The translations under genes were made by a program, and so were the position numbers. A stretch of 64,000 nucleotides of DNA from Streptomyces sp. RPA4-2 (GTDB taxonomy: Bacteria > Actinomycetota > Actinomycetes > Streptomycetales > Streptomycetaceae): positions 4,402,001-4,466,000 of the forward strand of contig NZ_CP050975.2 of assembly GCF_012273515.2 (NCBI RefSeq). Direction: 5' to 3'. A model generated the notes under the pieces. That model saw nothing but the letters and a program-made list of their open reading frames with translations. It made no database searches and was not told the origin of the DNA. This document shows positions 1 to 64,000 of the stretch, in pieces; within the stretch, counting starts at the first letter, position 1; each line of letters starts with the position of its first letter.

Positions 1-297
1 GCGCCCTGGCACCAGGTCCGGCTGCTGCTGCGGCTGCACCGCTACGCGCGCGAGTGCCTCTACCAGGAGGACGTCCCCTCCGACGTACGGCTGCTCGGCG
101 CGGGTCAGGCCCTCGACCGGCACCGGGACGCGGCCGAGGCGGCCGCGGCCGCGGCGTCGGCGGCCCGCACCCCGCGCATCGCGCCGGCGACCGCGTACGC
201 GCTCGGAGTGCTCCACGCGGACCAGCGGCACGAGGTGGAGGCGGCACGCTTCGCGTTCCAGCAGAGCTGGCAGAAGGAAGCCGCACGCACCCCCTGA
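1..297 (+). CDS. CHAD-domain protein, C-terminal end (partial)
   Basis: An open frame enters from the left edge and stops with TGA at 295-297, giving the last 98 residues of a protein whose start lies outside the window. The visible part is helical, basic and histidine-rich (LLLRLHRYARECL), then an Ala-rich helix, and ends in FQQSWQKEAARTP. That composition and its place directly before a Nudix gene and the pst operon fit the C-terminus of a CHAD (conserved histidine alpha-helical) protein. Such domains bind polyphosphate and commonly sit near phosphate genes in Streptomyces. The family call rests largely on context because no complete domain is visible. Confidence 0.55.
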   Translation, partial: APWHQVRLLLRLHRYARECLYQEDVPSDVRLLGAGQALDRHRDAAEAAAAAASAARTPRIAPATAYALGVLHADQRHEVEAARFAFQQSWQKEAARTP

Positions 298-307
298 GGG
301 AGACCCC

Positions 308-727
308 ATGACCGACGGCACCGACATCATCCGGGCGGCGGGCTGCGTCCTGTGGCGCCGCTCGCCCGTCGACGGCGAGCTGGAGGTCTGTCTGGTCCAC
401 CGTCCGAAGTACGACGACTGGTCGCATCCGAAGGGCAAGCTCAAGCGCGCCGAGGACGCCCTGGCGGGGGCGCTGCGGGAGGTCGAGGAGGAGACGGGGT
501 ACTCCGCGGTGCCGGGCGCCACCCTGCCCACGCTCGGATACGTCGTCGGCGGACGCACCAAGGAGGTCCGTTACTGGGCGGCCGAGGCGGCGGACGGCTG
601 CTTCCGCCCGAACAGCGAGGTCGACCGGGTCCTGTGGCTCCCGCCGCCCGCGGCCCGGCACCGCCTGACCCAGCCCAGGGACCGCGACCTGGTCGACGCG
701 CTGCTGCACTCGCTGCATCTCGCGTAG
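308..727 (+). CDS. Nudix hydrolase (MutT-like)
   Basis: A 139-residue Nudix hydrolase that probably hydrolyses a nucleoside diphosphate linked to another group, such as oxidised or diadenosine nucleotides. The Nudix box is complete: G43, E49, then REVEEETGY at 57-65, giving the glutamates that bind Mg2+. The protein is a single domain; the two-domain mycobacterial MutT1 has an added phosphatase domain that is absent here. The ATG follows a GGGAGA Shine-Dalgarno and starts 10 bases after the CHAD-type stop, so the two genes are probably cotranscribed. The substrate cannot be told from sequence. Confidence 0.9.
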   Translation: MTDGTDIIRAAGCVLWRRSPVDGELEVCLVHRPKYDDWSHPKGKLKRAEDALAGALREVEEETGYSAVPGATLPTLGYVVGGRTKEVRYWAAEAADGCFRPNSEVDRVLWLPPPAARHRLTQPRDRDLVDALLHSLHLA

Positions 728-991
728 GCCGTACGAGTCATGAGGTACGGACCGGTACGCACCCTGAGGCCGGCGCACGCCGTCGCACCCCGCCCGGACT
801 CCGCGCCCGTACGAGGAGGCCGTGCGCCGTATGCCCGCACAGCACCGCATCCGGCCCCGTCACGCCTCTCGCGCCGAAACCTGAACGATTGCGTCTGGTT
901 GCCTAGAGTTACCCATGCGACCCGAGTTGTCGGAAACCGCCCCGTGTCCTCGACGTAAGCGTTCCGTGACCTCACCGCACCGACCGCAGGG

Positions 992-1035
992 GTTCACCCT
1001 CCGTTCACTTATGGCCATCGGCGCCTTCACCTCTT
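992..1035 (+). promoter_or_regulatory. PHO boxes (PhoP operator) of pstS
   Basis: Direct repeats on an 11-base period lie about 130 bases before the pstS start: GTTCACCCTCC at 992-1002, GTTCACTTATG at 1003-1013, a degenerate unit, and CTTCACCTCTT at 1025-1035. They match the actinobacterial PhoP direct-repeat unit (GTTCACC-type). This is the expected activation site for phosphate-starvation induction of pstSCAB. Confidence 0.85.
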
Positions 1036-1160
1036 CTGCCTAATTTCGGCCTTACGCGGTGCGGACCGCGCCCCGGGCAAGTCCTGGGACACGGCTTCCG
1101 CCTACCACCGACATCGCACGCCGCCACTCGACGGCGGCTCCTGGAAGGAACTCCCGAAAA

Positions 1161-2300
1161 GTGAAGCTTCAGCGCAAGAACCGGCTTCGCGCCCTCTCGC
1201 TCGGTGCCGTCGCCGTCTCCGGCGCCCTGGCCCTCACGGCGTGCGGCTCGGACGACACCGGTGGCAAGAGCAACAGTGGCGACAAGGCGACCTCCTCCGC
1301 CACGAGCGCCAGCGCCATCAAGTGCGACGACGCCAAGGGCCAGCTGCAGGCCTCCGGGTCCTCCGCGCAGAAGAACGCCATAGACGCCTGGGTGAAGGAG
1401 TTCACCCGGGCCTGCTCCGGCGTCCAGATCAACTACAACCCGACGGGTTCGGGTGCCGGTGTGACGGCGTTCACGCAGGGCCAGACCGCGTTCGCCGGTT
1501 CGGACTCCCCGCTGAAGCCCGAAGAGGTCGGCGCGGCCGCGAAGGCCTGTGGCGGCAACCCGGCGATCGACCTCCCGATGGTCGGCGGCCCGATCGCGAT
1601 CGGTTACAACCTGCCGGGCGTGGACGGCCTCGTCCTCGACGCGTCCACCATCGCCAAGATCTTCGACGGCAAGATCACGAAGTGGAACGACTCCGCGATC
1701 GCGAAGCTCAACCCCTCCGCGAAGCTGCCCAGCACCAAGATCCAGGCGTTCCACCGCTCGGACGAGTCCGGCACCACGGACAACTTCACCAAGTACCTGA
1801 AGGCCGTCGCCCCGTCCGACTGGAACTACTCCGGCGGCAAGGCGTGGCAGGCCAAGGGCGGCCAGTCCGCGCAGGGCTCCGCCGGTCTCGCCCAGCAGGT
1901 CAAGCAGACCGCCGGCGCGATCTCCTACTTCGAGCTCTCCTACGCCGCTGACGGCATCAGCACCGTCGACCTCAAGACGGACGCCGCCACCCCGGTGAAG
2001 GCCAGCGTCGAGAACGCCACCAAGGCGATCGCCAGCGCCGAGGTCAAGGGCAGCGGCAACGACCTGGCCCTCGGCCTGAACTACAAGCCGACCACGGAGG
2101 GCGCCTACCCGCTCACCCTGGTCACCTACGAGATCGTCTGCGAGAAGGGCAACAAGGCCGACACCCTGCCCGCCACGAAGTCCTTCCTCAACTACATCGC
2201 GAGCGAGGACGGTCAGAAGCTTCTGACCGACGCGCAGTACGCGCCCATCCCCGCCGAGATCATCACCAAGGTTCGCGCCGCCGTCTCGAACCTGAGCTGA
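1161..2300 (+). CDS. pstS: Phosphate ABC transporter substrate-binding lipoprotein PstS
   Basis: High-affinity phosphate-binding lipoprotein that delivers inorganic phosphate to PstCA. I take the GTG at 1161 as start because it follows GGAAGGA (1143-1149) and gives a proper lipoprotein signal, KLQRKNRLRALSLG, ending in the lipobox LTAC with Cys28. An upstream in-frame ATG at 1059 would bury this signal. Phosphate-contact motifs typical of PstS are visible: QASGSSAQ near residue 65, AGSDSPL near 115 and RSDESGTTDNF near 200. The mature protein has the usual length (379 residues in all). It heads pstSCAB and has PHO boxes upstream. Confidence 0.97.
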   Translation: MKLQRKNRLRALSLGAVAVSGALALTACGSDDTGGKSNSGDKATSSATSASAIKCDDAKGQLQASGSSAQKNAIDAWVKEFTRACSGVQINYNPTGSGAGVTAFTQGQTAFAGSDSPLKPEEVGAAAKACGGNPAIDLPMVGGPIAIGYNLPGVDGLVLDASTIAKIFDGKITKWNDSAIAKLNPSAKLPSTKIQAFHRSDESGTTDNFTKYLKAVAPSDWNYSGGKAWQAKGGQSAQGSAGLAQQVKQTAGAISYFELSYAADGISTVDLKTDAATPVKASVENATKAIASAEVKGSGNDLALGLNYKPTTEGAYPLTLVTYEIVCEKGNKADTLPATKSFLNYIASEDGQKLLTDAQYAPIPAEIITKVRAAVSNLS

Positions 2301-2307
2301 CCTGAGT

Positions 2308-2339
2308 GTGCGGCCCGCCTCACCCGAGGCGGGCCGCAC
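2308..2339 (+). terminator. Hairpin between pstS and pstC (attenuator)
   Basis: A perfect 13-bp stem (2308-2320 with 2327-2339, six-base loop) lies seven bases after the pstS stop and about 60 bases before pstC. There is no T-run after it. In a pst operon such a hairpin lets PstS be made in excess over the membrane and ATPase subunits, by attenuation or by 3'-end protection of the pstS message. That role is inferred. Confidence 0.75.
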
Positions 2340-2401
2340 CGTCCGGTGCACCGCCGCCTGGAGCCGCCACCCCTTACGGTTCCGCAGACCGGAGAATCCT
2401 C

Positions 2402-3409
2402 ATGGACATAACGACACAGAACACTGAAGCGCCACCTCCCACCCCACAGACTTCCGCGCCCGGCACGAAGATCGCCGACCGCGGCGCCTCCCCCATCGGA
2501 GACCGCGTCTTCCTCGGCCTCTCCCGTGGGTCCGGCATCTTCCTTCTGGTGATCATGGCCGCCATCGCGGCCTTCCTCACCTATCGCGCGGCCAACGCGA
2601 TCAGCGAGGACCACGGGAACTTCCTCACGACGTTCGAGTGGAACACCAACCTGCTGCCGCCGAGCTTCGGCATCGCGGTGCTGGCCTTCGGCACGGTGGT
2701 CTCCTCGATCATCGCCATGGCCCTCGCGGTCCCCGTCGCCGTCGGCATCGCGCTGTTCATCACGCACTACGCGCCGCGCAAGCTCGGCGGCCCCATCGGG
2801 TTCGTGATCGACCTGCTCGCCGCCGTCCCGTCCATCGTGTACGGCCTCTGGGGCGCCCTCGTCCTGGTCCCCCACATGGACGGCCTGTTCGGCTGGCTCG
2901 ACCACTACTTCGGCTGGACCGGCATCTTCGACTGGCAGGGCGGCGCCCCCCGCTCGATGCTCACCGTCGGCGTCCTGCTCGCGATCATGATCCTGCCGAT
3001 CATCACCAACGTGAGCCGCGAGGTCTTCCGCCAGGCTCCGCTGATGATCCAGGAGGCCGCTCTCGCGCTCGGCGCCACGCGCTGGGAGGTCATCCGCATG
3101 TCGGTGCTGCCCTTCGGCCGCTCCGGTGTGATCTCCGCCTCGATGCTGGGCCTCGGCCGCGCGCTCGGCGAGACGATGGCCGTCGCCACGGTCCTCTCGC
3201 CCACCTTCGAGATCAACGCCAGCCTGCTCGACCCGGGCGGCGGCACCTTCGCGCAGAACATCGCGAGCAAGTTCAGCGAGGCCACCCCGCTCGGCCAGGA
3301 CGCGCTGATCGCCTCCGGTCTCGTCCTGTTCGTCATCACTCTGCTGGTCAACGGCGGCGCGCGGATGATCATCAACCGCCGCAAGGAGTACTCGGGGGCC
3401 AACGCATGA
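2402..3409 (+). CDS. pstC: Phosphate ABC transporter permease PstC
   Basis: One of the two membrane permeases of the Pst transporter, 335 residues. The ATG at 2402 follows GGAG and is preferred over an in-frame upstream start at 2306 that would run through the attenuator hairpin. A hydrophilic Pro/Thr-rich N-terminus leads into about six membrane segments. The cytoplasmic coupling loop [20 protein letters not shown], which docks on the ATPase PstB, is clear near residue 220. Its stop overlaps the pstA start (ATGA), which shows translational coupling. Confidence 0.96.
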
Positions 3410-4470
3410 GCCACGCATCCGTCACCGAGAGGCGCCCCAGCAGCCTGCGCGGCGCCAGCCTCCCCTCGTGGTCCCCGTGGGGGATCGCCGTGGGCGCGCT
3501 CGTCCTCGCCGTGGTCATCGGACTGGTGGGCGGCCTCGACAGCAAGGTCCAGTGGGGCCTGATCGCCGCGATCCTCTTCATCCTCGGCACCTACGGCATC
3601 TCGGCCCGCGTCGAGGGCCGCCGCCAGGCCAAGGACCGGGTCGCGACCAGCCTCGTCTGGGTCTGCTTCCTCGTCGCCATCGTCCCGCTGGCCTCCCTGA
3701 TCTGGGAGACCGCCAAGCGTGGCGTGAAGGTCTTCGACATCTACTTCCTGACCCACTCCATGGGTGTGGTCGCCGACACCGAGACCGGTGGCGGCATCTA
3801 CCACGCGATCATCGGCACCCTGGAGCAGGTCGGCATCGCCACCCTGATCGCCGTGCCGATCGGCGTGCTCACCGCCGTCTACCTGGTGGAGTACGGGCGG
3901 GGCAAGCTCGCCAAGGCCGTCACCTTCTTCGTCGACGTCATGACGGGCATCCCGTCGATCGTCGCCGGCCTGTTCATCCTCAGCTTCTGGATCCTGATCC
4001 TGGACATGGGCTACTCCGGCTTCGCCGGCTCGCTCGCCCTGTCCATCCTGATGATGCCCGTCGTGGTCCGCTCCACGGAGGAGATGCTCAAGCTCGTACC
4101 GAACGAGCTGCGCGAGGCCTCCCTCGCGCTGGGTGTCCCGAAGTGGCGCACCATCATCAAGGTGGTCCTGCCGACGTCCATCGGCGGTATCACCACGGGT
4201 GTGATGCTCGCGGTCGCCCGCATCACGGGCGAGACCGCCCCGGTGCTGCTCCTGGTCTGGGGCACGAACTTCATCAACACCAACCCGTTCTCGGACCCGC
4301 AGGCCTCGCTGCCGCTGTACATCTACCAGCAGTACGCGAACAGCGCCGGCTCCGGCGCGGCCTACGACAGGGCCTGGGCGGCGGCACTCGCGCTCATCGC
4401 CTTCGTCATGATCCTGAACCTGGCGGCCCGCGGCATCGCCCGCTGGAAGGCCCCGAAGACGGGCCGCTGA
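3406..4470 (+). CDS. pstA: Phosphate ABC transporter permease PstA
   Basis: Second Pst permease, 354 residues, starting in the ATGA overlap with pstC. After a short polar N-terminus there are membrane segments near residues 25-60 and 80-100, then the transport core. The ABC coupling loop [20 protein letters not shown] lies near residue 240 and is followed by the conserved [11 protein letters not shown] stretch. It pairs with PstC to form the phosphate channel. Confidence 0.96.
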
Positions 4471-4517
4471 CGCGGCCAATCAGCGACCCGAACCTCTCGA
4501 AAGAAGCAGTGACTGAC

Positions 4518-5294
4518 ATGGCCAAGCGAATCGACGTAAGCGGTCTGACCGCTTACTACAGCGCCCACAAGGCGATCGAAGACATCTCGATGACGGTCGA
4601 ACCGCGCTCGGTGACGGCCTTCATCGGACCCTCCGGCTGCGGCAAGTCGACCTTCCTGCGCACCCTCAACCGGATGCACGAGGTCACCCCCGGCGGCCGT
4701 GTCGACGGCAAGGTCCTCCTGGACGACGAGGACCTGTACGGCCAGGGCGTCGACCCCGTCGCCGTGCGCCGCACGATCGGCATGGTCTTCCAGCGTCCCA
4801 ACCCCTTCCCCACCATGTCGATCTTCGACAACGTGGCGGCGGGCCTCAAGCTCAACGGCTCCTACCGGAAGTCCGAGCTCAGCGACATCGTCGAGAAGTC
4901 CCTCAAGGGCGCGAACCTCTGGAACGAGGTCAAGGACCGCCTGAACAAGCCCGGCTCGGGCCTGTCCGGCGGCCAGCAGCAGCGACTGTGCATCGCGCGG
5001 GCGATCGCGGTGGAGCCGCAGGTCCTGCTCATGGACGAGCCGTGCTCGGCCCTGGACCCGATCTCCACCCTCGCCATCGAGGACCTCATCGGTGAGCTGA
5101 AGGAGCGCTTCACGATCGTCATCGTGACGCACAACATGCAGCAGGCCGCCCGCGTCTCCGACCGCACGGCGTTCTTCAACCTGTCCGCGGTCGGCCAGCC
5201 CGGCCGCCTCATCGAGATAGACGACACGGAGCGCATCTTCTCCAACCCGTCGGTCCAGGCCACCGAGGACTACATCTCGGGCCGCTTCGGCTGA
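4518..5294 (+). CDS. pstB: Phosphate ABC transporter ATP-binding protein PstB
   Basis: ATPase of the Pst transporter, 258 residues, the usual PstB length. Walker [10 protein letters not shown] is at 37-45, the Q-loop is in [10 protein letters not shown], the signature LSGGQQQRL is near 153 and Walker [13 protein letters not shown] near 173, followed by the switch histidine in VTHNMQQA. The ATG at 4518 lies 47 bases after pstA behind a GAAAGAAG ribosome site. No phoU follows; the next genes are on the opposite strand. Confidence 0.97.
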
Positions 5295-5312
5295 GCCGAC
5301 CCCCCACAAACC

Positions 5313-5384
5313 CCTCGCGGTGCTGCATGGCGGTGCCACCGCGAGGACGAGAAGGGCCCGCCCCCGGCTCCCGGGGGCGGGCCC
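5313..5384 (+). terminator. Double hairpin terminator after pstB
   Basis: Two stem-loops follow pstB. The first pairs CCTCGCGGTG (5313-5322) with 5337-5346. The second is a 14-bp perfect stem with a three-base loop (5354-5367 with 5371-5384). There is no U-tract, as is common in Streptomyces. It ends pstSCAB. Confidence 0.8.
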
Positions 5385-5431
5385 GCTCCCGTCTCCGGGT
5401 CCAGCCGCCCCCAGCCTGAAACCACGCCCGC

Positions 5432-5545
5432 GCACCTCAGACGGAACCTGCGCTGCGAACTCGCACCTCAGACGGAACCTGCACTGCGGACTCGCGCGGA
5501 AGACGGGGGCTGCGCTGCGGACTCGCGCGGAAGATGCGGGCCCAC
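5432..5545. repeat. 31-bp tandem repeat, about 3.5 copies
   Basis: Units begin at 5432, 5463, 5494 and 5525. The first two differ at two positions; the later two have diverged in their first half (GCGCGGAAGA in place of GCACCTCAGA) but keep the CTGCGCTGCGGACTC end. The repeat lies in the 670-base gap between the convergent pstB and pit genes. No promoter or gene was seen in it. Confidence 0.8.
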
Positions 5546-5670
5546 ACCGGAGACGGGGCCTACCTCGGAGATGCCGGCCCACGCTGAGGACGCGGCCCTG
5601 TCCTGTTGGCGCGGGCACACGCGGCGGATCTCGGCGTGCGCGGGGGGCCTCCGGCCGAGGCCATGCCCTC

Positions 5671-5760
5671 CAGCCCGTCCGGCGTTTGAGGACAAGCCCT
5701 TCGGGCGATGCGGGGGTCCAGGGGGCGCAGCCCCTTGGCGGGGACCGGGCCGGAGCCCCA
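5671..5760 (+). repeat. Dispersed intergenic repeat, copy A
   Basis: The core CAGCCCGTCCGGCGTTTGAG starts at 5671 and is followed by GGACAAGCCCTTCGGGCGAT and a G-rich arm around GGGGGCGCAGCCCC. The same core occurs inverted at 43617-43639 and twice at 49809-49861, so this is a multi-copy element of this genome. It sits between the 3' ends of two convergent operons. Confidence 0.8.
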
Positions 5761-5890
5761 TGCCGGGGTGCAGGGCGGAGCCCCATGCCGGGATGCAGGG
5801 CGGAGCCCCATGCCGGGATGCAGGGCCGGAGCCCCATGCCGGGATGCAGGGCCGGAGCCCCATGCCGGGGTCCGGGGCGGAGCCCCGGTT
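5752..5890 (+). repeat. 25/26-bp tandem repeat, five copies
   Basis: Units starting GGAGCCCCATGCCGGG begin at 5752, 5777, 5802, 5828 and 5854, and a partial unit begins at 5879. Spacing is 25, 25, 26, 26 and 25 bases. It abuts dispersed-repeat copy A and looks like an expansion of that element's GCAGCCCC tail. It ends about 75 bases before the stop of the pit gene on the other strand. Confidence 0.85.
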
Positions 5891-5964
5891 AGGGGATGGG
5901 TCGCGTAGGGGCGGCGGGGGCGAGAGAAATCCTTCGCAGACCCCCGGAGGGAACCCGCGGGTCC

Positions 5965-6963
5965 CTACAGGAACGCCAGGTCCACGACCCAGAAACTGGC
6001 CGCAGCCACCAACGCCGCCGCCGGCATGGTGATGAACCACCCCAGCACGATGTTCTTGGCGACACCCCACCGCACGGCGTTCACCCGCTTGGTCGCCCCC
6101 ACCCCCATGATCGCCGACGTGATGACATGCGTCGTGGAGATGGGCGCCTTGAACAGAAACGCCGTAGCGAACATGATCGACGCCCCGGTCGTCTCCGCGG
6201 CGAACCCCTGCGGCGGATCCAACTCGATGATCTTCCGCCCCAGCGTCCGCATGATCCGCCACCCACCCGCGTACGTACCGAGGGACAGCATCACGGCGCA
6301 GGAGATCTTCACCCACACCGGAATCGGATCGTCGGCGCCCTGGACGTCACCGATGACGAGCGCCATCACGACGATACCCATCGTCTTCTGCGCGTCCTGC
6401 AGACCGTGCCCGAGCGCCATACCGGCCGCCGAAACCGTCTGGGCTATCCGAAAACCCCTCTTGGCCTTGTGCGGGTTGGACCGGCGGAACAGCCACATGA
6501 TCGCGCACATCACCAGATAGCCGCCGATCAGGCCGACCACCGGCGACAGGAACATCGGGATGATGACCTTGTCGAGGACGCCGGACCACAGAACGGTCGT
6601 ACCGCCCGCGAGCGCCGCCCCCACCAGACCGCCGAACAACGCGTGCGACGAGGACGACGGAAGACCGAAGTACCAGGTGACCAGGTTCCAGACGATGGCC
6701 CCGATGAGCGCGGCGAAGAGGATGCCCATCCCCTTGGAGCCCTGGGGCGTCGCGATCAGACCACTGCTCACGGTGTGCGCGACCCCGCTGCCGAGGAACG
6801 CGCCCGCGAGGTTCATCACCGCGGCCATGGCGAGCGCGGCCCGGGGGGTCAGCGCCCGGGTGGACACCGACGTGGCGATGGCGTTCGCCGAATCGTGGAA
6901 GCCGTTCGTGTACGTGAATCCGAGCGCGACCCCGATGGTCACGATCAGCGCAAAGGTGTCCAC
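5965..6963 (-). CDS. Low-affinity inorganic phosphate transporter (Pit family)
   Basis: A 332-residue PiT-family permease that takes up metal-phosphate complexes using the proton gradient. The N-terminus carries the family signature GFHDSANAIATSVSTRAL, and the second half repeats a related GLPSSSSHALFGGLVGA. About ten membrane segments are visible. The family is often longer (about 400-500 residues), but this compact form is normal in Streptomyces next to a DUF47 partner. Its ATG lies six bases after the DUF47 gene, so the two form one operon. With pstSCAB convergent to it, the locus holds both high- and low-affinity phosphate uptake. Confidence 0.94.
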   Translation of the reverse strand: MDTFALIVTIGVALGFTYTNGFHDSANAIATSVSTRALTPRAALAMAAVMNLAGAFLGSGVAHTVSSGLIATPQGSKGMGILFAALIGAIVWNLVTWYFGLPSSSSHALFGGLVGAALAGGTTVLWSGVLDKVIIPMFLSPVVGLIGGYLVMCAIMWLFRRSNPHKAKRGFRIAQTVSAAGMALGHGLQDAQKTMGIVVMALVIGDVQGADDPIPVWVKISCAVMLSLGTYAGGWRIMRTLGRKIIELDPPQGFAAETTGASIMFATAFLFKAPISTTHVITSAIMGVGATKRVNAVRWGVAKNIVLGWFITMPAAALVAAASFWVVDLAFL

Positions 6964-6969
6964 GGAGCC

Positions 6970-7590
6970 TCAGGACTCCTTGACGGCGATGGTCTCCACC
7001 GTGTTCGCCACGTGTTCGAACGCGTCGGCCGCTTCCTCCAGCACATCCACGATCTGCTTGAGCTTCAGCACCTCGATGGCGTCGTACTTGCCGTTGAAGA
7101 GCTGGGCGAGCAGCTTGCGGTGGATCTGGTCGGCCTGGTTCTCGAGGCGGTTGACCTCGATCCAGTACTCGGTGAGGTTGTCCATGGTCCGCAGGTTCGG
7201 CATCGCCTCGGCGGTCAGCTCGGCCGCCCGCGCCAGCACCTCGATCTGCTGCTCCACACCCTTGGGGAGCTCCTCGACCTGGTACAGCACGACCAGGTCG
7301 ACGGCCTCCTCCATGAAGTCCATGATGTCGTCGAGGGACGAGGCCAGGTTGTAGATGTCCTCGCGGTCGAAGGGTGTGATGAAGGAGGAGTTCAGCTGGT
7401 GGAAGATCGCGTGCGTCGCATCGTCACCGGCGTGCTCCGCTGCCCGCATACGCTCTGCGATCTCGGCCCGGGCCGAGGCGTCGGCCCCGAGCAGTTCCAT
7501 CAGGAGTTTCGAGCCCGTGACGATGTTGTCCGCGGATGCGGAGAACATGTCGTAGAAGCTCGTCTCCCTGGGGGTCAGACGAAATCGCAC
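6970..7590 (-). CDS. DUF47 / PhoU-like partner of Pit transporter
   Basis: A 206-residue helical cytoplasmic protein of the DUF47 (PhoU-related) family. It starts with a GTG behind GAGG. The acidic helix pairs that hold metal in PhoU-like folds are seen as EHAGDDATH near residue 72 and DREDIYNLASSLDDIMDFME near 95. DUF47 proteins are nearly always encoded just before a Pit gene and are thought to gate or regulate it; that role comes from the family. It is first gene of the two-gene pit operon. A weak promoter candidate (TAGCAT on the minus strand, 7628-7633) lies about 40 bases upstream. Confidence 0.92.
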   Translation of the reverse strand: MRFRLTPRETSFYDMFSASADNIVTGSKLLMELLGADASARAEIAERMRAAEHAGDDATHAIFHQLNSSFITPFDREDIYNLASSLDDIMDFMEEAVDLVVLYQVEELPKGVEQQIEVLARAAELTAEAMPNLRTMDNLTEYWIEVNRLENQADQIHRKLLAQLFNGKYDAIEVLKLKQIVDVLEEAADAFEHVANTVETIAVKES

Positions 7591-7756
7591 GTGAGGTCCT
7601 CGGGGTCCTTTTGTTTCGGTCAGGCTGATGCTAGGCGCATCATCCGGCCACGGCTAACCGGCCGTCCCCCAGTGTCGCCCATGAGGCACAGTGATCAGCA
7701 CAGGGTCCGGTCCCGGCATCGGGCAAGGGCCCTATACCCAACGAAGTTCGATACCA

Positions 7757-7775
7757 TATACCTACCAGGGGTATA
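7757..7775 (+). promoter_or_regulatory. CsoR-type operator
   Basis: Inverted repeat TATACC/GGTATA with a seven-base spacer (TACCAGG), about 40 bases before the csoR start. It has the TACC...GGTA form of copper-sensor operators. Autoregulation is the likely role. It may also reach the divergent pit operon, whose start is about 170 bases away. Confidence 0.75.
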
Positions 7776-7814
7776 TGTAACCGACCTTTCCGGCGGGATC
7801 AGCAGGAGGACGCG

Positions 7815-8183
7815 ATGACGACCACCGAGGCCGGCGCGCCGGTGCCCTCCGGTGACACGCGGGAGACCGCGGAGGAGGTCGTGACCGACCACGACCGCGG
7901 TGTCCACGGCTACCACAAGCAGAAGGACGAGCACCTCAAGCGCCTGCGCCGGATCGAGGGCCAGATCCGCGGTCTGCAGCGGATGGTCGACGAGGACGTC
8001 TACTGCATCGACATACTCACGCAGGTCTCCGCCTCCACCAAGGCCCTGCAGTCCTTCGCCCTCCAGCTCCTGGAAGAGCACCTGCGCCACTGCGTCGCGG
8101 ACGCGGCCCTCAAGGGCGGCGACGAGATCGACGCGAAGGTCGAGGAAGCCACGAAGGCGATCGGCCGCCTGCTGCGTACCTGA
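7815..8183 (+). CDS. csoR: CsoR-family metal-sensing repressor
   Basis: A 122-residue repressor of the CsoR/RcnR family, which binds DNA as a helical tetramer and releases it on Cu(I) binding. The Cu ligands are all present: Cys64, His89 and Cys93, with the same 25- and 4-residue spacings as the M. tuberculosis protein. The core RLRRIEGQIRGLQRMV is typical. The N-terminus has about 30 extra, probably disordered residues. The ATG follows AGGAGG. No copper ATPase or chaperone gene is adjacent, so its regulated targets other than itself are outside the window. Confidence 0.92.
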   Translation: MTTTEAGAPVPSGDTRETAEEVVTDHDRGVHGYHKQKDEHLKRLRRIEGQIRGLQRMVDEDVYCIDILTQVSASTKALQSFALQLLEEHLRHCVADAALKGGDEIDAKVEEATKAIGRLLRT

Positions 8184-8249
8184 GAGCTGTCATCGTTCGC
8201 CCCCTCACCACGCCCGGCACCCACCAGGTGGGAGGCGAGGCGGCGGGAC

Positions 8250-8438
8250 CTACTCCTCCGTGCCGCTCTCCCGCGCACGCTCTTCGGCCACTTTCAGCAC
8301 CTCGTCGATGCTCTCCAGGCTGAGCCGGTCCTCATGGGCGGCCGACGCCGCGATGATCAGATCGCCGCACAGCTCGATCTCGGCGAGGGCCACGTGGTCC
8401 TGAACTGCCGTACCGCCGACCGGAGCCACGCGCGTCAC
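8250..8438 (-). CDS. Small conserved-looking protein, function unknown
   Basis: A 62-residue acidic protein starting with GTG behind AGGAAG. It reads as one compact helical domain (LAEIELCGDLIIAASAA, then SLESIDEVLKVAEERA). It has no membrane segment or signal. Codon use with G/C third positions and the good ribosome site support it as a real gene. I recognise no family beyond a Streptomyces-type hypothetical protein. Confidence 0.65.
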   Translation of the reverse strand: MTRVAPVGGTAVQDHVALAEIELCGDLIIAASAAHEDRLSLESIDEVLKVAEERARESGTEE

Positions 8439-8651
8439 CTCTTCCTGCCGTCACCGACTTCCTAGAGTAGGGAGCGGCCTACACACCGCGCATGGCACGG
8501 AAGGGCCATTTCCAGCCCCCAACCCCGCCTCCCACCCGGAGCCCGCCCAGGCACTCCGCGCCCCCGCGCCGCCCCCGGCTCGGGCCCCTACCCGGACTCC
8601 GCCGGCATGCACGACATGCCGCACACCCTTCACCCCGCGGTCGCCGCGCCT

Positions 8652-9512
8652 CTACGGCTCCGCGATCTTCCCCGCGAAGATGTCCCCGGATTCGGGAAGC
8701 CGTACGGGCGCCGGGACCCCGAAGTCGTACAGCAGGGTCGTCGAGACGACCGCGACCGTACCCCGGTGCTGGCCGTTGACGAAGCTGAACCGGTGCCGCA
8801 GCTCACGGATCCGTCCCTCGTCGTCCAGATAGACGTCGAACGGGACCTCGGCGGTGGCGAACCCTTTCGCCGCCGCCCGCAGCGCCTCCCGGTTCCCCTT
8901 CGACGCGCTCCGTGCGGCGAGGCCCAGGTCGGCGGTCCCGCGGTAGTGCGCCACCGGCACCCCCGCCACGTCCGTCCTGCCCACGTACGTCGCCGTCCGC
9001 GCCCCGCGCAGCAACTCGGCCGCGGCGAACGGGTCGGTGGCACCGCCGGTCACCAGATTCCCGTCGGAGAGCGTGGCCGTGTCGACGCGCACCCACTTGT
9101 CGGCCGGGACACCCGCGCCGCGGTTCTTCATGAACAGGGCTCCCGGCGCGAGGAGTTCCGTGATCGGCCGGTGCTCCTCGGCGCCGGCCGGGTCCTGCGG
9201 CAGCTCCACCGTGAGCTGCCCCGACTGCTTCCTGAAGTCGTAGACACCCTCTCCCCGGATGGTGACGCGGGTCCCGCCGGTGGCCATCTCCATCGACGTA
9301 CGGGTCCTCGCGCTGCCGGCGCGCTCCAGGGTGGCGGCGGCGCGGTGCAGCGCCTCGGCGGAGACGGCGCCGGAGCGGGTGCTCACGGCGGCGGGGCGCG
9401 CGTCCTCGGCACCCGCTCGGCCGGCCGAACATCCGGCGGCGCAGCACATGAGCCCCGCCATCGCGACCGCGAGAACGCGAGCGTCCGTCCGCCTGCCCTG
9501 TTGCGCCACCAT
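8652..9512 (-). CDS. Putative secreted lipoprotein (LppX/LprG-like fold possible)
   Basis: A 286-residue predicted lipoprotein. The signal (MVAQQGRRTDARVLAVAMAG) ends in an AAGC lipobox with Cys28. The mature part alternates short beta strands (TRVTIRGEGVYDF, then GQLTVEL) and carries PFDVYLDDEGRIRELRHRFS near the end. That pattern resembles the LolA/LppX/LprG-like lipid-carrier folds of actinobacteria, but I cannot confirm it by eye. The ATG follows GGGGG. It is monocistronic, facing away from the next gene. Confidence 0.75.
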   Translation of the reverse strand: MVAQQGRRTDARVLAVAMAGLMCCAAGCSAGRAGAEDARPAAVSTRSGAVSAEALHRAAATLERAGSARTRTSMEMATGGTRVTIRGEGVYDFRKQSGQLTVELPQDPAGAEEHRPITELLAPGALFMKNRGAGVPADKWVRVDTATLSDGNLVTGGATDPFAAAELLRGARTATYVGRTDVAGVPVAHYRGTADLGLAARSASKGNREALRAAAKGFATAEVPFDVYLDDEGRIRELRHRFSFVNGQHRGTVAVVSTTLLYDFGVPAPVRLPESGDIFAGKIAEP

Positions 9513-9624
9513 CGTCCGCCGACCCCCAGCCGGTCCGTCCCGGGCCTCCTGTCGTACCGGTTAACGACGGGTAGGGACGCTCGTCACGCGGGTCCGATTC
9601 CGTTTGCTTGCCTTGGGTAACGTT

Positions 9625-9801
9625 ATGGGCGTGGCGCAGCAGGACGACATCGCATTCGTCGGAGAACACCGGACCATCACGGTCGAGCAGGGCCGCTTCT
9701 GCGTGGCCCGCTGCTCCTGCGGCTGGAGAGGTCCGGCGCGCCGGGCCCGCAGCCTCGCGCGCACGGACGCGGAGTCGCACACGACGCCCCCGCTCGCCTG
9801 A
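9625..9801 (+). CDS. Small hypothetical protein with CSCGW motif
   Basis: About 58 residues: a short beta-rich part (DDIAFVGEHRTITVEQGRF) and a pair of cysteines in ARCSCGWRG, followed by a basic helix. The Cys-x-Cys could bind metal but there is no second pair. A TAACGT box at 9618-9623 stands just before the ATG (9625) and the GTG (9631). The GTG would then be a leaderless start and give a protein two residues shorter. Function unknown. Confidence 0.6.
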   Translation: MGVAQQDDIAFVGEHRTITVEQGRFCVARCSCGWRGPARRARSLARTDAESHTTPPLA

Positions 9802-10008
9802 CCCCGCGTCCGGCCCGGACGGCCTCGCGCGAGCGAGGGCGTGGAGACGCGACGCCTCTGGCAGGAGTCCGCATTCCGGGTGGGACACCCGTGATATCGG
9901 TCATAAAGGGATCACGGTCCTGTAGCGGTTGCGTCCCGCGCCCGTTCGTTGTGGAACCCTCGGAAACGGTCACCCGTCTCGTCCCACGGGAACCAACGGG
10001 AGGCTCAC

Positions 10009-11586
10009 ATGCAACGGCGAATATTCATAGGCGGCGGCGCGGCCGCTCTCGCGGCCGCGGTCACCACCGCGTGCAACGGGAAGAACGGCGCGGCCACCAA
10101 GACGTCGTCAGGGGCCGCGGAGACGACCAGCGCCCCGATCCGCACGACCTCGGGCACCACCACCGCCGGCGTCAGCGCCGCCGCGAACTGGACCGCCCTC
10201 GCCAAGGACCTGGACGGCCCCCTGGTCCGCCCCGGCGACCGCGCCTGGGCCGCCGCGCACCAGCTGTACAACACCCGCTTCGACGCGCTGAAGCCCACCG
10301 CCGTCGCGTACGCCGCCCACGCGGACGACATCCGTACGGCCATGGCCTACGCCCGCGCCCACCACATACCGCTGTCGATCCGCAACGGCGGCCACTCCTA
10401 CGCGGGCTGGTCCTCCGGCGACGGCCGGCTGATCCTCGACGTCTCCAAGCTGAACAAGATCCGGGCGTCCGCGAACGAGGCCGTCGTCGGGGCCGGTTCC
10501 AAGCTGATCGACGTCTACCGCGCCCTCGCCGCGAAGGGTGTCACCATCCCCGCGGGTTCCTGCCCGACCGTCGGCGTCTCCGGTCTGACCCTCGGCGGCG
10601 GCCACGGCGTCGTGTCCCGGGCGTACGGCCTGACCTGCGACAGCCTCACCCAGGCGACGCTGATCACGGCGGACGGCAAGCAACTCGTCGCGAACGCGAG
10701 TGAGAACAAGGACCTCTTCTGGGCGCTGCGCGGTGCCGGCAACGGCAACTTCGGTGTCGTCACCGAGCTCCGTTACAAGACCCACCCCGCCCCGCAGGCC
10801 GTCTCCGCGTACCTGACCTGGCCGTGGGCCAAGGCCGCCGCCGTGGTGAAGGCCTGGCAGGAGTGGGGACCGGACCAGCCGGACGAGATCTGGTCGTCCC
10901 TGCATCTCGAGAACACCGCCGGGGGCACCCCCACCGTCTCCGTCGCCGCCTTCTCCCTGGGCACCTACGGCGAGCTCCAGAACGCCGTGGACCGCCTGGC
11001 CGACCGGGTCGGCGCCCCCGCCCGCAGCGTCTCCCTCAAGAGGCACTCGTACGAGGAGTCGATGGAGGCCTACGCGGGCTGCTCCTCCTTCCCCACCGAC
11101 CCCCAGTGCCATCTGCCGGGTACGACGCCGGGCCGTTCCCCGCAGGGCGCCCTCGGCCGCGAGACGTACGCGGCCCGTTCGGACTTCTTCGACCGCTCGA
11201 TATCCGCGGCCGGCATCCAGACGCTCCTGAACCAGATCACGTCGGTCCGCGCCGGCGCGGGCAGCATCGCGCTCACCGCGCTGGGCGGCGCGGTCAACCG
11301 TGTCTCACCGACCGCGACGGCCTTCGTGCACCGCCGCTCCCGGATGCTCGCCCAGTACATCGTCTCCTGGCAGGCGGGCACCTCCGGCACCACGGCCCAG
11401 TCCTGGCTGACCTCGGCCCACACGGCGATGGCCCGCCACGCCTCCGGCGCGGCCTACCAGAACTACACGGACCCGACCCTCACCAACTGGCGCAAGGCGT
11501 ACTACGGCGACGCGGCGCCCCGGCTGACCGCTCTGAAGAAGCAGTACGACCCGGACCGCTTCTTCTCGTTCCCCCAAGCACTGTAG
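10009..11586 (+). CDS. FAD-dependent oxidase, berberine-bridge-enzyme type, Tat/lipoprotein
   Basis: A 525-residue flavin oxidase with an N-terminal FAD-binding (PCMH/FAD_binding_4) domain and a C-terminal BBE motif. His129 in RNGGHSYAGWSS and Cys185 in GSCPTVGVSGLTLGGGHG are the two residues that hold FAD covalently in bicovalent members. The C-terminus has NYTDPTLTNWRKAYYGD and YDPDRFF, the usual BBE ending. The N-terminus MQRRIFIGGGAAALAAAV has a twin-arginine motif followed by TTAC, so export folded and lipid-anchored is likely. The ATG follows ACGGGAGG. Substrate is probably an alcohol, sugar or phenolic compound and cannot be predicted further. Confidence 0.9.
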   Translation: MQRRIFIGGGAAALAAAVTTACNGKNGAATKTSSGAAETTSAPIRTTSGTTTAGVSAAANWTALAKDLDGPLVRPGDRAWAAAHQLYNTRFDALKPTAVAYAAHADDIRTAMAYARAHHIPLSIRNGGHSYAGWSSGDGRLILDVSKLNKIRASANEAVVGAGSKLIDVYRALAAKGVTIPAGSCPTVGVSGLTLGGGHGVVSRAYGLTCDSLTQATLITADGKQLVANASENKDLFWALRGAGNGNFGVVTELRYKTHPAPQAVSAYLTWPWAKAAAVVKAWQEWGPDQPDEIWSSLHLENTAGGTPTVSVAAFSLGTYGELQNAVDRLADRVGAPARSVSLKRHSYEESMEAYAGCSSFPTDPQCHLPGTTPGRSPQGALGRETYAARSDFFDRSISAAGIQTLLNQITSVRAGAGSIALTALGGAVNRVSPTATAFVHRRSRMLAQYIVSWQAGTSGTTAQSWLTSAHTAMARHASGAAYQNYTDPTLTNWRKAYYGDAAPRLTALKKQYDPDRFFSFPQAL

Positions 11587-11632
11587 AAACGGTCCGCCGC
11601 GGAAGCCGTCCCCGCGCGAGCCGATGGGAAGC

Positions 11633-11675
11633 GGGCCGGGGGCGGGGGCGGAGGGGCCGGGGGCGGAGGGGGCGG
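11633..11675 (+). other. G-tract array between convergent genes
   Basis: Seven runs of three to five G separated by one to four bases fill the gap between the FAD oxidase and the PAP2 gene. It satisfies the usual G-quadruplex pattern on the plus strand. No conventional terminator hairpin is present here, so it may be what separates the convergent transcripts; that is inference. Confidence 0.5.
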
Positions 11676-11678
11676 CAG

Positions 11679-12380
11679 CTACGCCGCCAGATCGGGCTCT
11701 TCCGGCCGCTCCGACCGCGCCTCCGGAATCCGCGCCTGCTGTTCCGTGAGACCCGCGCGCCGCGCCCGGACCAGCCGGCCGGCCCGCGGGGACCGCTCCA
11801 CGGCCTTCATGACCGGCGTCAGCAGGGCCGTGGCGAGCGGGGACAGCAGCAGCGCGACGGCCGTGCCGAGGGCGAATCCGCCGATGACGTCCGTCGGGTA
11901 GTGCACGCCCATGTAGACCCGGCAGAACCCCTCGACGAGCGCGAGCCCGATCCCGGCCAGGCCGAACTTCCGGTGCACGACGAACAGGCCGACGCCCATC
12001 GCCATCGTGAGCGTCGCGTGGTCGCTGACGAAGGAGAAGTCGGTCTTGCCCGCCACCAGGACGTCGAGCCCCTGGTGGTCGACGAACGGCCGGGGCCGCT
12101 CCACGAAACCCCTTATCGGCACGTTCACCAGCACCGCGATTCCGGCGGCCAGCGGTGCCCACACCAGCCCGGCCACGGACGACGCCGCACCCTCACCGCC
12201 GCCGCGCCGCACGGTCCACCAGCACCACAGCACCAGCAGGACCATGGCGAGCAGCAGTCCGTACTCGCCCACGAACCCCATGCCCCGGTCGAACCAGTGC
12301 GGTGCGTCCTTGGCGAGGCCGTTGATGTCGTACAGCAGGTCGACGTCGGGGTTCGAACCGGATTCGGCGAGTCCAGCCAT
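11679..12380 (-). CDS. PAP2-family membrane phosphatase
   Basis: A 233-residue membrane phosphatase with about six membrane segments. The three PAP2 motifs are present: VERPRPF, a variant second motif FVSDHATLTMA (SDH in place of SGH) and CRVYMGVHYPTDVIGG with the catalytic His and Asp. Family members dephosphorylate undecaprenyl diphosphate or phosphatidic acid; the BcrC-like layout favours the former. The ATG at 12380 opens a natural N-terminus (AGLAESGSNPDVD) behind AAGGGG; 21 residues of in-frame sequence upstream are not needed. It is tandem with the cell-wall hydrolase gene upstream. Confidence 0.88.
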   Translation of the reverse strand: MAGLAESGSNPDVDLLYDINGLAKDAPHWFDRGMGFVGEYGLLLAMVLLVLWCWWTVRRGGGEGAASSVAGLVWAPLAAGIAVLVNVPIRGFVERPRPFVDHQGLDVLVAGKTDFSFVSDHATLTMAMGVGLFVVHRKFGLAGIGLALVEGFCRVYMGVHYPTDVIGGFALGTAVALLLSPLATALLTPVMKAVERSPRAGRLVRARRAGLTEQQARIPEARSERPEEPDLAA

Positions 12381-12594
12381 GGTGCTGCGGCCCCTTCGTC
12401 GTCTCTCCCGCGGGCGCGCCCTATCGCGCGCCGCTCGATCCACCCCGTGGTGTGTAGAACCGCGGCCCGGAAGTCCTGGGTCCGCTCTACGTCATCAGGA
12501 ACGCACAGTGCCCTCCAGTACGTTCCGCACTCCACCGAATGATCACGCAGACGTTATCGAAGAGAGATACATCGCCGCAGCTCAGGGGGTGGGT

Positions 12595-13596
12595 TCAGAC
12601 CGTGGTCGGCAGTGCTTTCGCGCCATCCTCGGTCACGCGCGTGGCTCCGAAGTAGTCGGGGGTGTCGATCGGGTCGAAGCGGATGACGGCACCCGTCCGC
12701 GGCGCGTCGATCATGTAGCCGCCGCCCACGTAGATGCCCACGTGCCGGATGGTCCGCGAGTTGGTGAGGTCGTCGGAGAAGAACACCAGGTCCCCCGGCA
12801 GCAGTTCCTCACGCGCGGGGTGCGGCCCGGCGTTGTACTGGTCGTTGGCGACCCGCGGCAGGGTGACCCCGACGCTTTCGTACGCGGCCTTCGTCAGACC
12901 CGAGCAGTCGAAGCGTCCGCCCTGGTCAGCGGTGCCGTTGCCGCCCCACAGATAGGGCGTGCCGAGCTTCTTCTGCGCGTAGTAGATCGCCGCCGCGGCC
13001 TGCCGAGACGGATCGACCCGGTTCACGGGCCGGGCGAAGCTCTGCTCCAGCGTCGTGATCGTCTTCACGTAGTTCCGGGTCTCCCGGTACGGCGGAACGC
13101 CTCCGTATTTGATGACGGCGTACGCCCCCGCGTTGTAGGCGGCGAGCATGTTCTCCGTGATGTTCCCCGGCGCGTCCTTCACGTACGAGGCGAGCTGGCA
13201 GTCGTACGAGGCGGCCGACGGAATCGCGTCATTCGGATCCCATACGTCGCGGTCGCCGTCGCCGTCGCCGTCGACTCCGTGCGTGGCCCACGTCCCCGGG
13301 ATGAACTGCGCTATCCCTTCGGCCTTCGCCGGGCTCTTGGCGTTCGGATTGAATCCGCTCTCCTGGTACAGCTGGGCGGCCAGCAGCGCGGGGTTGATCG
13401 CGCCGCACAGGTTTCCCCACTTCTGCACGAGTGTCTGGTACACGGCCGGCACCGCGCCCTTGGCGAGCCCGACCGAGCCTCCCCCGACCCCGCCCGCGAG
13501 GTTGCCCGCGACGATGTAGACCCCGACGACGAGCAGCATCACGAAGGAGAGTCCCGCCCCGGCGACAGCGGCCGCCACGACCCATGCCTTACGCAC
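12595..13596 (-). CDS. Bifunctional lytic transglycosylase / NlpC-P60 endopeptidase
   Basis: A 333-residue envelope protein that should cut both glycan strands and peptide stems of peptidoglycan. It starts with GTG (VRKAWVV) behind GAGGGG and has one N-terminal membrane anchor (about 5-30). An SLT (GH23) domain follows, with the catalytic Glu in QLYQESGFNPNA and AEGIAQFIPGTW further on. It ends with an NlpC/P60 domain with Cys in RFDCSGLTKAAY and His in RTIRHVGIYVGG. The same architecture is used by the wall-opening (VirB1-like) enzymes of Gram-positive conjugation systems. The gene lies about 2.7 kb from the type-IV-secretion-like cassette, in the opposite direction. Confidence 0.92.
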   Translation of the reverse strand: MRKAWVVAAAVAGAGLSFVMLLVVGVYIVAGNLAGGVGGGSVGLAKGAVPAVYQTLVQKWGNLCGAINPALLAAQLYQESGFNPNAKSPAKAEGIAQFIPGTWATHGVDGDGDGDRDVWDPNDAIPSAASYDCQLASYVKDAPGNITENMLAAYNAGAYAVIKYGGVPPYRETRNYVKTITTLEQSFARPVNRVDPSRQAAAAIYYAQKKLGTPYLWGGNGTADQGGRFDCSGLTKAAYESVGVTLPRVANDQYNAGPHPAREELLPGDLVFFSDDLTNSRTIRHVGIYVGGGYMIDAPRTGAVIRFDPIDTPDYFGATRVTEDGAKALPTTV

Positions 13597-13818
13597 CGTC
13601 AACCGCCCCTCGCCGCCCAGGAGTCCGCCGTCGCCAGTGTAGAGGCGCCCCCCGCGCCGCGGGACGATCACACACGAGGAGAAACCGCATGTGGCGGCCC
13701 TGCCGGGCCGGTCACGGCGCCCCCTGGGCAACTCCCTTGTGCCACAAGGCGGTAACACGCCAAAGTGGACACCCCGTCATGGCCGGAAGGCGCACGCGCG
13801 GGGCGCGGCGCTCCCCCG

Positions 13819-14577
13819 CTACTGCTCCTGTGTCGACCGGTACAGGTCCCGGGCCTCGTCCCCCAGGACCACGCTGTACGAGATGTCGTCGGTGTCCCCA
13901 CCCGCCTCGTGGCCGCCGATGACCCCGACGACCTCCCCGTACCCGTTCACCCAGGGGCTGCCGCTCGTGCCGCCGGCGAAGGCGGGGCAGGCGATGCGCT
14001 GCTGGGTGCGACTGTGCACGGTGGGCCTGTTCGTGCAGGTGATCGGGGCGTCGAGGGTGCTGGGGTAGCCGGTGACCGTCACGGCGGTCGCCCCGGTCTC
14101 CCGCCCCGTGACGAACGCGTTGCCGCCGACGACGTCCTCGACGCCCTTGCCGCCCTGGTCGGCGACGGTGGCGAAGGCGACGTCGCTGTCCTCGTCCTGG
14201 GCGCCGGTCCACGCGTCACCGACGTACGTCCTGCGGATCTCCCAGATGCCGTAGGGCGCCTTCCCGTCGCGGTATCCGGGCACGAAGCGCAGCTTTCCGC
14301 CGCCGTCCAGGCAGTGCGCGGCGGTCACGAGAAGGTTCCGTCCCTTGCTGCGCACGACGGACGCCGTACAGAAGTGACCGCCCTCCAGAGCGCCGCTGTC
14401 CCCGAACAGTGCGCCGACGCGCGAGGCCGCCACGGTACCGGAGGCCCGCGCGGTCACGCCGAGAGGCCCACGGCCGTCATCGGCGGCCGCGACGGAGGCC
14501 GATGTCGCGGCCAGCACGGCGACCGCGACGAACAGGGCGTTCCGCCTGGCACCAGGGGGACGAGTGATGCGCTTCAT
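13819..14577 (-). CDS. Secreted trypsin-like serine protease (S1)
   Basis: A 252-residue secreted protease. The start MKRITRPPGARRNALFVAV gives a Sec signal with likely cleavage after SVAAA near residue 32. The triad is visible: His88 in VTAAHC, Asp132 in EDSDVAFA and Ser205 in GGTSGSPW. Three cysteines lie in positions suited to disulphides (C70, C89, C181/C197). The ribosome site is weak. A 46-residue in-frame extension upstream lacks a signal and is rejected. Likely role is extracellular or wall-associated proteolysis. Confidence 0.9.
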   Translation of the reverse strand: MKRITRPPGARRNALFVAVAVLAATSASVAAADDGRGPLGVTARASGTVAASRVGALFGDSGALEGGHFCTASVVRSKGRNLLVTAAHCLDGGGKLRFVPGYRDGKAPYGIWEIRRTYVGDAWTGAQDEDSDVAFATVADQGGKGVEDVVGGNAFVTGRETGATAVTVTGYPSTLDAPITCTNRPTVHSRTQQRIACPAFAGGTSGSPWVNGYGEVVGVIGGHEAGGDTDDISYSVVLGDEARDLYRSTQEQ

Positions 14578-14930
14578 CGGTTCATACTCTGGCTCACGGA
14601 TCTGAGAGAAATCCTGAAACCACCTTGAGAAATTGCCATGAGTCGCCGGCGGAAACCGCCGTCCGGCCCACGTCCACCGAGCGTCCTCTCTCGCACTCCG
14701 ATCAATAGGCGTCACGCTACGTTACTCCAGTCACGTCCCACGCGCGCGGCAGCCGGATATCCACAGCCTGTGGACACTTGTCCCCGCGCTCCACACCACC
14801 CGGACACCGGACGCTCCGGGGCGCCCGGGAGAGGAAGACCTCCCGGGCTCGAGTACCCCCGAACCCCGACTGGACGCGGACCGCCCCGCCGACGCGACCG
14901 GCCCCGGATCCCCGTCCTGACGCGCCCCCG

Positions 14931-15605
14931 TCAGGACGTCGTCGGCGGATCTCCGGCCTGGGGCGCTCCGTCCCCGCCACCCCCGCCGTACGCCGCGGCC
15001 GTGCGGGCCGCGGCCCCCCTGGCGGCGCTCTCGGGTTCTCCGGCCGCGAGGCTCGCGCGGTACCAGCCCTCGCTGCTCAGCGTCACGAACCGGCGCCCGT
15101 CCTCGGACGCGAGCCAGGCCGTGCTCTCCTTCGGATCCACGGACCCACCGGACGAGAGATGGGCGGCGAGCCCCATCAGACCGAGGTCCCAGCCGACACC
15201 GACCGCGCCGGGTCCGTACTCCGCCCAGCGTTCCTCGTCGACGTGCGCGATGTGCGCCAGTTCGAAGCGCGTCACGGCTTTCGCCACCGCCGTCAGCCGG
15301 ACCTCGATCCAGCTGACCTCGCCGCCGAACTCCCAGGTGGCGGCGAAGCCCCGGGGCGGGTCGCAGCGCTCGACCGTGCCGCCCGCGTTGCCCTCCAACT
15401 GGTAGGTGCCACCGAGCCTCAGCTCCCCGGAGACCGGGAGGAACCAGCGTGGGATGCGCTGCGCGTTGGTGCAGGCGTCCCAGACCTCCTCGCGCGTCAC
15501 GTCGTACGTCTGGCGCACCGTCACCACCCGGGCCTCGCCGGACCTGCCGGCACGGGTACCGACCTGCCGCCGTACCGCGTCGATCTGAAGGTCGACATCG
15601 ATCAT
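14931..15605 (-). CDS. SRPBCC (AHSA1-like) family protein
   Basis: A 224-residue protein of the START/Bet v1-like superfamily. VTVRQTYDVTREEVWDACTN near residue 25 begins the fold, RIPRWFLPVSGELRLGGTYQ follows and the C-terminal helix WDLGLMGLAAHL closes the domain near 165. The last 40 residues are Ala/Gly-rich and probably disordered. The ATG follows GGGAG. These proteins bind hydrophobic ligands and are often encoded with ArsR regulators; no such regulator is next to it here. Function is not predictable beyond the fold. Confidence 0.85.
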   Translation of the reverse strand: MIDVDLQIDAVRRQVGTRAGRSGEARVVTVRQTYDVTREEVWDACTNAQRIPRWFLPVSGELRLGGTYQLEGNAGGTVERCDPPRGFAATWEFGGEVSWIEVRLTAVAKAVTRFELAHIAHVDEERWAEYGPGAVGVGWDLGLMGLAAHLSSGGSVDPKESTAWLASEDGRRFVTLSSEGWYRASLAAGEPESAARGAAARTAAAYGGGGGDGAPQAGDPPTTS

Positions 15606-16315
15606 GGAGTGCTCCCGGATCCGCTCGCTGGGCGGCCATCTCACCACCGACGACGTCCGAACCCGCGCAACTCCACGCGTTTCCCGTGAGCCCGGCCGAG
15701 CCGACGCCGCGCGACGGTCGCGCAGCCCGCGCCCCGACTCCCGGACGGACCCCGCCAAGTCCTGCTGCTTCTAAGGCTCCACGACCCGCGCCACCACCAA
15801 CGGCTGCCCCTGAGCGGTCAGTCGGACCGGCCTCGCGGAGGAACAGGTCTCGGCGACCGGCCACGGCCCGTTTCCCTGCCCCACGGTGACGGGGGATAGC
15901 CTGCGTGACGGCGGTCGCGCGTCCACATCCGGCAGACGTGCGACCCGGAGAACATCGGCTCGACCACCCGTCAGAATCGGGACGCGTCCGTGGCGCACCT
16001 ACGAGGCGAGCGGGGCGACTGTCCCGCGCGCGTCGTAGAAGGGGTTAACGACGGAACCACACGACAGGTTCCGCATCGACTTCATTGCCCGGCGTGACCT
16101 GCCGTGATACACAGAGTGACCATACGACTCTCCGCATACCGGCGCACGCCTCCCGAATGGGGCCCGCGTGCGCCGGTGGCAAGGGATTCGTACGAAACCC
16201 GCCAATCAATGACGCCAAGTCGACATGCGACGGCGTCATTGTCGGCGAGAATGGGCCCGACCTCTGCGCGCAGTGGCAGGGGGTGCAGAACTACCCACTA
16301 GGGGCGGTGACTTAC
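15606..16315. other. 710-base divergent intergenic region
   Basis: Separates the minus-strand SRPBCC gene from the plus-strand secretion-like cassette. A 75-residue minus-strand frame (15771-15998) has no ribosome site or recognisable content. An open frame in phase with the first cassette gene runs back to about 16085 but has no ribosome site; I treat it as leader. No terminator or repeat was recognised. The cassette promoter must lie here or in the leader. Confidence 0.5.
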
Positions 16316-16624
16316 ATGCTTTTCGCAGCCGACAAGGGCGACATCACCACAATCATCGGCGGGATCGCCCCGGACTGGGGTCCCTTCGGCAGCCTGGGCA
16401 ACGAAGCCAAGACGATGATCCAGGTCGTGATGGCGGTCGCCATCCTGCTCTGCCTCGGGATCGCGATCTGGGGAGCGGCCAAGCAACGCATCGGTGCGAC
16501 GGCGCTGCGGGACACCTTCAGCGCGGAACAGGGCAAGGGCCTGATCATCGCGGGCCTCACCGGGGTCTTCATCATCGGGTCCCTGGGCACGCTGTTCACC
16601 ATCGTGTACGGCATGGCCGTCTAG
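16316..16624 (+). CDS. Small two-TM protein, first gene of type-IV-secretion-like cassette
   Basis: A 102-residue protein with two membrane helices (about 34-55 and 75-102) joined by a polar loop (KQRIGATALRDTFSAEQGKG). The N-terminal 30 residues contain GGIAPDWGPFGSLGNEAK. Size, topology and first place in the operon resemble a VirB2-like pilin or a TrbC/Maff2-type small subunit, but there is no cleavable signal, so this is by context only. The ATG at 16316 follows AGGGGCGG. Longer in-frame starts upstream lack a ribosome site. Confidence 0.8.
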   Translation: MLFAADKGDITTIIGGIAPDWGPFGSLGNEAKTMIQVVMAVAILLCLGIAIWGAAKQRIGATALRDTFSAEQGKGLIIAGLTGVFIIGSLGTLFTIVYGMAV

Positions 16625-16802
16625 CCCCGGCCGGGGCGCCCGGCTCCACTCTCCTCCGTCTGTCCGATCCACCTGTCCGTCGCGCCCACCGGCTGAGGTT
16701 GCGTTTCCCTGATGTCGAGTCACCACACCGCGTCCGCGCGGAAACCAGCACGGCTACCGTCGTACTACGCGATTCAGCAGAGGTTGAGGGGGCGTACGCG
16801 GC

Positions 16803-17660
16803 ATGAGTCTCGGTGACGAACCCGGATACGGGGACGGCTCCCGCGGTGACGACGGGAGATACGGGGGCACGGGCCAGACCCGGACCCGGCTCCCCGACCG
16901 CCCCGGTGACGTCTACGGCGGCGCCCGCCGTGGACGCTCGTCCACACGCAGCCTGGTCACGGTGGTCGGCGTCGTGGTCCTCCTGATCGCCGCGATCGCC
17001 TTCGCGAACCGCGGAGGAGACGATTCCCCTTCTTCGGGCACCGGAGGCGGCAGCGGCGGCGCCAAGTCCGGAACCTCCCCGACGGCGGCCTCCGGGAACC
17101 GCCCGGTCGATTCGAAGACGAACGGGATTCCGGCGGGGTACAGCCACAACGTGCAGGGCGCTCAGAGCGCGGGGGCGAACTACGCGGTCGCGCTGGGCTC
17201 CGACGGCATGTTCAACACGGGTAAGCGTCATGCCATCGTGCAGGCGGTCGCCGATCCCAGCGCGCTGGACCGACTCCAGTCCGGCTTCGACGCGGACTAC
17301 TCGGCGAACTTCCTGAAGAAGATCGGCCTCGACACCGACGGCAGCGCGCCCACCGGAAGCACGTTCGTCAATCGCACCCTGCCGGTGGGCACCAAGGTCA
17401 CCTCCTCCAGCGACACCGCGGCCACGGTCGAGGTGTGGTGCAACAGCCTCTTCGGACTCACCGGCGAGAGCTCCACCAACCCTGTGACCAGCGGCTGGTT
17501 CACCGTCACCATGAAGCTGACCTGGAACGGCGACTGGAAGGTCCTGCAAACCAGCCAGAAGACCGGCCCGACCCCCGTCAACGGAGACAACGCCGTCTCC
17601 GGCGCCGACGAGATCGGCAAAGCGGTCGAGGAGTTCGGAGGGTTCACGTATGCCCGGTAG
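16803..17660 (+). CDS. VirB8/TcpC-like conjugal-transfer-type protein
   Basis: A 285-residue bitopic protein: a Gly/Arg-rich cytoplasmic N-terminus (1-48), one membrane helix (VTVVGVVVLLIAAIAF, about 52-67), a low-complexity Gly/Ser linker and a C-terminal extracytoplasmic domain. The latter has the alternating pattern of an NTF2-like fold (NPVTSGWFTVTMKLTWNGDW, near 225-244). This is the layout of VirB8/TcpC, which links channel and wall in type IV secretion. The ATG follows GAGGGGGCG. Its end overlaps the next gene by 11 bases. Confidence 0.75.
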   Translation: MSLGDEPGYGDGSRGDDGRYGGTGQTRTRLPDRPGDVYGGARRGRSSTRSLVTVVGVVVLLIAAIAFANRGGDDSPSSGTGGGSGGAKSGTSPTAASGNRPVDSKTNGIPAGYSHNVQGAQSAGANYAVALGSDGMFNTGKRHAIVQAVADPSALDRLQSGFDADYSANFLKKIGLDTDGSAPTGSTFVNRTLPVGTKVTSSSDTAATVEVWCNSLFGLTGESSTNPVTSGWFTVTMKLTWNGDWKVLQTSQKTGPTPVNGDNAVSGADEIGKAVEEFGGFTYAR

Positions 17661-18963
17661 CCCGCACCGCGCGATCAAGCTCACCGGCGTCGTAGCAGTC
17701 GTGCAGACCACAGCTGTGCTGCTGGCCTCCCACGCCTACGCGGCACCCACCCCGAAGGCCACCGACGACTCCTGCTCCCTGATCGCGGGCCCAGCCAGGA
17801 AGTACTGCGAGAACGGCAGCGGCTCCAGCGGCACCGGCGGCGCACCCCCCAGCCTCACCTCCACCCTCGACCCCCTCTCCTCCCTCGCCAAGGGCTGCGC
17901 CGACGCCGCGTCCTGGACCATCGACAAGCTCTCCTCCGCGGTCAACGACACGGCGAACGTCGACTTCACGAACCCCAAGTTCCTCCAGCAGTACGCCGTC
18001 GTCTTCGCGGCGTCGACGATCCTCACCCTCCTCCTGTGGCTGCTCGCCGTGGCGAAGAGGGCGGTACGAGGCGTCCCCCTCGGCACCGCGCTCTCCGAGG
18101 CGATCGGCTTCCTCTGGCTCACGGTGCTGGCGTCCGCGTTCACCCCGCTGATCCTCTACACCGTCGTCTCGGCCTCCGACGGCGTCACCGACGTCCTCGC
18201 CAAGACCACCGGCAACCAGACCGACACCTTCTTCGGCACCTTCTCCGGCGCACTCGCCAAGGGCGAGAACATCGGCGGCGGCCCGATCATGCTGATCGTC
18301 GTGTCCCTGGTCTCGATCCTCGCCGCCGGCGTCCTGTGGCTGGAGCTCGTCATCCGCGCGGCGCTCCTCTACGTCGGCGCCCTCCTCGGCACCGTCGTGT
18401 ACGCGGGCCTCGTCGACAAGAACCTGTGGGGTCACGTCCGCCGCTGGGCCGGCGTCATGATCGCCGTCATCCTGGTGAAACCGGTCATCGTGATAGTGCT
18501 GGGCCTGGCCGGCGCCCTGTCGACCGACAACGGCCCGGACTCCTTCTCCGCCGTCGTCTCCGGCCTCGCCATCATCCTGCTCGCCATCTTCGCCAGCGCC
18601 ATGATCTACCGCTTCGTCCCCGGCTTCGGCGACGAGATCGCGAACTCCCGCAACAACCGCATCATGCAAGGCGCCGAAGGCAAGGCCGCGGCCGTGATCA
18701 GCTCCCCGGCCACCCTCGTCGCCCAGGGCATCAAGACCCACAGCACCCGCGCCGACAACAACGGCGGCGGTGGCGGAGGCAACAGCGGCAGCCAGCCGCC
18801 CCGCCCCGCCAATCCCGCCTCCGGCGGCGTGGCGGCGCACAGCACCCGCACACCGAACGGAGGCGGCGGATCCGTCCCGGCCGCCGCGCCTCCGCCACGC
18901 ACGAGTCCCACCGGAAACACCCGCAACAGCAGTTCCAACCGCACGGGAGGTGAAGGGCGTTGA
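17650..18963 (+). CDS. VirB6/TrbL-like polytopic membrane protein
   Basis: A 437-residue membrane protein. A signal-like N-terminus (about 1-31, ending SHAYA) precedes a short Cys-bearing extracellular stretch. Six or so membrane helices follow (about 115-135, 150-175, 210-250, 265-287, 300-320). The C-terminal 110 residues are cytoplasmic, Gly/Asn/Pro-rich and disordered. The arrangement matches VirB6/TrbL channel components. It overlaps the gene before it by 11 bases and the next by a TTGA junction. Confidence 0.75.
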   Translation: MPGSPHRAIKLTGVVAVVQTTAVLLASHAYAAPTPKATDDSCSLIAGPARKYCENGSGSSGTGGAPPSLTSTLDPLSSLAKGCADAASWTIDKLSSAVNDTANVDFTNPKFLQQYAVVFAASTILTLLLWLLAVAKRAVRGVPLGTALSEAIGFLWLTVLASAFTPLILYTVVSASDGVTDVLAKTTGNQTDTFFGTFSGALAKGENIGGGPIMLIVVSLVSILAAGVLWLELVIRAALLYVGALLGTVVYAGLVDKNLWGHVRRWAGVMIAVILVKPVIVIVLGLAGALSTDNGPDSFSAVVSGLAIILLAIFASAMIYRFVPGFGDEIANSRNNRIMQGAEGKAAAVISSPATLVAQGIKTHSTRADNNGGGGGGNSGSQPPRPANPASGGVAAHSTRTPNGGGGSVPAAAPPPRTSPTGNTRNSSSNRTGGEGR

Positions 18964-20519
18964 CGACCGAGTCCCACGTGTCCCATCCGGTCACGCCCCG
19001 CCGTACATATCTGATCGGCCGCGCCCGGCCGAACGCGATGGTCGGCCGCAATCGCGAGTCCGGCGAGATCGTGCTCATCATCGCGGGCGCGTTCCTCGGC
19101 ATGATGTGCGGTCTGCTCGTCCCCGTACTGTCCCTGCGGATCGTGCTGCTGATGGGCTTCCCGCTGGTCGCCCTCGCCGCGGTGTACGTCCCGTACAAGC
19201 GCCGTACGTTCTACAAGTGGTTCGAGATCAACCGCAGTTACAAGCGCAGCCTGCGCCGCGGGACGGCGTACCGCAGCAACGTCATGGAGGCCGGCACCCA
19301 CCTCGACGGCCGGGAGATCGAGATCGGACCGCCGCCCGGCATCGGGCGGATCTCCTGGCTCGCGGCCCCCTTCGGGCCGGACGAGATCGCCGTGCTCCTG
19401 CACGCCGACCGACGCACCGTCACGGCCGCGATCGAGATCGAGGGTCCGGGCGTCGGCCTGCGCGACAGCGAGGACCAGGAAGCCCTCGTCGACCGCTTCG
19501 GCACCCTCCTCAAGCACGTCGCGAACGGCGACGGCTTCGTCACCCGCCTCCAGATGCTCGCCCGCACCCTGCCCGCCGACCCGGACGCCCACGCCAAGGA
19601 CGTCTCCGTACGCGGGGACGAGAAGTCCCCCGGCTGGCTGCAGCAGTCGTACGACCAGCTCCAGTCCATGGTGTCCACCAGCAGCGAGCAGCACCGCGCC
19701 TATCTCGTCGCCTGCATGCACTGGACCCGCGAACTCGCCGCCGAGGCCCAGGCCATGGCGCGGGCGGCCCGGCCGCAGGGCGGCAAGAAGCTCGACCGGG
19801 ACGCGGGCCTCGCCGTCGTCATGGCGCGCGAGCTGACCGACATCTGCTCGCGGCTCCAGGAAGCCGACATCCGCGTACGCCAGCCCCTCGGCCAGGGCCG
19901 GCTCGCCTCCCTCGTGCACTCCATGTACGACCCCGACCACCCCATCGACCACATCCAGGCGATGACGAAGCGCAACGCCTGGCCCGCCGAGCTCGACGCC
20001 ATGGAGCCCACCTACCTCCAGGCGAAGACCCGGGAGTCCTCCACCCGCGCGCCCTGGTGCCACGCCACGGCCTGGGTGAAGGAGTGGCCGATGACCCCGG
20101 TCGGCGTCAACTTCCTCGCCCCGCTGCTGGTCCACACCCCGGACGTCATCCGCACGGTCGCCGTCACCATGGACCTCGAACCCACCGAGATCGCCATCGA
20201 GCGCATGCTGACCGAGAAGACCAACGACGAGGCCGAGGCCAGCCGCCAGGCCAAGATGAACCGCACCGTCGACCCCCGCGACATCGCCTCCCACAACCGC
20301 CTCGACCAGCGCGGCGAGGACCTCGCGAGCGGCGCCGCCGGAGTGAACCTCGTCGGCTACATCACCGTCTCCTCGCGCTCCCCCGAGGCCCTCGCCCGAG
20401 ACAAGCGCACCATCCGCGCCTCGGCCGGCAAGTCGTACCTGAAGCTGGAGTGGTGCGACCGCGAGCACCACCGGGCCTTCGTCAACACGCTCCCCTTCGC
20501 CACCGGTATTCGGAGGTAA
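18960..20519 (+). CDS. SCO6880-type protein of the secretion-like cassette
   Basis: A 519-residue protein. The start is a TTG overlapping the previous stop (TTGA), supported by GGAGG nine bases upstream; no ATG or GTG in phase suits better. Two close membrane helices (about 37-75) at the N-terminus resemble the PrgI domain that precedes VirB4 in Gram-positive systems. The remaining soluble part resembles the N-terminal domain of VirB4/TraC-like ATPases without a P-loop. I relate it to the family named after SCO6880 from memory. It probably forms one unit with the ATPase encoded next. Confidence 0.75.
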   Translation: MTTESHVSHPVTPRRTYLIGRARPNAMVGRNRESGEIVLIIAGAFLGMMCGLLVPVLSLRIVLLMGFPLVALAAVYVPYKRRTFYKWFEINRSYKRSLRRGTAYRSNVMEAGTHLDGREIEIGPPPGIGRISWLAAPFGPDEIAVLLHADRRTVTAAIEIEGPGVGLRDSEDQEALVDRFGTLLKHVANGDGFVTRLQMLARTLPADPDAHAKDVSVRGDEKSPGWLQQSYDQLQSMVSTSSEQHRAYLVACMHWTRELAAEAQAMARAARPQGGKKLDRDAGLAVVMARELTDICSRLQEADIRVRQPLGQGRLASLVHSMYDPDHPIDHIQAMTKRNAWPAELDAMEPTYLQAKTRESSTRAPWCHATAWVKEWPMTPVGVNFLAPLLVHTPDVIRTVAVTMDLEPTEIAIERMLTEKTNDEAEASRQAKMNRTVDPRDIASHNRLDQRGEDLASGAAGVNLVGYITVSSRSPEALARDKRTIRASAGKSYLKLEWCDREHHRAFVNTLPFATGIRR

Positions 20520-20526
20520 GGCCCTG

Positions 20527-21951
20527 ATGCGGGATCCGCTGTCCGCCGCCACCGACACCTTCACGTCCTTCCTCTTCGGCAAGGTCGAGACGACCCGGCT
20601 GCCGGTCCGCACCTCCACGGGCCAGGCCCAGGCCGTCTACCTGCCCACCGCCGCACCCGGCCTCGGAGACTCCGGCGTCATCATCGGACGCGAGGTGTAC
20701 TCCGGGAAGGGCTACATCTACGACCCCTTCCAGCTGTACGGGCAGCAGCTCCCGGCCCCGCACTGGCTGGTCCTCGGCGAGTCCGGCAACGGCAAGTCGG
20801 CGCTGGAGAAGACCTACGTCCTGCGCCAGCTGCGCTTCCGCGACCGGCAGGTCGTCGTGCTCGACGCCCAGGGCGAGGACGGGGTCGGCGAATGGAACCT
20901 CATCGCGGAGGAGCTGGGAATAACTCCCATCCGCCTCGACCCCACGGCCGCCCTCGACATGGGAATCCGGCTCAACCCGCTCGACCCGGCGATCACCACC
21001 ACCGGCCAGCTGGCCCTGCTGCGGACGATCATCGAGGTCGCCATGGGCCACGGCCTCGACGAACGGTCCGGCTTCGCGCTGAAGGTCGCGCACGCCTACG
21101 TCAACGAGACGATCGTCGAGCGCCAGCCGGTGCTGATGGACATCGTCGAGCAACTGCGCCACCCCGAACCGGAGTCGGCCGAGGCGATGAACGTCGCCAT
21201 AGACGACGTACGGGCCTGGGGCCTGGACGTGGCCCTGGTGCTGGACCGCCTCGTCGACGGCGACCTCAGGGGCATGTTCGACGGCCCCACGACGGTCGGC
21301 ATCGACCTGGACGCCCCGCTCATCGTCTTCGACCTCTCCCACATCGACCGCAACTCCATCGCCATGCCCATCCTGATGGCGATCGTCGGCGTGTGGCTGG
21401 AGCACACCTGGATCCGGCCCGACCGCAAGAAGCGCATCTTCCTGGTGGAGGAGGCGTGGCACATCATCAACAGCCCCTTCGTCGCCCAGCTCTTCCAGCG
21501 TCTGCTGAAGTTCGGCCGACGCCTCGGCCTGTCCTTCGTGGCGGTGGTGCACCACCTGAGCGACGTGGTCGACGGAGCCGCGGCCAAGGAGGCCGCCGCG
21601 ATCCTGAAAATGGCCTCCACCCGCACGATCTACGCCCAGAAAGCCGACGAGGCACGGGCTACGGGACGGGTGATCGGCCTGCCCAGGTGGGCCGTGGAGA
21701 TCATCCCGACCCTGACCCCGGGCATCGCGGTCTGGGACGTCAACGGCAACGTACAGGTCGTCAAACACCTGATCACGGAGACCGAACGGCCCCTCGTCTT
21801 CACCGACCGCGCCATGACCGAGTCCTCCGCCGATCACCTCGCCGACGACGCGCTGCGCGCCGCGGAACTGGAGGCCGAGGAGCGGGCGGCGGCCTTCGTG
21901 GAGCAGCACCTCAGCGATCTCGACGGCACTTCCGAGTCCACGGTGGCATGA
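20527..21951 (+). CDS. VirB4/TraC-like ATPase
   Basis: A 474-residue ATPase of the VirB4/TraC class, which powers assembly or substrate transfer in type IV secretion. Walker A is GESGNGKS (84-91) and Walker B is RIFLVEEAWHII near residue 310. GRRLGLSFVAVVHHLSDVVD, near 335, is the conserved motif after Walker B. No membrane segment is seen. The GGAGG overlapping the previous stop serves as its ribosome site. The VirB4 N-terminal domain is missing from this protein but appears to be supplied by the gene upstream, so the ATPase is split in two. Confidence 0.85.
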   Translation: MRDPLSAATDTFTSFLFGKVETTRLPVRTSTGQAQAVYLPTAAPGLGDSGVIIGREVYSGKGYIYDPFQLYGQQLPAPHWLVLGESGNGKSALEKTYVLRQLRFRDRQVVVLDAQGEDGVGEWNLIAEELGITPIRLDPTAALDMGIRLNPLDPAITTTGQLALLRTIIEVAMGHGLDERSGFALKVAHAYVNETIVERQPVLMDIVEQLRHPEPESAEAMNVAIDDVRAWGLDVALVLDRLVDGDLRGMFDGPTTVGIDLDAPLIVFDLSHIDRNSIAMPILMAIVGVWLEHTWIRPDRKKRIFLVEEAWHIINSPFVAQLFQRLLKFGRRLGLSFVAVVHHLSDVVDGAAAKEAAAILKMASTRTIYAQKADEARATGRVIGLPRWAVEIIPTLTPGIAVWDVNGNVQVVKHLITETERPLVFTDRAMTESSADHLADDALRAAELEAEERAAAFVEQHLSDLDGTSESTVA

Positions 21952-21952
21952 G

Positions 21953-23479
21953 ATGAGACCGTACGAACGGGAACGGGAGCACGAGCGCGCGGGGGGCATC
22001 CCCGACGGTCTGCTGGTGGGAGTACTGGCCTTCCTCCTCGGCCTCACCCTGCTGGTGTGGTCCGCCACCGGGCTCGCCGGATGGCTGGCCCGGGGAGCCT
22101 GGCCGACGGCCGTCACCGTCGCCCGTACACCCCTGGCCCTGCGCCATCTGATCGGGCGGCCGCAGGACGTCGTGGGCGCCTGGCCGGACACCCCCGCCGG
22201 CCAGCTGTCGGGGTACGGGCTCTTCTGGGGCCTGTTCATCGGGCAGTTGATGGTGCTGGTCGTGCTGACGGTGTTCGTGATGGGCACGGTGGCGAGATGG
22301 CGGGCGGTGCGGGCACGGCGGAAGGCGGGCGCGTACGCGCCTCGGGCCGAGGCACGTGTGCCCGAACCCGCACAGGAACCGGTCCAGCCGTACGGCGAGG
22401 TCCCGAAGTCCGCCGAGGAGCCCGCGCGTCACGAGGTCCCGGTGCCCCGGCCCGCGCCCGAACCGGCCGAACTCCCCACGGAGGCACCGCGGACGACGCC
22501 CGCTCCTCTGGCGGCCGGCGGCGCACGCATGGGCGGCTGGGAAGGGACACCGGCCGCGGGCGCGGTCGTCCTCGGCCACGCCGAGACCCGCCACCCCACC
22601 GCCGCCCAAGCCGTACGGGACGCGGAGGGCCCCGTCCTGGTCGTCACCTCGGACCCGAGAACCTGGTCGGAGACCAAGGACGCCCGGGCCAAGCTCGGCC
22701 CGGTCCTCCTCTACGACCCCACCCACCGTTGCGACACCCCGGCCCGTCTCCACTGGTCCCCCGCCGCCGGCTGCGAGGACAAGGCCACGGCGGCCGCCAG
22801 AGCCGCCGCGCTGCTGGCCCCCGTACGCCCTACCGCCAAGGTCGACCACGCCATGGCCGACGTCGCGGAAACGCTCCTGCGGAGCTATCTGCACGCTGCC
22901 GCCGTGGAGGGCAAGGCCTTCCGTCACGTCCACCGCTGGGCCCAGGGATCCCAGGTCCAGGACGCGGTACGGGCCCTGCGTACGAACCCCAAGGCCGCTT
23001 CCGGCGCGGCGGGCGAGCTCGAGGCCGCGCTCACCTCACACCCCGAACGCCGCGACATAGCGCAGGAACTGACGGCCCGCGCCCTGTCCTCGCTGTTCAC
23101 GGTCAACATCCGCGAGTCCTGTACGCCGAACCGAAATGACGCCCTGACTCTGGATTCCTTCGTGAACGAAGGGGGCACGCTCTATGTGGTCGGTGAACCC
23201 ATCGAGGACCCCAGGGCGAACCCCGGCGCCATGCCGCTCCTGACGGCCCTCGCCTCAAGCGTGGTCGAGCGTGGCCGGCGCATGGCCGAACGGTCATCCT
23301 CCGGTCGGCTCGACCCACCACTTACGCTCGTCCTGGACGACGTGGCCGCGGTCGCCCCGCTCCCTCAGCTCCCCGACCTGCTGACCGCCGGAGCGGGCCA
23401 GGGCCTTCCGACTCTGGCCCTGCTCCGTTCCCGGGAACAGGGCAGGGCCCGCTGGCCGCAGTACGAACTCCCGCTCTGA
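21953..23479 (+). CDS. TraG/VirD4-like coupling protein with degenerate P-loop
   Basis: A 508-residue protein with two N-terminal membrane helices (about 20-45 and 90-112), a Pro/Glu-rich linker (130-190) and a C-terminal ATPase-like domain. VVLGHAETRHPTAAQAV stands where coupling proteins have Walker A, and it lacks the GKT/S. A Walker-B-like LTLVLDDVAAV is present near 465, and GPVLVVTSDPRTW replaces the usual DPKGE-type segment. It begins one base after the VirB4-like stop. The domain order is that of VirD4/TraG coupling proteins, but ATP hydrolysis is doubtful. Confidence 0.75.
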   Translation: MRPYEREREHERAGGIPDGLLVGVLAFLLGLTLLVWSATGLAGWLARGAWPTAVTVARTPLALRHLIGRPQDVVGAWPDTPAGQLSGYGLFWGLFIGQLMVLVVLTVFVMGTVARWRAVRARRKAGAYAPRAEARVPEPAQEPVQPYGEVPKSAEEPARHEVPVPRPAPEPAELPTEAPRTTPAPLAAGGARMGGWEGTPAAGAVVLGHAETRHPTAAQAVRDAEGPVLVVTSDPRTWSETKDARAKLGPVLLYDPTHRCDTPARLHWSPAAGCEDKATAAARAAALLAPVRPTAKVDHAMADVAETLLRSYLHAAAVEGKAFRHVHRWAQGSQVQDAVRALRTNPKAASGAAGELEAALTSHPERRDIAQELTARALSSLFTVNIRESCTPNRNDALTLDSFVNEGGTLYVVGEPIEDPRANPGAMPLLTALASSVVERGRRMAERSSSGRLDPPLTLVLDDVAAVAPLPQLPDLLTAGAGQGLPTLALLRSREQGRARWPQYELPL

Positions 23480-23504
23480 CGACCGAGGCCGGCCGGTCGG
23501 CACC

Positions 23505-24050
23505 CTAGGACCGTGTGATCACGAACTCCAGATCCTGTGCCCCCTTGTCCCCCACGGACGCCGTGCTCCCGCCGGTCGGCACGAACCCGACCCGGCGGTA
23601 GAACGCCTCGGCGCGCCCGTTCTTCTCGTGCACGAACAGCCGTACGCGGTCCAGGCCGATCCCCCAGGCCCAGGCGAGCGCGGCGTCGAACAGCGCGTCC
23701 GTCAGACCGCTTCCCCGGTACTCGGGCCGTACGAAGACGCCCACCAGATGTCCCTGGTCCCGCTCGCTCATGTTCCCGAGGATGTCCAGCTCCCCGGTCC
23801 TCTCGACCAGCACGACCACGGAGCCGCGCCACACCCCGTCCGGTCCGACGGCCACGAACTGCCGCCGCTCCAGGACGCCTTCGGCGGCCCCCGTCGCCCG
23901 CTCCTGCCAGAACGAGTCGGGCCGGGCCACGGAGTCCTCGTACGTCTCCACGAAGGCGAGATGCGCGACGGGGTCCCGCAGCGCGGCGAGCCGCAGCTCC
24001 TTCACCGCACGCCACTCGTCGGCCCGTATGGACCGGATCACTTGATTCAT
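23505..24050 (-). CDS. GNAT-family N-acetyltransferase
   Basis: A 181-residue GNAT acetyltransferase. The acetyl-CoA site is visible in LVGVFVRPEYRGSGLTDALF (motif A, R-G-x-G form), and the C-terminal strand-helix KNGRAEAFYRRVGFVPTGG is typical. The start is the ATG at 24050; a long in-frame extension upstream is rejected as noncoding. Convergent with the secretion-like cassette, 25 bases from its end. Substrate unknown. Confidence 0.9.
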   Translation of the reverse strand: MNQVIRSIRADEWRAVKELRLAALRDPVAHLAFVETYEDSVARPDSFWQERATGAAEGVLERRQFVAVGPDGVWRGSVVVLVERTGELDILGNMSERDQGHLVGVFVRPEYRGSGLTDALFDAALAWAWGIGLDRVRLFVHEKNGRAEAFYRRVGFVPTGGSTASVGDKGAQDLEFVITRS

Positions 24051-24256
24051 ACGGCCACGGTAGACCTGAGGTACGCCCCCGTTCACCCGGATTTCGACAC
24101 GGGAATTCCATCCCTGAAATCCACCCTGCCGATCCCCGCCGTACAGGCCCCCGTCATGCTCTTCCCTGTACGACGTGCCGTACGACGTCCGTGTACGACG
24201 TTGCCACGCCACGGAATTGACGCCTACTGTCGCCGGTCTGCCAGGGAGAACGACGC

Positions 24257-25018
24257 ATGCCCAACGTCCCACTCGAAGAACTCCGTCACGTCATCCACCC
24301 TCCGGGCAAGCTGGAGAGCAGGGCGGAGCACTGGGCCGGCCGCCTCTACATGCGTTCCGTTTCCCTCCGGGTGACACGGCTGGCTCTCGGAACCCGCTTC
24401 TCGCCCAACCAGATCACCGCCGTGATGGTCGTCGCGGGCGTGCTCTCCGGGGTCGCGCTGGTCCTGCCGGGTCTGGGCGGCGCCGTGCTCTCCGTCGTCT
24501 TCATGCAGCTGTACCTTCTCCTGGACTGCGTGGACGGTGAAGTCGCGCGCTGGCGACGGCAGTACAGCCCGCTCGGTGTCTACCTGGACCGTCTCGGTGC
24601 CTATCTCGCCGACGCCGCCGTGATGGTCGGCATGGGCGTCCGGGCCTCCGAACTCGGCCTGGATCCTTACCTGGTGGCCGGCCTCGCGGCGGCGATCGGC
24701 GTCCTGCTCCTGAAGTCGTCCTCGGACCTCGTCCATGTGGCCCGCTCCGACAGCGGCATGGAGAAGGCGACCGACCAGTCCGTCGTCCCGCGCTCCAGCG
24801 GCCTCGCCCGGATACGCAGTCTCGCCTCCGCGGTCGGCCTTCACCGCCTGGTCAACGGCATCGAGTGCACCCTGCTGCTGCTCGTGACCGCGGTCGTCGA
24901 CGTCGCGCTTGGCGATCTGACGGCGACGCGCGTCGCGACGGTGGGCGTGACGGCCATCGTGTGGCTGCTCGTCCCCGCACACATCGTCTCGATCGTGGCT
25001 TCGTCCCGTCTGAAGTAA
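24257..25018 (+). CDS. CDP-alcohol phosphatidyltransferase family protein
   Basis: A 253-residue membrane enzyme of the class that joins CDP-activated lipid or alcohol substrates. The signature is D90-x2-D93-G94-x2-A97-R98, then G107-x3-D111, but the final catalytic Asp expected at 115 is Ala. Several membrane helices follow. The loss of the last Asp means the enzyme may use another base, or belong to a divergent subfamily, or be inactive. The ATG follows GGGAG. It has its own terminator and ends before the rRNA operon. Confidence 0.85.
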   Translation: MPNVPLEELRHVIHPPGKLESRAEHWAGRLYMRSVSLRVTRLALGTRFSPNQITAVMVVAGVLSGVALVLPGLGGAVLSVVFMQLYLLLDCVDGEVARWRRQYSPLGVYLDRLGAYLADAAVMVGMGVRASELGLDPYLVAGLAAAIGVLLLKSSSDLVHVARSDSGMEKATDQSVVPRSSGLARIRSLASAVGLHRLVNGIECTLLLLVTAVVDVALGDLTATRVATVGVTAIVWLLVPAHIVSIVASSRLK

Positions 25019-25048
25019 CGGCGCCCAGGACAGTCCACCGAACGCCTT

Positions 25049-25084
25049 CAGCCCCCACCTCCCGGCAACCGGGGGTGGGGGCTG
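25049..25084 (+). terminator. Terminator of the CDP-alcohol transferase gene
   Basis: A 16-bp stem with one bulged base and a three-base loop (25049-25065 with 25069-25084), followed by ATTGTT. It lies 30 bases after the stop. Confidence 0.85.
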
Positions 25085-25150
25085 ATTGTTGTGCGGGTAT
25101 CGAAGGGCCGGCGGCGACACTAAAACGAAGTGGCCCGTAAACGCAGAAAA

Positions 25151-25178
25151 CCCCCGTACCGATTTCCCGGTACGGGGG
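25151..25178 (-). terminator. rRNA operon terminator
   Basis: An 11-bp perfect stem (25151-25161 with 25168-25178, loop ATTTCC) just past the 5S gene. In the minus direction it is followed by TTTTCTGC, giving a true U-tract. This is a canonical intrinsic terminator. Confidence 0.9.
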
Positions 25179-25193
25179 TCTCCTTCAAAATTT

Positions 25194-25312
25194 GTTCGGC
25201 GGCGTCCTACTCTCCCACAGGGTCCCCCCTGCAGTACCATCGGCGCTGTGAGGCTTAGCTTCCGGGTTCGGAATGTAACCGGGCGTTTCCCTCACGCTAT
25301 GACCACCGAAAC
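25194..25312 (-). rRNA. 5S ribosomal RNA
   Basis: About 119 bases. In the minus direction it begins GTTTCGGTGGTCATAGC and ends GGACGCCGCCGAACA, whose ends pair. The loop regions CCCGGTTACATTCCGAACCC and AGTAGG are those of actinobacterial 5S RNA. The ends are placed by comparison and may be off by one or two bases. Confidence 0.95.
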
Positions 25313-25397
25313 ACTATGAAACTGTCAACCGGAGCCGTGGCATAGCTACGACGGTTGTTCGTGGTTTCAGAACCAACACAGTGGACGCGAGCAACTG

Positions 25398-30359
<4,962 letters not shown>

Positions 30360-30535
30360 ATGTTTTCCCGTAATCGGGACGACACCACGAGAGCGGAACC
30401 AGGAAGAGGAATAATCCTCCCGGTTCACAGCGTCCTCGCTGTGCGCCTACCCCAAGGGGCAGGACTTTTTCAAAGGAACCTCGCCCCGACCGATCGGCCG
30501 GAGACGGGGTATCAACATATCTGGCGTTGATTTTT

Positions 30536-30556
30536 GGCACGCTGTTGAGTTCTCAA
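30536..30556 (-). promoter_or_regulatory. rRNA leader antitermination element (boxA-like)
   Basis: TTGAGAACTCAACAGCGTGC in the minus direction, about 180 bases before the 16S 5' end. A similar TTTGAGAACT element occurs in the 16S-23S spacer. Together they mark the antitermination (nut-like) sites of the rRNA operon. Confidence 0.75.
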
Positions 30557-30624
30557 GGAACGGACGCTTCCTTTGTACTCACCCTCTCGGGCTTTCCTCC
30601 GGGCGCTTCCCTTCGGTCTTGCGT

Positions 30625-31003
30625 TTCCGACTCTATCAGACCGTTTCCGTATCCGATTTCCTCGGTGCTTTCCAGGTTTCCGCTCTCGCGTTTCCCTTTC
30701 CGGCGGTTCCGACTCTATCAGATCCTTTCGGGCCTGATTCCCAGTCAGTGGGGCTTGTCTTCCCGGCCGTTGGGCCGTTCCGACGTCCCAAACTTTAGCG
30801 GATCCTCCCGGCAGGTCCTAATCGGTCCGCCGAGCCCATTCGAATTGAATTCGGGCACACCGAATTCGCCCCGGCTGGGAGATCGTGCTGCTGGTTTGGG
30901 TGCCGCGTCCGCGGCGGAGGTGCTACCGGAGAACCGTTACGGCTCTGTGGCAACTCGAAGAACCCTACGGATCCAGCAGGGGTGTGTCAACCGCCCCTGT
31001 CAA
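30625..31003 (-). promoter_or_regulatory. rRNA operon promoter stack
   Basis: Several minus-strand promoters lie 270-640 bases before 16S. The clearest is TTGACA (30985-30990), 17 bases, TAGGGT (30962-30967). Another candidate is TAGGAC (30815-30820), 17 bases, TAAAGT (30792-30797). A 16-base segment ending in TGATAGAGTCGGAA in the minus sense occurs twice, at 30625-30640 and 30707-30722. Each copy holds a TAGAGT -10 box. Multiple tandem promoters are typical of Streptomyces rrn operons. The region 30360-31008 holds nothing else. Confidence 0.75.
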
Positions 31004-31008
31004 GATCT

Positions 31009-31560
31009 TTAATCGAGGTCGGTGAGTCGTCCGCCGGCGTCCGGCTGGGCGTGCTCCACGCGGCGGAGGAGACGGGTCAGTACCTCGCCCAGGACACCGC
31101 GCTCGTCGGCGGAGAGGTCCTGGAGAAGGTCCTCCTCGAAGACCGTGGCCAGGCGCATGGCCTCCAGCCACTTCTCGCGCCCCTCGCCCGTCAGCTCCAC
31201 GATGACCCGCACCCGGTTCGACTCGTCGCGCTCCCTGGTGACGAGACCCTCCGCGACCAGGCGGTCGATCCGGTGGGTCATCGCGGCCGGGGTCAGCCCC
31301 AGTCGCTTCGCCAGGTCGCTCGGACCCATGCGGTATGGGGCGCCGGCCAGCACGAGGGCCTTGAGCACCTCCCACTCGGCGTTGCTGATGCCGAGGTTGG
31401 CGGTCTGCCGGCCGTAGGCGACGTTCATCCGGCGATTGAGACGGCCGAGCGCCGAGACGATCTTCTCGACCTGAGGGTCGAGGTCCTGGAACTCGCGCTG
31501 ATAGGCGGCGATCTGCTCTTCGAGTGTCGGCTCGCCGCCGACGCCGGGGGTGTCGGCCAT
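31009..31560 (-). CDS. MarR-family transcriptional regulator
   Basis: A 183-residue winged-helix repressor. The DNA-binding region is SNAEWEVLKALVLAG, SDLAKRLGLTPAAMTHRIDR and the wing ERDESNRVRVIVELT (about 65-135), flanked by dimerisation helices. The ATG at 31560 is six bases after a GATACT box, so the message is probably leaderless; no ribosome site is present. It is divergent from an MFS transporter with a shared operator region, so it most likely represses that pump and itself in response to a small molecule. Confidence 0.92.
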   Translation of the reverse strand: MADTPGVGGEPTLEEQIAAYQREFQDLDPQVEKIVSALGRLNRRMNVAYGRQTANLGISNAEWEVLKALVLAGAPYRMGPSDLAKRLGLTPAAMTHRIDRLVAEGLVTRERDESNRVRVIVELTGEGREKWLEAMRLATVFEEDLLQDLSADERGVLGEVLTRLLRRVEHAQPDAGGRLTDLD

Positions 31561-31566
31561 GGCGGA

Positions 31567-31618
31567 AGTATCGCATGGCTCGCTTGGCGTTGAAGTCCTT
31601 CTAGGTGTAGAGTTCAAC
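31567..31618. promoter_or_regulatory. Divergent promoters and putative MarR operator
   Basis: Inverted repeat GTTGAA (31589-31594) / TTCAAC (31613-31618) overlaps the plus-strand promoter TTGGCG (31584-31589), 18 bases, TAGAGT (31608-31613). On the minus strand the same half-site gives TTCAAC, 16 bases, GATACT (31567-31572) for marR. A repressor bound here would block both genes. Confidence 0.6.
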
Positions 31619-31642
31619 TTCTAACTTTAGCTTCGAAGTCTT

Positions 31643-31673
31643 CAGGCTTGCACCCTTGCGGGGTGCGGGCCTG
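31643..31673 (+). terminator. Terminator-like hairpin in the MFS 5' leader
   Basis: A 13-bp stem with two G-U pairs (31643-31655 with 31661-31673, loop TTGCG) followed by TTTCTTC. It lies after the promoter and 26 bases before the MFS start, in the sense direction. It looks like an attenuator or a hairpin that masks the start region. Confidence 0.55.
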
Positions 31674-31699
31674 TTTCTTCGCGACCAAGGCAGGTGAAA

Positions 31700-32986
31700 G
31701 TGACCAGGGCGATGGGCGCAGCGATGCGCCGGATCCACGTAGGCAACGCACTCGGAGCGTTCGGGCTCGGCTTTACCGTCCCCTTCCTCTATGTCTATGT
31801 GGCGCAGGTGCGGGGACTCGGCTCCATGACGGCGGGCGTCGTGCTCGCCGTCTTCGCCGTGGCCGCGCTCGTGGTGCTGCCGTTCGCCGGGCGCGCCATC
31901 GTCCGGCGCGGTCCGCTGCCGGTCCTGCTCACCGCCCTGGCCACCGCCGCCCTCGGAGCGCTGAGCCTGGGGCTCGCGAGCAGCGCCACGACCGTGGTGC
32001 TGTCGGCGGCCGCGCTCGGTGCCGGGCAGGCCGTGATGCAGCCGGCGCTGGCGACGATGATCGTGGACTTCTCCACCGCGGACACCCGTTCGCGCGCCTT
32101 CGCCACACAGTTCTTCCTGCAGAACCTCGGGCTCGGGGTCGGTGGTCTGATCGGCGGCCACATCGTCGACACGACCCGGGCGGGTTCCTTCACGCTGCTG
32201 TTCGGGATCGAGTCGGCGATGTTCCTGGTGCTCGCCGTGATCATGGCGACGGTGCGGATGCCGCGCGCTCCGCGGATCCGGGACGAGGCACCGCAGGCCG
32301 ACGGCGGCACGTGGAAGCAGCTGCTCGGCAACCGGGCCATGGTGCAGCTGTCCGTGCTGGGCTTCGTACTGTTCTTCGCCTGCTACGGGCAGTTCGAGTC
32401 GGGGCTCTCCGCGTACGGCGTCGAGGCGGCCGGGATCTCCACCTCCGCGCTCGGTACGGCGATGGCGGCGAACACGGCGATGATCGTGGTGGCGCAGTTC
32501 GCGGTGCTGAAGCTCGTCGAGCGCCGGAAGCGGTCCCGGGTGATCGCCGCGGTGGGGCTCATCTGGGCCGTGGCCTGGGTCGCGGCCGGGTACGCGGGCC
32601 TCGGGCACGGCAGCCGGACCATGGCGACGGCCGCGTTCGTCTCGACGTACGCGCTCTTCGGTCTCGGCGAGGCGATGCTGTCGCCGACCGTCGCGCCGCT
32701 GGTCGCCGATCTGGCACCGGCGGGTCTCGCGGGGCAGTACAACTCCGCCTTCGCCCTGGTGAAGCAGCTCGCGCTGGCCATCGGTCCGGCGGTGGGCGGG
32801 CCGATGGGGGCCTCGCTGCACGGCCCTTATGTCGTGACGTTCCTGCTGTTCTCGCTGGGCATCACGTTCCTGGCAGTGCGGCTCGGGCGGCAGCTCAGTC
32901 CGGTGCAGGACCAGCCGTGGCTGGCGAGGAGCAGGGTGGTCGCTCAGGGCGGGGCGACGGCGGAGCCGGTGGCCGCGAACGCCTGA
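31700..32986 (+). CDS. MFS transporter (drug-efflux type)
   Basis: A 428-residue major facilitator with 12 predicted membrane helices. The A-motif region between helices 2 and 3 reads PFAGRAIVRRGPLPVL (R-R-G form). The central cytoplasmic loop lies near residues 185-205. The GTG at 31700 has AAGG nine bases before it; the GTG at 31694 and the ATG at 31712 are alternatives. Divergent from a MarR regulator, which suggests efflux of a toxic compound. Substrate unknown. Confidence 0.9.
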   Translation: MTRAMGAAMRRIHVGNALGAFGLGFTVPFLYVYVAQVRGLGSMTAGVVLAVFAVAALVVLPFAGRAIVRRGPLPVLLTALATAALGALSLGLASSATTVVLSAAALGAGQAVMQPALATMIVDFSTADTRSRAFATQFFLQNLGLGVGGLIGGHIVDTTRAGSFTLLFGIESAMFLVLAVIMATVRMPRAPRIRDEAPQADGGTWKQLLGNRAMVQLSVLGFVLFFACYGQFESGLSAYGVEAAGISTSALGTAMAANTAMIVVAQFAVLKLVERRKRSRVIAAVGLIWAVAWVAAGYAGLGHGSRTMATAAFVSTYALFGLGEAMLSPTVAPLVADLAPAGLAGQYNSAFALVKQLALAIGPAVGGPMGASLHGPYVVTFLLFSLGITFLAVRLGRQLSPVQDQPWLARSRVVAQGGATAEPVAANA

Positions 32987-33003
32987 CGAACGACGCGGAC
33001 GCC

Positions 33004-33034
33004 GGGCCGTCACCACTTCCTGTGGTGGCGGCCC
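33004..33034. terminator. Terminator between convergent MFS and SpoIIE genes
   Basis: A 13-bp stem (33004-33016 with 33022-33034) with one G-T pair and a five-base loop, 17 bases after the MFS stop. It may serve both directions. Confidence 0.8.
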
Positions 33035-33078
33035 AGTCGTCTGCGTTCTGTGGGACTTCCGGCGGGGGGAGTTCCGGT

Positions 33079-34734
33079 TCAGGGGGTGGTGCGAGGGAGT
33101 GCGAACTCGCACCACACGGCCTTTCCGCCGCCGGGAGTGCGTCTGGAGCCCCAGCCGGAGGCGATCGTGGCGACGATCGCGATGCCCCGGCCGGCCTCGT
33201 CCGCGGGTTCGGCGCGGCGGCGGCGCGGGAGGTGGTCGTCGCCGTCGGTGACCTCGATGATCAGCCGGCGGTCGGTGCGGCGCAGCCGCAGACGCATCGG
33301 CGGGGTGCCGTGCTGCAGGGAGTTGGCGACGAGTTCGCTGGTGGCGAGGACGCCCAGGTCGTGCAGGTCCGGAGGGAAGCGCCAGCTCGTCAGGACGCCG
33401 GAGGCGAAGGCCCGCGCGCGGGGAGCGGCTTCCACCCCGCCCAGCAGTTCCAGCGCGGCGTTGCGGAAGAGCTCGCCGTCGGGGCCCGTGCGGGCCGGGT
33501 GCTGGAGGACCAGGACCGCCACGTCGTCGTCGTGGTCCGCGGTGACGCCCGCCGAGCGGACGAGACGGTCGCAGACGACCTGGGGTGTGCCGGTGGCGCC
33601 GGCGAGGGCGCGCTCCAGGGCGGCGATGCCCTCGTCGAGGTCCTCGTTGCGGCGCTCCACCAGACCGTCGGTGTAGAGGACGGCCGTCGAGCCGGGTCCC
33701 AGTGGGACCGAGCCCGACGCGTGCATCCAGCCTCCGGTGCCCAGGGGCGGTCCGGTGGGTTCGTCGGCCCGCAGCACGGTGCCGTTCTCGTCGCGTACGA
33801 GGATCGGGAGGTGGCCCGCCGACGCGTACACGAGCCGGCCCTCGTTGGGGTCGTGGACGGCGTACGCGCAGGTGGCGATCTGGTTGGCGTCGATCTCGGT
33901 GGCCAGTCCGTCGAGGAGCTGGAGCACCTCGTGCGGGGGCAGGTCGAGGCGGGCGTACGCGCGCACGGCGGTGCGCAGCTGGCCCATGACGGCCGCGGCC
34001 CGCACCCCCCGTCCCATCACGTCGCCGATGACCAGGGCCGTGCGGCCGCCGCCGAGGGTGATCACGTCGTACCAGTCGCCGCCGACCGCTGCCTCGGTGC
34101 CGCCGGGCTGGTAGGTGGCGGCGACACGCAGGTCGTCGGGCTCCTCCAGTTCCTGGGGGAGCAGGGAGCGCTGGAGGGTGACTGCGGTCTCGCGCTGGCG
34201 GCGCTCGCTGGCGCGCAGCCGCTCGGCCGCCTCGGCGTGGTCGGTGACGTCGGTGGCGAAGATCAGGACGCCGCCGTCGGGGCCGTCCGGGGTGGCGTCG
34301 ACGGGCGTGCAGGTGAAGGTGTACGAGCGGCCGCCGGGCGCCTTGCGGGACTTGACGGTGCGGGGCTTGGCGCTGCGCAGGACCTGGTCGAGGAGCGGGA
34401 GCAGGCCGATCTCCGCGAGCTCGGGGAGCGCCTCGGCCGCGGGCTCGCCGACGGGACGGGCGCCGAAGGCGGCCGCGTAGGCGTCGTTGACGTAGGCGAG
34501 GCGGTGGTCGGGGCCGTGCACGAGGGCGACGAGGGCCGGTACGCGGTCGAGGACCTCGCGTACGGGGAGGTCGTCGACGGCGGGGACGGGCTGCTGGTCG
34601 TCGGTCAGCCGCTCGGCGCGGGCCGCGGGCACGGCCCCATCACCTCGCCGGTCCGGGGAGGCCATGTGCTCGGTCCGCGCTGCGGCGCGGCGCTGCGTTC
34701 CGGGGAGCCGGGCGCTCCAGCGCGTGAAATTCAC
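33079..34734 (-). CDS. PAS - SpoIIE phosphatase - HATPase protein
   Basis: A 551-residue signalling protein. A PAS domain lies at about 50-165 (LVALVHGPDHRLAYVNDAYA). A SpoIIE/RsbU-type PP2C phosphatase follows at about 195-400, with metal residues in GGDWYDV, IGDVMGRG, DGL and DHDDDVAVLVL. An RsbW-like HATPase_c domain ends the protein at about 420-545 (ELVANSLQHGTPPMRLRL). Such proteins dephosphorylate anti-anti-sigma factors, and the ATPase part can bind or phosphorylate them. The GTG at 34734 follows AAGGA. The PAS domain suggests sensing of a ligand or redox state. Confidence 0.93.
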   Translation of the reverse strand: MNFTRWSARLPGTQRRAAARTEHMASPDRRGDGAVPAARAERLTDDQQPVPAVDDLPVREVLDRVPALVALVHGPDHRLAYVNDAYAAAFGARPVGEPAAEALPELAEIGLLPLLDQVLRSAKPRTVKSRKAPGGRSYTFTCTPVDATPDGPDGGVLIFATDVTDHAEAAERLRASERRQRETAVTLQRSLLPQELEEPDDLRVAATYQPGGTEAAVGGDWYDVITLGGGRTALVIGDVMGRGVRAAAVMGQLRTAVRAYARLDLPPHEVLQLLDGLATEIDANQIATCAYAVHDPNEGRLVYASAGHLPILVRDENGTVLRADEPTGPPLGTGGWMHASGSVPLGPGSTAVLYTDGLVERRNEDLDEGIAALERALAGATGTPQVVCDRLVRSAGVTADHDDDVAVLVLQHPARTGPDGELFRNAALELLGGVEAAPRARAFASGVLTSWRFPPDLHDLGVLATSELVANSLQHGTPPMRLRLRRTDRRLIIEVTDGDDHLPRRRRAEPADEAGRGIAIVATIASGWGSRRTPGGGKAVWCEFALPRTTP

Positions 34735-34976
34735 CGAATCCTTGCCTCGTGATCCTTGCCTGGTGGTGGTCGTCTCCGGTCGGCTCCGGATCCGGTCGGG
34801 GTCGGCCCGCGGCGCGGTCGCCGAGGGCTCGCGTCCCCTGGGGGTGCGGCGCTTGGGAAGAAGCCTCGTGGGTGCGGAGAGCGGGCGGTCGGGCCGCCCG
34901 AGGTCGTGGACCAGTCTGGCCGACCGGACCGACATCCGTCAGACGCCTGCCTGATCGGTGGAGTTCCTGGGTCCGG

Positions 34977-36353
34977 TCAGGACGACCCCTTCGGGTCGAG
35001 CTTCGGGTCGATCGGATGTTTTCCACCGGCCGCGAGTTCGAACTCCGCTCGGGGGTGTTCGAGGGATCCGAGGGACACGATCTCCCTTTTGAAGACTCCC
35101 GCCAAGGTCCATTCGGCGAGTACGCGGGCCTTGCGGTTGAAGGTCGGGACCCTGCTGAGGTGGTAGACGCGGTGCATGAACCAAGCAGGATAGCCCTTCA
35201 GCTTTCGGCCGTAGACGTGTGCGACGCCCTTGTGCAGTCCCAGGGACGCGACCGAGCCGACGTACTTGTGGGAGTACGTCTCGAGCGGTTCGCCGCGCAG
35301 GGAGTGCGCGATGTTGTCCCCGAGGACGCCGGCCTGGCGCACCGCGTGCTGGGCGTTGGGCGCGGTCTCCGTGCCGGTCTCCGCGGCGGTGACGTCGGGG
35401 ACGGCGGCGGCGTCTCCCGCGGCCCACGCGTGCGGGGCACCCTCGACGGTGAGCTGGGGCGTGCACCGGAGGCGGCCGCGCGCGTTCAGCGGCAGGTCGG
35501 TCGCGGCGAGCACCGGGTGCGGCTTCACTCCGGCGGTCCACACGACCGTACGGGTGGGGAAGCGGGCGCCGTCACTGAGGACGGCGATCCGGTCCGCGCA
35601 GGAGTCGAGGCGTGTCTTGAGGCGTACGTCGATGTTGCGGCGGCGCAGCTGGGTGATCGTGTAGGTGCCCATCTCCTCGCCGACCTCGGGCAGGATGCGG
35701 TCGGAGGCCTCGACGAGGATCCACTTCATGTCCTCGGGTTCGATGTTGTGGTAGTACCGCGCGGTGTAGCGGGCCATGTCCTCCAGTTCGCCGAGTGCCT
35801 CGACGCCCGCGTATCCGCCTCCTACGAAGACGAAGGTCAGAGCCGCGTCACGGATCGCGGGGTCGCGGGTGGAGGAGGCGATGTCCATCTGTTCGATGAC
35901 GTGGTTGCGCAGGCCGATGGCCTCCTCGACGGTCTTGAAGCCGATGGCGAAGTCGGCGAGACCGGGGATCGGGAGGGCGCGCGAGATCGAGCCGGGGGCG
36001 AGGACGAGTTCGTCGTAGGTGAGCTGTTCCGTGCCCCCGCCTTCCTCGGTGGCGAGCGTGCCGAGGGTCGCGGTGCGCCGGGCGTGGTCGATGGAGCGGG
36101 CTTCGCCGATGACGATCCGGCACTGGCCGAGGACCCGGCGCAGCGGGACGACCACATGGCGCGGGGAGATCGAGCCGGCGGCCGCTTCGGGAAGGAACGG
36201 CTGATACGTCATGTAGGGGTCGGGCGAGACCACGACCAGCTCGACCTCACCCCGTTTAAGTTCCGACTTCAACTTCCGCTGGAGACGGAGGGCGGTGTAC
36301 ATCCCGACGTAGCCGCCGCCGACGATGAGAATGCGCACAGGTTCCTTCACCAT
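34977..36353 (-). CDS. ndh: Type II NADH dehydrogenase (NDH-2-like)
   Basis: A 458-residue FAD enzyme that passes electrons from NADH to quinone without pumping protons. The FAD-binding ILIVGGGYVGMYTALRL is at the N-terminus and the NAD-binding TFVFVGGGYAGVEALGELED near 170. The second FAD contact is WAAGDAAAVPDV near 310. The C-terminal part contains SVASLGLHKGVAHVYGRKL and an amphipathic end typical of membrane attachment. The ATG at 36353 is chosen because the glycine motif starts 12 residues later. It is divergent from the TetR gene. Confidence 0.9.
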   Translation of the reverse strand: MVKEPVRILIVGGGYVGMYTALRLQRKLKSELKRGEVELVVVSPDPYMTYQPFLPEAAAGSISPRHVVVPLRRVLGQCRIVIGEARSIDHARRTATLGTLATEEGGGTEQLTYDELVLAPGSISRALPIPGLADFAIGFKTVEEAIGLRNHVIEQMDIASSTRDPAIRDAALTFVFVGGGYAGVEALGELEDMARYTARYYHNIEPEDMKWILVEASDRILPEVGEEMGTYTITQLRRRNIDVRLKTRLDSCADRIAVLSDGARFPTRTVVWTAGVKPHPVLAATDLPLNARGRLRCTPQLTVEGAPHAWAAGDAAAVPDVTAAETGTETAPNAQHAVRQAGVLGDNIAHSLRGEPLETYSHKYVGSVASLGLHKGVAHVYGRKLKGYPAWFMHRVYHLSRVPTFNRKARVLAEWTLAGVFKREIVSLGSLEHPRAEFELAAGGKHPIDPKLDPKGSS

Positions 36354-36726
36354 CCCATGACGCACCCAGCTCTGGAGTTTGTCCACAGCCTCGACAATTT
36401 GTGTGACCGGCCGCCGTGAACGCGGAGGGATGGCCGATTTGCCGGACTGCGAAGGAAATTCGCAGGTCAGCGCGGGCGGGTGGGGGGTGCGGAGGGGGCG
36501 CAACCGGGAGGTATCCGACCCGTACTCCGATCGGGGGGCGCTCCGTGCGGAACCTGCCCCTTCTGAATTGACCCCCACTCAACTATGTTCGTGTGTCGAC
36601 GGGGTGTAGGGGGATGTGCTGGACGAGTCCGCGCGGCGGGTTCGGGAATCAGGCTTGTTCCGCTCGCTCCGCCTTCCAATGGCGGGGGAGTCTCCGGGGG
36701 GAGACGTCATTACCGGGGGAACGCTT
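36354..36726. promoter_or_regulatory. Divergent ndh / tetR intergenic region with palindrome
   Basis: Contains a perfect inverted repeat CTGCGAA - GGAAA - TTCGCAG at 36447-36465, about 95 bases before ndh. A short hairpin GTCTCC/GGAGAC lies around 36688-36704 in the tetR leader. No Rex-type site was found despite the ndh gene. The palindrome is a candidate operator. Confidence 0.5.
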
Positions 36727-37491
36727 ATGCACATTCAGGACTCTCATTGGTCTTCCGCGCCTGCCATCGCATCCGGTGGCACGGTCGGCGCGGCAGCGGG
36801 CGGCAACGGCCGTGGTCCGGGAGACGGATCACGGACGGCGCCGCTGCGCGTGGACGCACAGCGCAATCTGGAACACGTACTGCGCGCGGCGCGCGAGGTC
36901 TTCGGCGAGCTGGGATACGGCGCGCCGATGGAGGACGTCGCGCGGCGCGCCCGGGTCGGTGTCGGCACGGTGTACCGGCGCTTCCCGAGCAAGGACGTCC
37001 TGGTGCGCCGGATAGCCGAGGAGGAGACCTCCCGGCTGACCGACCAGGCACGCACGGCGCTCGGCCAGGAGGACGAACCGTGGTCGGCGCTCTCGCGCTT
37101 CCTGCGGACGTCGGTGGCCTCGGGCGCGGGACGGCTGCTGCCGCCGCAGATCCTGCGTGTCGGTGTCGCGGAGGACGAGCCCGCCGCGGACGAGGCACGG
37201 GTGCCGCAGCAGCGCTCCCAACTCGGCGCCGAACTCAGGCTCGTCGAGCAGCGGCCCACGCCCGAGAACGTGGTCGACGACGCCGGTGCGACCGCGCTGC
37301 TCGACGTGGTGGGCCGGCTGGTGGACCGGGCACGTGCGGCGGGCGAGCTGCGCACGGACGTGACCGTGGCGGACGTACTGCTGGTGATCGCCACGGCGGC
37401 GCCCTCGCTTCCTGACGCCGCTCAGCAGGCCGCGGCCTCGGCCCGGTTGCTGGACATCCTGCTGGAGGGGCTGCGCTCGCGTCCGGCGTGA
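36727..37491 (+). CDS. atrA: TetR-family regulator, probable AtrA
   Basis: A 254-residue TetR regulator. The HTH domain is at about 40-90 (LRAAREVFGELGYGAPMEDV, then VGVGTVYRRFPSKDVLVRRI), preceded by a Gly-rich leader beginning MHIQDSHWSSAPAIASGG. The C-terminal ligand domain is helical. Divergent orientation to an ndh gene matches what I recall for atrA (SCO4118), which activates actII-ORF4 in S. coelicolor and affects antibiotic and N-acetylglucosamine genes. The TetR call is secure; the AtrA identity rests on context and memory. The ATG follows GGGGGA. Confidence 0.85.
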   Translation: MHIQDSHWSSAPAIASGGTVGAAAGGNGRGPGDGSRTAPLRVDAQRNLEHVLRAAREVFGELGYGAPMEDVARRARVGVGTVYRRFPSKDVLVRRIAEEETSRLTDQARTALGQEDEPWSALSRFLRTSVASGAGRLLPPQILRVGVAEDEPAADEARVPQQRSQLGAELRLVEQRPTPENVVDDAGATALLDVVGRLVDRARAAGELRTDVTVADVLLVIATAAPSLPDAAQQAAASARLLDILLEGLRSRPA

Positions 37492-38004
37492 GCGGCCTCG
37501 GACCGGTCCGGCAGGACCGACCGTTCCGGCAGCGGCCGGCCCTTCCCGCGGCGGTGGACCACCGAACGCGGGCGCACCGGCACGCACGCCGTGGACACGC
37601 GCCGTAGACACACCCGATGAGCGGCGCCCGCACCACCCGCACCACCGGCACGGCCGCACCGCCCGCACATCCGTACCGCCCGCATATCCGCGCCCCCCGT
37701 GGCACCCGTACCGCCCACGCCGCCCGTGCCACCCGCCTCGTCGGGTGGTGCGGGCGCTGCGCGTTCCACGAACGGCATGGGCGGCACACGACGCGGGACA
37801 TATCACGACATACTGCCCATAGCGGCAACTCCCCTGTCGGATGCAGTTATTGACTATTCCCCAAACGGGTGACCGCTAGAGCTGTCGTGCGGCAAAACCC
37901 CACGGACGAGTGGTTGGTCCGTGGGGCGCGGTCCCGCCCCTGAAGCGTGTGGCAATCTGTCCCGGTATTCGGGTCCGAGTGTGTGCAGGCGGGGGCTTTC
38001 CGCG
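37492..38004. other. 513-base intergenic region with hairpin
   Basis: The first 300 bases are low-complexity, with imperfect CCGCACCACC/CGTACCGCC repeats and no convincing gene on either strand. A perfect 10-bp stem (37898-37907 with 37917-37926) lies about 80 bases before the sigma-factor start. It could end the tetR transcript or sit in the sigma leader. Confidence 0.5.
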
Positions 38005-39988
38005 ATGAGCGTTGACGGGCGGGACGAGTCACTCGGTGACGGCGGCGCGGAGGCGGGCGGCCTGCCCTCGCAGCAGGTCCCCAGCCAGGGCGGACCCCCG
38101 GGAGACAGCCTGGGCCCCTCCGGCCCCCGAGGCCCTCCGGCGCCCCGAACCTCCCGAGCCCCTCCGGCAACTCCCAGGGCACCCCCGGCGATCCCAGCGT
38201 CCCGGCGCAACGCGACCGCTTCGATCCGCGGGACGTCAGCGGCGTCCTGCCGCCCCCGGTCGAACCTCCGCCGTCCGACACCGATCTGATCGGACGCATG
38301 CGCTCGGGCGACGACACCGCGTACGAGGCGCTGTACCGCCGTCACGCGGAGGCCGTCCGCCGTTACGCCCGTACCTGCTGCCGGGACGCGCACACCGCGG
38401 ACGACCTGACCGCCGAGGTGTTCGCCCGCATGCTCCAGGCGGTGCGCGGCGGCCACGGCCCCGAGCACGCCGTACGCGCGTATCTGCTGACGACGGTCCG
38501 CCGGGTCGCCGCGAACTGGACGAAGTCCGCGAAGCGGGAGCAACTGGTCGACGATTTCGCGGTGTTCGCCGCACAGGCCGTGCGCGGTGCCGAGGTCTCC
38601 GACGGCGACACGCTCGACCTCGGCGCGGACGCGCGCGCGATGCACGAGGCCGAACAGTCGATGGCCATGCAGGCGTTCCGCTCGCTGCCGGAGCGCTGGC
38701 AGGCCGTGCTGTGGCACACGGAGGTCGAGGACGAGTCACCGAGCGAGGTCGCCACCCTCTTCGGGCTGGACGCCAACGGCACCCGTGTCCTCGCCAGCCG
38801 CGCCCGCGAAGGCCTCAAGCAGGCCTACCTCCAGGCGCATGTGAGCGCCACGCTCACCCGGGACGAGGAGTGCGCGCGCTACGCCGACCGGCTCGGCGCC
38901 TACGCCCGGGGCGGGCTGCGCACCCGGGCCGAGCGCGGGCTGCGCAAACACTTGGAGGAGTGCGCCAAGTGCCGGCTCGCCGCGGGCCAGATCAAGGAGG
39001 TCGCCAGCGGTATCCCGGCGGTCGTGCCGGTCGCGGTCATCGGCTGGTTCGGCGCCGCCGGGTACGCGAAGGCCGTCGCGCTCATCGCCGGTGGTGCCGG
39101 AGCGGGCGCGGCGGGAGCGGCCGCCGCGGCAGGCGGCTCCGGCGGAGCGGGCGCGGGGGGCGGCGCGGCGGTCTCCGAGGGGCTCGGGGCGCCGGTCAAG
39201 GCCGGGATCGCGGCGGGCGTCGTCGCGGTGGCCGCCGCGGCGGTCGCACTCGCCCTGGCTTAAGCAACGAGAGCGGCGCCAAAAAACCCGAGGCCAGGCC
39301 CGCCGCGTCGCCCGCAGTCGAAGCACCGCCCCGGCCACCGGCGCTCCCGCCGTCGAAGAGGCCCGCGCCGCAGCAGTCGGTGGCGGCCACCGCGCCCGCC
39401 CGCGCCGCCGCCCCGGCACCGAAGCCCACCCCGAAACCCGCGCCCGACCCGTCCCCCGCCCCCACGGAGGCGAAGCCGGAACCCGCTCCGAGCCCCACTC
39501 CGCCGCTGCCGCCGCCCCCGGACCCGACACCCAGCCCGACGCCGACGCCCGCGCCGGTCGTCTACCAGTGGAACGAGCTGCGCTACGGCATCACCGGCGA
39601 CCACACCCGGCCCGAGATGCGGCTCGGCGAGAGCAGCTGGGTCTGGCAGCGATGGGGGATGTCGGTCTCGGACCAGCGGTACGCGCACGGGGTGACCGTC
39701 CACGGCACGTCCTCCGTCACCATCGACCTCAACCGCAGCTGCTCGGCGTACGAGGCTCAGGTCGGCGTCGACGACCTGACGATGGGCCTGGGCCGGGTCA
39801 GCTTCTCCGTCTACGCCGACGGAGCACGCCTGTGGCGGTCGCCGCTGGTCAAGGGCGGCGACCGGACGATCCCCGTCCGGGTGAATCTCAACGGCCGGAG
39901 GACGATCCGGCTCGTCGTGGAACCGCACACGCCGTTCGACTCGGTGGCGCTGGCGGACTGGGCGGAATCGAAGTTCGAGTGCCAGTGA
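38005..39988 (+). pseudogene. ECF-like sigma factor fused to TM segment and NPCBM-type domain, frameshifted twice
   Basis: Three consecutive reading frames together encode one protein of about 660 residues. Frame one runs from the ATG at 38005 (MSVDGRDESLGDGGAEAGG, Pro/Gly-rich). Frame two, entered somewhere in 38095-38160, holds the sigma core, a zinc-finger-like HLEECAKC anti-sigma-type segment and a membrane helix, and stops at 39263. Frame three, entered at about 39260, carries a long Pro-rich linker and then a C-terminal domain (ELRYGITGDHTRPEMRLGES to WAESKFECQ). That domain resembles the NPCBM carbohydrate-binding family. Each shift corresponds to one missing base. It is either a decayed gene or an intact one with two sequencing indels. 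Confidence 0.75.
38298..39263 (+). CDS. Sigma-factor core reading frame of the broken gene
   Basis: This is the longest uninterrupted piece (321 residues from the ATG at 38298; in-frame coding continues upstream to about 38150). Region 2 is seen as AYEALYRRHAEAVRRYART and DDLTAEVFARMLQA, and region 4 as SEVATLFGLDANGTRVLASRAREGL. After region 4 comes DEECARYADRLGAYARGG with HLEECAKCRLAAGQ, a zinc-finger anti-sigma-like segment, and then Ala/Gly-rich membrane helices. A sigma factor tethered to the membrane by its own C-terminus is unusual. Confidence 0.8.
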   Translation: MRSGDDTAYEALYRRHAEAVRRYARTCCRDAHTADDLTAEVFARMLQAVRGGHGPEHAVRAYLLTTVRRVAANWTKSAKREQLVDDFAVFAAQAVRGAEVSDGDTLDLGADARAMHEAEQSMAMQAFRSLPERWQAVLWHTEVEDESPSEVATLFGLDANGTRVLASRAREGLKQAYLQAHVSATLTRDEECARYADRLGAYARGGLRTRAERGLRKHLEECAKCRLAAGQIKEVASGIPAVVPVAVIGWFGAAGYAKAVALIAGGAGAGAAGAAAAAGGSGGAGAGGGAAVSEGLGAPVKAGIAAGVVAVAAAAVALALA

Positions 39989-40059
39989 GCCCCGCAGCAC
40001 GGTGAGCCGCACCGGGAGCCGCCCGGTGAGCCGCCCCGGCCCCACCGGCGGGGCCGGGG

Positions 40060-43000
40060 TCAAGGACTGTCGGCGGGGTGCTCCTTCGCCGCCTCCGCGA
40101 GGTCGCGCAGGGCGTCGTCCGCGGTGAAGTCCGCTCCCCTGGCGCACTCCGACGCGTAACAGTCGGGGCCGAGGGCCGCGCGGGCCGCGACCTCACCACG
40201 CTCGGCGGCGGCGCGCTCCAGAGCGGGGCGGGGATGACCGCCGCGCCACCGTGCCCCCGCGGCGAACAGACGGGTCGCGCGAGGATGGTCGCCGAGCCCG
40301 GACAGCAGGTCCGCCGCGCTGTCGACGAGCCCTGCCGTCACCACGTCGGCGCACCGCCCCGCCACCGCTGCCCCCAGGGCGTCGGCCATCTTCCGCAGCC
40401 CGCGCTCCGGACCGGACTCGGCGGCCGTGATGAGCGCCTCGACCCAGTTCAGCGCCGCCGTGAACTGCGGCGGAGGGGTGCCCCGCAGACTCATCTCGCA
40501 GGCCTTCTGCCACATGTCGCGCGCGAGGGCGGTCTCGCCGTCGTCCAGGGCCAGCTGCGCGCGCAGCATCCGGACGAAGGCACGGGAGTCCATCACCCCG
40601 TACCGCTCGGCCGCCGCGTCCGCCTCGTCCAGGGCGGCCAGCATCCGCGCGCGCTCGCCGGCGCGGTAGGCGAGTTCGGCCAGCCGCGCCAGCAGGAACG
40701 GCGTCTCGGCGTGCGCGCCGACCTCGAACGCGAGCCGCAGCGCCTCCTCGTACTCGGCCTTCGCCTCTTCGTAGAGACCGCGCGCCATGGCCGCCTCGGC
40801 GGCGGCGCTGCACACCTGGGCGCGCATCCAGCGGTCACCCACCCGCCGGCTGAGCACACGCAGCTCCGCGAGGTCGTCGTCCACGCCAGGCATACCGCCC
40901 GGGGCGTCGACGGCCATGTGCGTACGGAACATCAGGGTGACACCGATCGCCCAGTCGTCCCCGTACGCACGGCAGTTGGCGACCGCCTTCTCCATCGCCG
41001 GACGCACGTCGTACGAGCCGCTCAGGAAGAAGGCGGCCATCGGCCAGACGATGCCCGGCATGCTCGCGGCGTCCGGGCCGCCCTTCTCGAAGGCGTCCCG
41101 GACCCGTTCCACGTACTCCCGGACGCGCGGATGGTCCTGTTCGTCCAGCGCATCGGTCTCCACCCGCATGAACAGGTGCAGCATCCGTATCCGCATCCGC
41201 AGGCGGTGCAGCGGATGGGACTCCTCGCCGCCGGGGGCGTCGAGGAAGGCGTCCAGCGGGTCGAAGCTCTCGAGCCCGACGGGTCCGACGAGCCCGACGG
41301 GTCCGACGGGTCCGGCGCACCCGCCGGTGCCGGGCGCCGTCTGCCCGCCGTGCGCGGATCCGGTCGCGTCGAGTACCGCGCCCAGGCGCAGGACGCGGTC
41401 GGTCCAGTCGGTGCCCTCGCGGCGGAAGTTGCGCAGCCACCAGAACCATCCCATGGCGAGGACGAGCGAGCCCGCCTCCTCCTCGGCACCGGCGACGACG
41501 GAACGGTGGAGGGCCGCCCGGATGTTGTCGAGCTCGGTCTCCAGGCGCCGGATCCAGGGCAGTTGGGCGGCGGAGCGCAGCAGCGGCTCGGCCTGCTCGG
41601 CGAGTCCTCGCGCCCACGTACGGTGACGGCGCTCGGCCCCGGCGCGCAGTTCGGGGGCCTCGGCGGCGCGCTCGGCCGCGTACTCGTGGATGGTCTCCAG
41701 CATCCGGTACCGCATGCCCCCACCGCCACCCGTGCCGTCGGCACCACTCCCGTCGGCGTCCGCGTCGTACGGGGTCGCCACGACGAGGGACTTGTCGACG
41801 AGCGCGCCGACGAGGTGGGCGGCGGGGCCGGTGCACACGGCCTCGGCGGCGGCGAGGTCCCAGCCGCCCGCGAAGACGGACGCCTCGCGCAGCACGGTCC
41901 GCTCCCGCTCGTCGAGCAGGTCCCAGGACCAGTCGACGACGGCGCGCAGGGTCTGCTGGCGGGGCAGCACGGTGCGGCTTCCGGAGGTGAGGAGCCGGAA
42001 GCGGTCGTCGAGCCGGTCGGCGATCTGCCGTGGTGTCAGCAGACGCAGGCGCGCGGCGGCCAGTTCGATGGCCAGGGGCAGGCCGTCGAGCCGCCGGCAG
42101 ATCTCGTCCACCGCCGCGGAGTCGCGCAGGGCGGCATCGGCGCCGGGACGCACGGCCGCCGCGCGCTGCGTGAACAGGCGCCGCGCGGGATCGGGCGGGA
42201 GGGGCTCGACCGGGCGCACCAACTCACCGGGCACACCGAGGGGTTCGCGGCTGGTGGCGAGGATCGTGAGCCCCGGGCAGTGGGTGAGGAGGGTTTCGGC
42301 GAGCTCGGCCGCGGCGCCGATGACATGTTCGCAGTTGTCGAGGATCAGGAGCAGGTCGCGCGCGGAGCAGTACTCGACGAGCAGGGCGAGCGGGTCGTCC
42401 TGGCCGATCGCCGTCTCGTTGCTGATCAGCGCGGTCTCGCGCAGACCGAGGGCGCTGACCACGGCACCCGGGACCGCCTCGGGCCGGTCGAGCGGGGCCA
42501 GCTCGACCAGCCACGCCTGCGGAAGCCCGGCGGCGGCTTCCTCGGCGAGGCGGGTCTTCCCCGAACCGCCCGGTCCGGTCAGCGTGACCAGGCGTGCCCT
42601 CCGCAGATCGGAACGGATGGCACCGAGGTCGGGTTCCCTCCCGACGAACGAGTTCAGACGGGGACGGATGTTGCCGTTCCGCTCCGGCCGGGAGGGTACC
42701 GGCGTGGGCCCGGCCTCCTGGTCGAGCAACTCCGCGTGCAGGGAGCGCAGTTCCGGGCCAGGGTCCGTGCCCAGCCCGTCCAGCAGGGCACGGCGCACCT
42801 CCTCGTACGCGGCCAGCGCGTCCGCGCCGCGGCCCGCGTCGCGCAGGGCCCGCAGAAGCAGGGCGCGCAGGGCCTCGTCGTACGGGTGGGCGGTCGTCAG
42901 CTCCTTCAACTCCGGTACGACGTCGGGGGCGCGGCCCAGTCGCAGGTCCGCCTCGACACGGGTGCGCGTCGCCTCCAGGCGGAGTGCGTCCGGGCGCGTC

Positions 43001-43431
43001 GCGGCGCTGCGGTCGGGGAGGTCCGCGAAGGCCGGGCCGCGCCACAGGGCGAGGGCCTCGCGCAGGGTGCGGGCGGCGGTACGGGCGTCGCCGTGTTCGA
43101 GGGCCGCCGTGCCCTCGCGCACCAGACGCTCGAAGACGAACAGGTCCACGTCGTCCCTGGCGGCGCGCAGGCGGTAGCCGCCGGGCTCCGAGACGACCGC
43201 GTCCCTGCCGAGGGTGCGGCGCAGGCGGCCCACCAGGGCCTGCAGTGCCGCCGGCGCGTCCAGTGGGGGGTCGTCCGCCCACACCTCGTCGATCAGGGTT
43301 TCCGGGGGTGTGGTGCGGTCGGGGCGGCGGGCCAGGGAGGCGAGCAGGGCGCGGACGCGGGGGCCGCCGACCGTGGTCGGTGTTCCCCGCTCGTCCTGTG
43401 CCTGGGCGACTCCCAGGATCCTGTACCGCAC
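40060..43431 (-). CDS. AfsR/SARP-type BTAD regulator with NB-ARC ATPase and TPR repeats
   Basis: A 1123-residue regulator. The N-terminal winged helix (about 1-95, RYRILGVAQAQ to TLGRDAV) and BTAD domain (about 100-250) form a SARP-like activator. An ATPase follows with Walker A LTGPGGSGKTRLA near 290 and Walker B LLLILDNCEHV near 365. The second half is helical TPR-type repeat. The GTG at 43431 opens directly on the winged helix. The architecture is that of AfsR-like pathway regulators of secondary metabolism or differentiation. No biosynthetic cluster is adjacent, so its targets are unknown. Confidence 0.93.
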   Translation of the reverse strand: MRYRILGVAQAQDERGTPTTVGGPRVRALLASLARRPDRTTPPETLIDEVWADDPPLDAPAALQALVGRLRRTLGRDAVVSEPGGYRLRAARDDVDLFVFERLVREGTAALEHGDARTAARTLREALALWRGPAFADLPDRSAATRPDALRLEATRTRVEADLRLGRAPDVVPELKELTTAHPYDEALRALLLRALRDAGRGADALAAYEEVRRALLDGLGTDPGPELRSLHAELLDQEAGPTPVPSRPERNGNIRPRLNSFVGREPDLGAIRSDLRRARLVTLTGPGGSGKTRLAEEAAAGLPQAWLVELAPLDRPEAVPGAVVSALGLRETALISNETAIGQDDPLALLVEYCSARDLLLILDNCEHVIGAAAELAETLLTHCPGLTILATSREPLGVPGELVRPVEPLPPDPARRLFTQRAAAVRPGADAALRDSAAVDEICRRLDGLPLAIELAAARLRLLTPRQIADRLDDRFRLLTSGSRTVLPRQQTLRAVVDWSWDLLDERERTVLREASVFAGGWDLAAAEAVCTGPAAHLVGALVDKSLVVATPYDADADGSGADGTGGGGGMRYRMLETIHEYAAERAAEAPELRAGAERRHRTWARGLAEQAEPLLRSAAQLPWIRRLETELDNIRAALHRSVVAGAEEEAGSLVLAMGWFWWLRNFRREGTDWTDRVLRLGAVLDATGSAHGGQTAPGTGGCAGPVGPVGLVGPVGLESFDPLDAFLDAPGGEESHPLHRLRMRIRMLHLFMRVETDALDEQDHPRVREYVERVRDAFEKGGPDAASMPGIVWPMAAFFLSGSYDVRPAMEKAVANCRAYGDDWAIGVTLMFRTHMAVDAPGGMPGVDDDLAELRVLSRRVGDRWMRAQVCSAAAEAAMARGLYEEAKAEYEEALRLAFEVGAHAETPFLLARLAELAYRAGERARMLAALDEADAAAERYGVMDSRAFVRMLRAQLALDDGETALARDMWQKACEMSLRGTPPPQFTAALNWVEALITAAESGPERGLRKMADALGAAVAGRCADVVTAGLVDSAADLLSGLGDHPRATRLFAAGARWRGGHPRPALERAAAERGEVAARAALGPDCYASECARGADFTADDALRDLAEAAKEHPADSP

Positions 43432-43539
43432 GCGTCCATTCTCACCGGCGCCGGTGTGTGGGGCCGAGGGTTTTCCCCGGCCGGGCGTCGCGCCTCCGGC
43501 GACCACCCGAAAACCCTTCCTTCGCCCCTACCCGACCCA

Positions 43540-43639
43540 TCCTCCACCTGGGGGCTCCCCCAGACCCCCGCCAAGGGGCTGCCGCCCCTGGACCCCCGCC
43601 ATCGCCCGAAGGGCTCGTCCTCAAACGCCGGACGGGCTG
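43540..43639 (-). repeat. Dispersed intergenic repeat, copy B
   Basis: The core found at 5671 recurs here inverted (43617-43639), preceded by GCCCGAAGGGCTC and a G/C-rich arm containing CTGGGGGCTCCCCCAG around 43553-43568. It lies in the roughly 510-base gap 43432-43943 upstream of the AfsR-like gene. The rest of that gap (43640-43943) is GC-rich, shows no recognisable gene, and contains the downstream flank of the asparagine-synthase-like gene. Confidence 0.8.
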
Positions 43640-43943
43640 AAGGTGCGGACCTGCGCTGAAGGGTCGCGGACGGCCCGGAGACACCGGCCTGCACCGAACA
43701 GTTCCGAACGGCCCGGAGATGCGCACCCGCACCGGGGAAGCCCCCCTCCCGCAGCCGCCGTCCCACGCGAGGGGCCGTGCCGGTGTGTCGCAGGCCGTCG
43801 CTTACGTTCGGATCGAGCAGCGGCTCGCATGCCCGGCCCACGCCTGATCCGGCGGCGACGGCCTCGACACACCGGCACGGCCCCGCCCCACCCCCCACCG
43901 ACAGCCGACCGGCACCACCACCGCCACCGCCACCACCGGCAAG

Positions 43944-46038
43944 CTACCCCCGCCCCCCGGCCCCCGCCCCCAACGCCCGCCCCTGCGGCACGATCCCCGC
44001 GGGCACCGCCCGCTGCCGCGCGGGCGTCCCCGTCCAGCACGTCCCCGCCGCGCGAGCAACCGCCGCAGCCACAGCTCCAGGGAGACCAGATCCGCGAGCC
44101 CGTCCAACGGCAACGGCTCCCCCGCGGCAGCGGCCCGCAGCGCCTTGCGCACGACCCGCGCCTCCACCAGCCCGGCCTGCGCGAGCAACGGCGTGTCGAA
44201 CAGCGCGATCAGGGAGTCCGCGGCCACCCGCAGCCCCGTCCGCGCGGCCGCCGCCGAGGACGCGTGCGAAGGCGCCCCCACCCGGGCGGCAGTTCGGCCA
44301 CCCCGGCCCCCTCCAGCACCGTACGCAGAATCTCCGCCCGCGCCCCGGGCTGGACACGCAGCGCCTCCGGAAGGGCGCGGCAGGCGCGGACGACCTGGTT
44401 GTCCAGGAACGGCATGTGCAGCCGCTGGAAGCGGATCTCGGCGGCCTGCTCCAGGACACGGAGATCGGCGGCATGGCGCGCGAGCGCCGCACGGGCGCGG
44501 AAGTCACCGGGCCGCTGCCCGGGCCCGACCCCCGGCCGACCTGTGGTTCCCTGCAGGCGAACCGATACTTCAGCCAACGCCTCACCGGTCAGCCAACGCG
44601 CCGCCGGGCCGGGCCTGGCCCAGGTGAGCGCGGCGAGCGACGCCCCCACGGCCCCGCCTGGTTCCTCGAACCGCCGGTGCATCAGCCGGTCGGCGAGGAC
44701 GTCGACACCGGTCCGGTACGGCGTACGGGCCAGCCTGCGGGCCGCGCCGTACACGCGCGCGGGAACCATCACCGACCCGTCGGCCTTCGCCAACGCGGCG
44801 ACGGGTCGCACCAGATGACGTCTCTTGCGGTCCATCAGCAGGTCGGCCAGCCGCGCCGGATGGGCGTCGAGCACCTGCCGGGCCCCGTACCCCGTGAAGT
44901 GGTCCGCGCTGCCGGAGGCGAGCCGCGCCCGGTGCCGCGCCGCGGCCACCAGCGACGGTCCTGGCTCGTCGGTCAGCGGGCCGTCCAGGTCGGCGTAAGG
45001 AAGGGTCTCCTCGCCCCCGGTGACCACCACGTGGTGCAGCCGGGGATTGGCGGCCAGTGTCCCCGCCCGCTCCAGCTCGGCCTCCCGTCCACGCACCGCG
45101 AGGTCGTTGAAGGTGACCGCGAGCAGCCGCTCCCCGGCTCCCGTGCCGTGTCCCAGGACGGTCCCGGGCGCTCCCGGAAGCCCCGCGGCGAGCAGGGCCA
45201 GCGTCCCCGAGGCGGGGCCTCCCGAGAGGTCGGCCCCGATCCCGGGCACGGGCATGCCCCGCGCCGCGCGCCGTTCCGCGGGCCCCATCCCGGGCACGGG
45301 CCCGGGGTCGATGTCCGTGCCGGGAACGTGCCGGGGCGCGGCGAGCCGCGCGCGCACGGCCTCCACGAGGGCGTCCCGGACGCCGTCCACCGCGCGCTCG
45401 GGGTCGGCGGAGGGCGCGGCGACGGCGAGCGAGGCGACGGGTTCGTAGCCGGCGATCTCCCGCGCGCCGGTGCGCAGGATCAGCGCGTGTCCCGGCGGAA
45501 TGCGCCGCACGCGTTCGTAGGGGGTCGAGTCGTGGACCGCGGCCGGTACGTCGGGGGCGGCGAGCAGGGCCGCCAGATGACCGAAGTCGAGGTTGGCCTC
45601 GATGAGGTCGGCGAGGGGCAGCGCGGCGGTCGCGTACGCGGTGCCGCCGGCCCAGGGCGTGTAGAAGACGGGCCGGATGCCGGCGAGATCACCCGCGACG
45701 GTGACGCGGCGGCCGACCTGCACGACGGCGGTGTAACTGCCGGACCACGCGGTGAGATGCCGCAGGGCGCCGCCGCGCGCCGCGAAGAGTCCGACCTTGA
45801 TCTCCTCGTCGCTCGCGCCACAGGTGCCGAGGACCGCGATCCGGTTCTGTGCGCCGGCCTTCACGACGCGGACCTCGTCGGGGCGCCAGTCGCCGACCGC
45901 CCAGAGCGGATCGGGGTCGCCCCACAGGAGTTGGGAGCCCACCGGGTGCACGGTCTCGCCGTCGCTTCCGGTGGCGCCCGCCGAACCGATCTCGGGCGCC
46001 TTGGCGGCGGTACTGCTCCACCCCACCAACCACCGCAT
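43944..46038 (-). pseudogene. Asparagine-synthase-like protein, frameshifted twice near the 3' end
   Basis: The ATG at 46038 follows GGAGG and reads MRWLVGWSS onward for about 590 residues. It then leaves frame at the C5 run 44275-44279. A second frame continues with APSHASSAAAARTGLRVAAD to SLELWLRRLLARRG, and shifts again at the C4 run 44043-44046 into GTCWTGTPARQRAVPAG, ending at 43944. Adding one base at each run restores one protein of about 697 residues. It has an N-terminal glutamine-amidotransferase-like fold without Cys2, and a synthetase domain whose PP-loop is SGGPASG (near 271) in place of SGGLDS. It resembles the stand-alone AsnB-like proteins related to lasso-peptide cyclases; no precursor peptide was found nearby. 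Confidence 0.75.
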
Positions 46039-46785
46039 CGACGCCTCCACGGACTGTGGACAACCAGTGCACCGTACGAACTCGGCACCATGCTGCCACG
46101 AAGAGTGCGCGCGGGAGGGTTCCTGCGACGGCTTGCGCCCCCTGGAATGCGCCCCCGCGAACGCGTGCGCGCCGCTGGGGAGCGACTGCAAAGCCGATCC
46201 GGAACAACTGCGAACACCCGCCGGAGGGGCGGCTGTCAGCGGAGACGGACGAACGGGCCGCCGAGGGAGGGGGTGGATCTGCGACGCGAATGCGCCCCCG
46301 ATACGCTCCCCTCGGACACCCTGCGCGCCCTCAAGTCACGTGGTAGGAGCGGTAATCACCCGCGAGGGGCACCGTCGATTTTCGGCCAAATCGGCCACGG
46401 CCGGACAGCCGCGCACACTCTCCGTACAGGCCCTGCGCACCGCTGGACCGACGCACGGTCCGGGAGGCGGAGTTCGCCTCCCGGACCGGTCCGCCGCCCG
46501 CGGGGATGGAGGCGGCGGTGTCCCCCAGCCCACTGGATCCAGTACAGCGGGCCGACCCACGCACCATCCATGGAAGCGCTCCCCCGATGGCCGGAGTAGA
46601 GCGCACGGGCGGGCGCACAGCCACACGACAGGAGCACGCCGCAACCGTCCGTACTTCCGTACGGACCACAATCCCGCCATTGGGAACAACGCCCCTTAAC
46701 GCATGGGATGCGGCGAACTACGCTGGGTTTACGAATGCCGCATGGTTATGCCAGCGCGGCAGCCGTCTGTGTCGAGGGGTGGCGC
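46039..46785. other. 747-base divergent intergenic region
   Basis: Separates the asparagine-synthase-like gene from the HTH-TPR regulator. It contains a 13-bp perfect hairpin (46457-46469 with 46475-46487, five-base loop) and an 8-bp perfect palindrome GTCCGTAC - TTCC - GTACGGAC at 46647-46666, about 120 bases before the regulator. No protein gene on either strand was convincing. A small RNA ending at the hairpin is possible. Confidence 0.55.
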
Positions 46786-48210
46786 ATGTCCAGGGAGCAA
46801 CGCGGGCCGAACGAAAAACTCGGCGCCGTTCTCGCCCTCGCGGGAATCAGCAACGCAGGACTCGCGCGGCGCGTCAACGATCTTGGCGCTCAACGCGGGT
46901 TGACTCTTCGCTACGACAAGACGTCCGTGGCGCGCTGGGTGTCGAAGGGAATGGTGCCGCAGGGGGCTGCTCCGCACCTCATCGCGGCCGCCATCGGACA
47001 GAAGCTCGGCCGCCCGGTGCCGCTCCACGAGATAGGCCTGGCGGACGCGGATCCCGCGCCCGAAGTGGGCCTCGCCTTCCCCCGTGACGTCGGGCAGGCG
47101 GTGCGGTCGGCCACCGATCTGTACCGTCTCGATCTCGCCGGGCGCCGGGCCGGCAGCGGCGGCATCTGGCAGTCACTGGCCGGTTCCTTCGCGGTGAGCG
47201 CCTACGCGACCCCCGCCTCACGCTGGCTGATAACCCCGGCCGACAGTTCGGTGGCGCGGGACGCGAACCCCGCCGAGGGCTCCGGAGCGCCACTGAAAGT
47301 CGGCCACAGCGACGTGCAGAAGCTCCGCGAGGCGGCCGAGGACGCCAGGCGCTGGGACTCCAAGTACGGGGGCGGCGACTGGCGTTCGTCGATGGTGCCG
47401 GAGTGTCTGCGCGTCGAGGCGGCTCCGCTGCTGCTCGGCTCGTACTCGGACGAGGTCGGCAGGGCCCTCTTCGGGGCGTCCGCCGAACTCACCCGGCTCG
47501 CCGGCTGGATGGCCTTCGACACCGGCCAGCAGGAGGCGGCGCAGCGCTACTACATCCAGGCGCTGCGGCTGGCCAGAGCGGCGGCGGACGTCCCCCTCGG
47601 GGGCTACGTGCTCGCGTCCATGTCCCTCCAGGCGACCTACCGCGGCTTCGGCGACGAGGGCGTCGACCTCGCCCAGGCCGCCCTGGAACGCAACCGCGGC
47701 CTGGCCACGGCCCGCACGATGAGTTTCTTCCGCCTCGTCGAGGCGCGCGCCCACGCGCGTGCGGGGGACGCCCACGCGGCCGGCGCGGCCCTGCGGGCCG
47801 CCGAGGGCTGGCTGGAGCGGGCCCGGGACGGCGACAACGATCCGTCCTGGCTCGGCTTCTACTCGTACGACCGGCTCGCCGCCGACGCGGCGGAGTGCTA
47901 CCGCGACCTCAAGGCGCCGCGCCAGGTCCGCCGCTTCACCGAGCAGGCGCTGTCGAAGCCGACGGAGGAGTTCGTCCGCTCCCACGGTCTGCGCCTGGTG
48001 GTGTCGGCGGTCGCCGAGCTCGAGTCGGGCAATCTGGACGCGGCGTGCGAACAGGGCGTACGGGCCGTGGAGGTCGCCGGGCGCATCTCCTCCGCGCGCA
48101 CGACCGAGTACGTGAAGGACCTGCTCCACCGGCTGGAGCCGTACGGCGACGAACCGCGCGTGGTGGAACTCCGGGAGCGCGCACGACCGCTGCTGATGGC
48201 TCCCGCCTAG
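46786..48210 (+). CDS. HTH-TPR transcriptional regulator, sporulation-associated type
   Basis: A 474-residue protein. An N-terminal helix-turn-helix-like part (about 1-75: [20 protein letters not shown], then [16 protein letters not shown]) is followed by TPR-like helical repeats (about 185-470). The layout is that of the NsdA-like and related Streptomyces regulators that affect sporulation and antibiotic production. The ATG at 46786 follows GAGGGG at six bases; upstream in-frame sequence has no ribosome site. A palindrome 120 bases upstream may be its operator. Confidence 0.82.
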
Positions 48211-48479
48211 ACCGTGTCCGACGGCCGTGCCCGGTCGCCCGGCCCTTCGCGTCATCCGACGGGAAGGAACGGACGACCGGACAGGGCCGGGATCGGATCC
48301 GCTCCGGTGTGCGGGGACGGGACGTGCGGGACGGGATGAGCCCCCGCGGGACACGGGCTCGCCCCGTCCCCCGCACGCGCGACGTCCGCTCGTTCTTCTG
48401 TGCGATCTTCGCGGCGCTTTCCGGGTTTGAGGGCATTGTCAGTGGCGCAGTGCACTATCGAAGCCGGGAGGTGAAGCAG

Positions 48480-49685
48480 GTGCGGATCGTTTACGACTGC
48501 GATGTGCTGGTGATCGGCGGCGGGATCGTCGGCCTGTCGACGGCGTACGCGATCACGCGCGCCGCGCCGGGCACGCGGGTGACGGTGCTGGAGAAGGAGT
48601 CCGGCGCCGCCCGGCACCAGACGGGTCACAACAGCGGGGTGATCCACAGCGGGATCTACTACCGGCCGGGCTCGCTGAAGGCGCGGTACGCGGTGCGTGG
48701 CGCCGCCGAGATGGTCAAGTTCTGCGCGGAGTACGGCATCGCGCACGCCGTCACCGGCAAGCTGATCGTCGCCACGGAGAAGGCCGAGCTGCCCCGCCTG
48801 CACGCACTCGTACAGCGAGGCCGGGAGAACGGGATCCCGGTGCGCGAGCTGGGCACCGCCCAGCTCGCGGAGTACGAGCCGGAGGTGCGCGGGCTCGCCG
48901 CGATCCATGTCGGCACGACGGGGACATGCGACTACGTCGCGGTCGCCCGGCAGCTCGCGGAAGCCTCCGGCGCGGAGATCCGGTACGGGGCCGAGGTCGT
49001 CCGCATCGACCGGCGGGACGCCCTCGGAGTCGCCGTCCGCACCGGCGACGGCACGATCGTCCGTGCGCGGGTGCTGGTCAACTGCGCGGGGCTCCAGTGC
49101 GACGAGGTCGCCCGGCTCGCGGGGGACGAGCCGGGGATGCGGATCGTGCCGTTCCGCGGTGAGTACTACTCCTTGGCGCGTCCCGAGCTGGTGCGGGGGC
49201 TCGTATATCCCGTGCCGGACCCCGCCTTCCCCTTCCTCGGGGTGCATCTCACCCGGGGGATCGACGGAGACGTCCACATCGGGCCCAACGCGGTGCCCGC
49301 GCTCGCCCGGGAGGGATACGGGTGGGGGGTGATCCGCCCCCGCGAGGTGGGCACGACCCTGGCCTGGCCCGGGTCGTGGCGGATGGCCCGGCGGCACTGG
49401 TCGTACGGGGCGGGGGAGCTGCGGCGGTCGGTGTCCCGGAAGGCGTTCACCGGGGCCGTGCAGCGGCTGCTGCCGGCGGTGACCGTGGACGATCTGGTGC
49501 CCGCGGCGGCGGGGGTGCGGGCGCAGGCGGTGTTGCGGGACGGGACGCTGGTGGACGACTTCCTGATCGAGGAGGGGGTGCGGACGGTGCATGTGCTGAA
49601 CGCGCCGTCGCCTGCCGCGACGGCGGCTCTGCCGATCGGGAGAGAGGTTGCCCGTCGGGCGCTGGCTGCGCTGGCGGTGACCTGA
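48480..49685 (+). CDS. lhgO: L-2-hydroxyglutarate oxidase (LhgO-like)
   Basis: A 401-residue FAD-dependent oxidase of the DAO superfamily that converts L-2-hydroxyglutarate to 2-oxoglutarate. The dinucleotide fold VLVIGGGIVGLSTAYAI is at 10-26, followed by ESGAARHQTGHNSGVIHSGI, a strong LhgO signature. PFRGEYYSL and a C-terminal FNAPSPA-like LNAPSPAATAAL are also typical. The GTG at 48480 has GGGAGG nine bases before it; the GTG at 48471 would leave no spacing. It stands alone, downstream of the HTH-TPR gene after a 270-base gap. Confidence 0.92.
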   Translation: MRIVYDCDVLVIGGGIVGLSTAYAITRAAPGTRVTVLEKESGAARHQTGHNSGVIHSGIYYRPGSLKARYAVRGAAEMVKFCAEYGIAHAVTGKLIVATEKAELPRLHALVQRGRENGIPVRELGTAQLAEYEPEVRGLAAIHVGTTGTCDYVAVARQLAEASGAEIRYGAEVVRIDRRDALGVAVRTGDGTIVRARVLVNCAGLQCDEVARLAGDEPGMRIVPFRGEYYSLARPELVRGLVYPVPDPAFPFLGVHLTRGIDGDVHIGPNAVPALAREGYGWGVIRPREVGTTLAWPGSWRMARRHWSYGAGELRRSVSRKAFTGAVQRLLPAVTVDDLVPAAAGVRAQAVLRDGTLVDDFLIEEGVRTVHVLNAPSPAATAALPIGREVARRALAALAVT

Positions 49686-49706
49686 GGATTCTCGCCCCCG
49701 CCGCCC

Positions 49707-49748
49707 CTACCCTCCCCCGAGCTCTCGGCTTCGCTCGAGCAGGGGGGA
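49707..49748 (+). repeat. Dispersed repeat module with AGCTCTCGG core
   Basis: CCCTCCCCCGAGCTCTCGGC followed by TTCG and CTCGAGCAGGGGGG. Nearly the same module occurs inverted inside the prsW-like gene at 50954-50985. It abuts dispersed-repeat copy C. Confidence 0.7.
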
Positions 49749-49756
49749 CTCCCATC

Positions 49757-49910
49757 ATCCTCCACCTGGGGCTCCGCCCCCGGACCGCCGCGTCGCCCGA
49801 AGGGCCTCGTCCTCAAACGCCGGACGGGCTGGGTATGTCAGCCCGTCCGGCGTTTGAGGACGAGGCCCTTGAGGCCGAAGCGCGGGTCCGCGGGCGGCAG
49901 CCCCCGTAGG
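49757..49910. repeat. Dispersed repeat copy C with 32-bp perfect palindrome
   Basis: Two head-to-head copies of the repeat core form a perfect inverted repeat: 49800-49831 pairs with 49839-49870 around a seven-base loop (GGTATGT). The palindrome lies 115 bases after lhgO and 85 before trmB, so it is also a strong transcription terminator. It combines copy A-like and copy B-like orientations in one site. Confidence 0.9.
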
Positions 49911-49939
49911 CAGCGGACGGTGCCTGCGGGACCTGGTCG

Positions 49940-49945
49940 TAAAAT
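49940..49945 (+). promoter_or_regulatory. -10 box of a leaderless trmB
   Basis: TAAAAT ends ten bases before the GTG start of trmB, so transcription would begin at or a few bases before the start codon. There is no Shine-Dalgarno sequence. No good -35 box is visible. Confidence 0.5.
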
Positions 49946-49954
49946 CGACGCATT

Positions 49955-50785
49955 GTGTCTGAGTTCCTGAGCAGCTCCCCCGAACAGCCCCACCCCGGCG
50001 ACACCCGCGGGAGCGCTCCCCGTGCCAAGGGAGAGCCCCGGTTCCCCGGCGGGCCGCAGGCCGATCCCGCCGGGTCGCACTTCGAGCGGCGGATCCGGAG
50101 TTTCCAGCCGCGCCGCAGCCGGGTGACGGCCGGGCAGGCGGACGCTCTGCAGCGGCTGTGGCCCAAGTGGGGTCTCGACATCGACGGGCAGCGCATCATC
50201 GACCTGGCCGAACTGTTCGGTGCCGACCTTCCCGTCGTCCTCGAGATCGGCTTCGGCATGGGCGAGGCCACGGCGCGGATGGCGGCCGAGGACCCGGGGA
50301 CGGGGATCCTGGCCGTCGACGTGCACACCCCCGGCCAGGGCAATCTGCTGAACCTCGCGGACCAGAACGGACTGGCCAACATCCGGGTCGGCAACGGCGA
50401 CGCGATCATCCTGCTCCGTGAGATGCTCCCGCCGGACTCGCTGAGCGGCCTGCGCGTGTACTTCCCCGACCCCTGGCCCAAGAAGCGCCACCACAAGCGC
50501 CGGCTGATCCAGCCGGAGTTCCTGGACCTCGCCGCGACCCGCCTCGCGCCGGGCGCCCTGGTGCACTGCGCGACGGACTGGGAGCCGTACGCCGAGCAGA
50601 TGCTGGAGGTGCTGACCGCGCATCCGGAGTTCGAGAACACCGCGCCGGACGGCGGTTTCGCGCCTCGTCCGGGCTTCCGGCCGCTGACCCGTTTCGAGGG
50701 CCAGGGGCTGGAGAAGGGTCATGTGGTGAACGACCTGCTCTTCCGGCGCGTACAGCACCGCGAGCAGCACACTTCGGGCGACTGA
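49955..50785 (+). CDS. trmB: tRNA (guanine-N7-)-methyltransferase TrmB
   Basis: A 276-residue SAM-dependent enzyme that methylates G46 of tRNA. The SAM motif EIGFGMGEATARMAAEDP lies near residue 95, and the tRNA-binding/catalytic motif VYFPDPWPKKRHHKRRL near 170 is diagnostic. The first 45 residues are a polar, disordered extension common in actinobacteria. The GTG start appears leaderless. The next gene follows after 64 bases. Confidence 0.94.
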   Translation: MSEFLSSSPEQPHPGDTRGSAPRAKGEPRFPGGPQADPAGSHFERRIRSFQPRRSRVTAGQADALQRLWPKWGLDIDGQRIIDLAELFGADLPVVLEIGFGMGEATARMAAEDPGTGILAVDVHTPGQGNLLNLADQNGLANIRVGNGDAIILLREMLPPDSLSGLRVYFPDPWPKKRHHKRRLIQPEFLDLAATRLAPGALVHCATDWEPYAEQMLEVLTAHPEFENTAPDGGFAPRPGFRPLTRFEGQGLEKGHVVNDLLFRRVQHREQHTSGD

Positions 50786-50849
50786 CACCCCTGCGGACCG
50801 CCTCCGGCACCGTCGCGGGCACCGCCCCTGCCTCGTTAGGGTCAATGCC

Positions 50850-52283
50850 GTGGCCACCTTTCCCGCGTACCCCACGCACCCCGGCGCTCCCGGCGGCGCG
50901 CCGCCCGCGGGTCCGCCCCGGCACCCGCACTGGTGGCAGCGATGGGGGCGCCTCCCTGCTCGAGGGCCGAGAGCTTGGGGGAGGGTGCGCTACGGCGCGC
51001 TGACCATCCTGCTCGCGCTCGCCGGTCTCGTCATCCTGGCCCTGGTGCGCCGGCAGACCGGTACCGAGGGCTTCCTGGTGGGCCTCGGCCTCGCCGTGCT
51101 GCCCGTCCCGCTCCTTCTCGCCGCGTTCCGCTGGCTGGACCGGGTCGAGCCGGGCCCCTGGCGGAACCTGCTCTTCGCCTTCGCCTGGGGCGCGTGCGCG
51201 GCGGCGCTGATAGCGATCGTCGCCAACAGCTTCGCGACCCGGTGGATAGCGACCGCCACCGCCGACCCGGCGAGCGCCGACACCCTCGGCGCGACGGTCA
51301 TAGCCCCGATCGTCGAGGAGTCCGCGAAGGCCACCGCCGTGCTGCTGGTCTTCCTCTTCCGCAGACGGGACTTCACCGGGATCGTCGACGGCGTGGTCAT
51401 CGCCGGGGTCACCGCGACCGGCTTCGCCTTCACCGAGAACATCCTCTACCTCGGCACCGCCTTCGGCACCGACCAGCTCAGCGGCGAGCACGGCCTGGCC
51501 TCCGTGACCGCCGCGACCTTCTTCGTCCGGGTCGTGATGGCGCCCTTCGCGCACCCGCTGTTCACCGTGTTCACCGGCATCGGCTTCGGGATCGCGGCGC
51601 TGTCCGCCGAGCGCCGACGCCTGCGCCGCTTCCTGCTGCCGCCGGCCGGACTGCTGCTCGCGATGGGCATGCACGCGATGTGGAACGGCTCGTCGAGCTT
51701 CGGGGAGTACGGGTTCTTCGCGGTGTACGGCGCGTTCATGGTGCCGGCGTTCGGGCTGCTCACCTTCCTCGTCATCTGGACGCGGCAGCGCGAGCTGAGG
51801 ACCGTCCGCGCCGAACTCCCGGCGTACGCCGTCGCCGGGTGGCTGACCCCGCCCGAGCCGTACGTACTCGGTTCGATGCGGGCACGCCGGCTGGCCCGTC
51901 GGTACGCGGCCCATCACTTCGGCAGGGCGGCGGCACGGTCGGTCGCGCGGTACGAGGCCTGCGCGACCTCGCTCGCGTTCCTGCGGCACCGGGGGCGCAG
52001 CGGCCGTGCGGGCGCCGATTTCGTCGTACGGGAGCGGGAGCTGCTCCACGAGCTGTGGCACCGCAGGGAGGTCGCCCGCCCCTCCCTCGCGTACGCGGCA
52101 CGGGTGACGGCCCCCGCCGTCCCGGTACCGCCGCCGCGGCCCGCGTACGGCCCCGGGTACGGCCCCGGCTACGGCTACGGCTACGGCTACGGCTATGTGC
52201 CGGTGCAGCCGTCACCCCGGGACGGACGGCCGTACCCGGACCCGACAGCCGCCCGCCCGGTGTACGGCCCCTACCGGCCCTGA
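50850..52283 (+). CDS. PrsW-family intramembrane protease-like protein
   Basis: A 477-residue membrane protein of the PrsW/CPBP-related superfamily, some of which cleave anti-sigma factors. Family motifs are IVEESAKATAVLL (EExxK), GFAFTENILYLG, FAHPLFTVFTG and the last HAMWNG, each in a membrane segment between about 150 and 290. The GTG is seven bases after TAGGGT (50837-50842), so it is probably leaderless. Residues 34-46 (RLPARGPRAWGRV) are encoded by a dispersed repeat module. The C-terminus is Pro/Tyr/Gly-rich with GYGYGYGYGY-type repeats. Confidence 0.88.
   Translation: MATFPAYPTHPGAPGGAPPAGPPRHPHWWQRWGRLPARGPRAWGRVRYGALTILLALAGLVILALVRRQTGTEGFLVGLGLAVLPVPLLLAAFRWLDRVEPGPWRNLLFAFAWGACAAALIAIVANSFATRWIATATADPASADTLGATVIAPIVEESAKATAVLLVFLFRRRDFTGIVDGVVIAGVTATGFAFTENILYLGTAFGTDQLSGEHGLASVTAATFFVRVVMAPFAHPLFTVFTGIGFGIAALSAERRRLRRFLLPPAGLLLAMGMHAMWNGSSSFGEYGFFAVYGAFMVPAFGLLTFLVIWTRQRELRTVRAELPAYAVAGWLTPPEPYVLGSMRARRLARRYAAHHFGRAAARSVARYEACATSLAFLRHRGRSGRAGADFVVRERELLHELWHRREVARPSLAYAARVTAPAVPVPPPRPAYGPGYGPGYGYGYGYGYVPVQPSPRDGRPYPDPTAARPVYGPYRP
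50954..50985 (-). repeat. Dispersed repeat module inside the prsW-like gene
   Basis: Read on the minus strand this is CCCTCCCCCAAGCTCTCGGC then CCTCGAGCAGGG, a near match to the intergenic module at 49707-49748 (about 31 of 32 aligned bases, with a three-base gap). It stays in frame and encodes a short basic stretch between HWWQRW and the first membrane helix (RYGALTILLA). Confidence 0.75.
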
Positions 52284-52292
52284 GCGCAGGGC

Positions 52293-53237
52293 TCAGGCCG
52301 ACGCCTCCGTCAGACGTGCCACTTCGTCGTCCTTCAGCGTGAGGTCCGCGACCGCGAGCAGCTCCGGAAGCTGTTCGACGGTTCGTGCGGAGGCGATCGG
52401 GGCCGCGACCGTGGGCCGGGCGGCGAGCCAGGCGAGGGCGACGGTGGCGACCGAGACGTCATGGGCGTGGGCGACCTCGTCGAGGGCGTCGAGGACACGC
52501 GGGCCGCGCTCCGTCTCGAGGTGCTTGCGCGCGCCCTCGGCCCGCGCCGAGTCGACGGTCGTGCCCGGACGGTACTTGCCGGTGAGGAAGCCGGAGGCGA
52601 GGGCGAAGTACGGGACGGCGGCCAGTCCGGTCCGGGAGGCGACCTCCTGGAGCGGGCCCTCGTAGGTGTCGCGCGAGACGAGGTTGTAGTGGGGCTGGAG
52701 GACGGTGTAGCGCGCGAGGCCCTCGCGGTCGGAGAACTCCAGGGACTCCGCGAGCCGTTCGGCGGAGAGGTTGGAGGCGCCGATCGCCCGGACCTTGCCG
52801 GCCCGTACCAGCTCGTCGAGCGTGCCGATGATCTCCTCGACCGGGACCGAGGTGTCGTCGAAGTGGGTGTAGTAGAGGTCGATGTAGTCCGTGCCGAGCC
52901 GGCGCAGTGACGCGTCGGCCGCCGCCCTGATGGTGTCCGGGGCGAGCCCCTTGTACTGGGGATGGGCGCCGGCCTTGGTGGCGAGGACGACATCGGAGCG
53001 GTTGCCGCGCGCGGCGAACCACTTGCCGATGATCGTCTCGGACTCGCCGCCCCTGTTGCCGGGGACCCACGCCGAGTAGCTGTCGGCGGTGTCGACGAAG
53101 TTGCCGCCCGCGGCCGCGTACGCGTCGAGGACGGCGAAGGACTGCGCCTCGTCGGCGGTCCAGCCGAAGACGTTGCCGCCGAGGGCGAGCGGGAAGACCT
53201 CGATATCGGAGGAACCGAGCTTGCGGAGAGGAGTCAT
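52293..53237 (-). CDS. Aldo-keto reductase
   Basis: A 314-residue NADPH-dependent oxidoreductase. The catalytic tetrad is complete: Asp49, Tyr54, Lys88 and His125 (VDTADSY, ATKAG, YYTHFDD). The cofactor region SGFLTGKYRPG and the C-terminal WLAARPTVAAPIASART are those of the YajO/Tas-like branch. The ATG at 53237 is favoured over a TTG four codons upstream. It ends nine bases from the convergent prsW-like gene. Substrate unknown. Confidence 0.93.
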   Translation of the reverse strand: MTPLRKLGSSDIEVFPLALGGNVFGWTADEAQSFAVLDAYAAAGGNFVDTADSYSAWVPGNRGGESETIIGKWFAARGNRSDVVLATKAGAHPQYKGLAPDTIRAAADASLRRLGTDYIDLYYTHFDDTSVPVEEIIGTLDELVRAGKVRAIGASNLSAERLAESLEFSDREGLARYTVLQPHYNLVSRDTYEGPLQEVASRTGLAAVPYFALASGFLTGKYRPGTTVDSARAEGARKHLETERGPRVLDALDEVAHAHDVSVATVALAWLAARPTVAAPIASARTVEQLPELLAVADLTLKDDEVARLTEASA

Positions 53238-53304
53238 ACCCCATTTCAACAGTCGTACCGGACGACCGCATTCCGCACCCGCCGTGCTCGTGGCGGGCGC
53301 TGGA

Positions 53305-54342
53305 TCAGGGGTTGATGCCCTTGCTCTGCAGCCACGCCATCGGGTCGATCGCGTCGCCGCCGCCGGGGTGGACCTCCAGGTGGAGGTGCGGCCCGGTCAC
53401 GTTGCCGGTCGCGCCCACCCGTCCGATGACGTCGCCCGTGCCCACCTTCTGCCCCACGCTGACGCTGATGGACGACTGGTGGCAGAACCACAGTTCCGTG
53501 CCGTCGTCGAGGGTGAGGATCGTGCGGTAGCCGTACGAGCCGGCCCAGCCCGCCTCCGTGATGGTGCCGCTGTGGACCGCCTTGATCAGCGTGCCCGTGG
53601 GGGCGGCGAAGTCGAGGCCGGTGTGGTAGCCGGAGGACCACATGGAGCCGGCGTCACCGAAGCGGGAGGTCAGGGTGTACGAGGAGGTCGGCAGCGAGTA
53701 GCTCTTGGCGAGCTTCGCGAGGCGCGCGGCCTCGGCCTTCTGCTTGGCCTCCGCGTCCGCCTTCTTCTTCGCGGCGGCTTCCTTGGCCTTGGCCTCGTCC
53801 TGCTGTTCGGCGGCCAGCGCGACCGCCTTCTTCGCGGCGGCGGTCTCGGCGGCGGCCTGGACCGCGCTGTCGACCTGGTCCTGCTGGGACTCGGCCTGCT
53901 CCATGATGCGGGCCCGCAGCGCCTCGCCGGCGTCCGCGTTGCCCTGCGCGGCGTCGGCGCTGGTGAGACCGGCGCCGGTGAGCGGGGTGGAGGAACCCTT
54001 CGGCGTGCTGGAACCGCCGTCGGACATCAGGGCCTTGGCCGACTGGGTGACCGAGGAGAGGTCGGGCAGCGAGATCGACACGGGCGGCTTGCCGGGCGCG
54101 GCGGTGGCGATGCCACCCGCGCCAACGGCGGCCAGGACACCGACGCCGAGGACGGTGGAACTGCGGGCGAGCCCGCCTCCGCGCTGCTTGGAGACGCGGT
54201 GCCGGCCGCGGACGGGAGCGACGGAATCCGCGGTGGGGTTCCACTCCTCCCAGGGGCCCTCGTCGTCGCCGCGGGAGTAACCGAAAGTCTGGGTGTCGTT
54301 CGGCGCGAACGAAGTGGGCTGGGCAGGCCGGTTGGACGCCAC
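53305..54342 (-). CDS. M23 (LytM) peptidase with coiled coil, under riboswitch control
   Basis: A 345-residue cell-wall endopeptidase. The GTG at 54342 follows AAGGAG. A cytoplasmic polar start and an Arg-rich stretch precede a membrane/signal segment (STVLGVGVLAAVGAGGIATA, about 62-81). A long Ala/Lys/Glu coiled coil follows (about 130-215). The C-terminal M23 domain has the zinc ligands in GYHTGLDFAAP and PHLHLEVHPGG. The coiled coil plus LytM layout resembles proteins that regulate wall turnover during growth and germination. A c-di-AMP riboswitch precedes it. Confidence 0.93.
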   Translation of the reverse strand: MASNRPAQPTSFAPNDTQTFGYSRGDDEGPWEEWNPTADSVAPVRGRHRVSKQRGGGLARSSTVLGVGVLAAVGAGGIATAAPGKPPVSISLPDLSSVTQSAKALMSDGGSSTPKGSSTPLTGAGLTSADAAQGNADAGEALRARIMEQAESQQDQVDSAVQAAAETAAAKKAVALAAEQQDEAKAKEAAAKKKADAEAKQKAEAARLAKLAKSYSLPTSSYTLTSRFGDAGSMWSSGYHTGLDFAAPTGTLIKAVHSGTITEAGWAGSYGYRTILTLDDGTELWFCHQSSISVSVGQKVGTGDVIGRVGATGNVTGPHLHLEVHPGGGDAIDPMAWLQSKGINP

Positions 54343-54366
54343 GTGGGCGCGCTCCTTTCCTTCCTT

Positions 54367-54531
54367 CTCGCCTACCGGGTTAGCTGACGGGTTCGGAGCA
54401 GGAAGGTCTCCTACGCGCGTCAACCCACGGTGTCTCCACCGTGAAAGACGCTCGATTCACCCCAAGTTGGTGGTTCCCCGGTTCCCTCGCGGGATTCGGC
54501 GCGTGCGCACGGAGCCGTCTCTTGTGACGGC
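54367..54531 (-). ncRNA. c-di-AMP (ydaO/yuaA) riboswitch
   Basis: In the minus direction the leader of the M23 gene carries the ydaO signature elements in order: GCCGAATCCCGCGAGGGAAC, then CGGGGAACCACC, TTGGGGTGAATC, GTAGGAGACCTTCCTGC, and CCGAACCCGTCAGCTAACC ending in GGTAGGCG. These match the conserved core of the c-di-AMP riboswitch, which in actinobacteria controls wall hydrolases and usually turns expression off when c-di-AMP is high. The aptamer ends about 25 bases before the start codon. The remainder of the gap up to 54725 shows no gene. Confidence 0.92.
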
Positions 54532-54725
54532 TGGGACGACCGCGCTGCGTTATCGAACGTTAATAGACTCGGGTACCGGATTCCAAGCCGTTCGTACGGA
54601 TCATTAACCACTCTTGGCCAGGACTTACGGGGCATGAGCGGGGGAAAACGGGCGAGTTGACCCGCCCTCCCGCACGCACCTGTTTTTGACCGTGTGTCAG
54701 TTGTTACGCGGAGGAGTACCATCCG

Positions 54726-55958
54726 CTACCCCTCGTGACAACGATCAAGGAACTCCGTCGCCCGCGGGGGACGCCGCACGGCGAGCAGTGCCATGTCGTC
54801 CGCGAGCGCGCCGCCGGTGTGCCGGCCGACCCCCGCCGCGAGCTCGGCCAGCAGGGCGTCCGGGTCGCTGAAGGTCCGTCCCGCGAGCCGCTCGGCCGGA
54901 TCGTAGAAGTTCCCGCGGCCGTCACGCGCCTCGGACAGACCGTCCGTGTGGAACAGGAGCGTGGAGCCGGGCGGGAAGTCCGCCGTAACCGCGCGGTCGG
55001 GCCAGGAGCCCAGCTCGCCCATGCCGAGCGGCAGCGCGGGGTTCGTGGCGGCGAGCGTGAACAGCGTGCCGTCCGCGTGCAGGAGCAGCGGTGACGGATG
55101 GCCGCGGTTGACGATCCTGACCACGTCGCCCCCGTGCGGGATCTCCGCGAGGACGGCCGTGGTGAAACCCTCGAAGGCGTCCAGGTCCTCGCGCCTGGTG
55201 CCCTCGCGGGCCAGCGCGCGTTCCAGCCGCTGCGCGACCGCCTCCAGCGCCGTCTCCTGCTCGGCCGCCTCCCGGAACGCCCCGATGACCACCGCGACGG
55301 CGGCCACCGCGCCCATGCCCTTCCCGCGGACGTCGCCCACCACCAGCCGTACGCCGTGCGGGGTGTCCTGCACGGCGTACAGGTCGCCGCCGATGAACGC
55401 GCCCTCCTGCGCGGCCTCGTAGCGTGCCGCGACCGCCAGGCCGCCGATCCGGCCCTCGGGTTGCGGCAGCACGGCGCGCTGAGCCGCCTCGGCGATCTGG
55501 CGGGCCGAGGCGAGCCGTTCGTCCGAGCGGCGGACGAGGATGTTGATGAGGACGGCGAGGACGACGACGGTCGCCACCGTGGCGACCTCGGTGATCGCGC
55601 CGATCCCCATGTGGAGGCCGAGCCTGAGGCGGCATGCGAGCAGCGCGGCCAGCGTCATGGCCCCCGTGAGGAGGGTGCCGCGCAGCGCGAAGATCGGCGC
55701 GGCGACGAGCGGGGCGGCGGTGAAGAGCGGTGCCGCGGTGAATCCGGGCGGGGTCAGACAGTCGTAGACCACCGCGACGACGACGAGCAGGAACGGCAGC
55801 GCCCGCACCAGGGTCCAGGCGTGCGAAATCCGGCGAGGGTCCGGGTCCGGCGACGGTTCGTCCCCCAGCCCCGGATCGGGCACGGGGCCGCCGGACCGCC
55901 GTCCGCCCGACCGGCCGTAGGACCGTCCGGCCCGCCGCGCACCTCCTCGCTGCCCCAC
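54726..55958 (-). CDS. Membrane-anchored SpoIIE-type PP2C phosphatase
   Basis: About 410 residues. Several N-terminal membrane helices (about 45-155) are followed by a SpoIIE/RsbU phosphatase domain (about 180-405) with GGDLYAVQD, VGDVRGKGMG, FHTDGLSEARD and GALADDMALLAV as the metal-binding motifs. It probably dephosphorylates an anti-anti-sigma factor. The start is uncertain. I use the GTG at 55958 because the open frame upstream runs into short tandem repeats next to a tRNA; other GTG codons are possible. Confidence 0.88.
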   Translation of the reverse strand: MGQRGGARRAGRSYGRSGGRRSGGPVPDPGLGDEPSPDPDPRRISHAWTLVRALPFLLVVVAVVYDCLTPPGFTAAPLFTAAPLVAAPIFALRGTLLTGAMTLAALLACRLRLGLHMGIGAITEVATVATVVVLAVLINILVRRSDERLASARQIAEAAQRAVLPQPEGRIGGLAVAARYEAAQEGAFIGGDLYAVQDTPHGVRLVVGDVRGKGMGAVAAVAVVIGAFREAAEQETALEAVAQRLERALAREGTRREDLDAFEGFTTAVLAEIPHGGDVVRIVNRGHPSPLLLHADGTLFTLAATNPALPLGMGELGSWPDRAVTADFPPGSTLLFHTDGLSEARDGRGNFYDPAERLAGRTFSDPDALLAELAAGVGRHTGGALADDMALLAVRRPPRATEFLDRCHEG

Positions 55959-56040
55959 CCGTCCAGGTTTCCCGGACCGGGGGGAGGGGGCCAGCGGTGT
56001 GGACCGACCGGGGGACGGCCCTTGCTTCCGTACGGGCGTG

Positions 56041-56130
56041 TCGAAGAAATCAGGGACCGGAAACACCAGGGACCGGAAACACCAAGCACCGACAACACCA
56101 AGGCGCCCTAGAACACCAAAACCCGGAAAC
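56041..56130. repeat. Short AACACCA-type tandem repeats beside tRNA-fMet
   Basis: GGGACCGGAAACACCA occurs twice in tandem (around 56053-56084), followed by variants CACCGACAACACCA, AGAACACCA and CCGGAAACGCCA. They lie between the tRNA-fMet terminator and the phosphatase gene and extend that gene's open frame without evident coding value. Confidence 0.6.
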
Positions 56131-56134
56131 GCCA

Positions 56135-56168
56135 AAGGCCGGAACTCGTGAATCCGAGTTCCGGCCTT
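56135..56168 (-). terminator. Terminator of tRNA-fMet
   Basis: A 14-bp perfect stem (56135-56148 with 56155-56168, six-base loop) ten bases past the tRNA 3' end, followed in the minus direction by TTTGGCGTTT. Confidence 0.85.
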
Positions 56169-56177
56169 GGCCTTGAG

Positions 56178-56251
56178 TAGCGGGGACAGGATTTGAACCT
56201 GCGACCTCTGGGTTATGAGCCCAGCGAGCTACCGAGCTGCTCCACCCCGCG
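56178..56251 (-). tRNA. Initiator tRNA-fMet (CAT)
   Basis: In the minus direction: CGCGGGGTGGAGCAGC at the 5' end, anticodon arm GGGCTCATAACCC with anticodon CAT, and GGTTCAAATCC T-loop. The three G-C pairs of the anticodon stem and the unpaired first position (C1 opposite T72) mark it as the initiator. The 3' CCA is not encoded. Confidence 0.97.
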
Positions 56252-56402
56252 TCGTTGAAACCAGTGTACGCCATGTTCGACCCCCCGAGCACACCCGTTC
56301 ACGCACGCCCCACGACCAGGTCTCTTCTCCTCCGGATCCCCTGCGATTCCGCCCCGCTCGCGACCGTCCACGACCGGGCACCGGCCGCCGGAAGCCCCTC
56401 CG

Positions 56403-57545
56403 TCAGGCGGCTCCGAGAAGATGCCGGTTGGGTGCCGTGGCCCGCTCCTCGAACTCCGGGAGCACGACGACGTCCGCCCCCGCGGCCACCAGCAGCCCGT
56501 TGCCGTCCGCGCCCGCCACGAAGGTGTCCGGCTCCCGCCAGGCGGTCACCACCCTGCGCACCCCCGCGTCGAGGATCAGCCGGGCGCAGGGTGCGGGCCG
56601 CGAGGCCCGCCGGGCGCACGGCTCCAGACTGCTGTAGACGGTCGCGGACGCCAGCCGCGGATCCCCGGCGGCGATCTTGGCGAGTGCCGCCTCCTCGGCG
56701 TGCGCGACGGGGTCGCCCCCCTCCCGCGAGTGCCCGCGGGCCAGCTCGGTGCCGTCCGCGGCCACCACCACCGCGCCCACGCTGAACGCCGTCCTCGACG
56801 GCGGGCACAGCGCGGCCAGCTCGCACGCCACCCCCAGCCAGTGCCGGTCCGCCGCGGAGGCGAGCGCACCGGTGCCGGGGGCCGTGGGGACGTAGCGGAT
56901 GAGGACGACGTCTCCCACCGCCCGTGTCTCCACCAGCCGCATCCGTCCGGGCGGGTATCCCCCGGGCCCGAACAGCCGTGGCGCGTCCGCCTGTCCCACG
57001 AAGAGCGGCGCGACGGCGAGCTGGAGCTCGTCCGCCAGGCCCTGCCCCATCAGCTGGGTGTGCACCCGCCCGCCGCCCTCGACCATGAGACGCCGCACCC
57101 CCCGTACGTCATGGAGGTGTTCGAGCACGGCGCGCCAGTCCAGCTCGGCCCCCGTCGCCACCACGTCGACGGCCGGACCGCGCAGGACCTCGGTGGCCCG
57201 TACGGCCCCCTCGTCCGTGGTGTAGACGATCTTCTCGCCGCCCGTGTGCCAGAACTGCGCGTCCGGGTCGAGGTCGCCGGACCCGCTGACGGTGACCTTC
57301 AGGGGGTAGGCGGGGCGGCCCGCGGCGACCCGGGCCGCCCGCCGCTCGGCGGAGTTGACCAGGAGCCGGGGATTGTCCGAGCGGATCGTGCCCGCGCCGA
57401 CCAGGATCGCGTCGCTGGACGCCCGCACCTCGTCGACCCGGTCGAAGTCGGCCGGACCCGAGAGCAGCAGCCGTTCGGGGCCGGTGTCGTCCAGGAAGCC
57501 GTCGAGGGAGACGGCGGCGGACAACAGGACGTAGGGATGGGGCAT
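56403..57545 (-). CDS. RibD-like reductase-deaminase fusion with swapped domain order
   Basis: A 380-residue protein. The N-terminal part (about 1-225) is a RibD-C/dihydrofolate-reductase-like reductase (SAAVSLDGFLDD, ILVGAGTIRSDNPRLL, LMVEGGGRVHTQL). The C-terminal part (about 235-380) is a cytidine-deaminase-like domain with zinc motifs HAEEAALAK and EPCARRASRPAPC. Canonical RibD has the deaminase first. The ATG follows GGAGG. It is divergent from a MarR gene and close to GTP cyclohydrolase II, so it likely performs the pyrimidine deamination/reduction steps of riboflavin synthesis or of a related pathway. Confidence 0.88.
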   Translation of the reverse strand: MPHPYVLLSAAVSLDGFLDDTGPERLLLSGPADFDRVDEVRASSDAILVGAGTIRSDNPRLLVNSAERRAARVAAGRPAYPLKVTVSGSGDLDPDAQFWHTGGEKIVYTTDEGAVRATEVLRGPAVDVVATGAELDWRAVLEHLHDVRGVRRLMVEGGGRVHTQLMGQGLADELQLAVAPLFVGQADAPRLFGPGGYPPGRMRLVETRAVGDVVLIRYVPTAPGTGALASAADRHWLGVACELAALCPPSRTAFSVGAVVVAADGTELARGHSREGGDPVAHAEEAALAKIAAGDPRLASATVYSSLEPCARRASRPAPCARLILDAGVRRVVTAWREPDTFVAGADGNGLLVAAGADVVVLPEFEERATAPNRHLLGAA

Positions 57546-57604
57546 GGGACGCTGCCTCCGGCTCCGAGCTCTGCGCTCTGGGCTGCTAGTGACTCAAGTA
57601 GGGG

Positions 57605-57664
57605 TTCGAGTAGCGGTTCAGCGGTGATTCAGCAGTGGTTCAATTTTTAAACAATACCTAGACT
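57605..57664. promoter_or_regulatory. Divergent ribD-like / marR control region
   Basis: TTC-containing direct repeats recur every 11-12 bases (57605, 57617, 57628, 57639), the last running into TTCAATTTTTAAAC (57639-57652). TAGACT (57659-57664) is seven bases before the marR ATG, so marR may be leaderless. The AT-rich element resembles one before ribA at 58287. Confidence 0.5.
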
Positions 57665-57670
57665 GGCGAC

Positions 57671-58174
57671 ATGACGACCCGCTGGCTCACCCCCGCCGAG
57701 CAACGCGCCTGGCGCTCGTACATCGCCGCCGTCTCGCTCCTGGAGGACACGATCGACCGGCAGCTCCAGGCGGAGGCCGGCATGCCCCACCTTTACTACT
57801 CCATCCTCGCCATGCTGTCCGAGGCCCCTGAGCGGCGGCTGCGGATGACCGACCTCGCCGAGGTCCTGAAGATCACCCGCAGCCGGCTGACGTACGGCGT
57901 GACCCGGCTGGCGAACGACGGTCTGGTGCGCCGGGAGGGCTGCCCCACGGACCGACGCGGTCAGGTCGCGGTCCTCACGGACGAGGGTATGACCGTCCTG
58001 GAGCGGGCGGCGCCCGGGCACGTGGAGCAGGTGCGCGCGGCGCTCTTCGACCGCCTGACGCCGGAGCAGGTGGGGCAGCTGGAGGAGATCTGCGCGAGCG
58101 TCACCCGCGGCATCCAGGGGGAAGGTCCCGGGGTCCAGGGGGAAGATCTGCCATGGCGGCGGCGTTCCTCCTGA
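57671..58174 (+). CDS. MarR-family transcriptional regulator
   Basis: A 167-residue winged-helix regulator: dimerisation helices, HTH in RMTDLAEVLKITRSRLTYGV (about 58-77) and the wing REGCPTDRRGQVAVLTDEG. The C-terminal tail (QGEGPGVQGEDLPWRRRS) is polar. No ribosome site; a TAGACT box seven bases upstream suggests a leaderless message. Its place between the ribD-like gene and ribA, with similar AT-rich elements on both sides, suggests it controls both. Confidence 0.92.
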   Translation: MTTRWLTPAEQRAWRSYIAAVSLLEDTIDRQLQAEAGMPHLYYSILAMLSEAPERRLRMTDLAEVLKITRSRLTYGVTRLANDGLVRREGCPTDRRGQVAVLTDEGMTVLERAAPGHVEQVRAALFDRLTPEQVGQLEEICASVTRGIQGEGPGVQGEDLPWRRRSS

Positions 58175-58286
58175 GGACGCACGGACGAATCGGACTGGAC
58201 GACCGGCACGGACGGGGCGGACGGGGCGGACGGGGCGGCCAAGGGGGTCAGGTGAGCCGCAGTCAGCTCATCTCCCCGAAAGTGTT

Positions 58287-58344
58287 GCTTGAACTTTAAA
58301 GCATCCTGTACGGTCGCCTCCCCAGGCTGTGCTTCAAATATGAA
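58287..58344 (+). promoter_or_regulatory. Putative MarR sites upstream of ribA
   Basis: Two AT-rich inverted elements in otherwise GC-rich DNA: GCTTGAACTTTAAAGC (58287-58302) and TTCAAATATGAA (58333-58344). Both resemble the TTCAATTTTTAAAC element before marR. No FMN riboswitch is present. Confidence 0.5.
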
Positions 58345-58397
58345 ACACACCGCCCCGGGAAACCACTGCCACCGACCCGCTGGACCGGAGAGACAAC

Positions 58398-59024
58398 ATG
58401 CGCGACTTCCCCACCGCCACGGTGCGCACCCGCGTCGCCGTGCCCCTGCGCTTCGGCGACGGCTACTCCGTCGACGCGGAGCTGGTCACCTTCCACGGTC
58501 TGGCGGACGGCCGGGAACACCTCGCCGTCGTGCTCGGCGAACCGGGCGCGAACCCGCTGGTGCGCCTGCACTCCGAGTGCCTGACCGGCGACGTCTTCGG
58601 CTCGGCCCGCTGCGACTGCGGCCCTCAGCTGCGTGAGGCGGTGGAGCGGATCTCGGAACGGGGCGGCGTGCTCCTGTACCTGCGTCAGGAGGGCCGCGGC
58701 ATCGGCCTCTACAACAAGCTCGACGCGTACGCCCTCCAGGACCAGGGCCTCGACACCTACGCCGCCAACGCCGCCCTCGGCCTCCCCGAGGACGACCGCG
58801 ACTACACGGCGGCCGCCCAGATGCTCCGGGCCCTCGGCGTCGGCTCCCTCGACCTGCTCTCCAACAACCCCGACAAGGCCGAGCAGCTCCGCGACCTCGG
58901 CATCGAGGTCTCCCACCGTGTGCCGACGGGCGTCTTCACCACGGCCCACAACGTGCGCTACCTCCGCGCCAAGGTCCTCCAGACCCAGCACACACTCCCG
59001 CTGCCGGAGCTCACGGCGGGCTGA
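58398..59024 (+). CDS. ribA: GTP cyclohydrolase II (stand-alone RibA)
   Basis: A 208-residue GTP cyclohydrolase II, which opens GTP to the pyrimidine precursor of riboflavin. The zinc cysteines are Cys61, Cys72 and Cys74 ([17 protein letters not shown]), and [19 protein letters not shown] (97-115) is the catalytic signature. The RibB half common in bacterial RibBA is absent. The ATG follows GGAGAG. Streptomyces often carries extra RibA copies for deazapurine or other specialised products; with the swapped RibD-like gene nearby this may be such a copy. Confidence 0.93.
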
Positions 59025-59049
59025 GCCCGGCTGCCCCTCCAACACACCG

Positions 59050-59084
59050 AAGCCCCAGGCCGGATGCACTCCGGCCTGGGGCTT
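59050..59084. terminator. Bidirectional terminator between ribA and tRNA-Lys
   Basis: A 14-bp perfect stem (59050-59063 with 59071-59084, seven-base loop) lies between the convergent ends of ribA and the tRNA gene. Confidence 0.88.
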
Positions 59085-59089
59085 GTCGG

Positions 59090-59162
59090 TAGACCCTGTG
59101 GGACTCGAACCCACAACCAATGGATTAAAAGTCCACTGCTCTGCCAATTGAGCTAAGGGTCC
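59090..59162 (-). tRNA. tRNA-Lys (TTT)
   Basis: Seventy-three bases in the minus direction from GGACCCTTAGCTCAATTGGC, with anticodon loop CTTTTAA (anticodon TTT), T-arm GTGGGTTCGAGTCCCAC and acceptor AGGGTCT plus A73. CCA is not encoded. Confidence 0.97.
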
Positions 59163-59294
59163 ACGCACCGGCCCGCACGCATCCCGCGCCGACGCATCCC
59201 CGAGCATAGCCGGACGAGGCCGGGACTCCGATCGGGTATCGGTCTCCCGGCCGCGCCGGAGGCGCGCGCGGCCGGGGACCAACCGCGCACAACG

Positions 59295-60830
59295 CTACGG
59301 ATCGACCGGTTCCGGCGCACCCTTGCGCGCCGCCTCACGCGCCCGGGTGCGGGCGTGGTCGGGGTTGAGGAACCAGTGGCGGGCCGAGGCCGTCCACCAG
59401 GCCGCGGCGGAACCCAGGACCACGAGGACGGCGACCGGGGCGTAGTTGAACGTCTCCCAGGTGACCGGGGAGACCTGCGGCAGCATGAACAGGACGGTGA
59501 TGACGGCCACCCAGACGACCGACACGACGCCGATCGCGCGCGACCAGCGGCCCAGATGCCACGGCCCCCGTTCGAACGCCTCCCCCTTGCGCAGCCGCAG
59601 CAGCGTCGGGATGACGTACGCGATGTAGAGCCCGATCACGGCGATCGACGTGACGGCCGCGTACGCGGTCACGTTGATGAGGTACGGCAGCCCCAGCACC
59701 AACGCCCCCAGCGCCGCCAGCCACACCGCCGCGACCGGAGTGCGCGTGCGCGGGCTCACGGTGTGCCACACCCGGGAGAACGGCAGCGCCCCGTCGCGCG
59801 AAAAGGCGTAGATCATGCGGCTGTTGGCGGTCACGGACGCCATCCCGCAGAACAGCTGCGCGCCGATCACGACCAGCAGCAGGAGCTTGCCCGCCGTGGC
59901 CCCGAGCGCGTCGAGCAGGATCTGCGCCGGCGGCGCGCCGGTCGCCGAGCCCAGCTCCTTGTCGTACGACTGGATGGCGAAGGTGAAGCCGAGCAGGAGG
60001 ACGAAGCCGGCGATCCACGACGTCCAGATGGACTGCACGATGCCCTTGGGTCCGGCCGTCGACGCGTCGTGCGTCTCCTCCGTCATATGGGCGGAGGCGT
60101 CGTATCCGGTGAACGTGTACTGCGCCATCAGCAGGCCGACGAGGACGACGTACACACCGCTGCCCCAGCCGGTGTTGTTCACGAAGTGCGTGAAGACGAA
60201 GGACGCGGACTGGTGGTGGTCCGGTACGAGGGCGAGAGCGCCCACGATCACCGCTACGCCCAGGACGTGCCACCACACGCTGATGTCGTTGAGGAGGGCG
60301 ACGATCCGGACCCCGAAGGTGTTGAGCAGTCCGTGCAGGACGAGGATGCCGGCGAAGAGCAGGATCGTCCGGCCCGGCGTGACCTCGAAATCGAACTGCA
60401 GGTTCAGGTAGGCGCCCAGGAAGGACGCCGCGCCGAAGTCGATGCCCGCGGTCACCGCGACCTGCCCGAGGACGTTGAACCACCCCGTGAACCACGCCCA
60501 GGCCGCCGCCGACCGTTCGGGGGCCAGCCGGTGGGCCCAGAAGTACAGGCCGGCGGAGGTCGGATAGGCCGAACAGATCTCGGCCATCGACAGTCCGACG
60601 AACAACGTCATCAGTCCGACCGCGACCCATCCCCAGGTGATCACGGCGGGACCGCCGGTGTTCATGCCGAACAGATACAGCGTCAGACAGCCCGAGAGCA
60701 CCGAGATGATCGTGAACGAGACCGCGTAGTTGGAGAACGCCGACATGCGGCGGGCCAGAACCTGCGTATAGCCGAGCTGGGCAAGCCGTTCTTCGTCCGA
60801 CAGCCCACTCGCCTTGGCGTCATCTGTCAT
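59295..60830 (-). CDS. APC-superfamily amino-acid permease
   Basis: A 511-residue permease with 12 predicted membrane helices. The N-terminus has DEERLAQLGYTQVLARRMSA followed by FSNYAVSFTIISVLSG, the start typical of the AAT/GABA-choline permease branch. GWVAVGLMTLFVGLSMAEIC and YTFTGYDASAHMTEET are also family motifs. The ATG at 60830 has AAGGGA upstream. Substrate is probably an amino acid or amine such as GABA or ethanolamine. It stands alone. Confidence 0.92.
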   Translation of the reverse strand: MTDDAKASGLSDEERLAQLGYTQVLARRMSAFSNYAVSFTIISVLSGCLTLYLFGMNTGGPAVITWGWVAVGLMTLFVGLSMAEICSAYPTSAGLYFWAHRLAPERSAAAWAWFTGWFNVLGQVAVTAGIDFGAASFLGAYLNLQFDFEVTPGRTILLFAGILVLHGLLNTFGVRIVALLNDISVWWHVLGVAVIVGALALVPDHHQSASFVFTHFVNNTGWGSGVYVVLVGLLMAQYTFTGYDASAHMTEETHDASTAGPKGIVQSIWTSWIAGFVLLLGFTFAIQSYDKELGSATGAPPAQILLDALGATAGKLLLLVVIGAQLFCGMASVTANSRMIYAFSRDGALPFSRVWHTVSPRTRTPVAAVWLAALGALVLGLPYLINVTAYAAVTSIAVIGLYIAYVIPTLLRLRKGEAFERGPWHLGRWSRAIGVVSVVWVAVITVLFMLPQVSPVTWETFNYAPVAVLVVLGSAAAWWTASARHWFLNPDHARTRAREAARKGAPEPVDP

Positions 60831-61062
60831 GCCCCCAGCGATTCCCTTGCCGGGCGCATGACATGCGCCACAACGGTGAGCAAACTGGCCAGAAAAGACC
60901 CCTGTCGCTCTTGGCGGCGAGCACGTGGACGTCGCCGGTCGAGGCCTCCCGCGCCGGCAGACCGGGCCGCCTGTCACCGGTCAGATCGCCCGGCGAGGTC
61001 ATACAGAGCCTCCGCAGGGGGAGCGGAAGGCGTTGTCCACACGTTCCCTCGCGGACAGCGAA

Positions 61063-61095
61063 GTGGCCCCCACCCAGAACTCGGGTGGGGGCCAC
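61063..61095 (-). terminator. Terminator of the DEAD-box helicase gene
   Basis: A 13-bp perfect stem (61063-61075 with 61083-61095, seven-base loop), 24 bases past the helicase stop. The remaining 60831-61062 gap is the upstream region of the permease with no gene seen. Confidence 0.85.
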
Positions 61096-61119
61096 ATCAC
61101 TTGGCTGTGTCAGCGGCGA

Positions 61120-63426
61120 TCAGCCGTTGCGCTTCCAGCGCGGCTTCTCGTCGCGGCGGAAGGAACCGCCGCCGGTGCCGGTGCCGGGGCCGGTGCCGGT
61201 GCCGGTGCCGGTGCCGCGGTGGTCGTCGCGGCGGCCGTACGGACGGTCGTGGCTGCCGGCGCGGAAGCCGCCGCCCGCGGGGCGGTCGCCCTGACGGTCG
61301 CGGTTGAAGGGACGGTCGCTGCCACGGTGGCCGCCACGGTCGTCACGACGCTCGAAGGAACGGCCGGTGGTGCCACGGTCGTTGTCGCGGCGGAAGCCGC
61401 CACGGTCACCGTCACGACGCTCGGGAGTACGGCCGCCACGGTCGTCGCGGTTGAAGCCGCCACCACGGTTGTCGTCACGACGGAAGCCGCCACCGCGGTT
61501 GTCGTCACGACGCTCGAAAGAACGGCCGCCACGGTCGTCCCGGTTGAAGCCGCCACCGCGGTTGTCGTCACGACGCTCGAAAGAACGGCCGCCACGGTCA
61601 TCACGGTTGAAGCCGCCACCGCGGTTGTCGTCACGACGCTCGAAGGAGCGGCCGCCACGGTCGTCCCGGCGGTCGTTGTCACGACGGAACCCACCACGGT
61701 CGCCGTCACGGCGGTCGTCACGACGGGGGCCACGGTCGTCACGGTTGAAGCCGCCACCACGGTTGTCGTCACGACGGAACCCACCACGGTCGTTGTCACG
61801 ACGCTCGTAGTTGCCCCGCTCGTCACGGCGCGGACGCGACTGCTCGTAGGACGGACGCTCCGCGGGCTGCTCGGCCACGGCGGCCGGCACCTCGGCGGGA
61901 GCCTCGGCCGCGGCCTGCTCGATCACGGCCTCCGCGGCCGCGGCGACCGCGGTCTCCGGGTCCTCGCCCCGCTCACGCGCGGCACGGGCGACCAGACGGT
62001 CGGCCTCACCGCGCAGCTCGGCGGCGCGACGCTGCGCGCGCTCCAGCTCCTTGGTGAGCTGCGTGACCTCGCGCTCGGCCTGCTGGGCGGCGTCGCCCGC
62101 CGACTGCGCCTGGACCTCGGTCATCGACCGGGCGCCGGTGATCTCGGCGACCTCGGGCTCGAAGGCCGTACCGGAGTTGATGATGTGACGCGCGGCGTCG
62201 ACGCCCGCGTCCTCCATCAGCCGGAAGATCTGACGGCGCTGGTGCGGCAGCGACAGCGACACGACGGTGCCGGAGCGGCCGGCACGCGCGGTGCGGCCGG
62301 AACGGTGCAGGTAGTCCTTGTGGTCGCCGGCCGGGTCCACGTTCAGGACCAGGTCGATGCCGTCGACGTGAATACCGCGGGCGGCGACGTCGGTCGCGAC
62401 GAGCGCGTTGACGTAACCGTCCTTGAAGTCGGCCAGCGTCCGGGTCCGGGCGCCCTGCGTCATGCCGCCGTGCAGCGCGTCGGCCTTCACACCGGCGTCA
62501 CGCAGCTGCTCGGCGATGCGGTCGGCGCCCAGCTGGGTGCGGACGAAGATGATCGTGCGGCCCTTGCGGGAGGCGATCGCGGCGGTGACCGGCGCCTTGT
62601 CCTTGGGCTTCACGATGAGGATGTGGTGCGACATGGTCGTGACGTTGCCCTGGGCGCTGTCGACCTCGTGCGTGACCGGGTTGGTCAGGTAGCGCTTGAC
62701 CAGCGTGGAGATCTCGTTCTCCATCGTGGCGGAGAACAGCATGCGCTGGCCGCCGGCCGGGATCTGGTCGAGCAGCTCGGTGACCTCGGGCAGGAAGCCC
62801 AGGTCCGACATCTGGTCGGCCTCGTCGAGGACGGCGATCTGGGTGTTCTCCAGCGAGCAGGCGCCGCGGTTGATGATGTCGCGCAGACGGCCCGGGGTGG
62901 CGACGAGGACGTCGACGCCGCGCTCCAGGGCGTAGATCTGGTTGCCCATCGACGTACCGCCGCAGACGACCTTCATCTTCAGGCCGAGGACGTCGCCGTA
63001 GGGCTGCAGGGCGTCGGCGACCTGCATGGCCAGCTCACGGGTCGGCGTGAGGATGACCGCGCGGGGCTTCTTCTTCTCGGTGTGACCGCCGGCGAGCTGC
63101 GCCAGGGTCGGCAGACCGAAGGAGAGGGTCTTGCCGGAGCCGGTGCGGCCGCGGCCCAGGATGTCCTTGCCGGCCAGGGCGTCCGGGATGGTCGCGGCCT
63201 GGATCGGGAACGGGCTGGTCACACCGTTCTGAGCGAGCTTGCGGACGACGCCCTCGGGAAGACCGAGGGTGGCGAAGGTGATCTCGGGGGTGGCATCGGC
63301 GGACTCGGTGGCCTCGACGGCCTCCGGGGTCTCGACGGAGGCCACGACAACGGCCTCGACGCCCTCGATGTTGTCGCCCTCGTTGTTCTCGGGCACGACG
63401 ACGTGATCAGTACTGGAAACAGACAT
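61120..63426 (-). CDS. DEAD-box RNA helicase with RGG/Asp-Arg-rich repeat tail
   Basis: A 768-residue ATP-dependent RNA helicase. The Q motif FPIQAATIP is near 74 and motif I GRTGSGKT at 93-100. Further along are PTRELAMQV, VATPGRLRD, VLDEADQMSDLGF, SAT, VATDVAARGIHV and HRSGRTARAG. The last 215 residues are low complexity: 21-residue units of RDDNRGGGFNRDDRGGRS with FER ends, then a Gly-Thr run. Such tails bind RNA and favour condensates. The ATG at 63426 has GGAAGG about 12 bases upstream. Likely role is ribosome assembly or cold adaptation. Confidence 0.95.
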   Translation of the reverse strand: MSVSSTDHVVVPENNEGDNIEGVEAVVVASVETPEAVEATESADATPEITFATLGLPEGVVRKLAQNGVTSPFPIQAATIPDALAGKDILGRGRTGSGKTLSFGLPTLAQLAGGHTEKKKPRAVILTPTRELAMQVADALQPYGDVLGLKMKVVCGGTSMGNQIYALERGVDVLVATPGRLRDIINRGACSLENTQIAVLDEADQMSDLGFLPEVTELLDQIPAGGQRMLFSATMENEISTLVKRYLTNPVTHEVDSAQGNVTTMSHHILIVKPKDKAPVTAAIASRKGRTIIFVRTQLGADRIAEQLRDAGVKADALHGGMTQGARTRTLADFKDGYVNALVATDVAARGIHVDGIDLVLNVDPAGDHKDYLHRSGRTARAGRSGTVVSLSLPHQRRQIFRLMEDAGVDAARHIINSGTAFEPEVAEITGARSMTEVQAQSAGDAAQQAEREVTQLTKELERAQRRAAELRGEADRLVARAARERGEDPETAVAAAAEAVIEQAAAEAPAEVPAAVAEQPAERPSYEQSRPRRDERGNYERRDNDRGGFRRDDNRGGGFNRDDRGPRRDDRRDGDRGGFRRDNDRRDDRGGRSFERRDDNRGGGFNRDDRGGRSFERRDDNRGGGFNRDDRGGRSFERRDDNRGGGFRRDDNRGGGFNRDDRGGRTPERRDGDRGGFRRDNDRGTTGRSFERRDDRGGHRGSDRPFNRDRQGDRPAGGGFRAGSHDRPYGRRDDHRGTGTGTGTGPGTGTGGGSFRRDEKPRWKRNG
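61430..61800 (-). repeat. 63-bp coding repeat in the helicase tail
   Basis: Units of 63 bp (21 codons) recur at least three times in a row with few differences (around 61480-61660), with partial units on each side. Near identity at third positions points to recent duplication or conversion rather than protein-level selection alone. Confidence 0.75.
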
Positions 63427-64000
63427 GCGAAATGCGAACCTTCCGGAGTTCTTCGGCACGCGCCCAAACTCCGTGAAGTCGCAATCGACCGCCTCTATGC
63501 GGTCCGGCCACGGCAAGGGAGAGTACGCGCCACGCGGCGCTCTCTGCGTTGGCGCCGGGCAAATGGGATCAAACGATCTACTACCATACGCACCCCTCGC
63601 CCCTGAAGGCAAACTGACCTCAAAGAGCCAGGTCAGGCGCGTACGGGAAGAGGAACACCCCCGCCCGCGAACCTATTCCCCGCCCTCTCCCCCTCGCCCA
63701 CGGGGCACTCTCCGCCGCCCTCGCCCTCCCCCTCTCTCCCCCCGCCTCCCCATCCTCATCGCCACCGGCTACGCCCGAGGACCGGCTCCCCCGCGCGCGG
63801 TGCCGGCACCCGGTTCAGCAGCTGGGTGGCCTGCTCGTGCGCGGACGACGACGGCTCCGCCGTACTCGGCTCGGGGGACGGCGACGAGGGCGGCGGGGTG
63901 GGCTGGGGAGGCGGTGTCGGATCGGACGTCGCACGGGTGGGACTCGGCACACCGCCGGACGGGCCGGGCCGCGCTTACCGCCCCTTCACGTCACCGCTGC
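63427..64000. other. Helicase upstream region and a Pro/Ser-rich open frame at the right edge
   Basis: No secure gene. A minus-strand frame at 63756-63950 (about 64 residues) is Pro/Ser/Thr-rich and ends HEQATQLLNRVPAPRAGEPV then LGRSRWR. It reads like the C-terminus of an envelope protein, but an in-frame TAA about 35 bases upstream cuts it off from the window edge. It could be the end of a gene broken by a frameshift. 63600-63750 is C-rich with no hairpin recognised. Confidence 0.35.

Follow-up and report, generated by a model that had tools for sequence, protein, structure and literature searches.

A resident cmd operon of Streptomyces as a candidate type IV secretion system without relaxase or intact coupling ATPase

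The DNA analysed here (the window, 64,000 nucleotides) spans positions 4,402,001-4,466,000 of the 9.86 Mb, single-contig genome of Streptomyces sp. RPA4-2. On its plus strand, six compact genes with coding-like GC3 (0.84-0.95) occupy 16316-23479 and encode, in order, a 102-aa two-helix membrane protein that is a possible VirB2/pilin-like subunit (cmdF-like, SCO4131; 16316-16624), a VirB8-fold protein with one membrane helix (cmdE-like, SCO4130; 16803-17660), a polytopic, VirB6/TrbL-like membrane protein (cmdD-like, SCO4129; 17650-18963), the N-terminal half of a VirB4 with two membrane helices within residues 34-76 (cmdC-like, SCO4128; 18960-20519), the ATPase half of a VirB4 with Walker A lysine 90 (cmdB-like, SCO4127; 20527-21951), and a degenerate VirD4 coupling protein without the P-loop lysine and the C-terminal part (cmdA-like, SCO4126; 21953-23479). 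The tight packing noted in a preliminary description of this DNA was correct at each junction: cmdE and cmdD overlap by 11 bases (17650-17660), cmdD and cmdC share TTGA (18960-18963) and a single base (21952) separates cmdB from cmdA. Translation of cmdF most likely starts at the ATG at 16316, a codon conserved in 68 of the 72 Streptomyces loci compared. The TTG at 16085, the start in a mechanical list of open reading frames, was rejected because the sequence upstream of 16316 varies by insertions and deletions that would shift the frame.

Using published gene descriptions, gene order, lysine 90 and neighbourhood rather than the SCO sequences themselves, we identified 16316-23479 as the operon orthologous to cmdABCDEF (SCO4126-4131) of Streptomyces coelicolor. 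The six genes are co-directional in the shared order F-E-D-C-B-A, the cmdC product matched the SCO6880 family (E 4.2e-53) as expected of CmdC, the ATPase carries the lysine, and CmdF has two helices, as predicted for SCO4131 (PMC2000904). The SCO4115-SCO4142 neighbourhood was also recovered, with Scr4115 at 46454-46562 and a PstS-type gene upstream at 1059-2300 (SCO4142 is pstS; PMC6585502). The operon was already known as cmdABCDEF, and a type IV-like channel was suggested for it in 2009 (PMC2782261).

Downstream of cmdA lie an acetyltransferase gene, a CDP-alcohol transferase gene and, beyond these two, an rRNA operon on the minus strand (25194-30360). The tRNA gene nearest to the cmd operon in the window is at 56177. 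As the preliminary description had held, no relaxase or integrase was detected nearby by Pfam in the 24 called flanking genes between 308 and 50785. A c-di-AMP riboswitch (Rfam RF00379, 97 bits) at 54354-54511 on the minus strand precedes the called gene 53305-54423.

The operon is preceded by a non-coding promoter/leader stretch on the plus strand (16046-16315) conserved over the 72 Streptomyces loci. Conservation was strong in a promoter-side block, where an inverted repeat lies at 16052-16073 (CGGAACC, 8 bases, GGTTCCG), and in the leader at 16186-16315, and both were partly conserved in other genera. A coding reading of the stretch was rejected, since insertions and deletions in it would shift a reading frame and its codon positions are equally conserved; an RNA reading of the leader was likewise set aside after Rfam gave no match of note and the fold z-score was -1.18. 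No compensatory pair was seen among 30 leader sequences, and a sigma-70 promoter scan of 15600-25200 returned none.

We compared each subunit with known type IV secretion system (T4SS) components, and the homology proposed earlier was borne out for CmdB, CmdC and CmdE. CmdB matched Pfam AAA_10 (5.7e-13) and the VirB4 structure 4ag5 (E 4.3e-6), and the predicted model of CmdC, at moderate confidence only, had the VirB4 N-terminal fold. The VirB4 ATPase and N-terminal domain characteristic of a T4SS are accordingly both present, and CmdC plus CmdB is VirB4 as two proteins. For CmdE, the structural comparison that had been proposed as a check on a VirB8-like protein gave a VirB8 fold, with VirB8 chains set apart by VIA-align. 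Foldseek alone gave no CmdE match at E 0.001 or better and placed plastid division proteins on top, Pfam gave the CmdE family only matches that look like chance, and profiles of CmdC, CmdD and CmdE retrieved no sequence from the PDB. Pfam TrbL_4 was found in five of 17 CmdD family members (best E 3.4e-4) and T4SS_pilin, weakly, in three of 17 CmdF family members (best E 0.0076), in neither case including the window's own protein. Homologues of both proteins occur on mobile loci. These matches point weakly to a VirB6/TrbL-like CmdD and, again weakly, to a possible VirB2/pilin-like CmdF. Across six near pairs of Streptomyces, dN/dS was 0.02-0.06 for CmdB, 0.06-0.11 for CmdC and 0-0.07 for CmdF, compared to 0.15-0.30 for CmdA, 0.18-0.25 for CmdD and 0.37-0.59 for the fast-evolving CmdE. 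These values place CmdB and CmdC under strong purifying selection, and by dN CmdF was the least changed subunit after CmdB.

CmdA had been described as TraG/VirD4-like. The VirD4 homology stood (profile match to TrwB, E 3.2e-7), but the P-loop and the C-terminal part are lost. Among 71 complete copies from 80 Streptomyces loci (nine loci had no complete copy), none carried the P-loop lysine at the columns defined by mobile VirD4s, and arginine usually replaced it (e.g. VAPRESRR or LGPAETRH). At Walker B, 67 copies had the pair DD and three had ED, with one gap, and 70 of the 71 ended 39-48 residues past Walker B, compared to 151-178 in four mobile VirD4s. The P-loop was kept in nine of ten checked VirD4s from mobile loci (L120-L122, L142, L143, L146-L149); L150 alone differed, being spread over two frames and showing no P-loop by pattern. 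A P-loop-like pattern in three Streptomyces copies (L029, L036, L070) fell outside the P-loop columns and was discounted. Incomplete class-level VirD4-like pieces were left out of the count; by pattern, L112, L115, L116 and L118 had no P-loop and L111 had one.

In 18 loci from other genera of the order (L123-L140), CmdA was long in six, reduced to a membrane stub in three and not found in nine. Among the long copies, L129 is split over two frames and L137, from another family, has GPARSGKA. We then searched the nine cmdA-less genomes for a VirD4 elsewhere with a CmdA/VirD4 profile, scoring the best-ranked candidates. At that depth four gave no match and four carried a VirD4 with an intact P-loop in a separate T4SS cluster, one of them (G344) with an additional, partial match where a contig ends. 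The match in the ninth genome (G114) was L150, which lies about 7 kb away from another VirB4. With the same scoring of best-ranked candidates, the window's own genome yielded CmdA alone. A pseudoenzyme, and no pseudogene, probably fits Streptomyces CmdA best: its dN/dS of 0.15-0.30 implies some use in Streptomyces rather than a plain relic, and this reading agrees with the genetics, where cmdA is the only single null without a visible defect.

The preliminary description had linked the operon to a transglycosylase-NlpC enzyme. That gene runs from 12595 to 13758 on the minus strand (Pfam SLT and NLPC_P60; VirB1-like), an extent that corrects the one given earlier, and from its position it is presumably tgdA (SCO4132). 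A trypsin-like protease gene and an AHSA1-like gene (13819-14715 and 14931-15758, both minus strand), present in 23 and 11 of 80 Streptomyces loci with flanks, stand between it and cmdF. The link itself was upheld: in other genera, and also on a MOBF plasmid, this gene belongs to the module. The SLT-NlpC gene lay beside and divergent from cmdF in 17 of the 18 loci from other genera (all but L132) and in the available flank of 36 of 80 Streptomyces loci, the remaining flanks ending at a contig end or carrying other genes. On the MOBF plasmid pMDJK44.2 (L121), a TgdA homologue (bifunctional lytic transglycosylase/C40, E 3e-88) directly precedes the operon, which suggests that TgdA arrived with the machine as its VirB1. 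The module includes a VirB1-like wall hydrolase, and these arrangements suggest that cmd and tgdA are one ancestral module. In the exceptional locus L132 (6267-8484, genome G117), with no SLT-NlpC gene upstream of cmd, CmdE and CmdD were not found between CmdF and CmdC; relatives of CmdD (55% and 47%) occur elsewhere in that genome.

All six cmd homologues, in the same order, were found at mobile loci L120, L121, L142 and L143. A TrwC-type relaxase was present in all five records or genomes with the mobile form (the records of L120-L122, and G090 and G130) and absent from the window's genome, so that the relaxase of a conjugative system was missing both by Pfam in the 24 flanking genes and, for TrwC, genome-wide. 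Relatives of CmdB occurred in 201 plasmid records, all below 60% identity, the best among the 40 listed being 49%. By comparison, all 101 of the Streptomyces genomes sampled contained CmdB (best match 89-100% identical), as did 61 of 61 Streptomycetaceae genomes covering 17 of 17 genera and, with identity of at least 80%, 80 of 80 genomes of the order; these samples overlap and include the window's own genome, and in G121 and G357 the match is split in two. Outside the genus, a class sample of 196 gave a single match above 50%, at 78%, in a fragmented assembly with 6% contamination (G161). The tree united the 24 cmd rows in a single clade (98/99) within which the families nest, and several mobile rows are long branches of unsure placement. 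The synteny survey called for in the preliminary description recovered CmdC, CmdB and CmdA in all 80 named Streptomyces loci, CmdD in 77, CmdE in 75 and CmdF in 71, contig ends included. The nearby integrase and sporadic distribution of an integrative conjugative element were both lacking, as judged from the 24 flanking genes and from CmdB in every sampled genome of the order. The earlier view of a chromosomal resident was therefore sustained, and cmd is very probably a domesticated T4SS of plasmid ancestry. From these comparisons, it would have been chromosomal since before the order diversified and was then severed from DNA transfer.

A developmental role, also proposed in the preliminary description, is published for the orthologous operon. 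The cmd genes are co-transcribed, the cmdB transcript rises with aerial growth and CmdB was found in the membrane fraction (Xie et al. 2009, PMC2782261). Every single null except cmdA gave light-grey colonies; cmdB and whole-operon nulls branched abnormally, septated poorly and formed 8% and 6% anucleate spores versus 0.1%, and actinorhodin was overproduced in cmdB, cmdD, cmdE and whole-operon nulls (PMC2782261). Mutants of S. lividans and S. avermitilis were defective too, which extends the sporulation role, and transfer of an SLP2-derived plasmid was unchanged in a cmd null (PMC2782261). Complementation needed K90, with the authors' caution that the mutant protein was possibly unstable, and the authors noted the VirB4 likeness of CmdB and left a type IV-like channel as a possibility (PMC2782261). 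In a transposon insertion screen, cmdBCDEF and tgdA were actinorhodin downmodulators; the available text does not name cmdA beside them (PMC6585502).

Taken together, cmdFEDCBA and TgdA would constitute a conjugation-type T4SS from which the relaxase is absent and in which the coupling ATPase has eroded to differing degrees: Streptomyces keeps it as a pseudoenzyme, some genera as a membrane stub, and others lack it altogether. What appears to be retained is the core for assembly and wall crossing (CmdC/CmdB, CmdE, CmdD, CmdF and TgdA). We hypothesize that during aerial growth CmdB, docked on CmdC, spends ATP on moving a substrate that would need no coupling protein and would be routed through or into a CmdD/CmdE conduit, which TgdA would let pass the wall. 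The substrate could be CmdF itself, which would then form a structure resembling a pilus or embedded in the wall, or else a protein arriving at the machine from the side of the membrane or wall, as in Ptl and the Brucella system. We favour an exporter or pilin assembler because the kept parts assemble subunits and cross the wall and the lost parts fetch DNA, and because T4SSs without VirD4 exist (Ptl and the Brucella system). The Agrobacterium tumefaciens pilus requires VirB4 and is not known to require VirD4. A T4SS without VirD4 would also explain cmdA as the one dispensable cmd gene. We consider it somewhat probable that resident cmd and TgdA form a transfer-less T4SS that moves a substrate without a coupling protein, and give much the same modest credence to the cmd machine being an active exporter or assembler; transport, substrate and site of action are inferred. 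The fullest version, in which an ATP-driven, wall-spanning exporter or pilin assembler acts on the cell's own aerial envelope across the order without relaxase and coupling ATPase, is tentative and falls somewhat short of an even chance.

The cmd mutant phenotypes could also come from general envelope disturbance. A static envelope scaffold, whose ATP-using assembly moves nothing and holds TgdA and further wall enzymes in place where hyphae branch or septate, is a rather unlikely reading, to which the antibiotic phenotypes common to tgdA and cmd mutants, the action of both in aerial hyphae (PMC6585502), the adjoining SLT-NlpC gene across the order and the absence of a known substrate of the Cmd machine lend some weight. 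Strong purifying selection on CmdB and CmdC sits poorly with such a scaffold, as does the need for K90, subject to the stability of the mutant protein (PMC2782261), and a scaffold need not retain CmdF, little changed as it is. The authors of 2009 considered whether the machine moves or places chromosomal DNA at sporulation septation, and the anucleate spores of the nulls (PMC2782261) and the membership of CmdB among VirB4/FtsK-like ATPases accord with this. We regard such a DNA channel as improbable: the genome has no TrwC relaxase and the scanned flanks have none, the coupling ATPase is dead or gone, SLP2-derived plasmid transfer was unaffected (PMC2782261), and missegregation could stem from the branching and septation defects.

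If a VirD4 or relaxase of resident mobile elements served the Cmd core, conjugation could still operate in trans, as the four cmdA-less genomes with an intact VirD4 in a separate cluster might suggest. Four other cmdA-less genomes had no VirD4/CmdA profile match among the best-ranked candidates scored and the window's genome has CmdA alone, which leaves this reading very unlikely. Plasmid ancestry and the eroded coupling protein would equally be expected of a functionless remnant of an integrative conjugative element, an explanation we hold to be extremely improbable given CmdB in all sampled genomes, the low dN/dS and the published mutant phenotypes that contradict it (PMC2782261).

The transfer-less T4SS favoured here differs from its known relatives in distinct ways. 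The T4SSs of actinobacterial conjugative plasmids, and that of SLP2, are among the closest known to cmd. Such plasmids (e.g. pMDJK44.2) share the six homologues in the same order; their VirD4 P-loop is intact and a TrwC-type relaxase stands on the same record, whereas cmd has neither, and CmdB identity is at most 49% among the plasmid matches listed. The relaxase-poor T4SS of Patescibacteria resembles cmd, by description, in being chromosomal, monoderm and co-opted from conjugation with a coupling protein often not nearby, but is tied to life on a host and cmd to the organism's own development (PMC12102498). Ptl of Bordetella pertussis and VirB of Brucella likewise combine a VirB core and VirB4 with no coupling protein; these are diderm protein exporters with an outer-membrane core, subunits of which the cmd genes include none (PMC12857230, PMC12102498).

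Beyond PMC2782261, PMC6585502 and PMC2000904, neither cmd nor the SCO numbers were found in the searched literature, which included few subscription papers, and of the three only PMC2782261, in the text available, treats cmd as T4SS-like. The available Streptomyces passages of a 2025 nomenclature review concern TraB or are references. The cmd operon, its need in sporulation, the VirB4 likeness and the type IV-like channel idea of 2009 were thus already known. As far as these searches reach, there is no published account of the CmdA decay series, of the folds of CmdC and CmdE, of descent across the order or of an ancestral tie to TgdA; the accessible text of PMC2782261 notes only the VirB4 likeness of CmdB, and the present analysis adds the remaining subunits, the inactive coupling protein, the descent and the connection with TgdA. 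T4SSs have mostly been described for gene transfer and delivery into other cells. If the present reading is correct, cmd would be a vertically inherited T4SS that serves its owner's morphogenesis and persists throughout a bacterial order whose members display successive stages of coupling-protein decay, and would offer a minimal monoderm core for mechanistic work, in some genera without a coupling protein. It would also unite cmd and tgdA, published as two gene sets, in a single ancestral module and turn the 2009 channel suggestion into predictions subunit by subunit.

A minor observation concerns the mutagenesis primers labelled K90A and K404A in PMC2782261, whose labels are apparently exchanged and which appear to encode changes other than those named. 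Neither of the two printed primers matched locus L077, used in place of S. coelicolor, within 3 substitutions; their translations fit CmdB, one around lysine 90 and the other around lysine 413 in the numbering used here.
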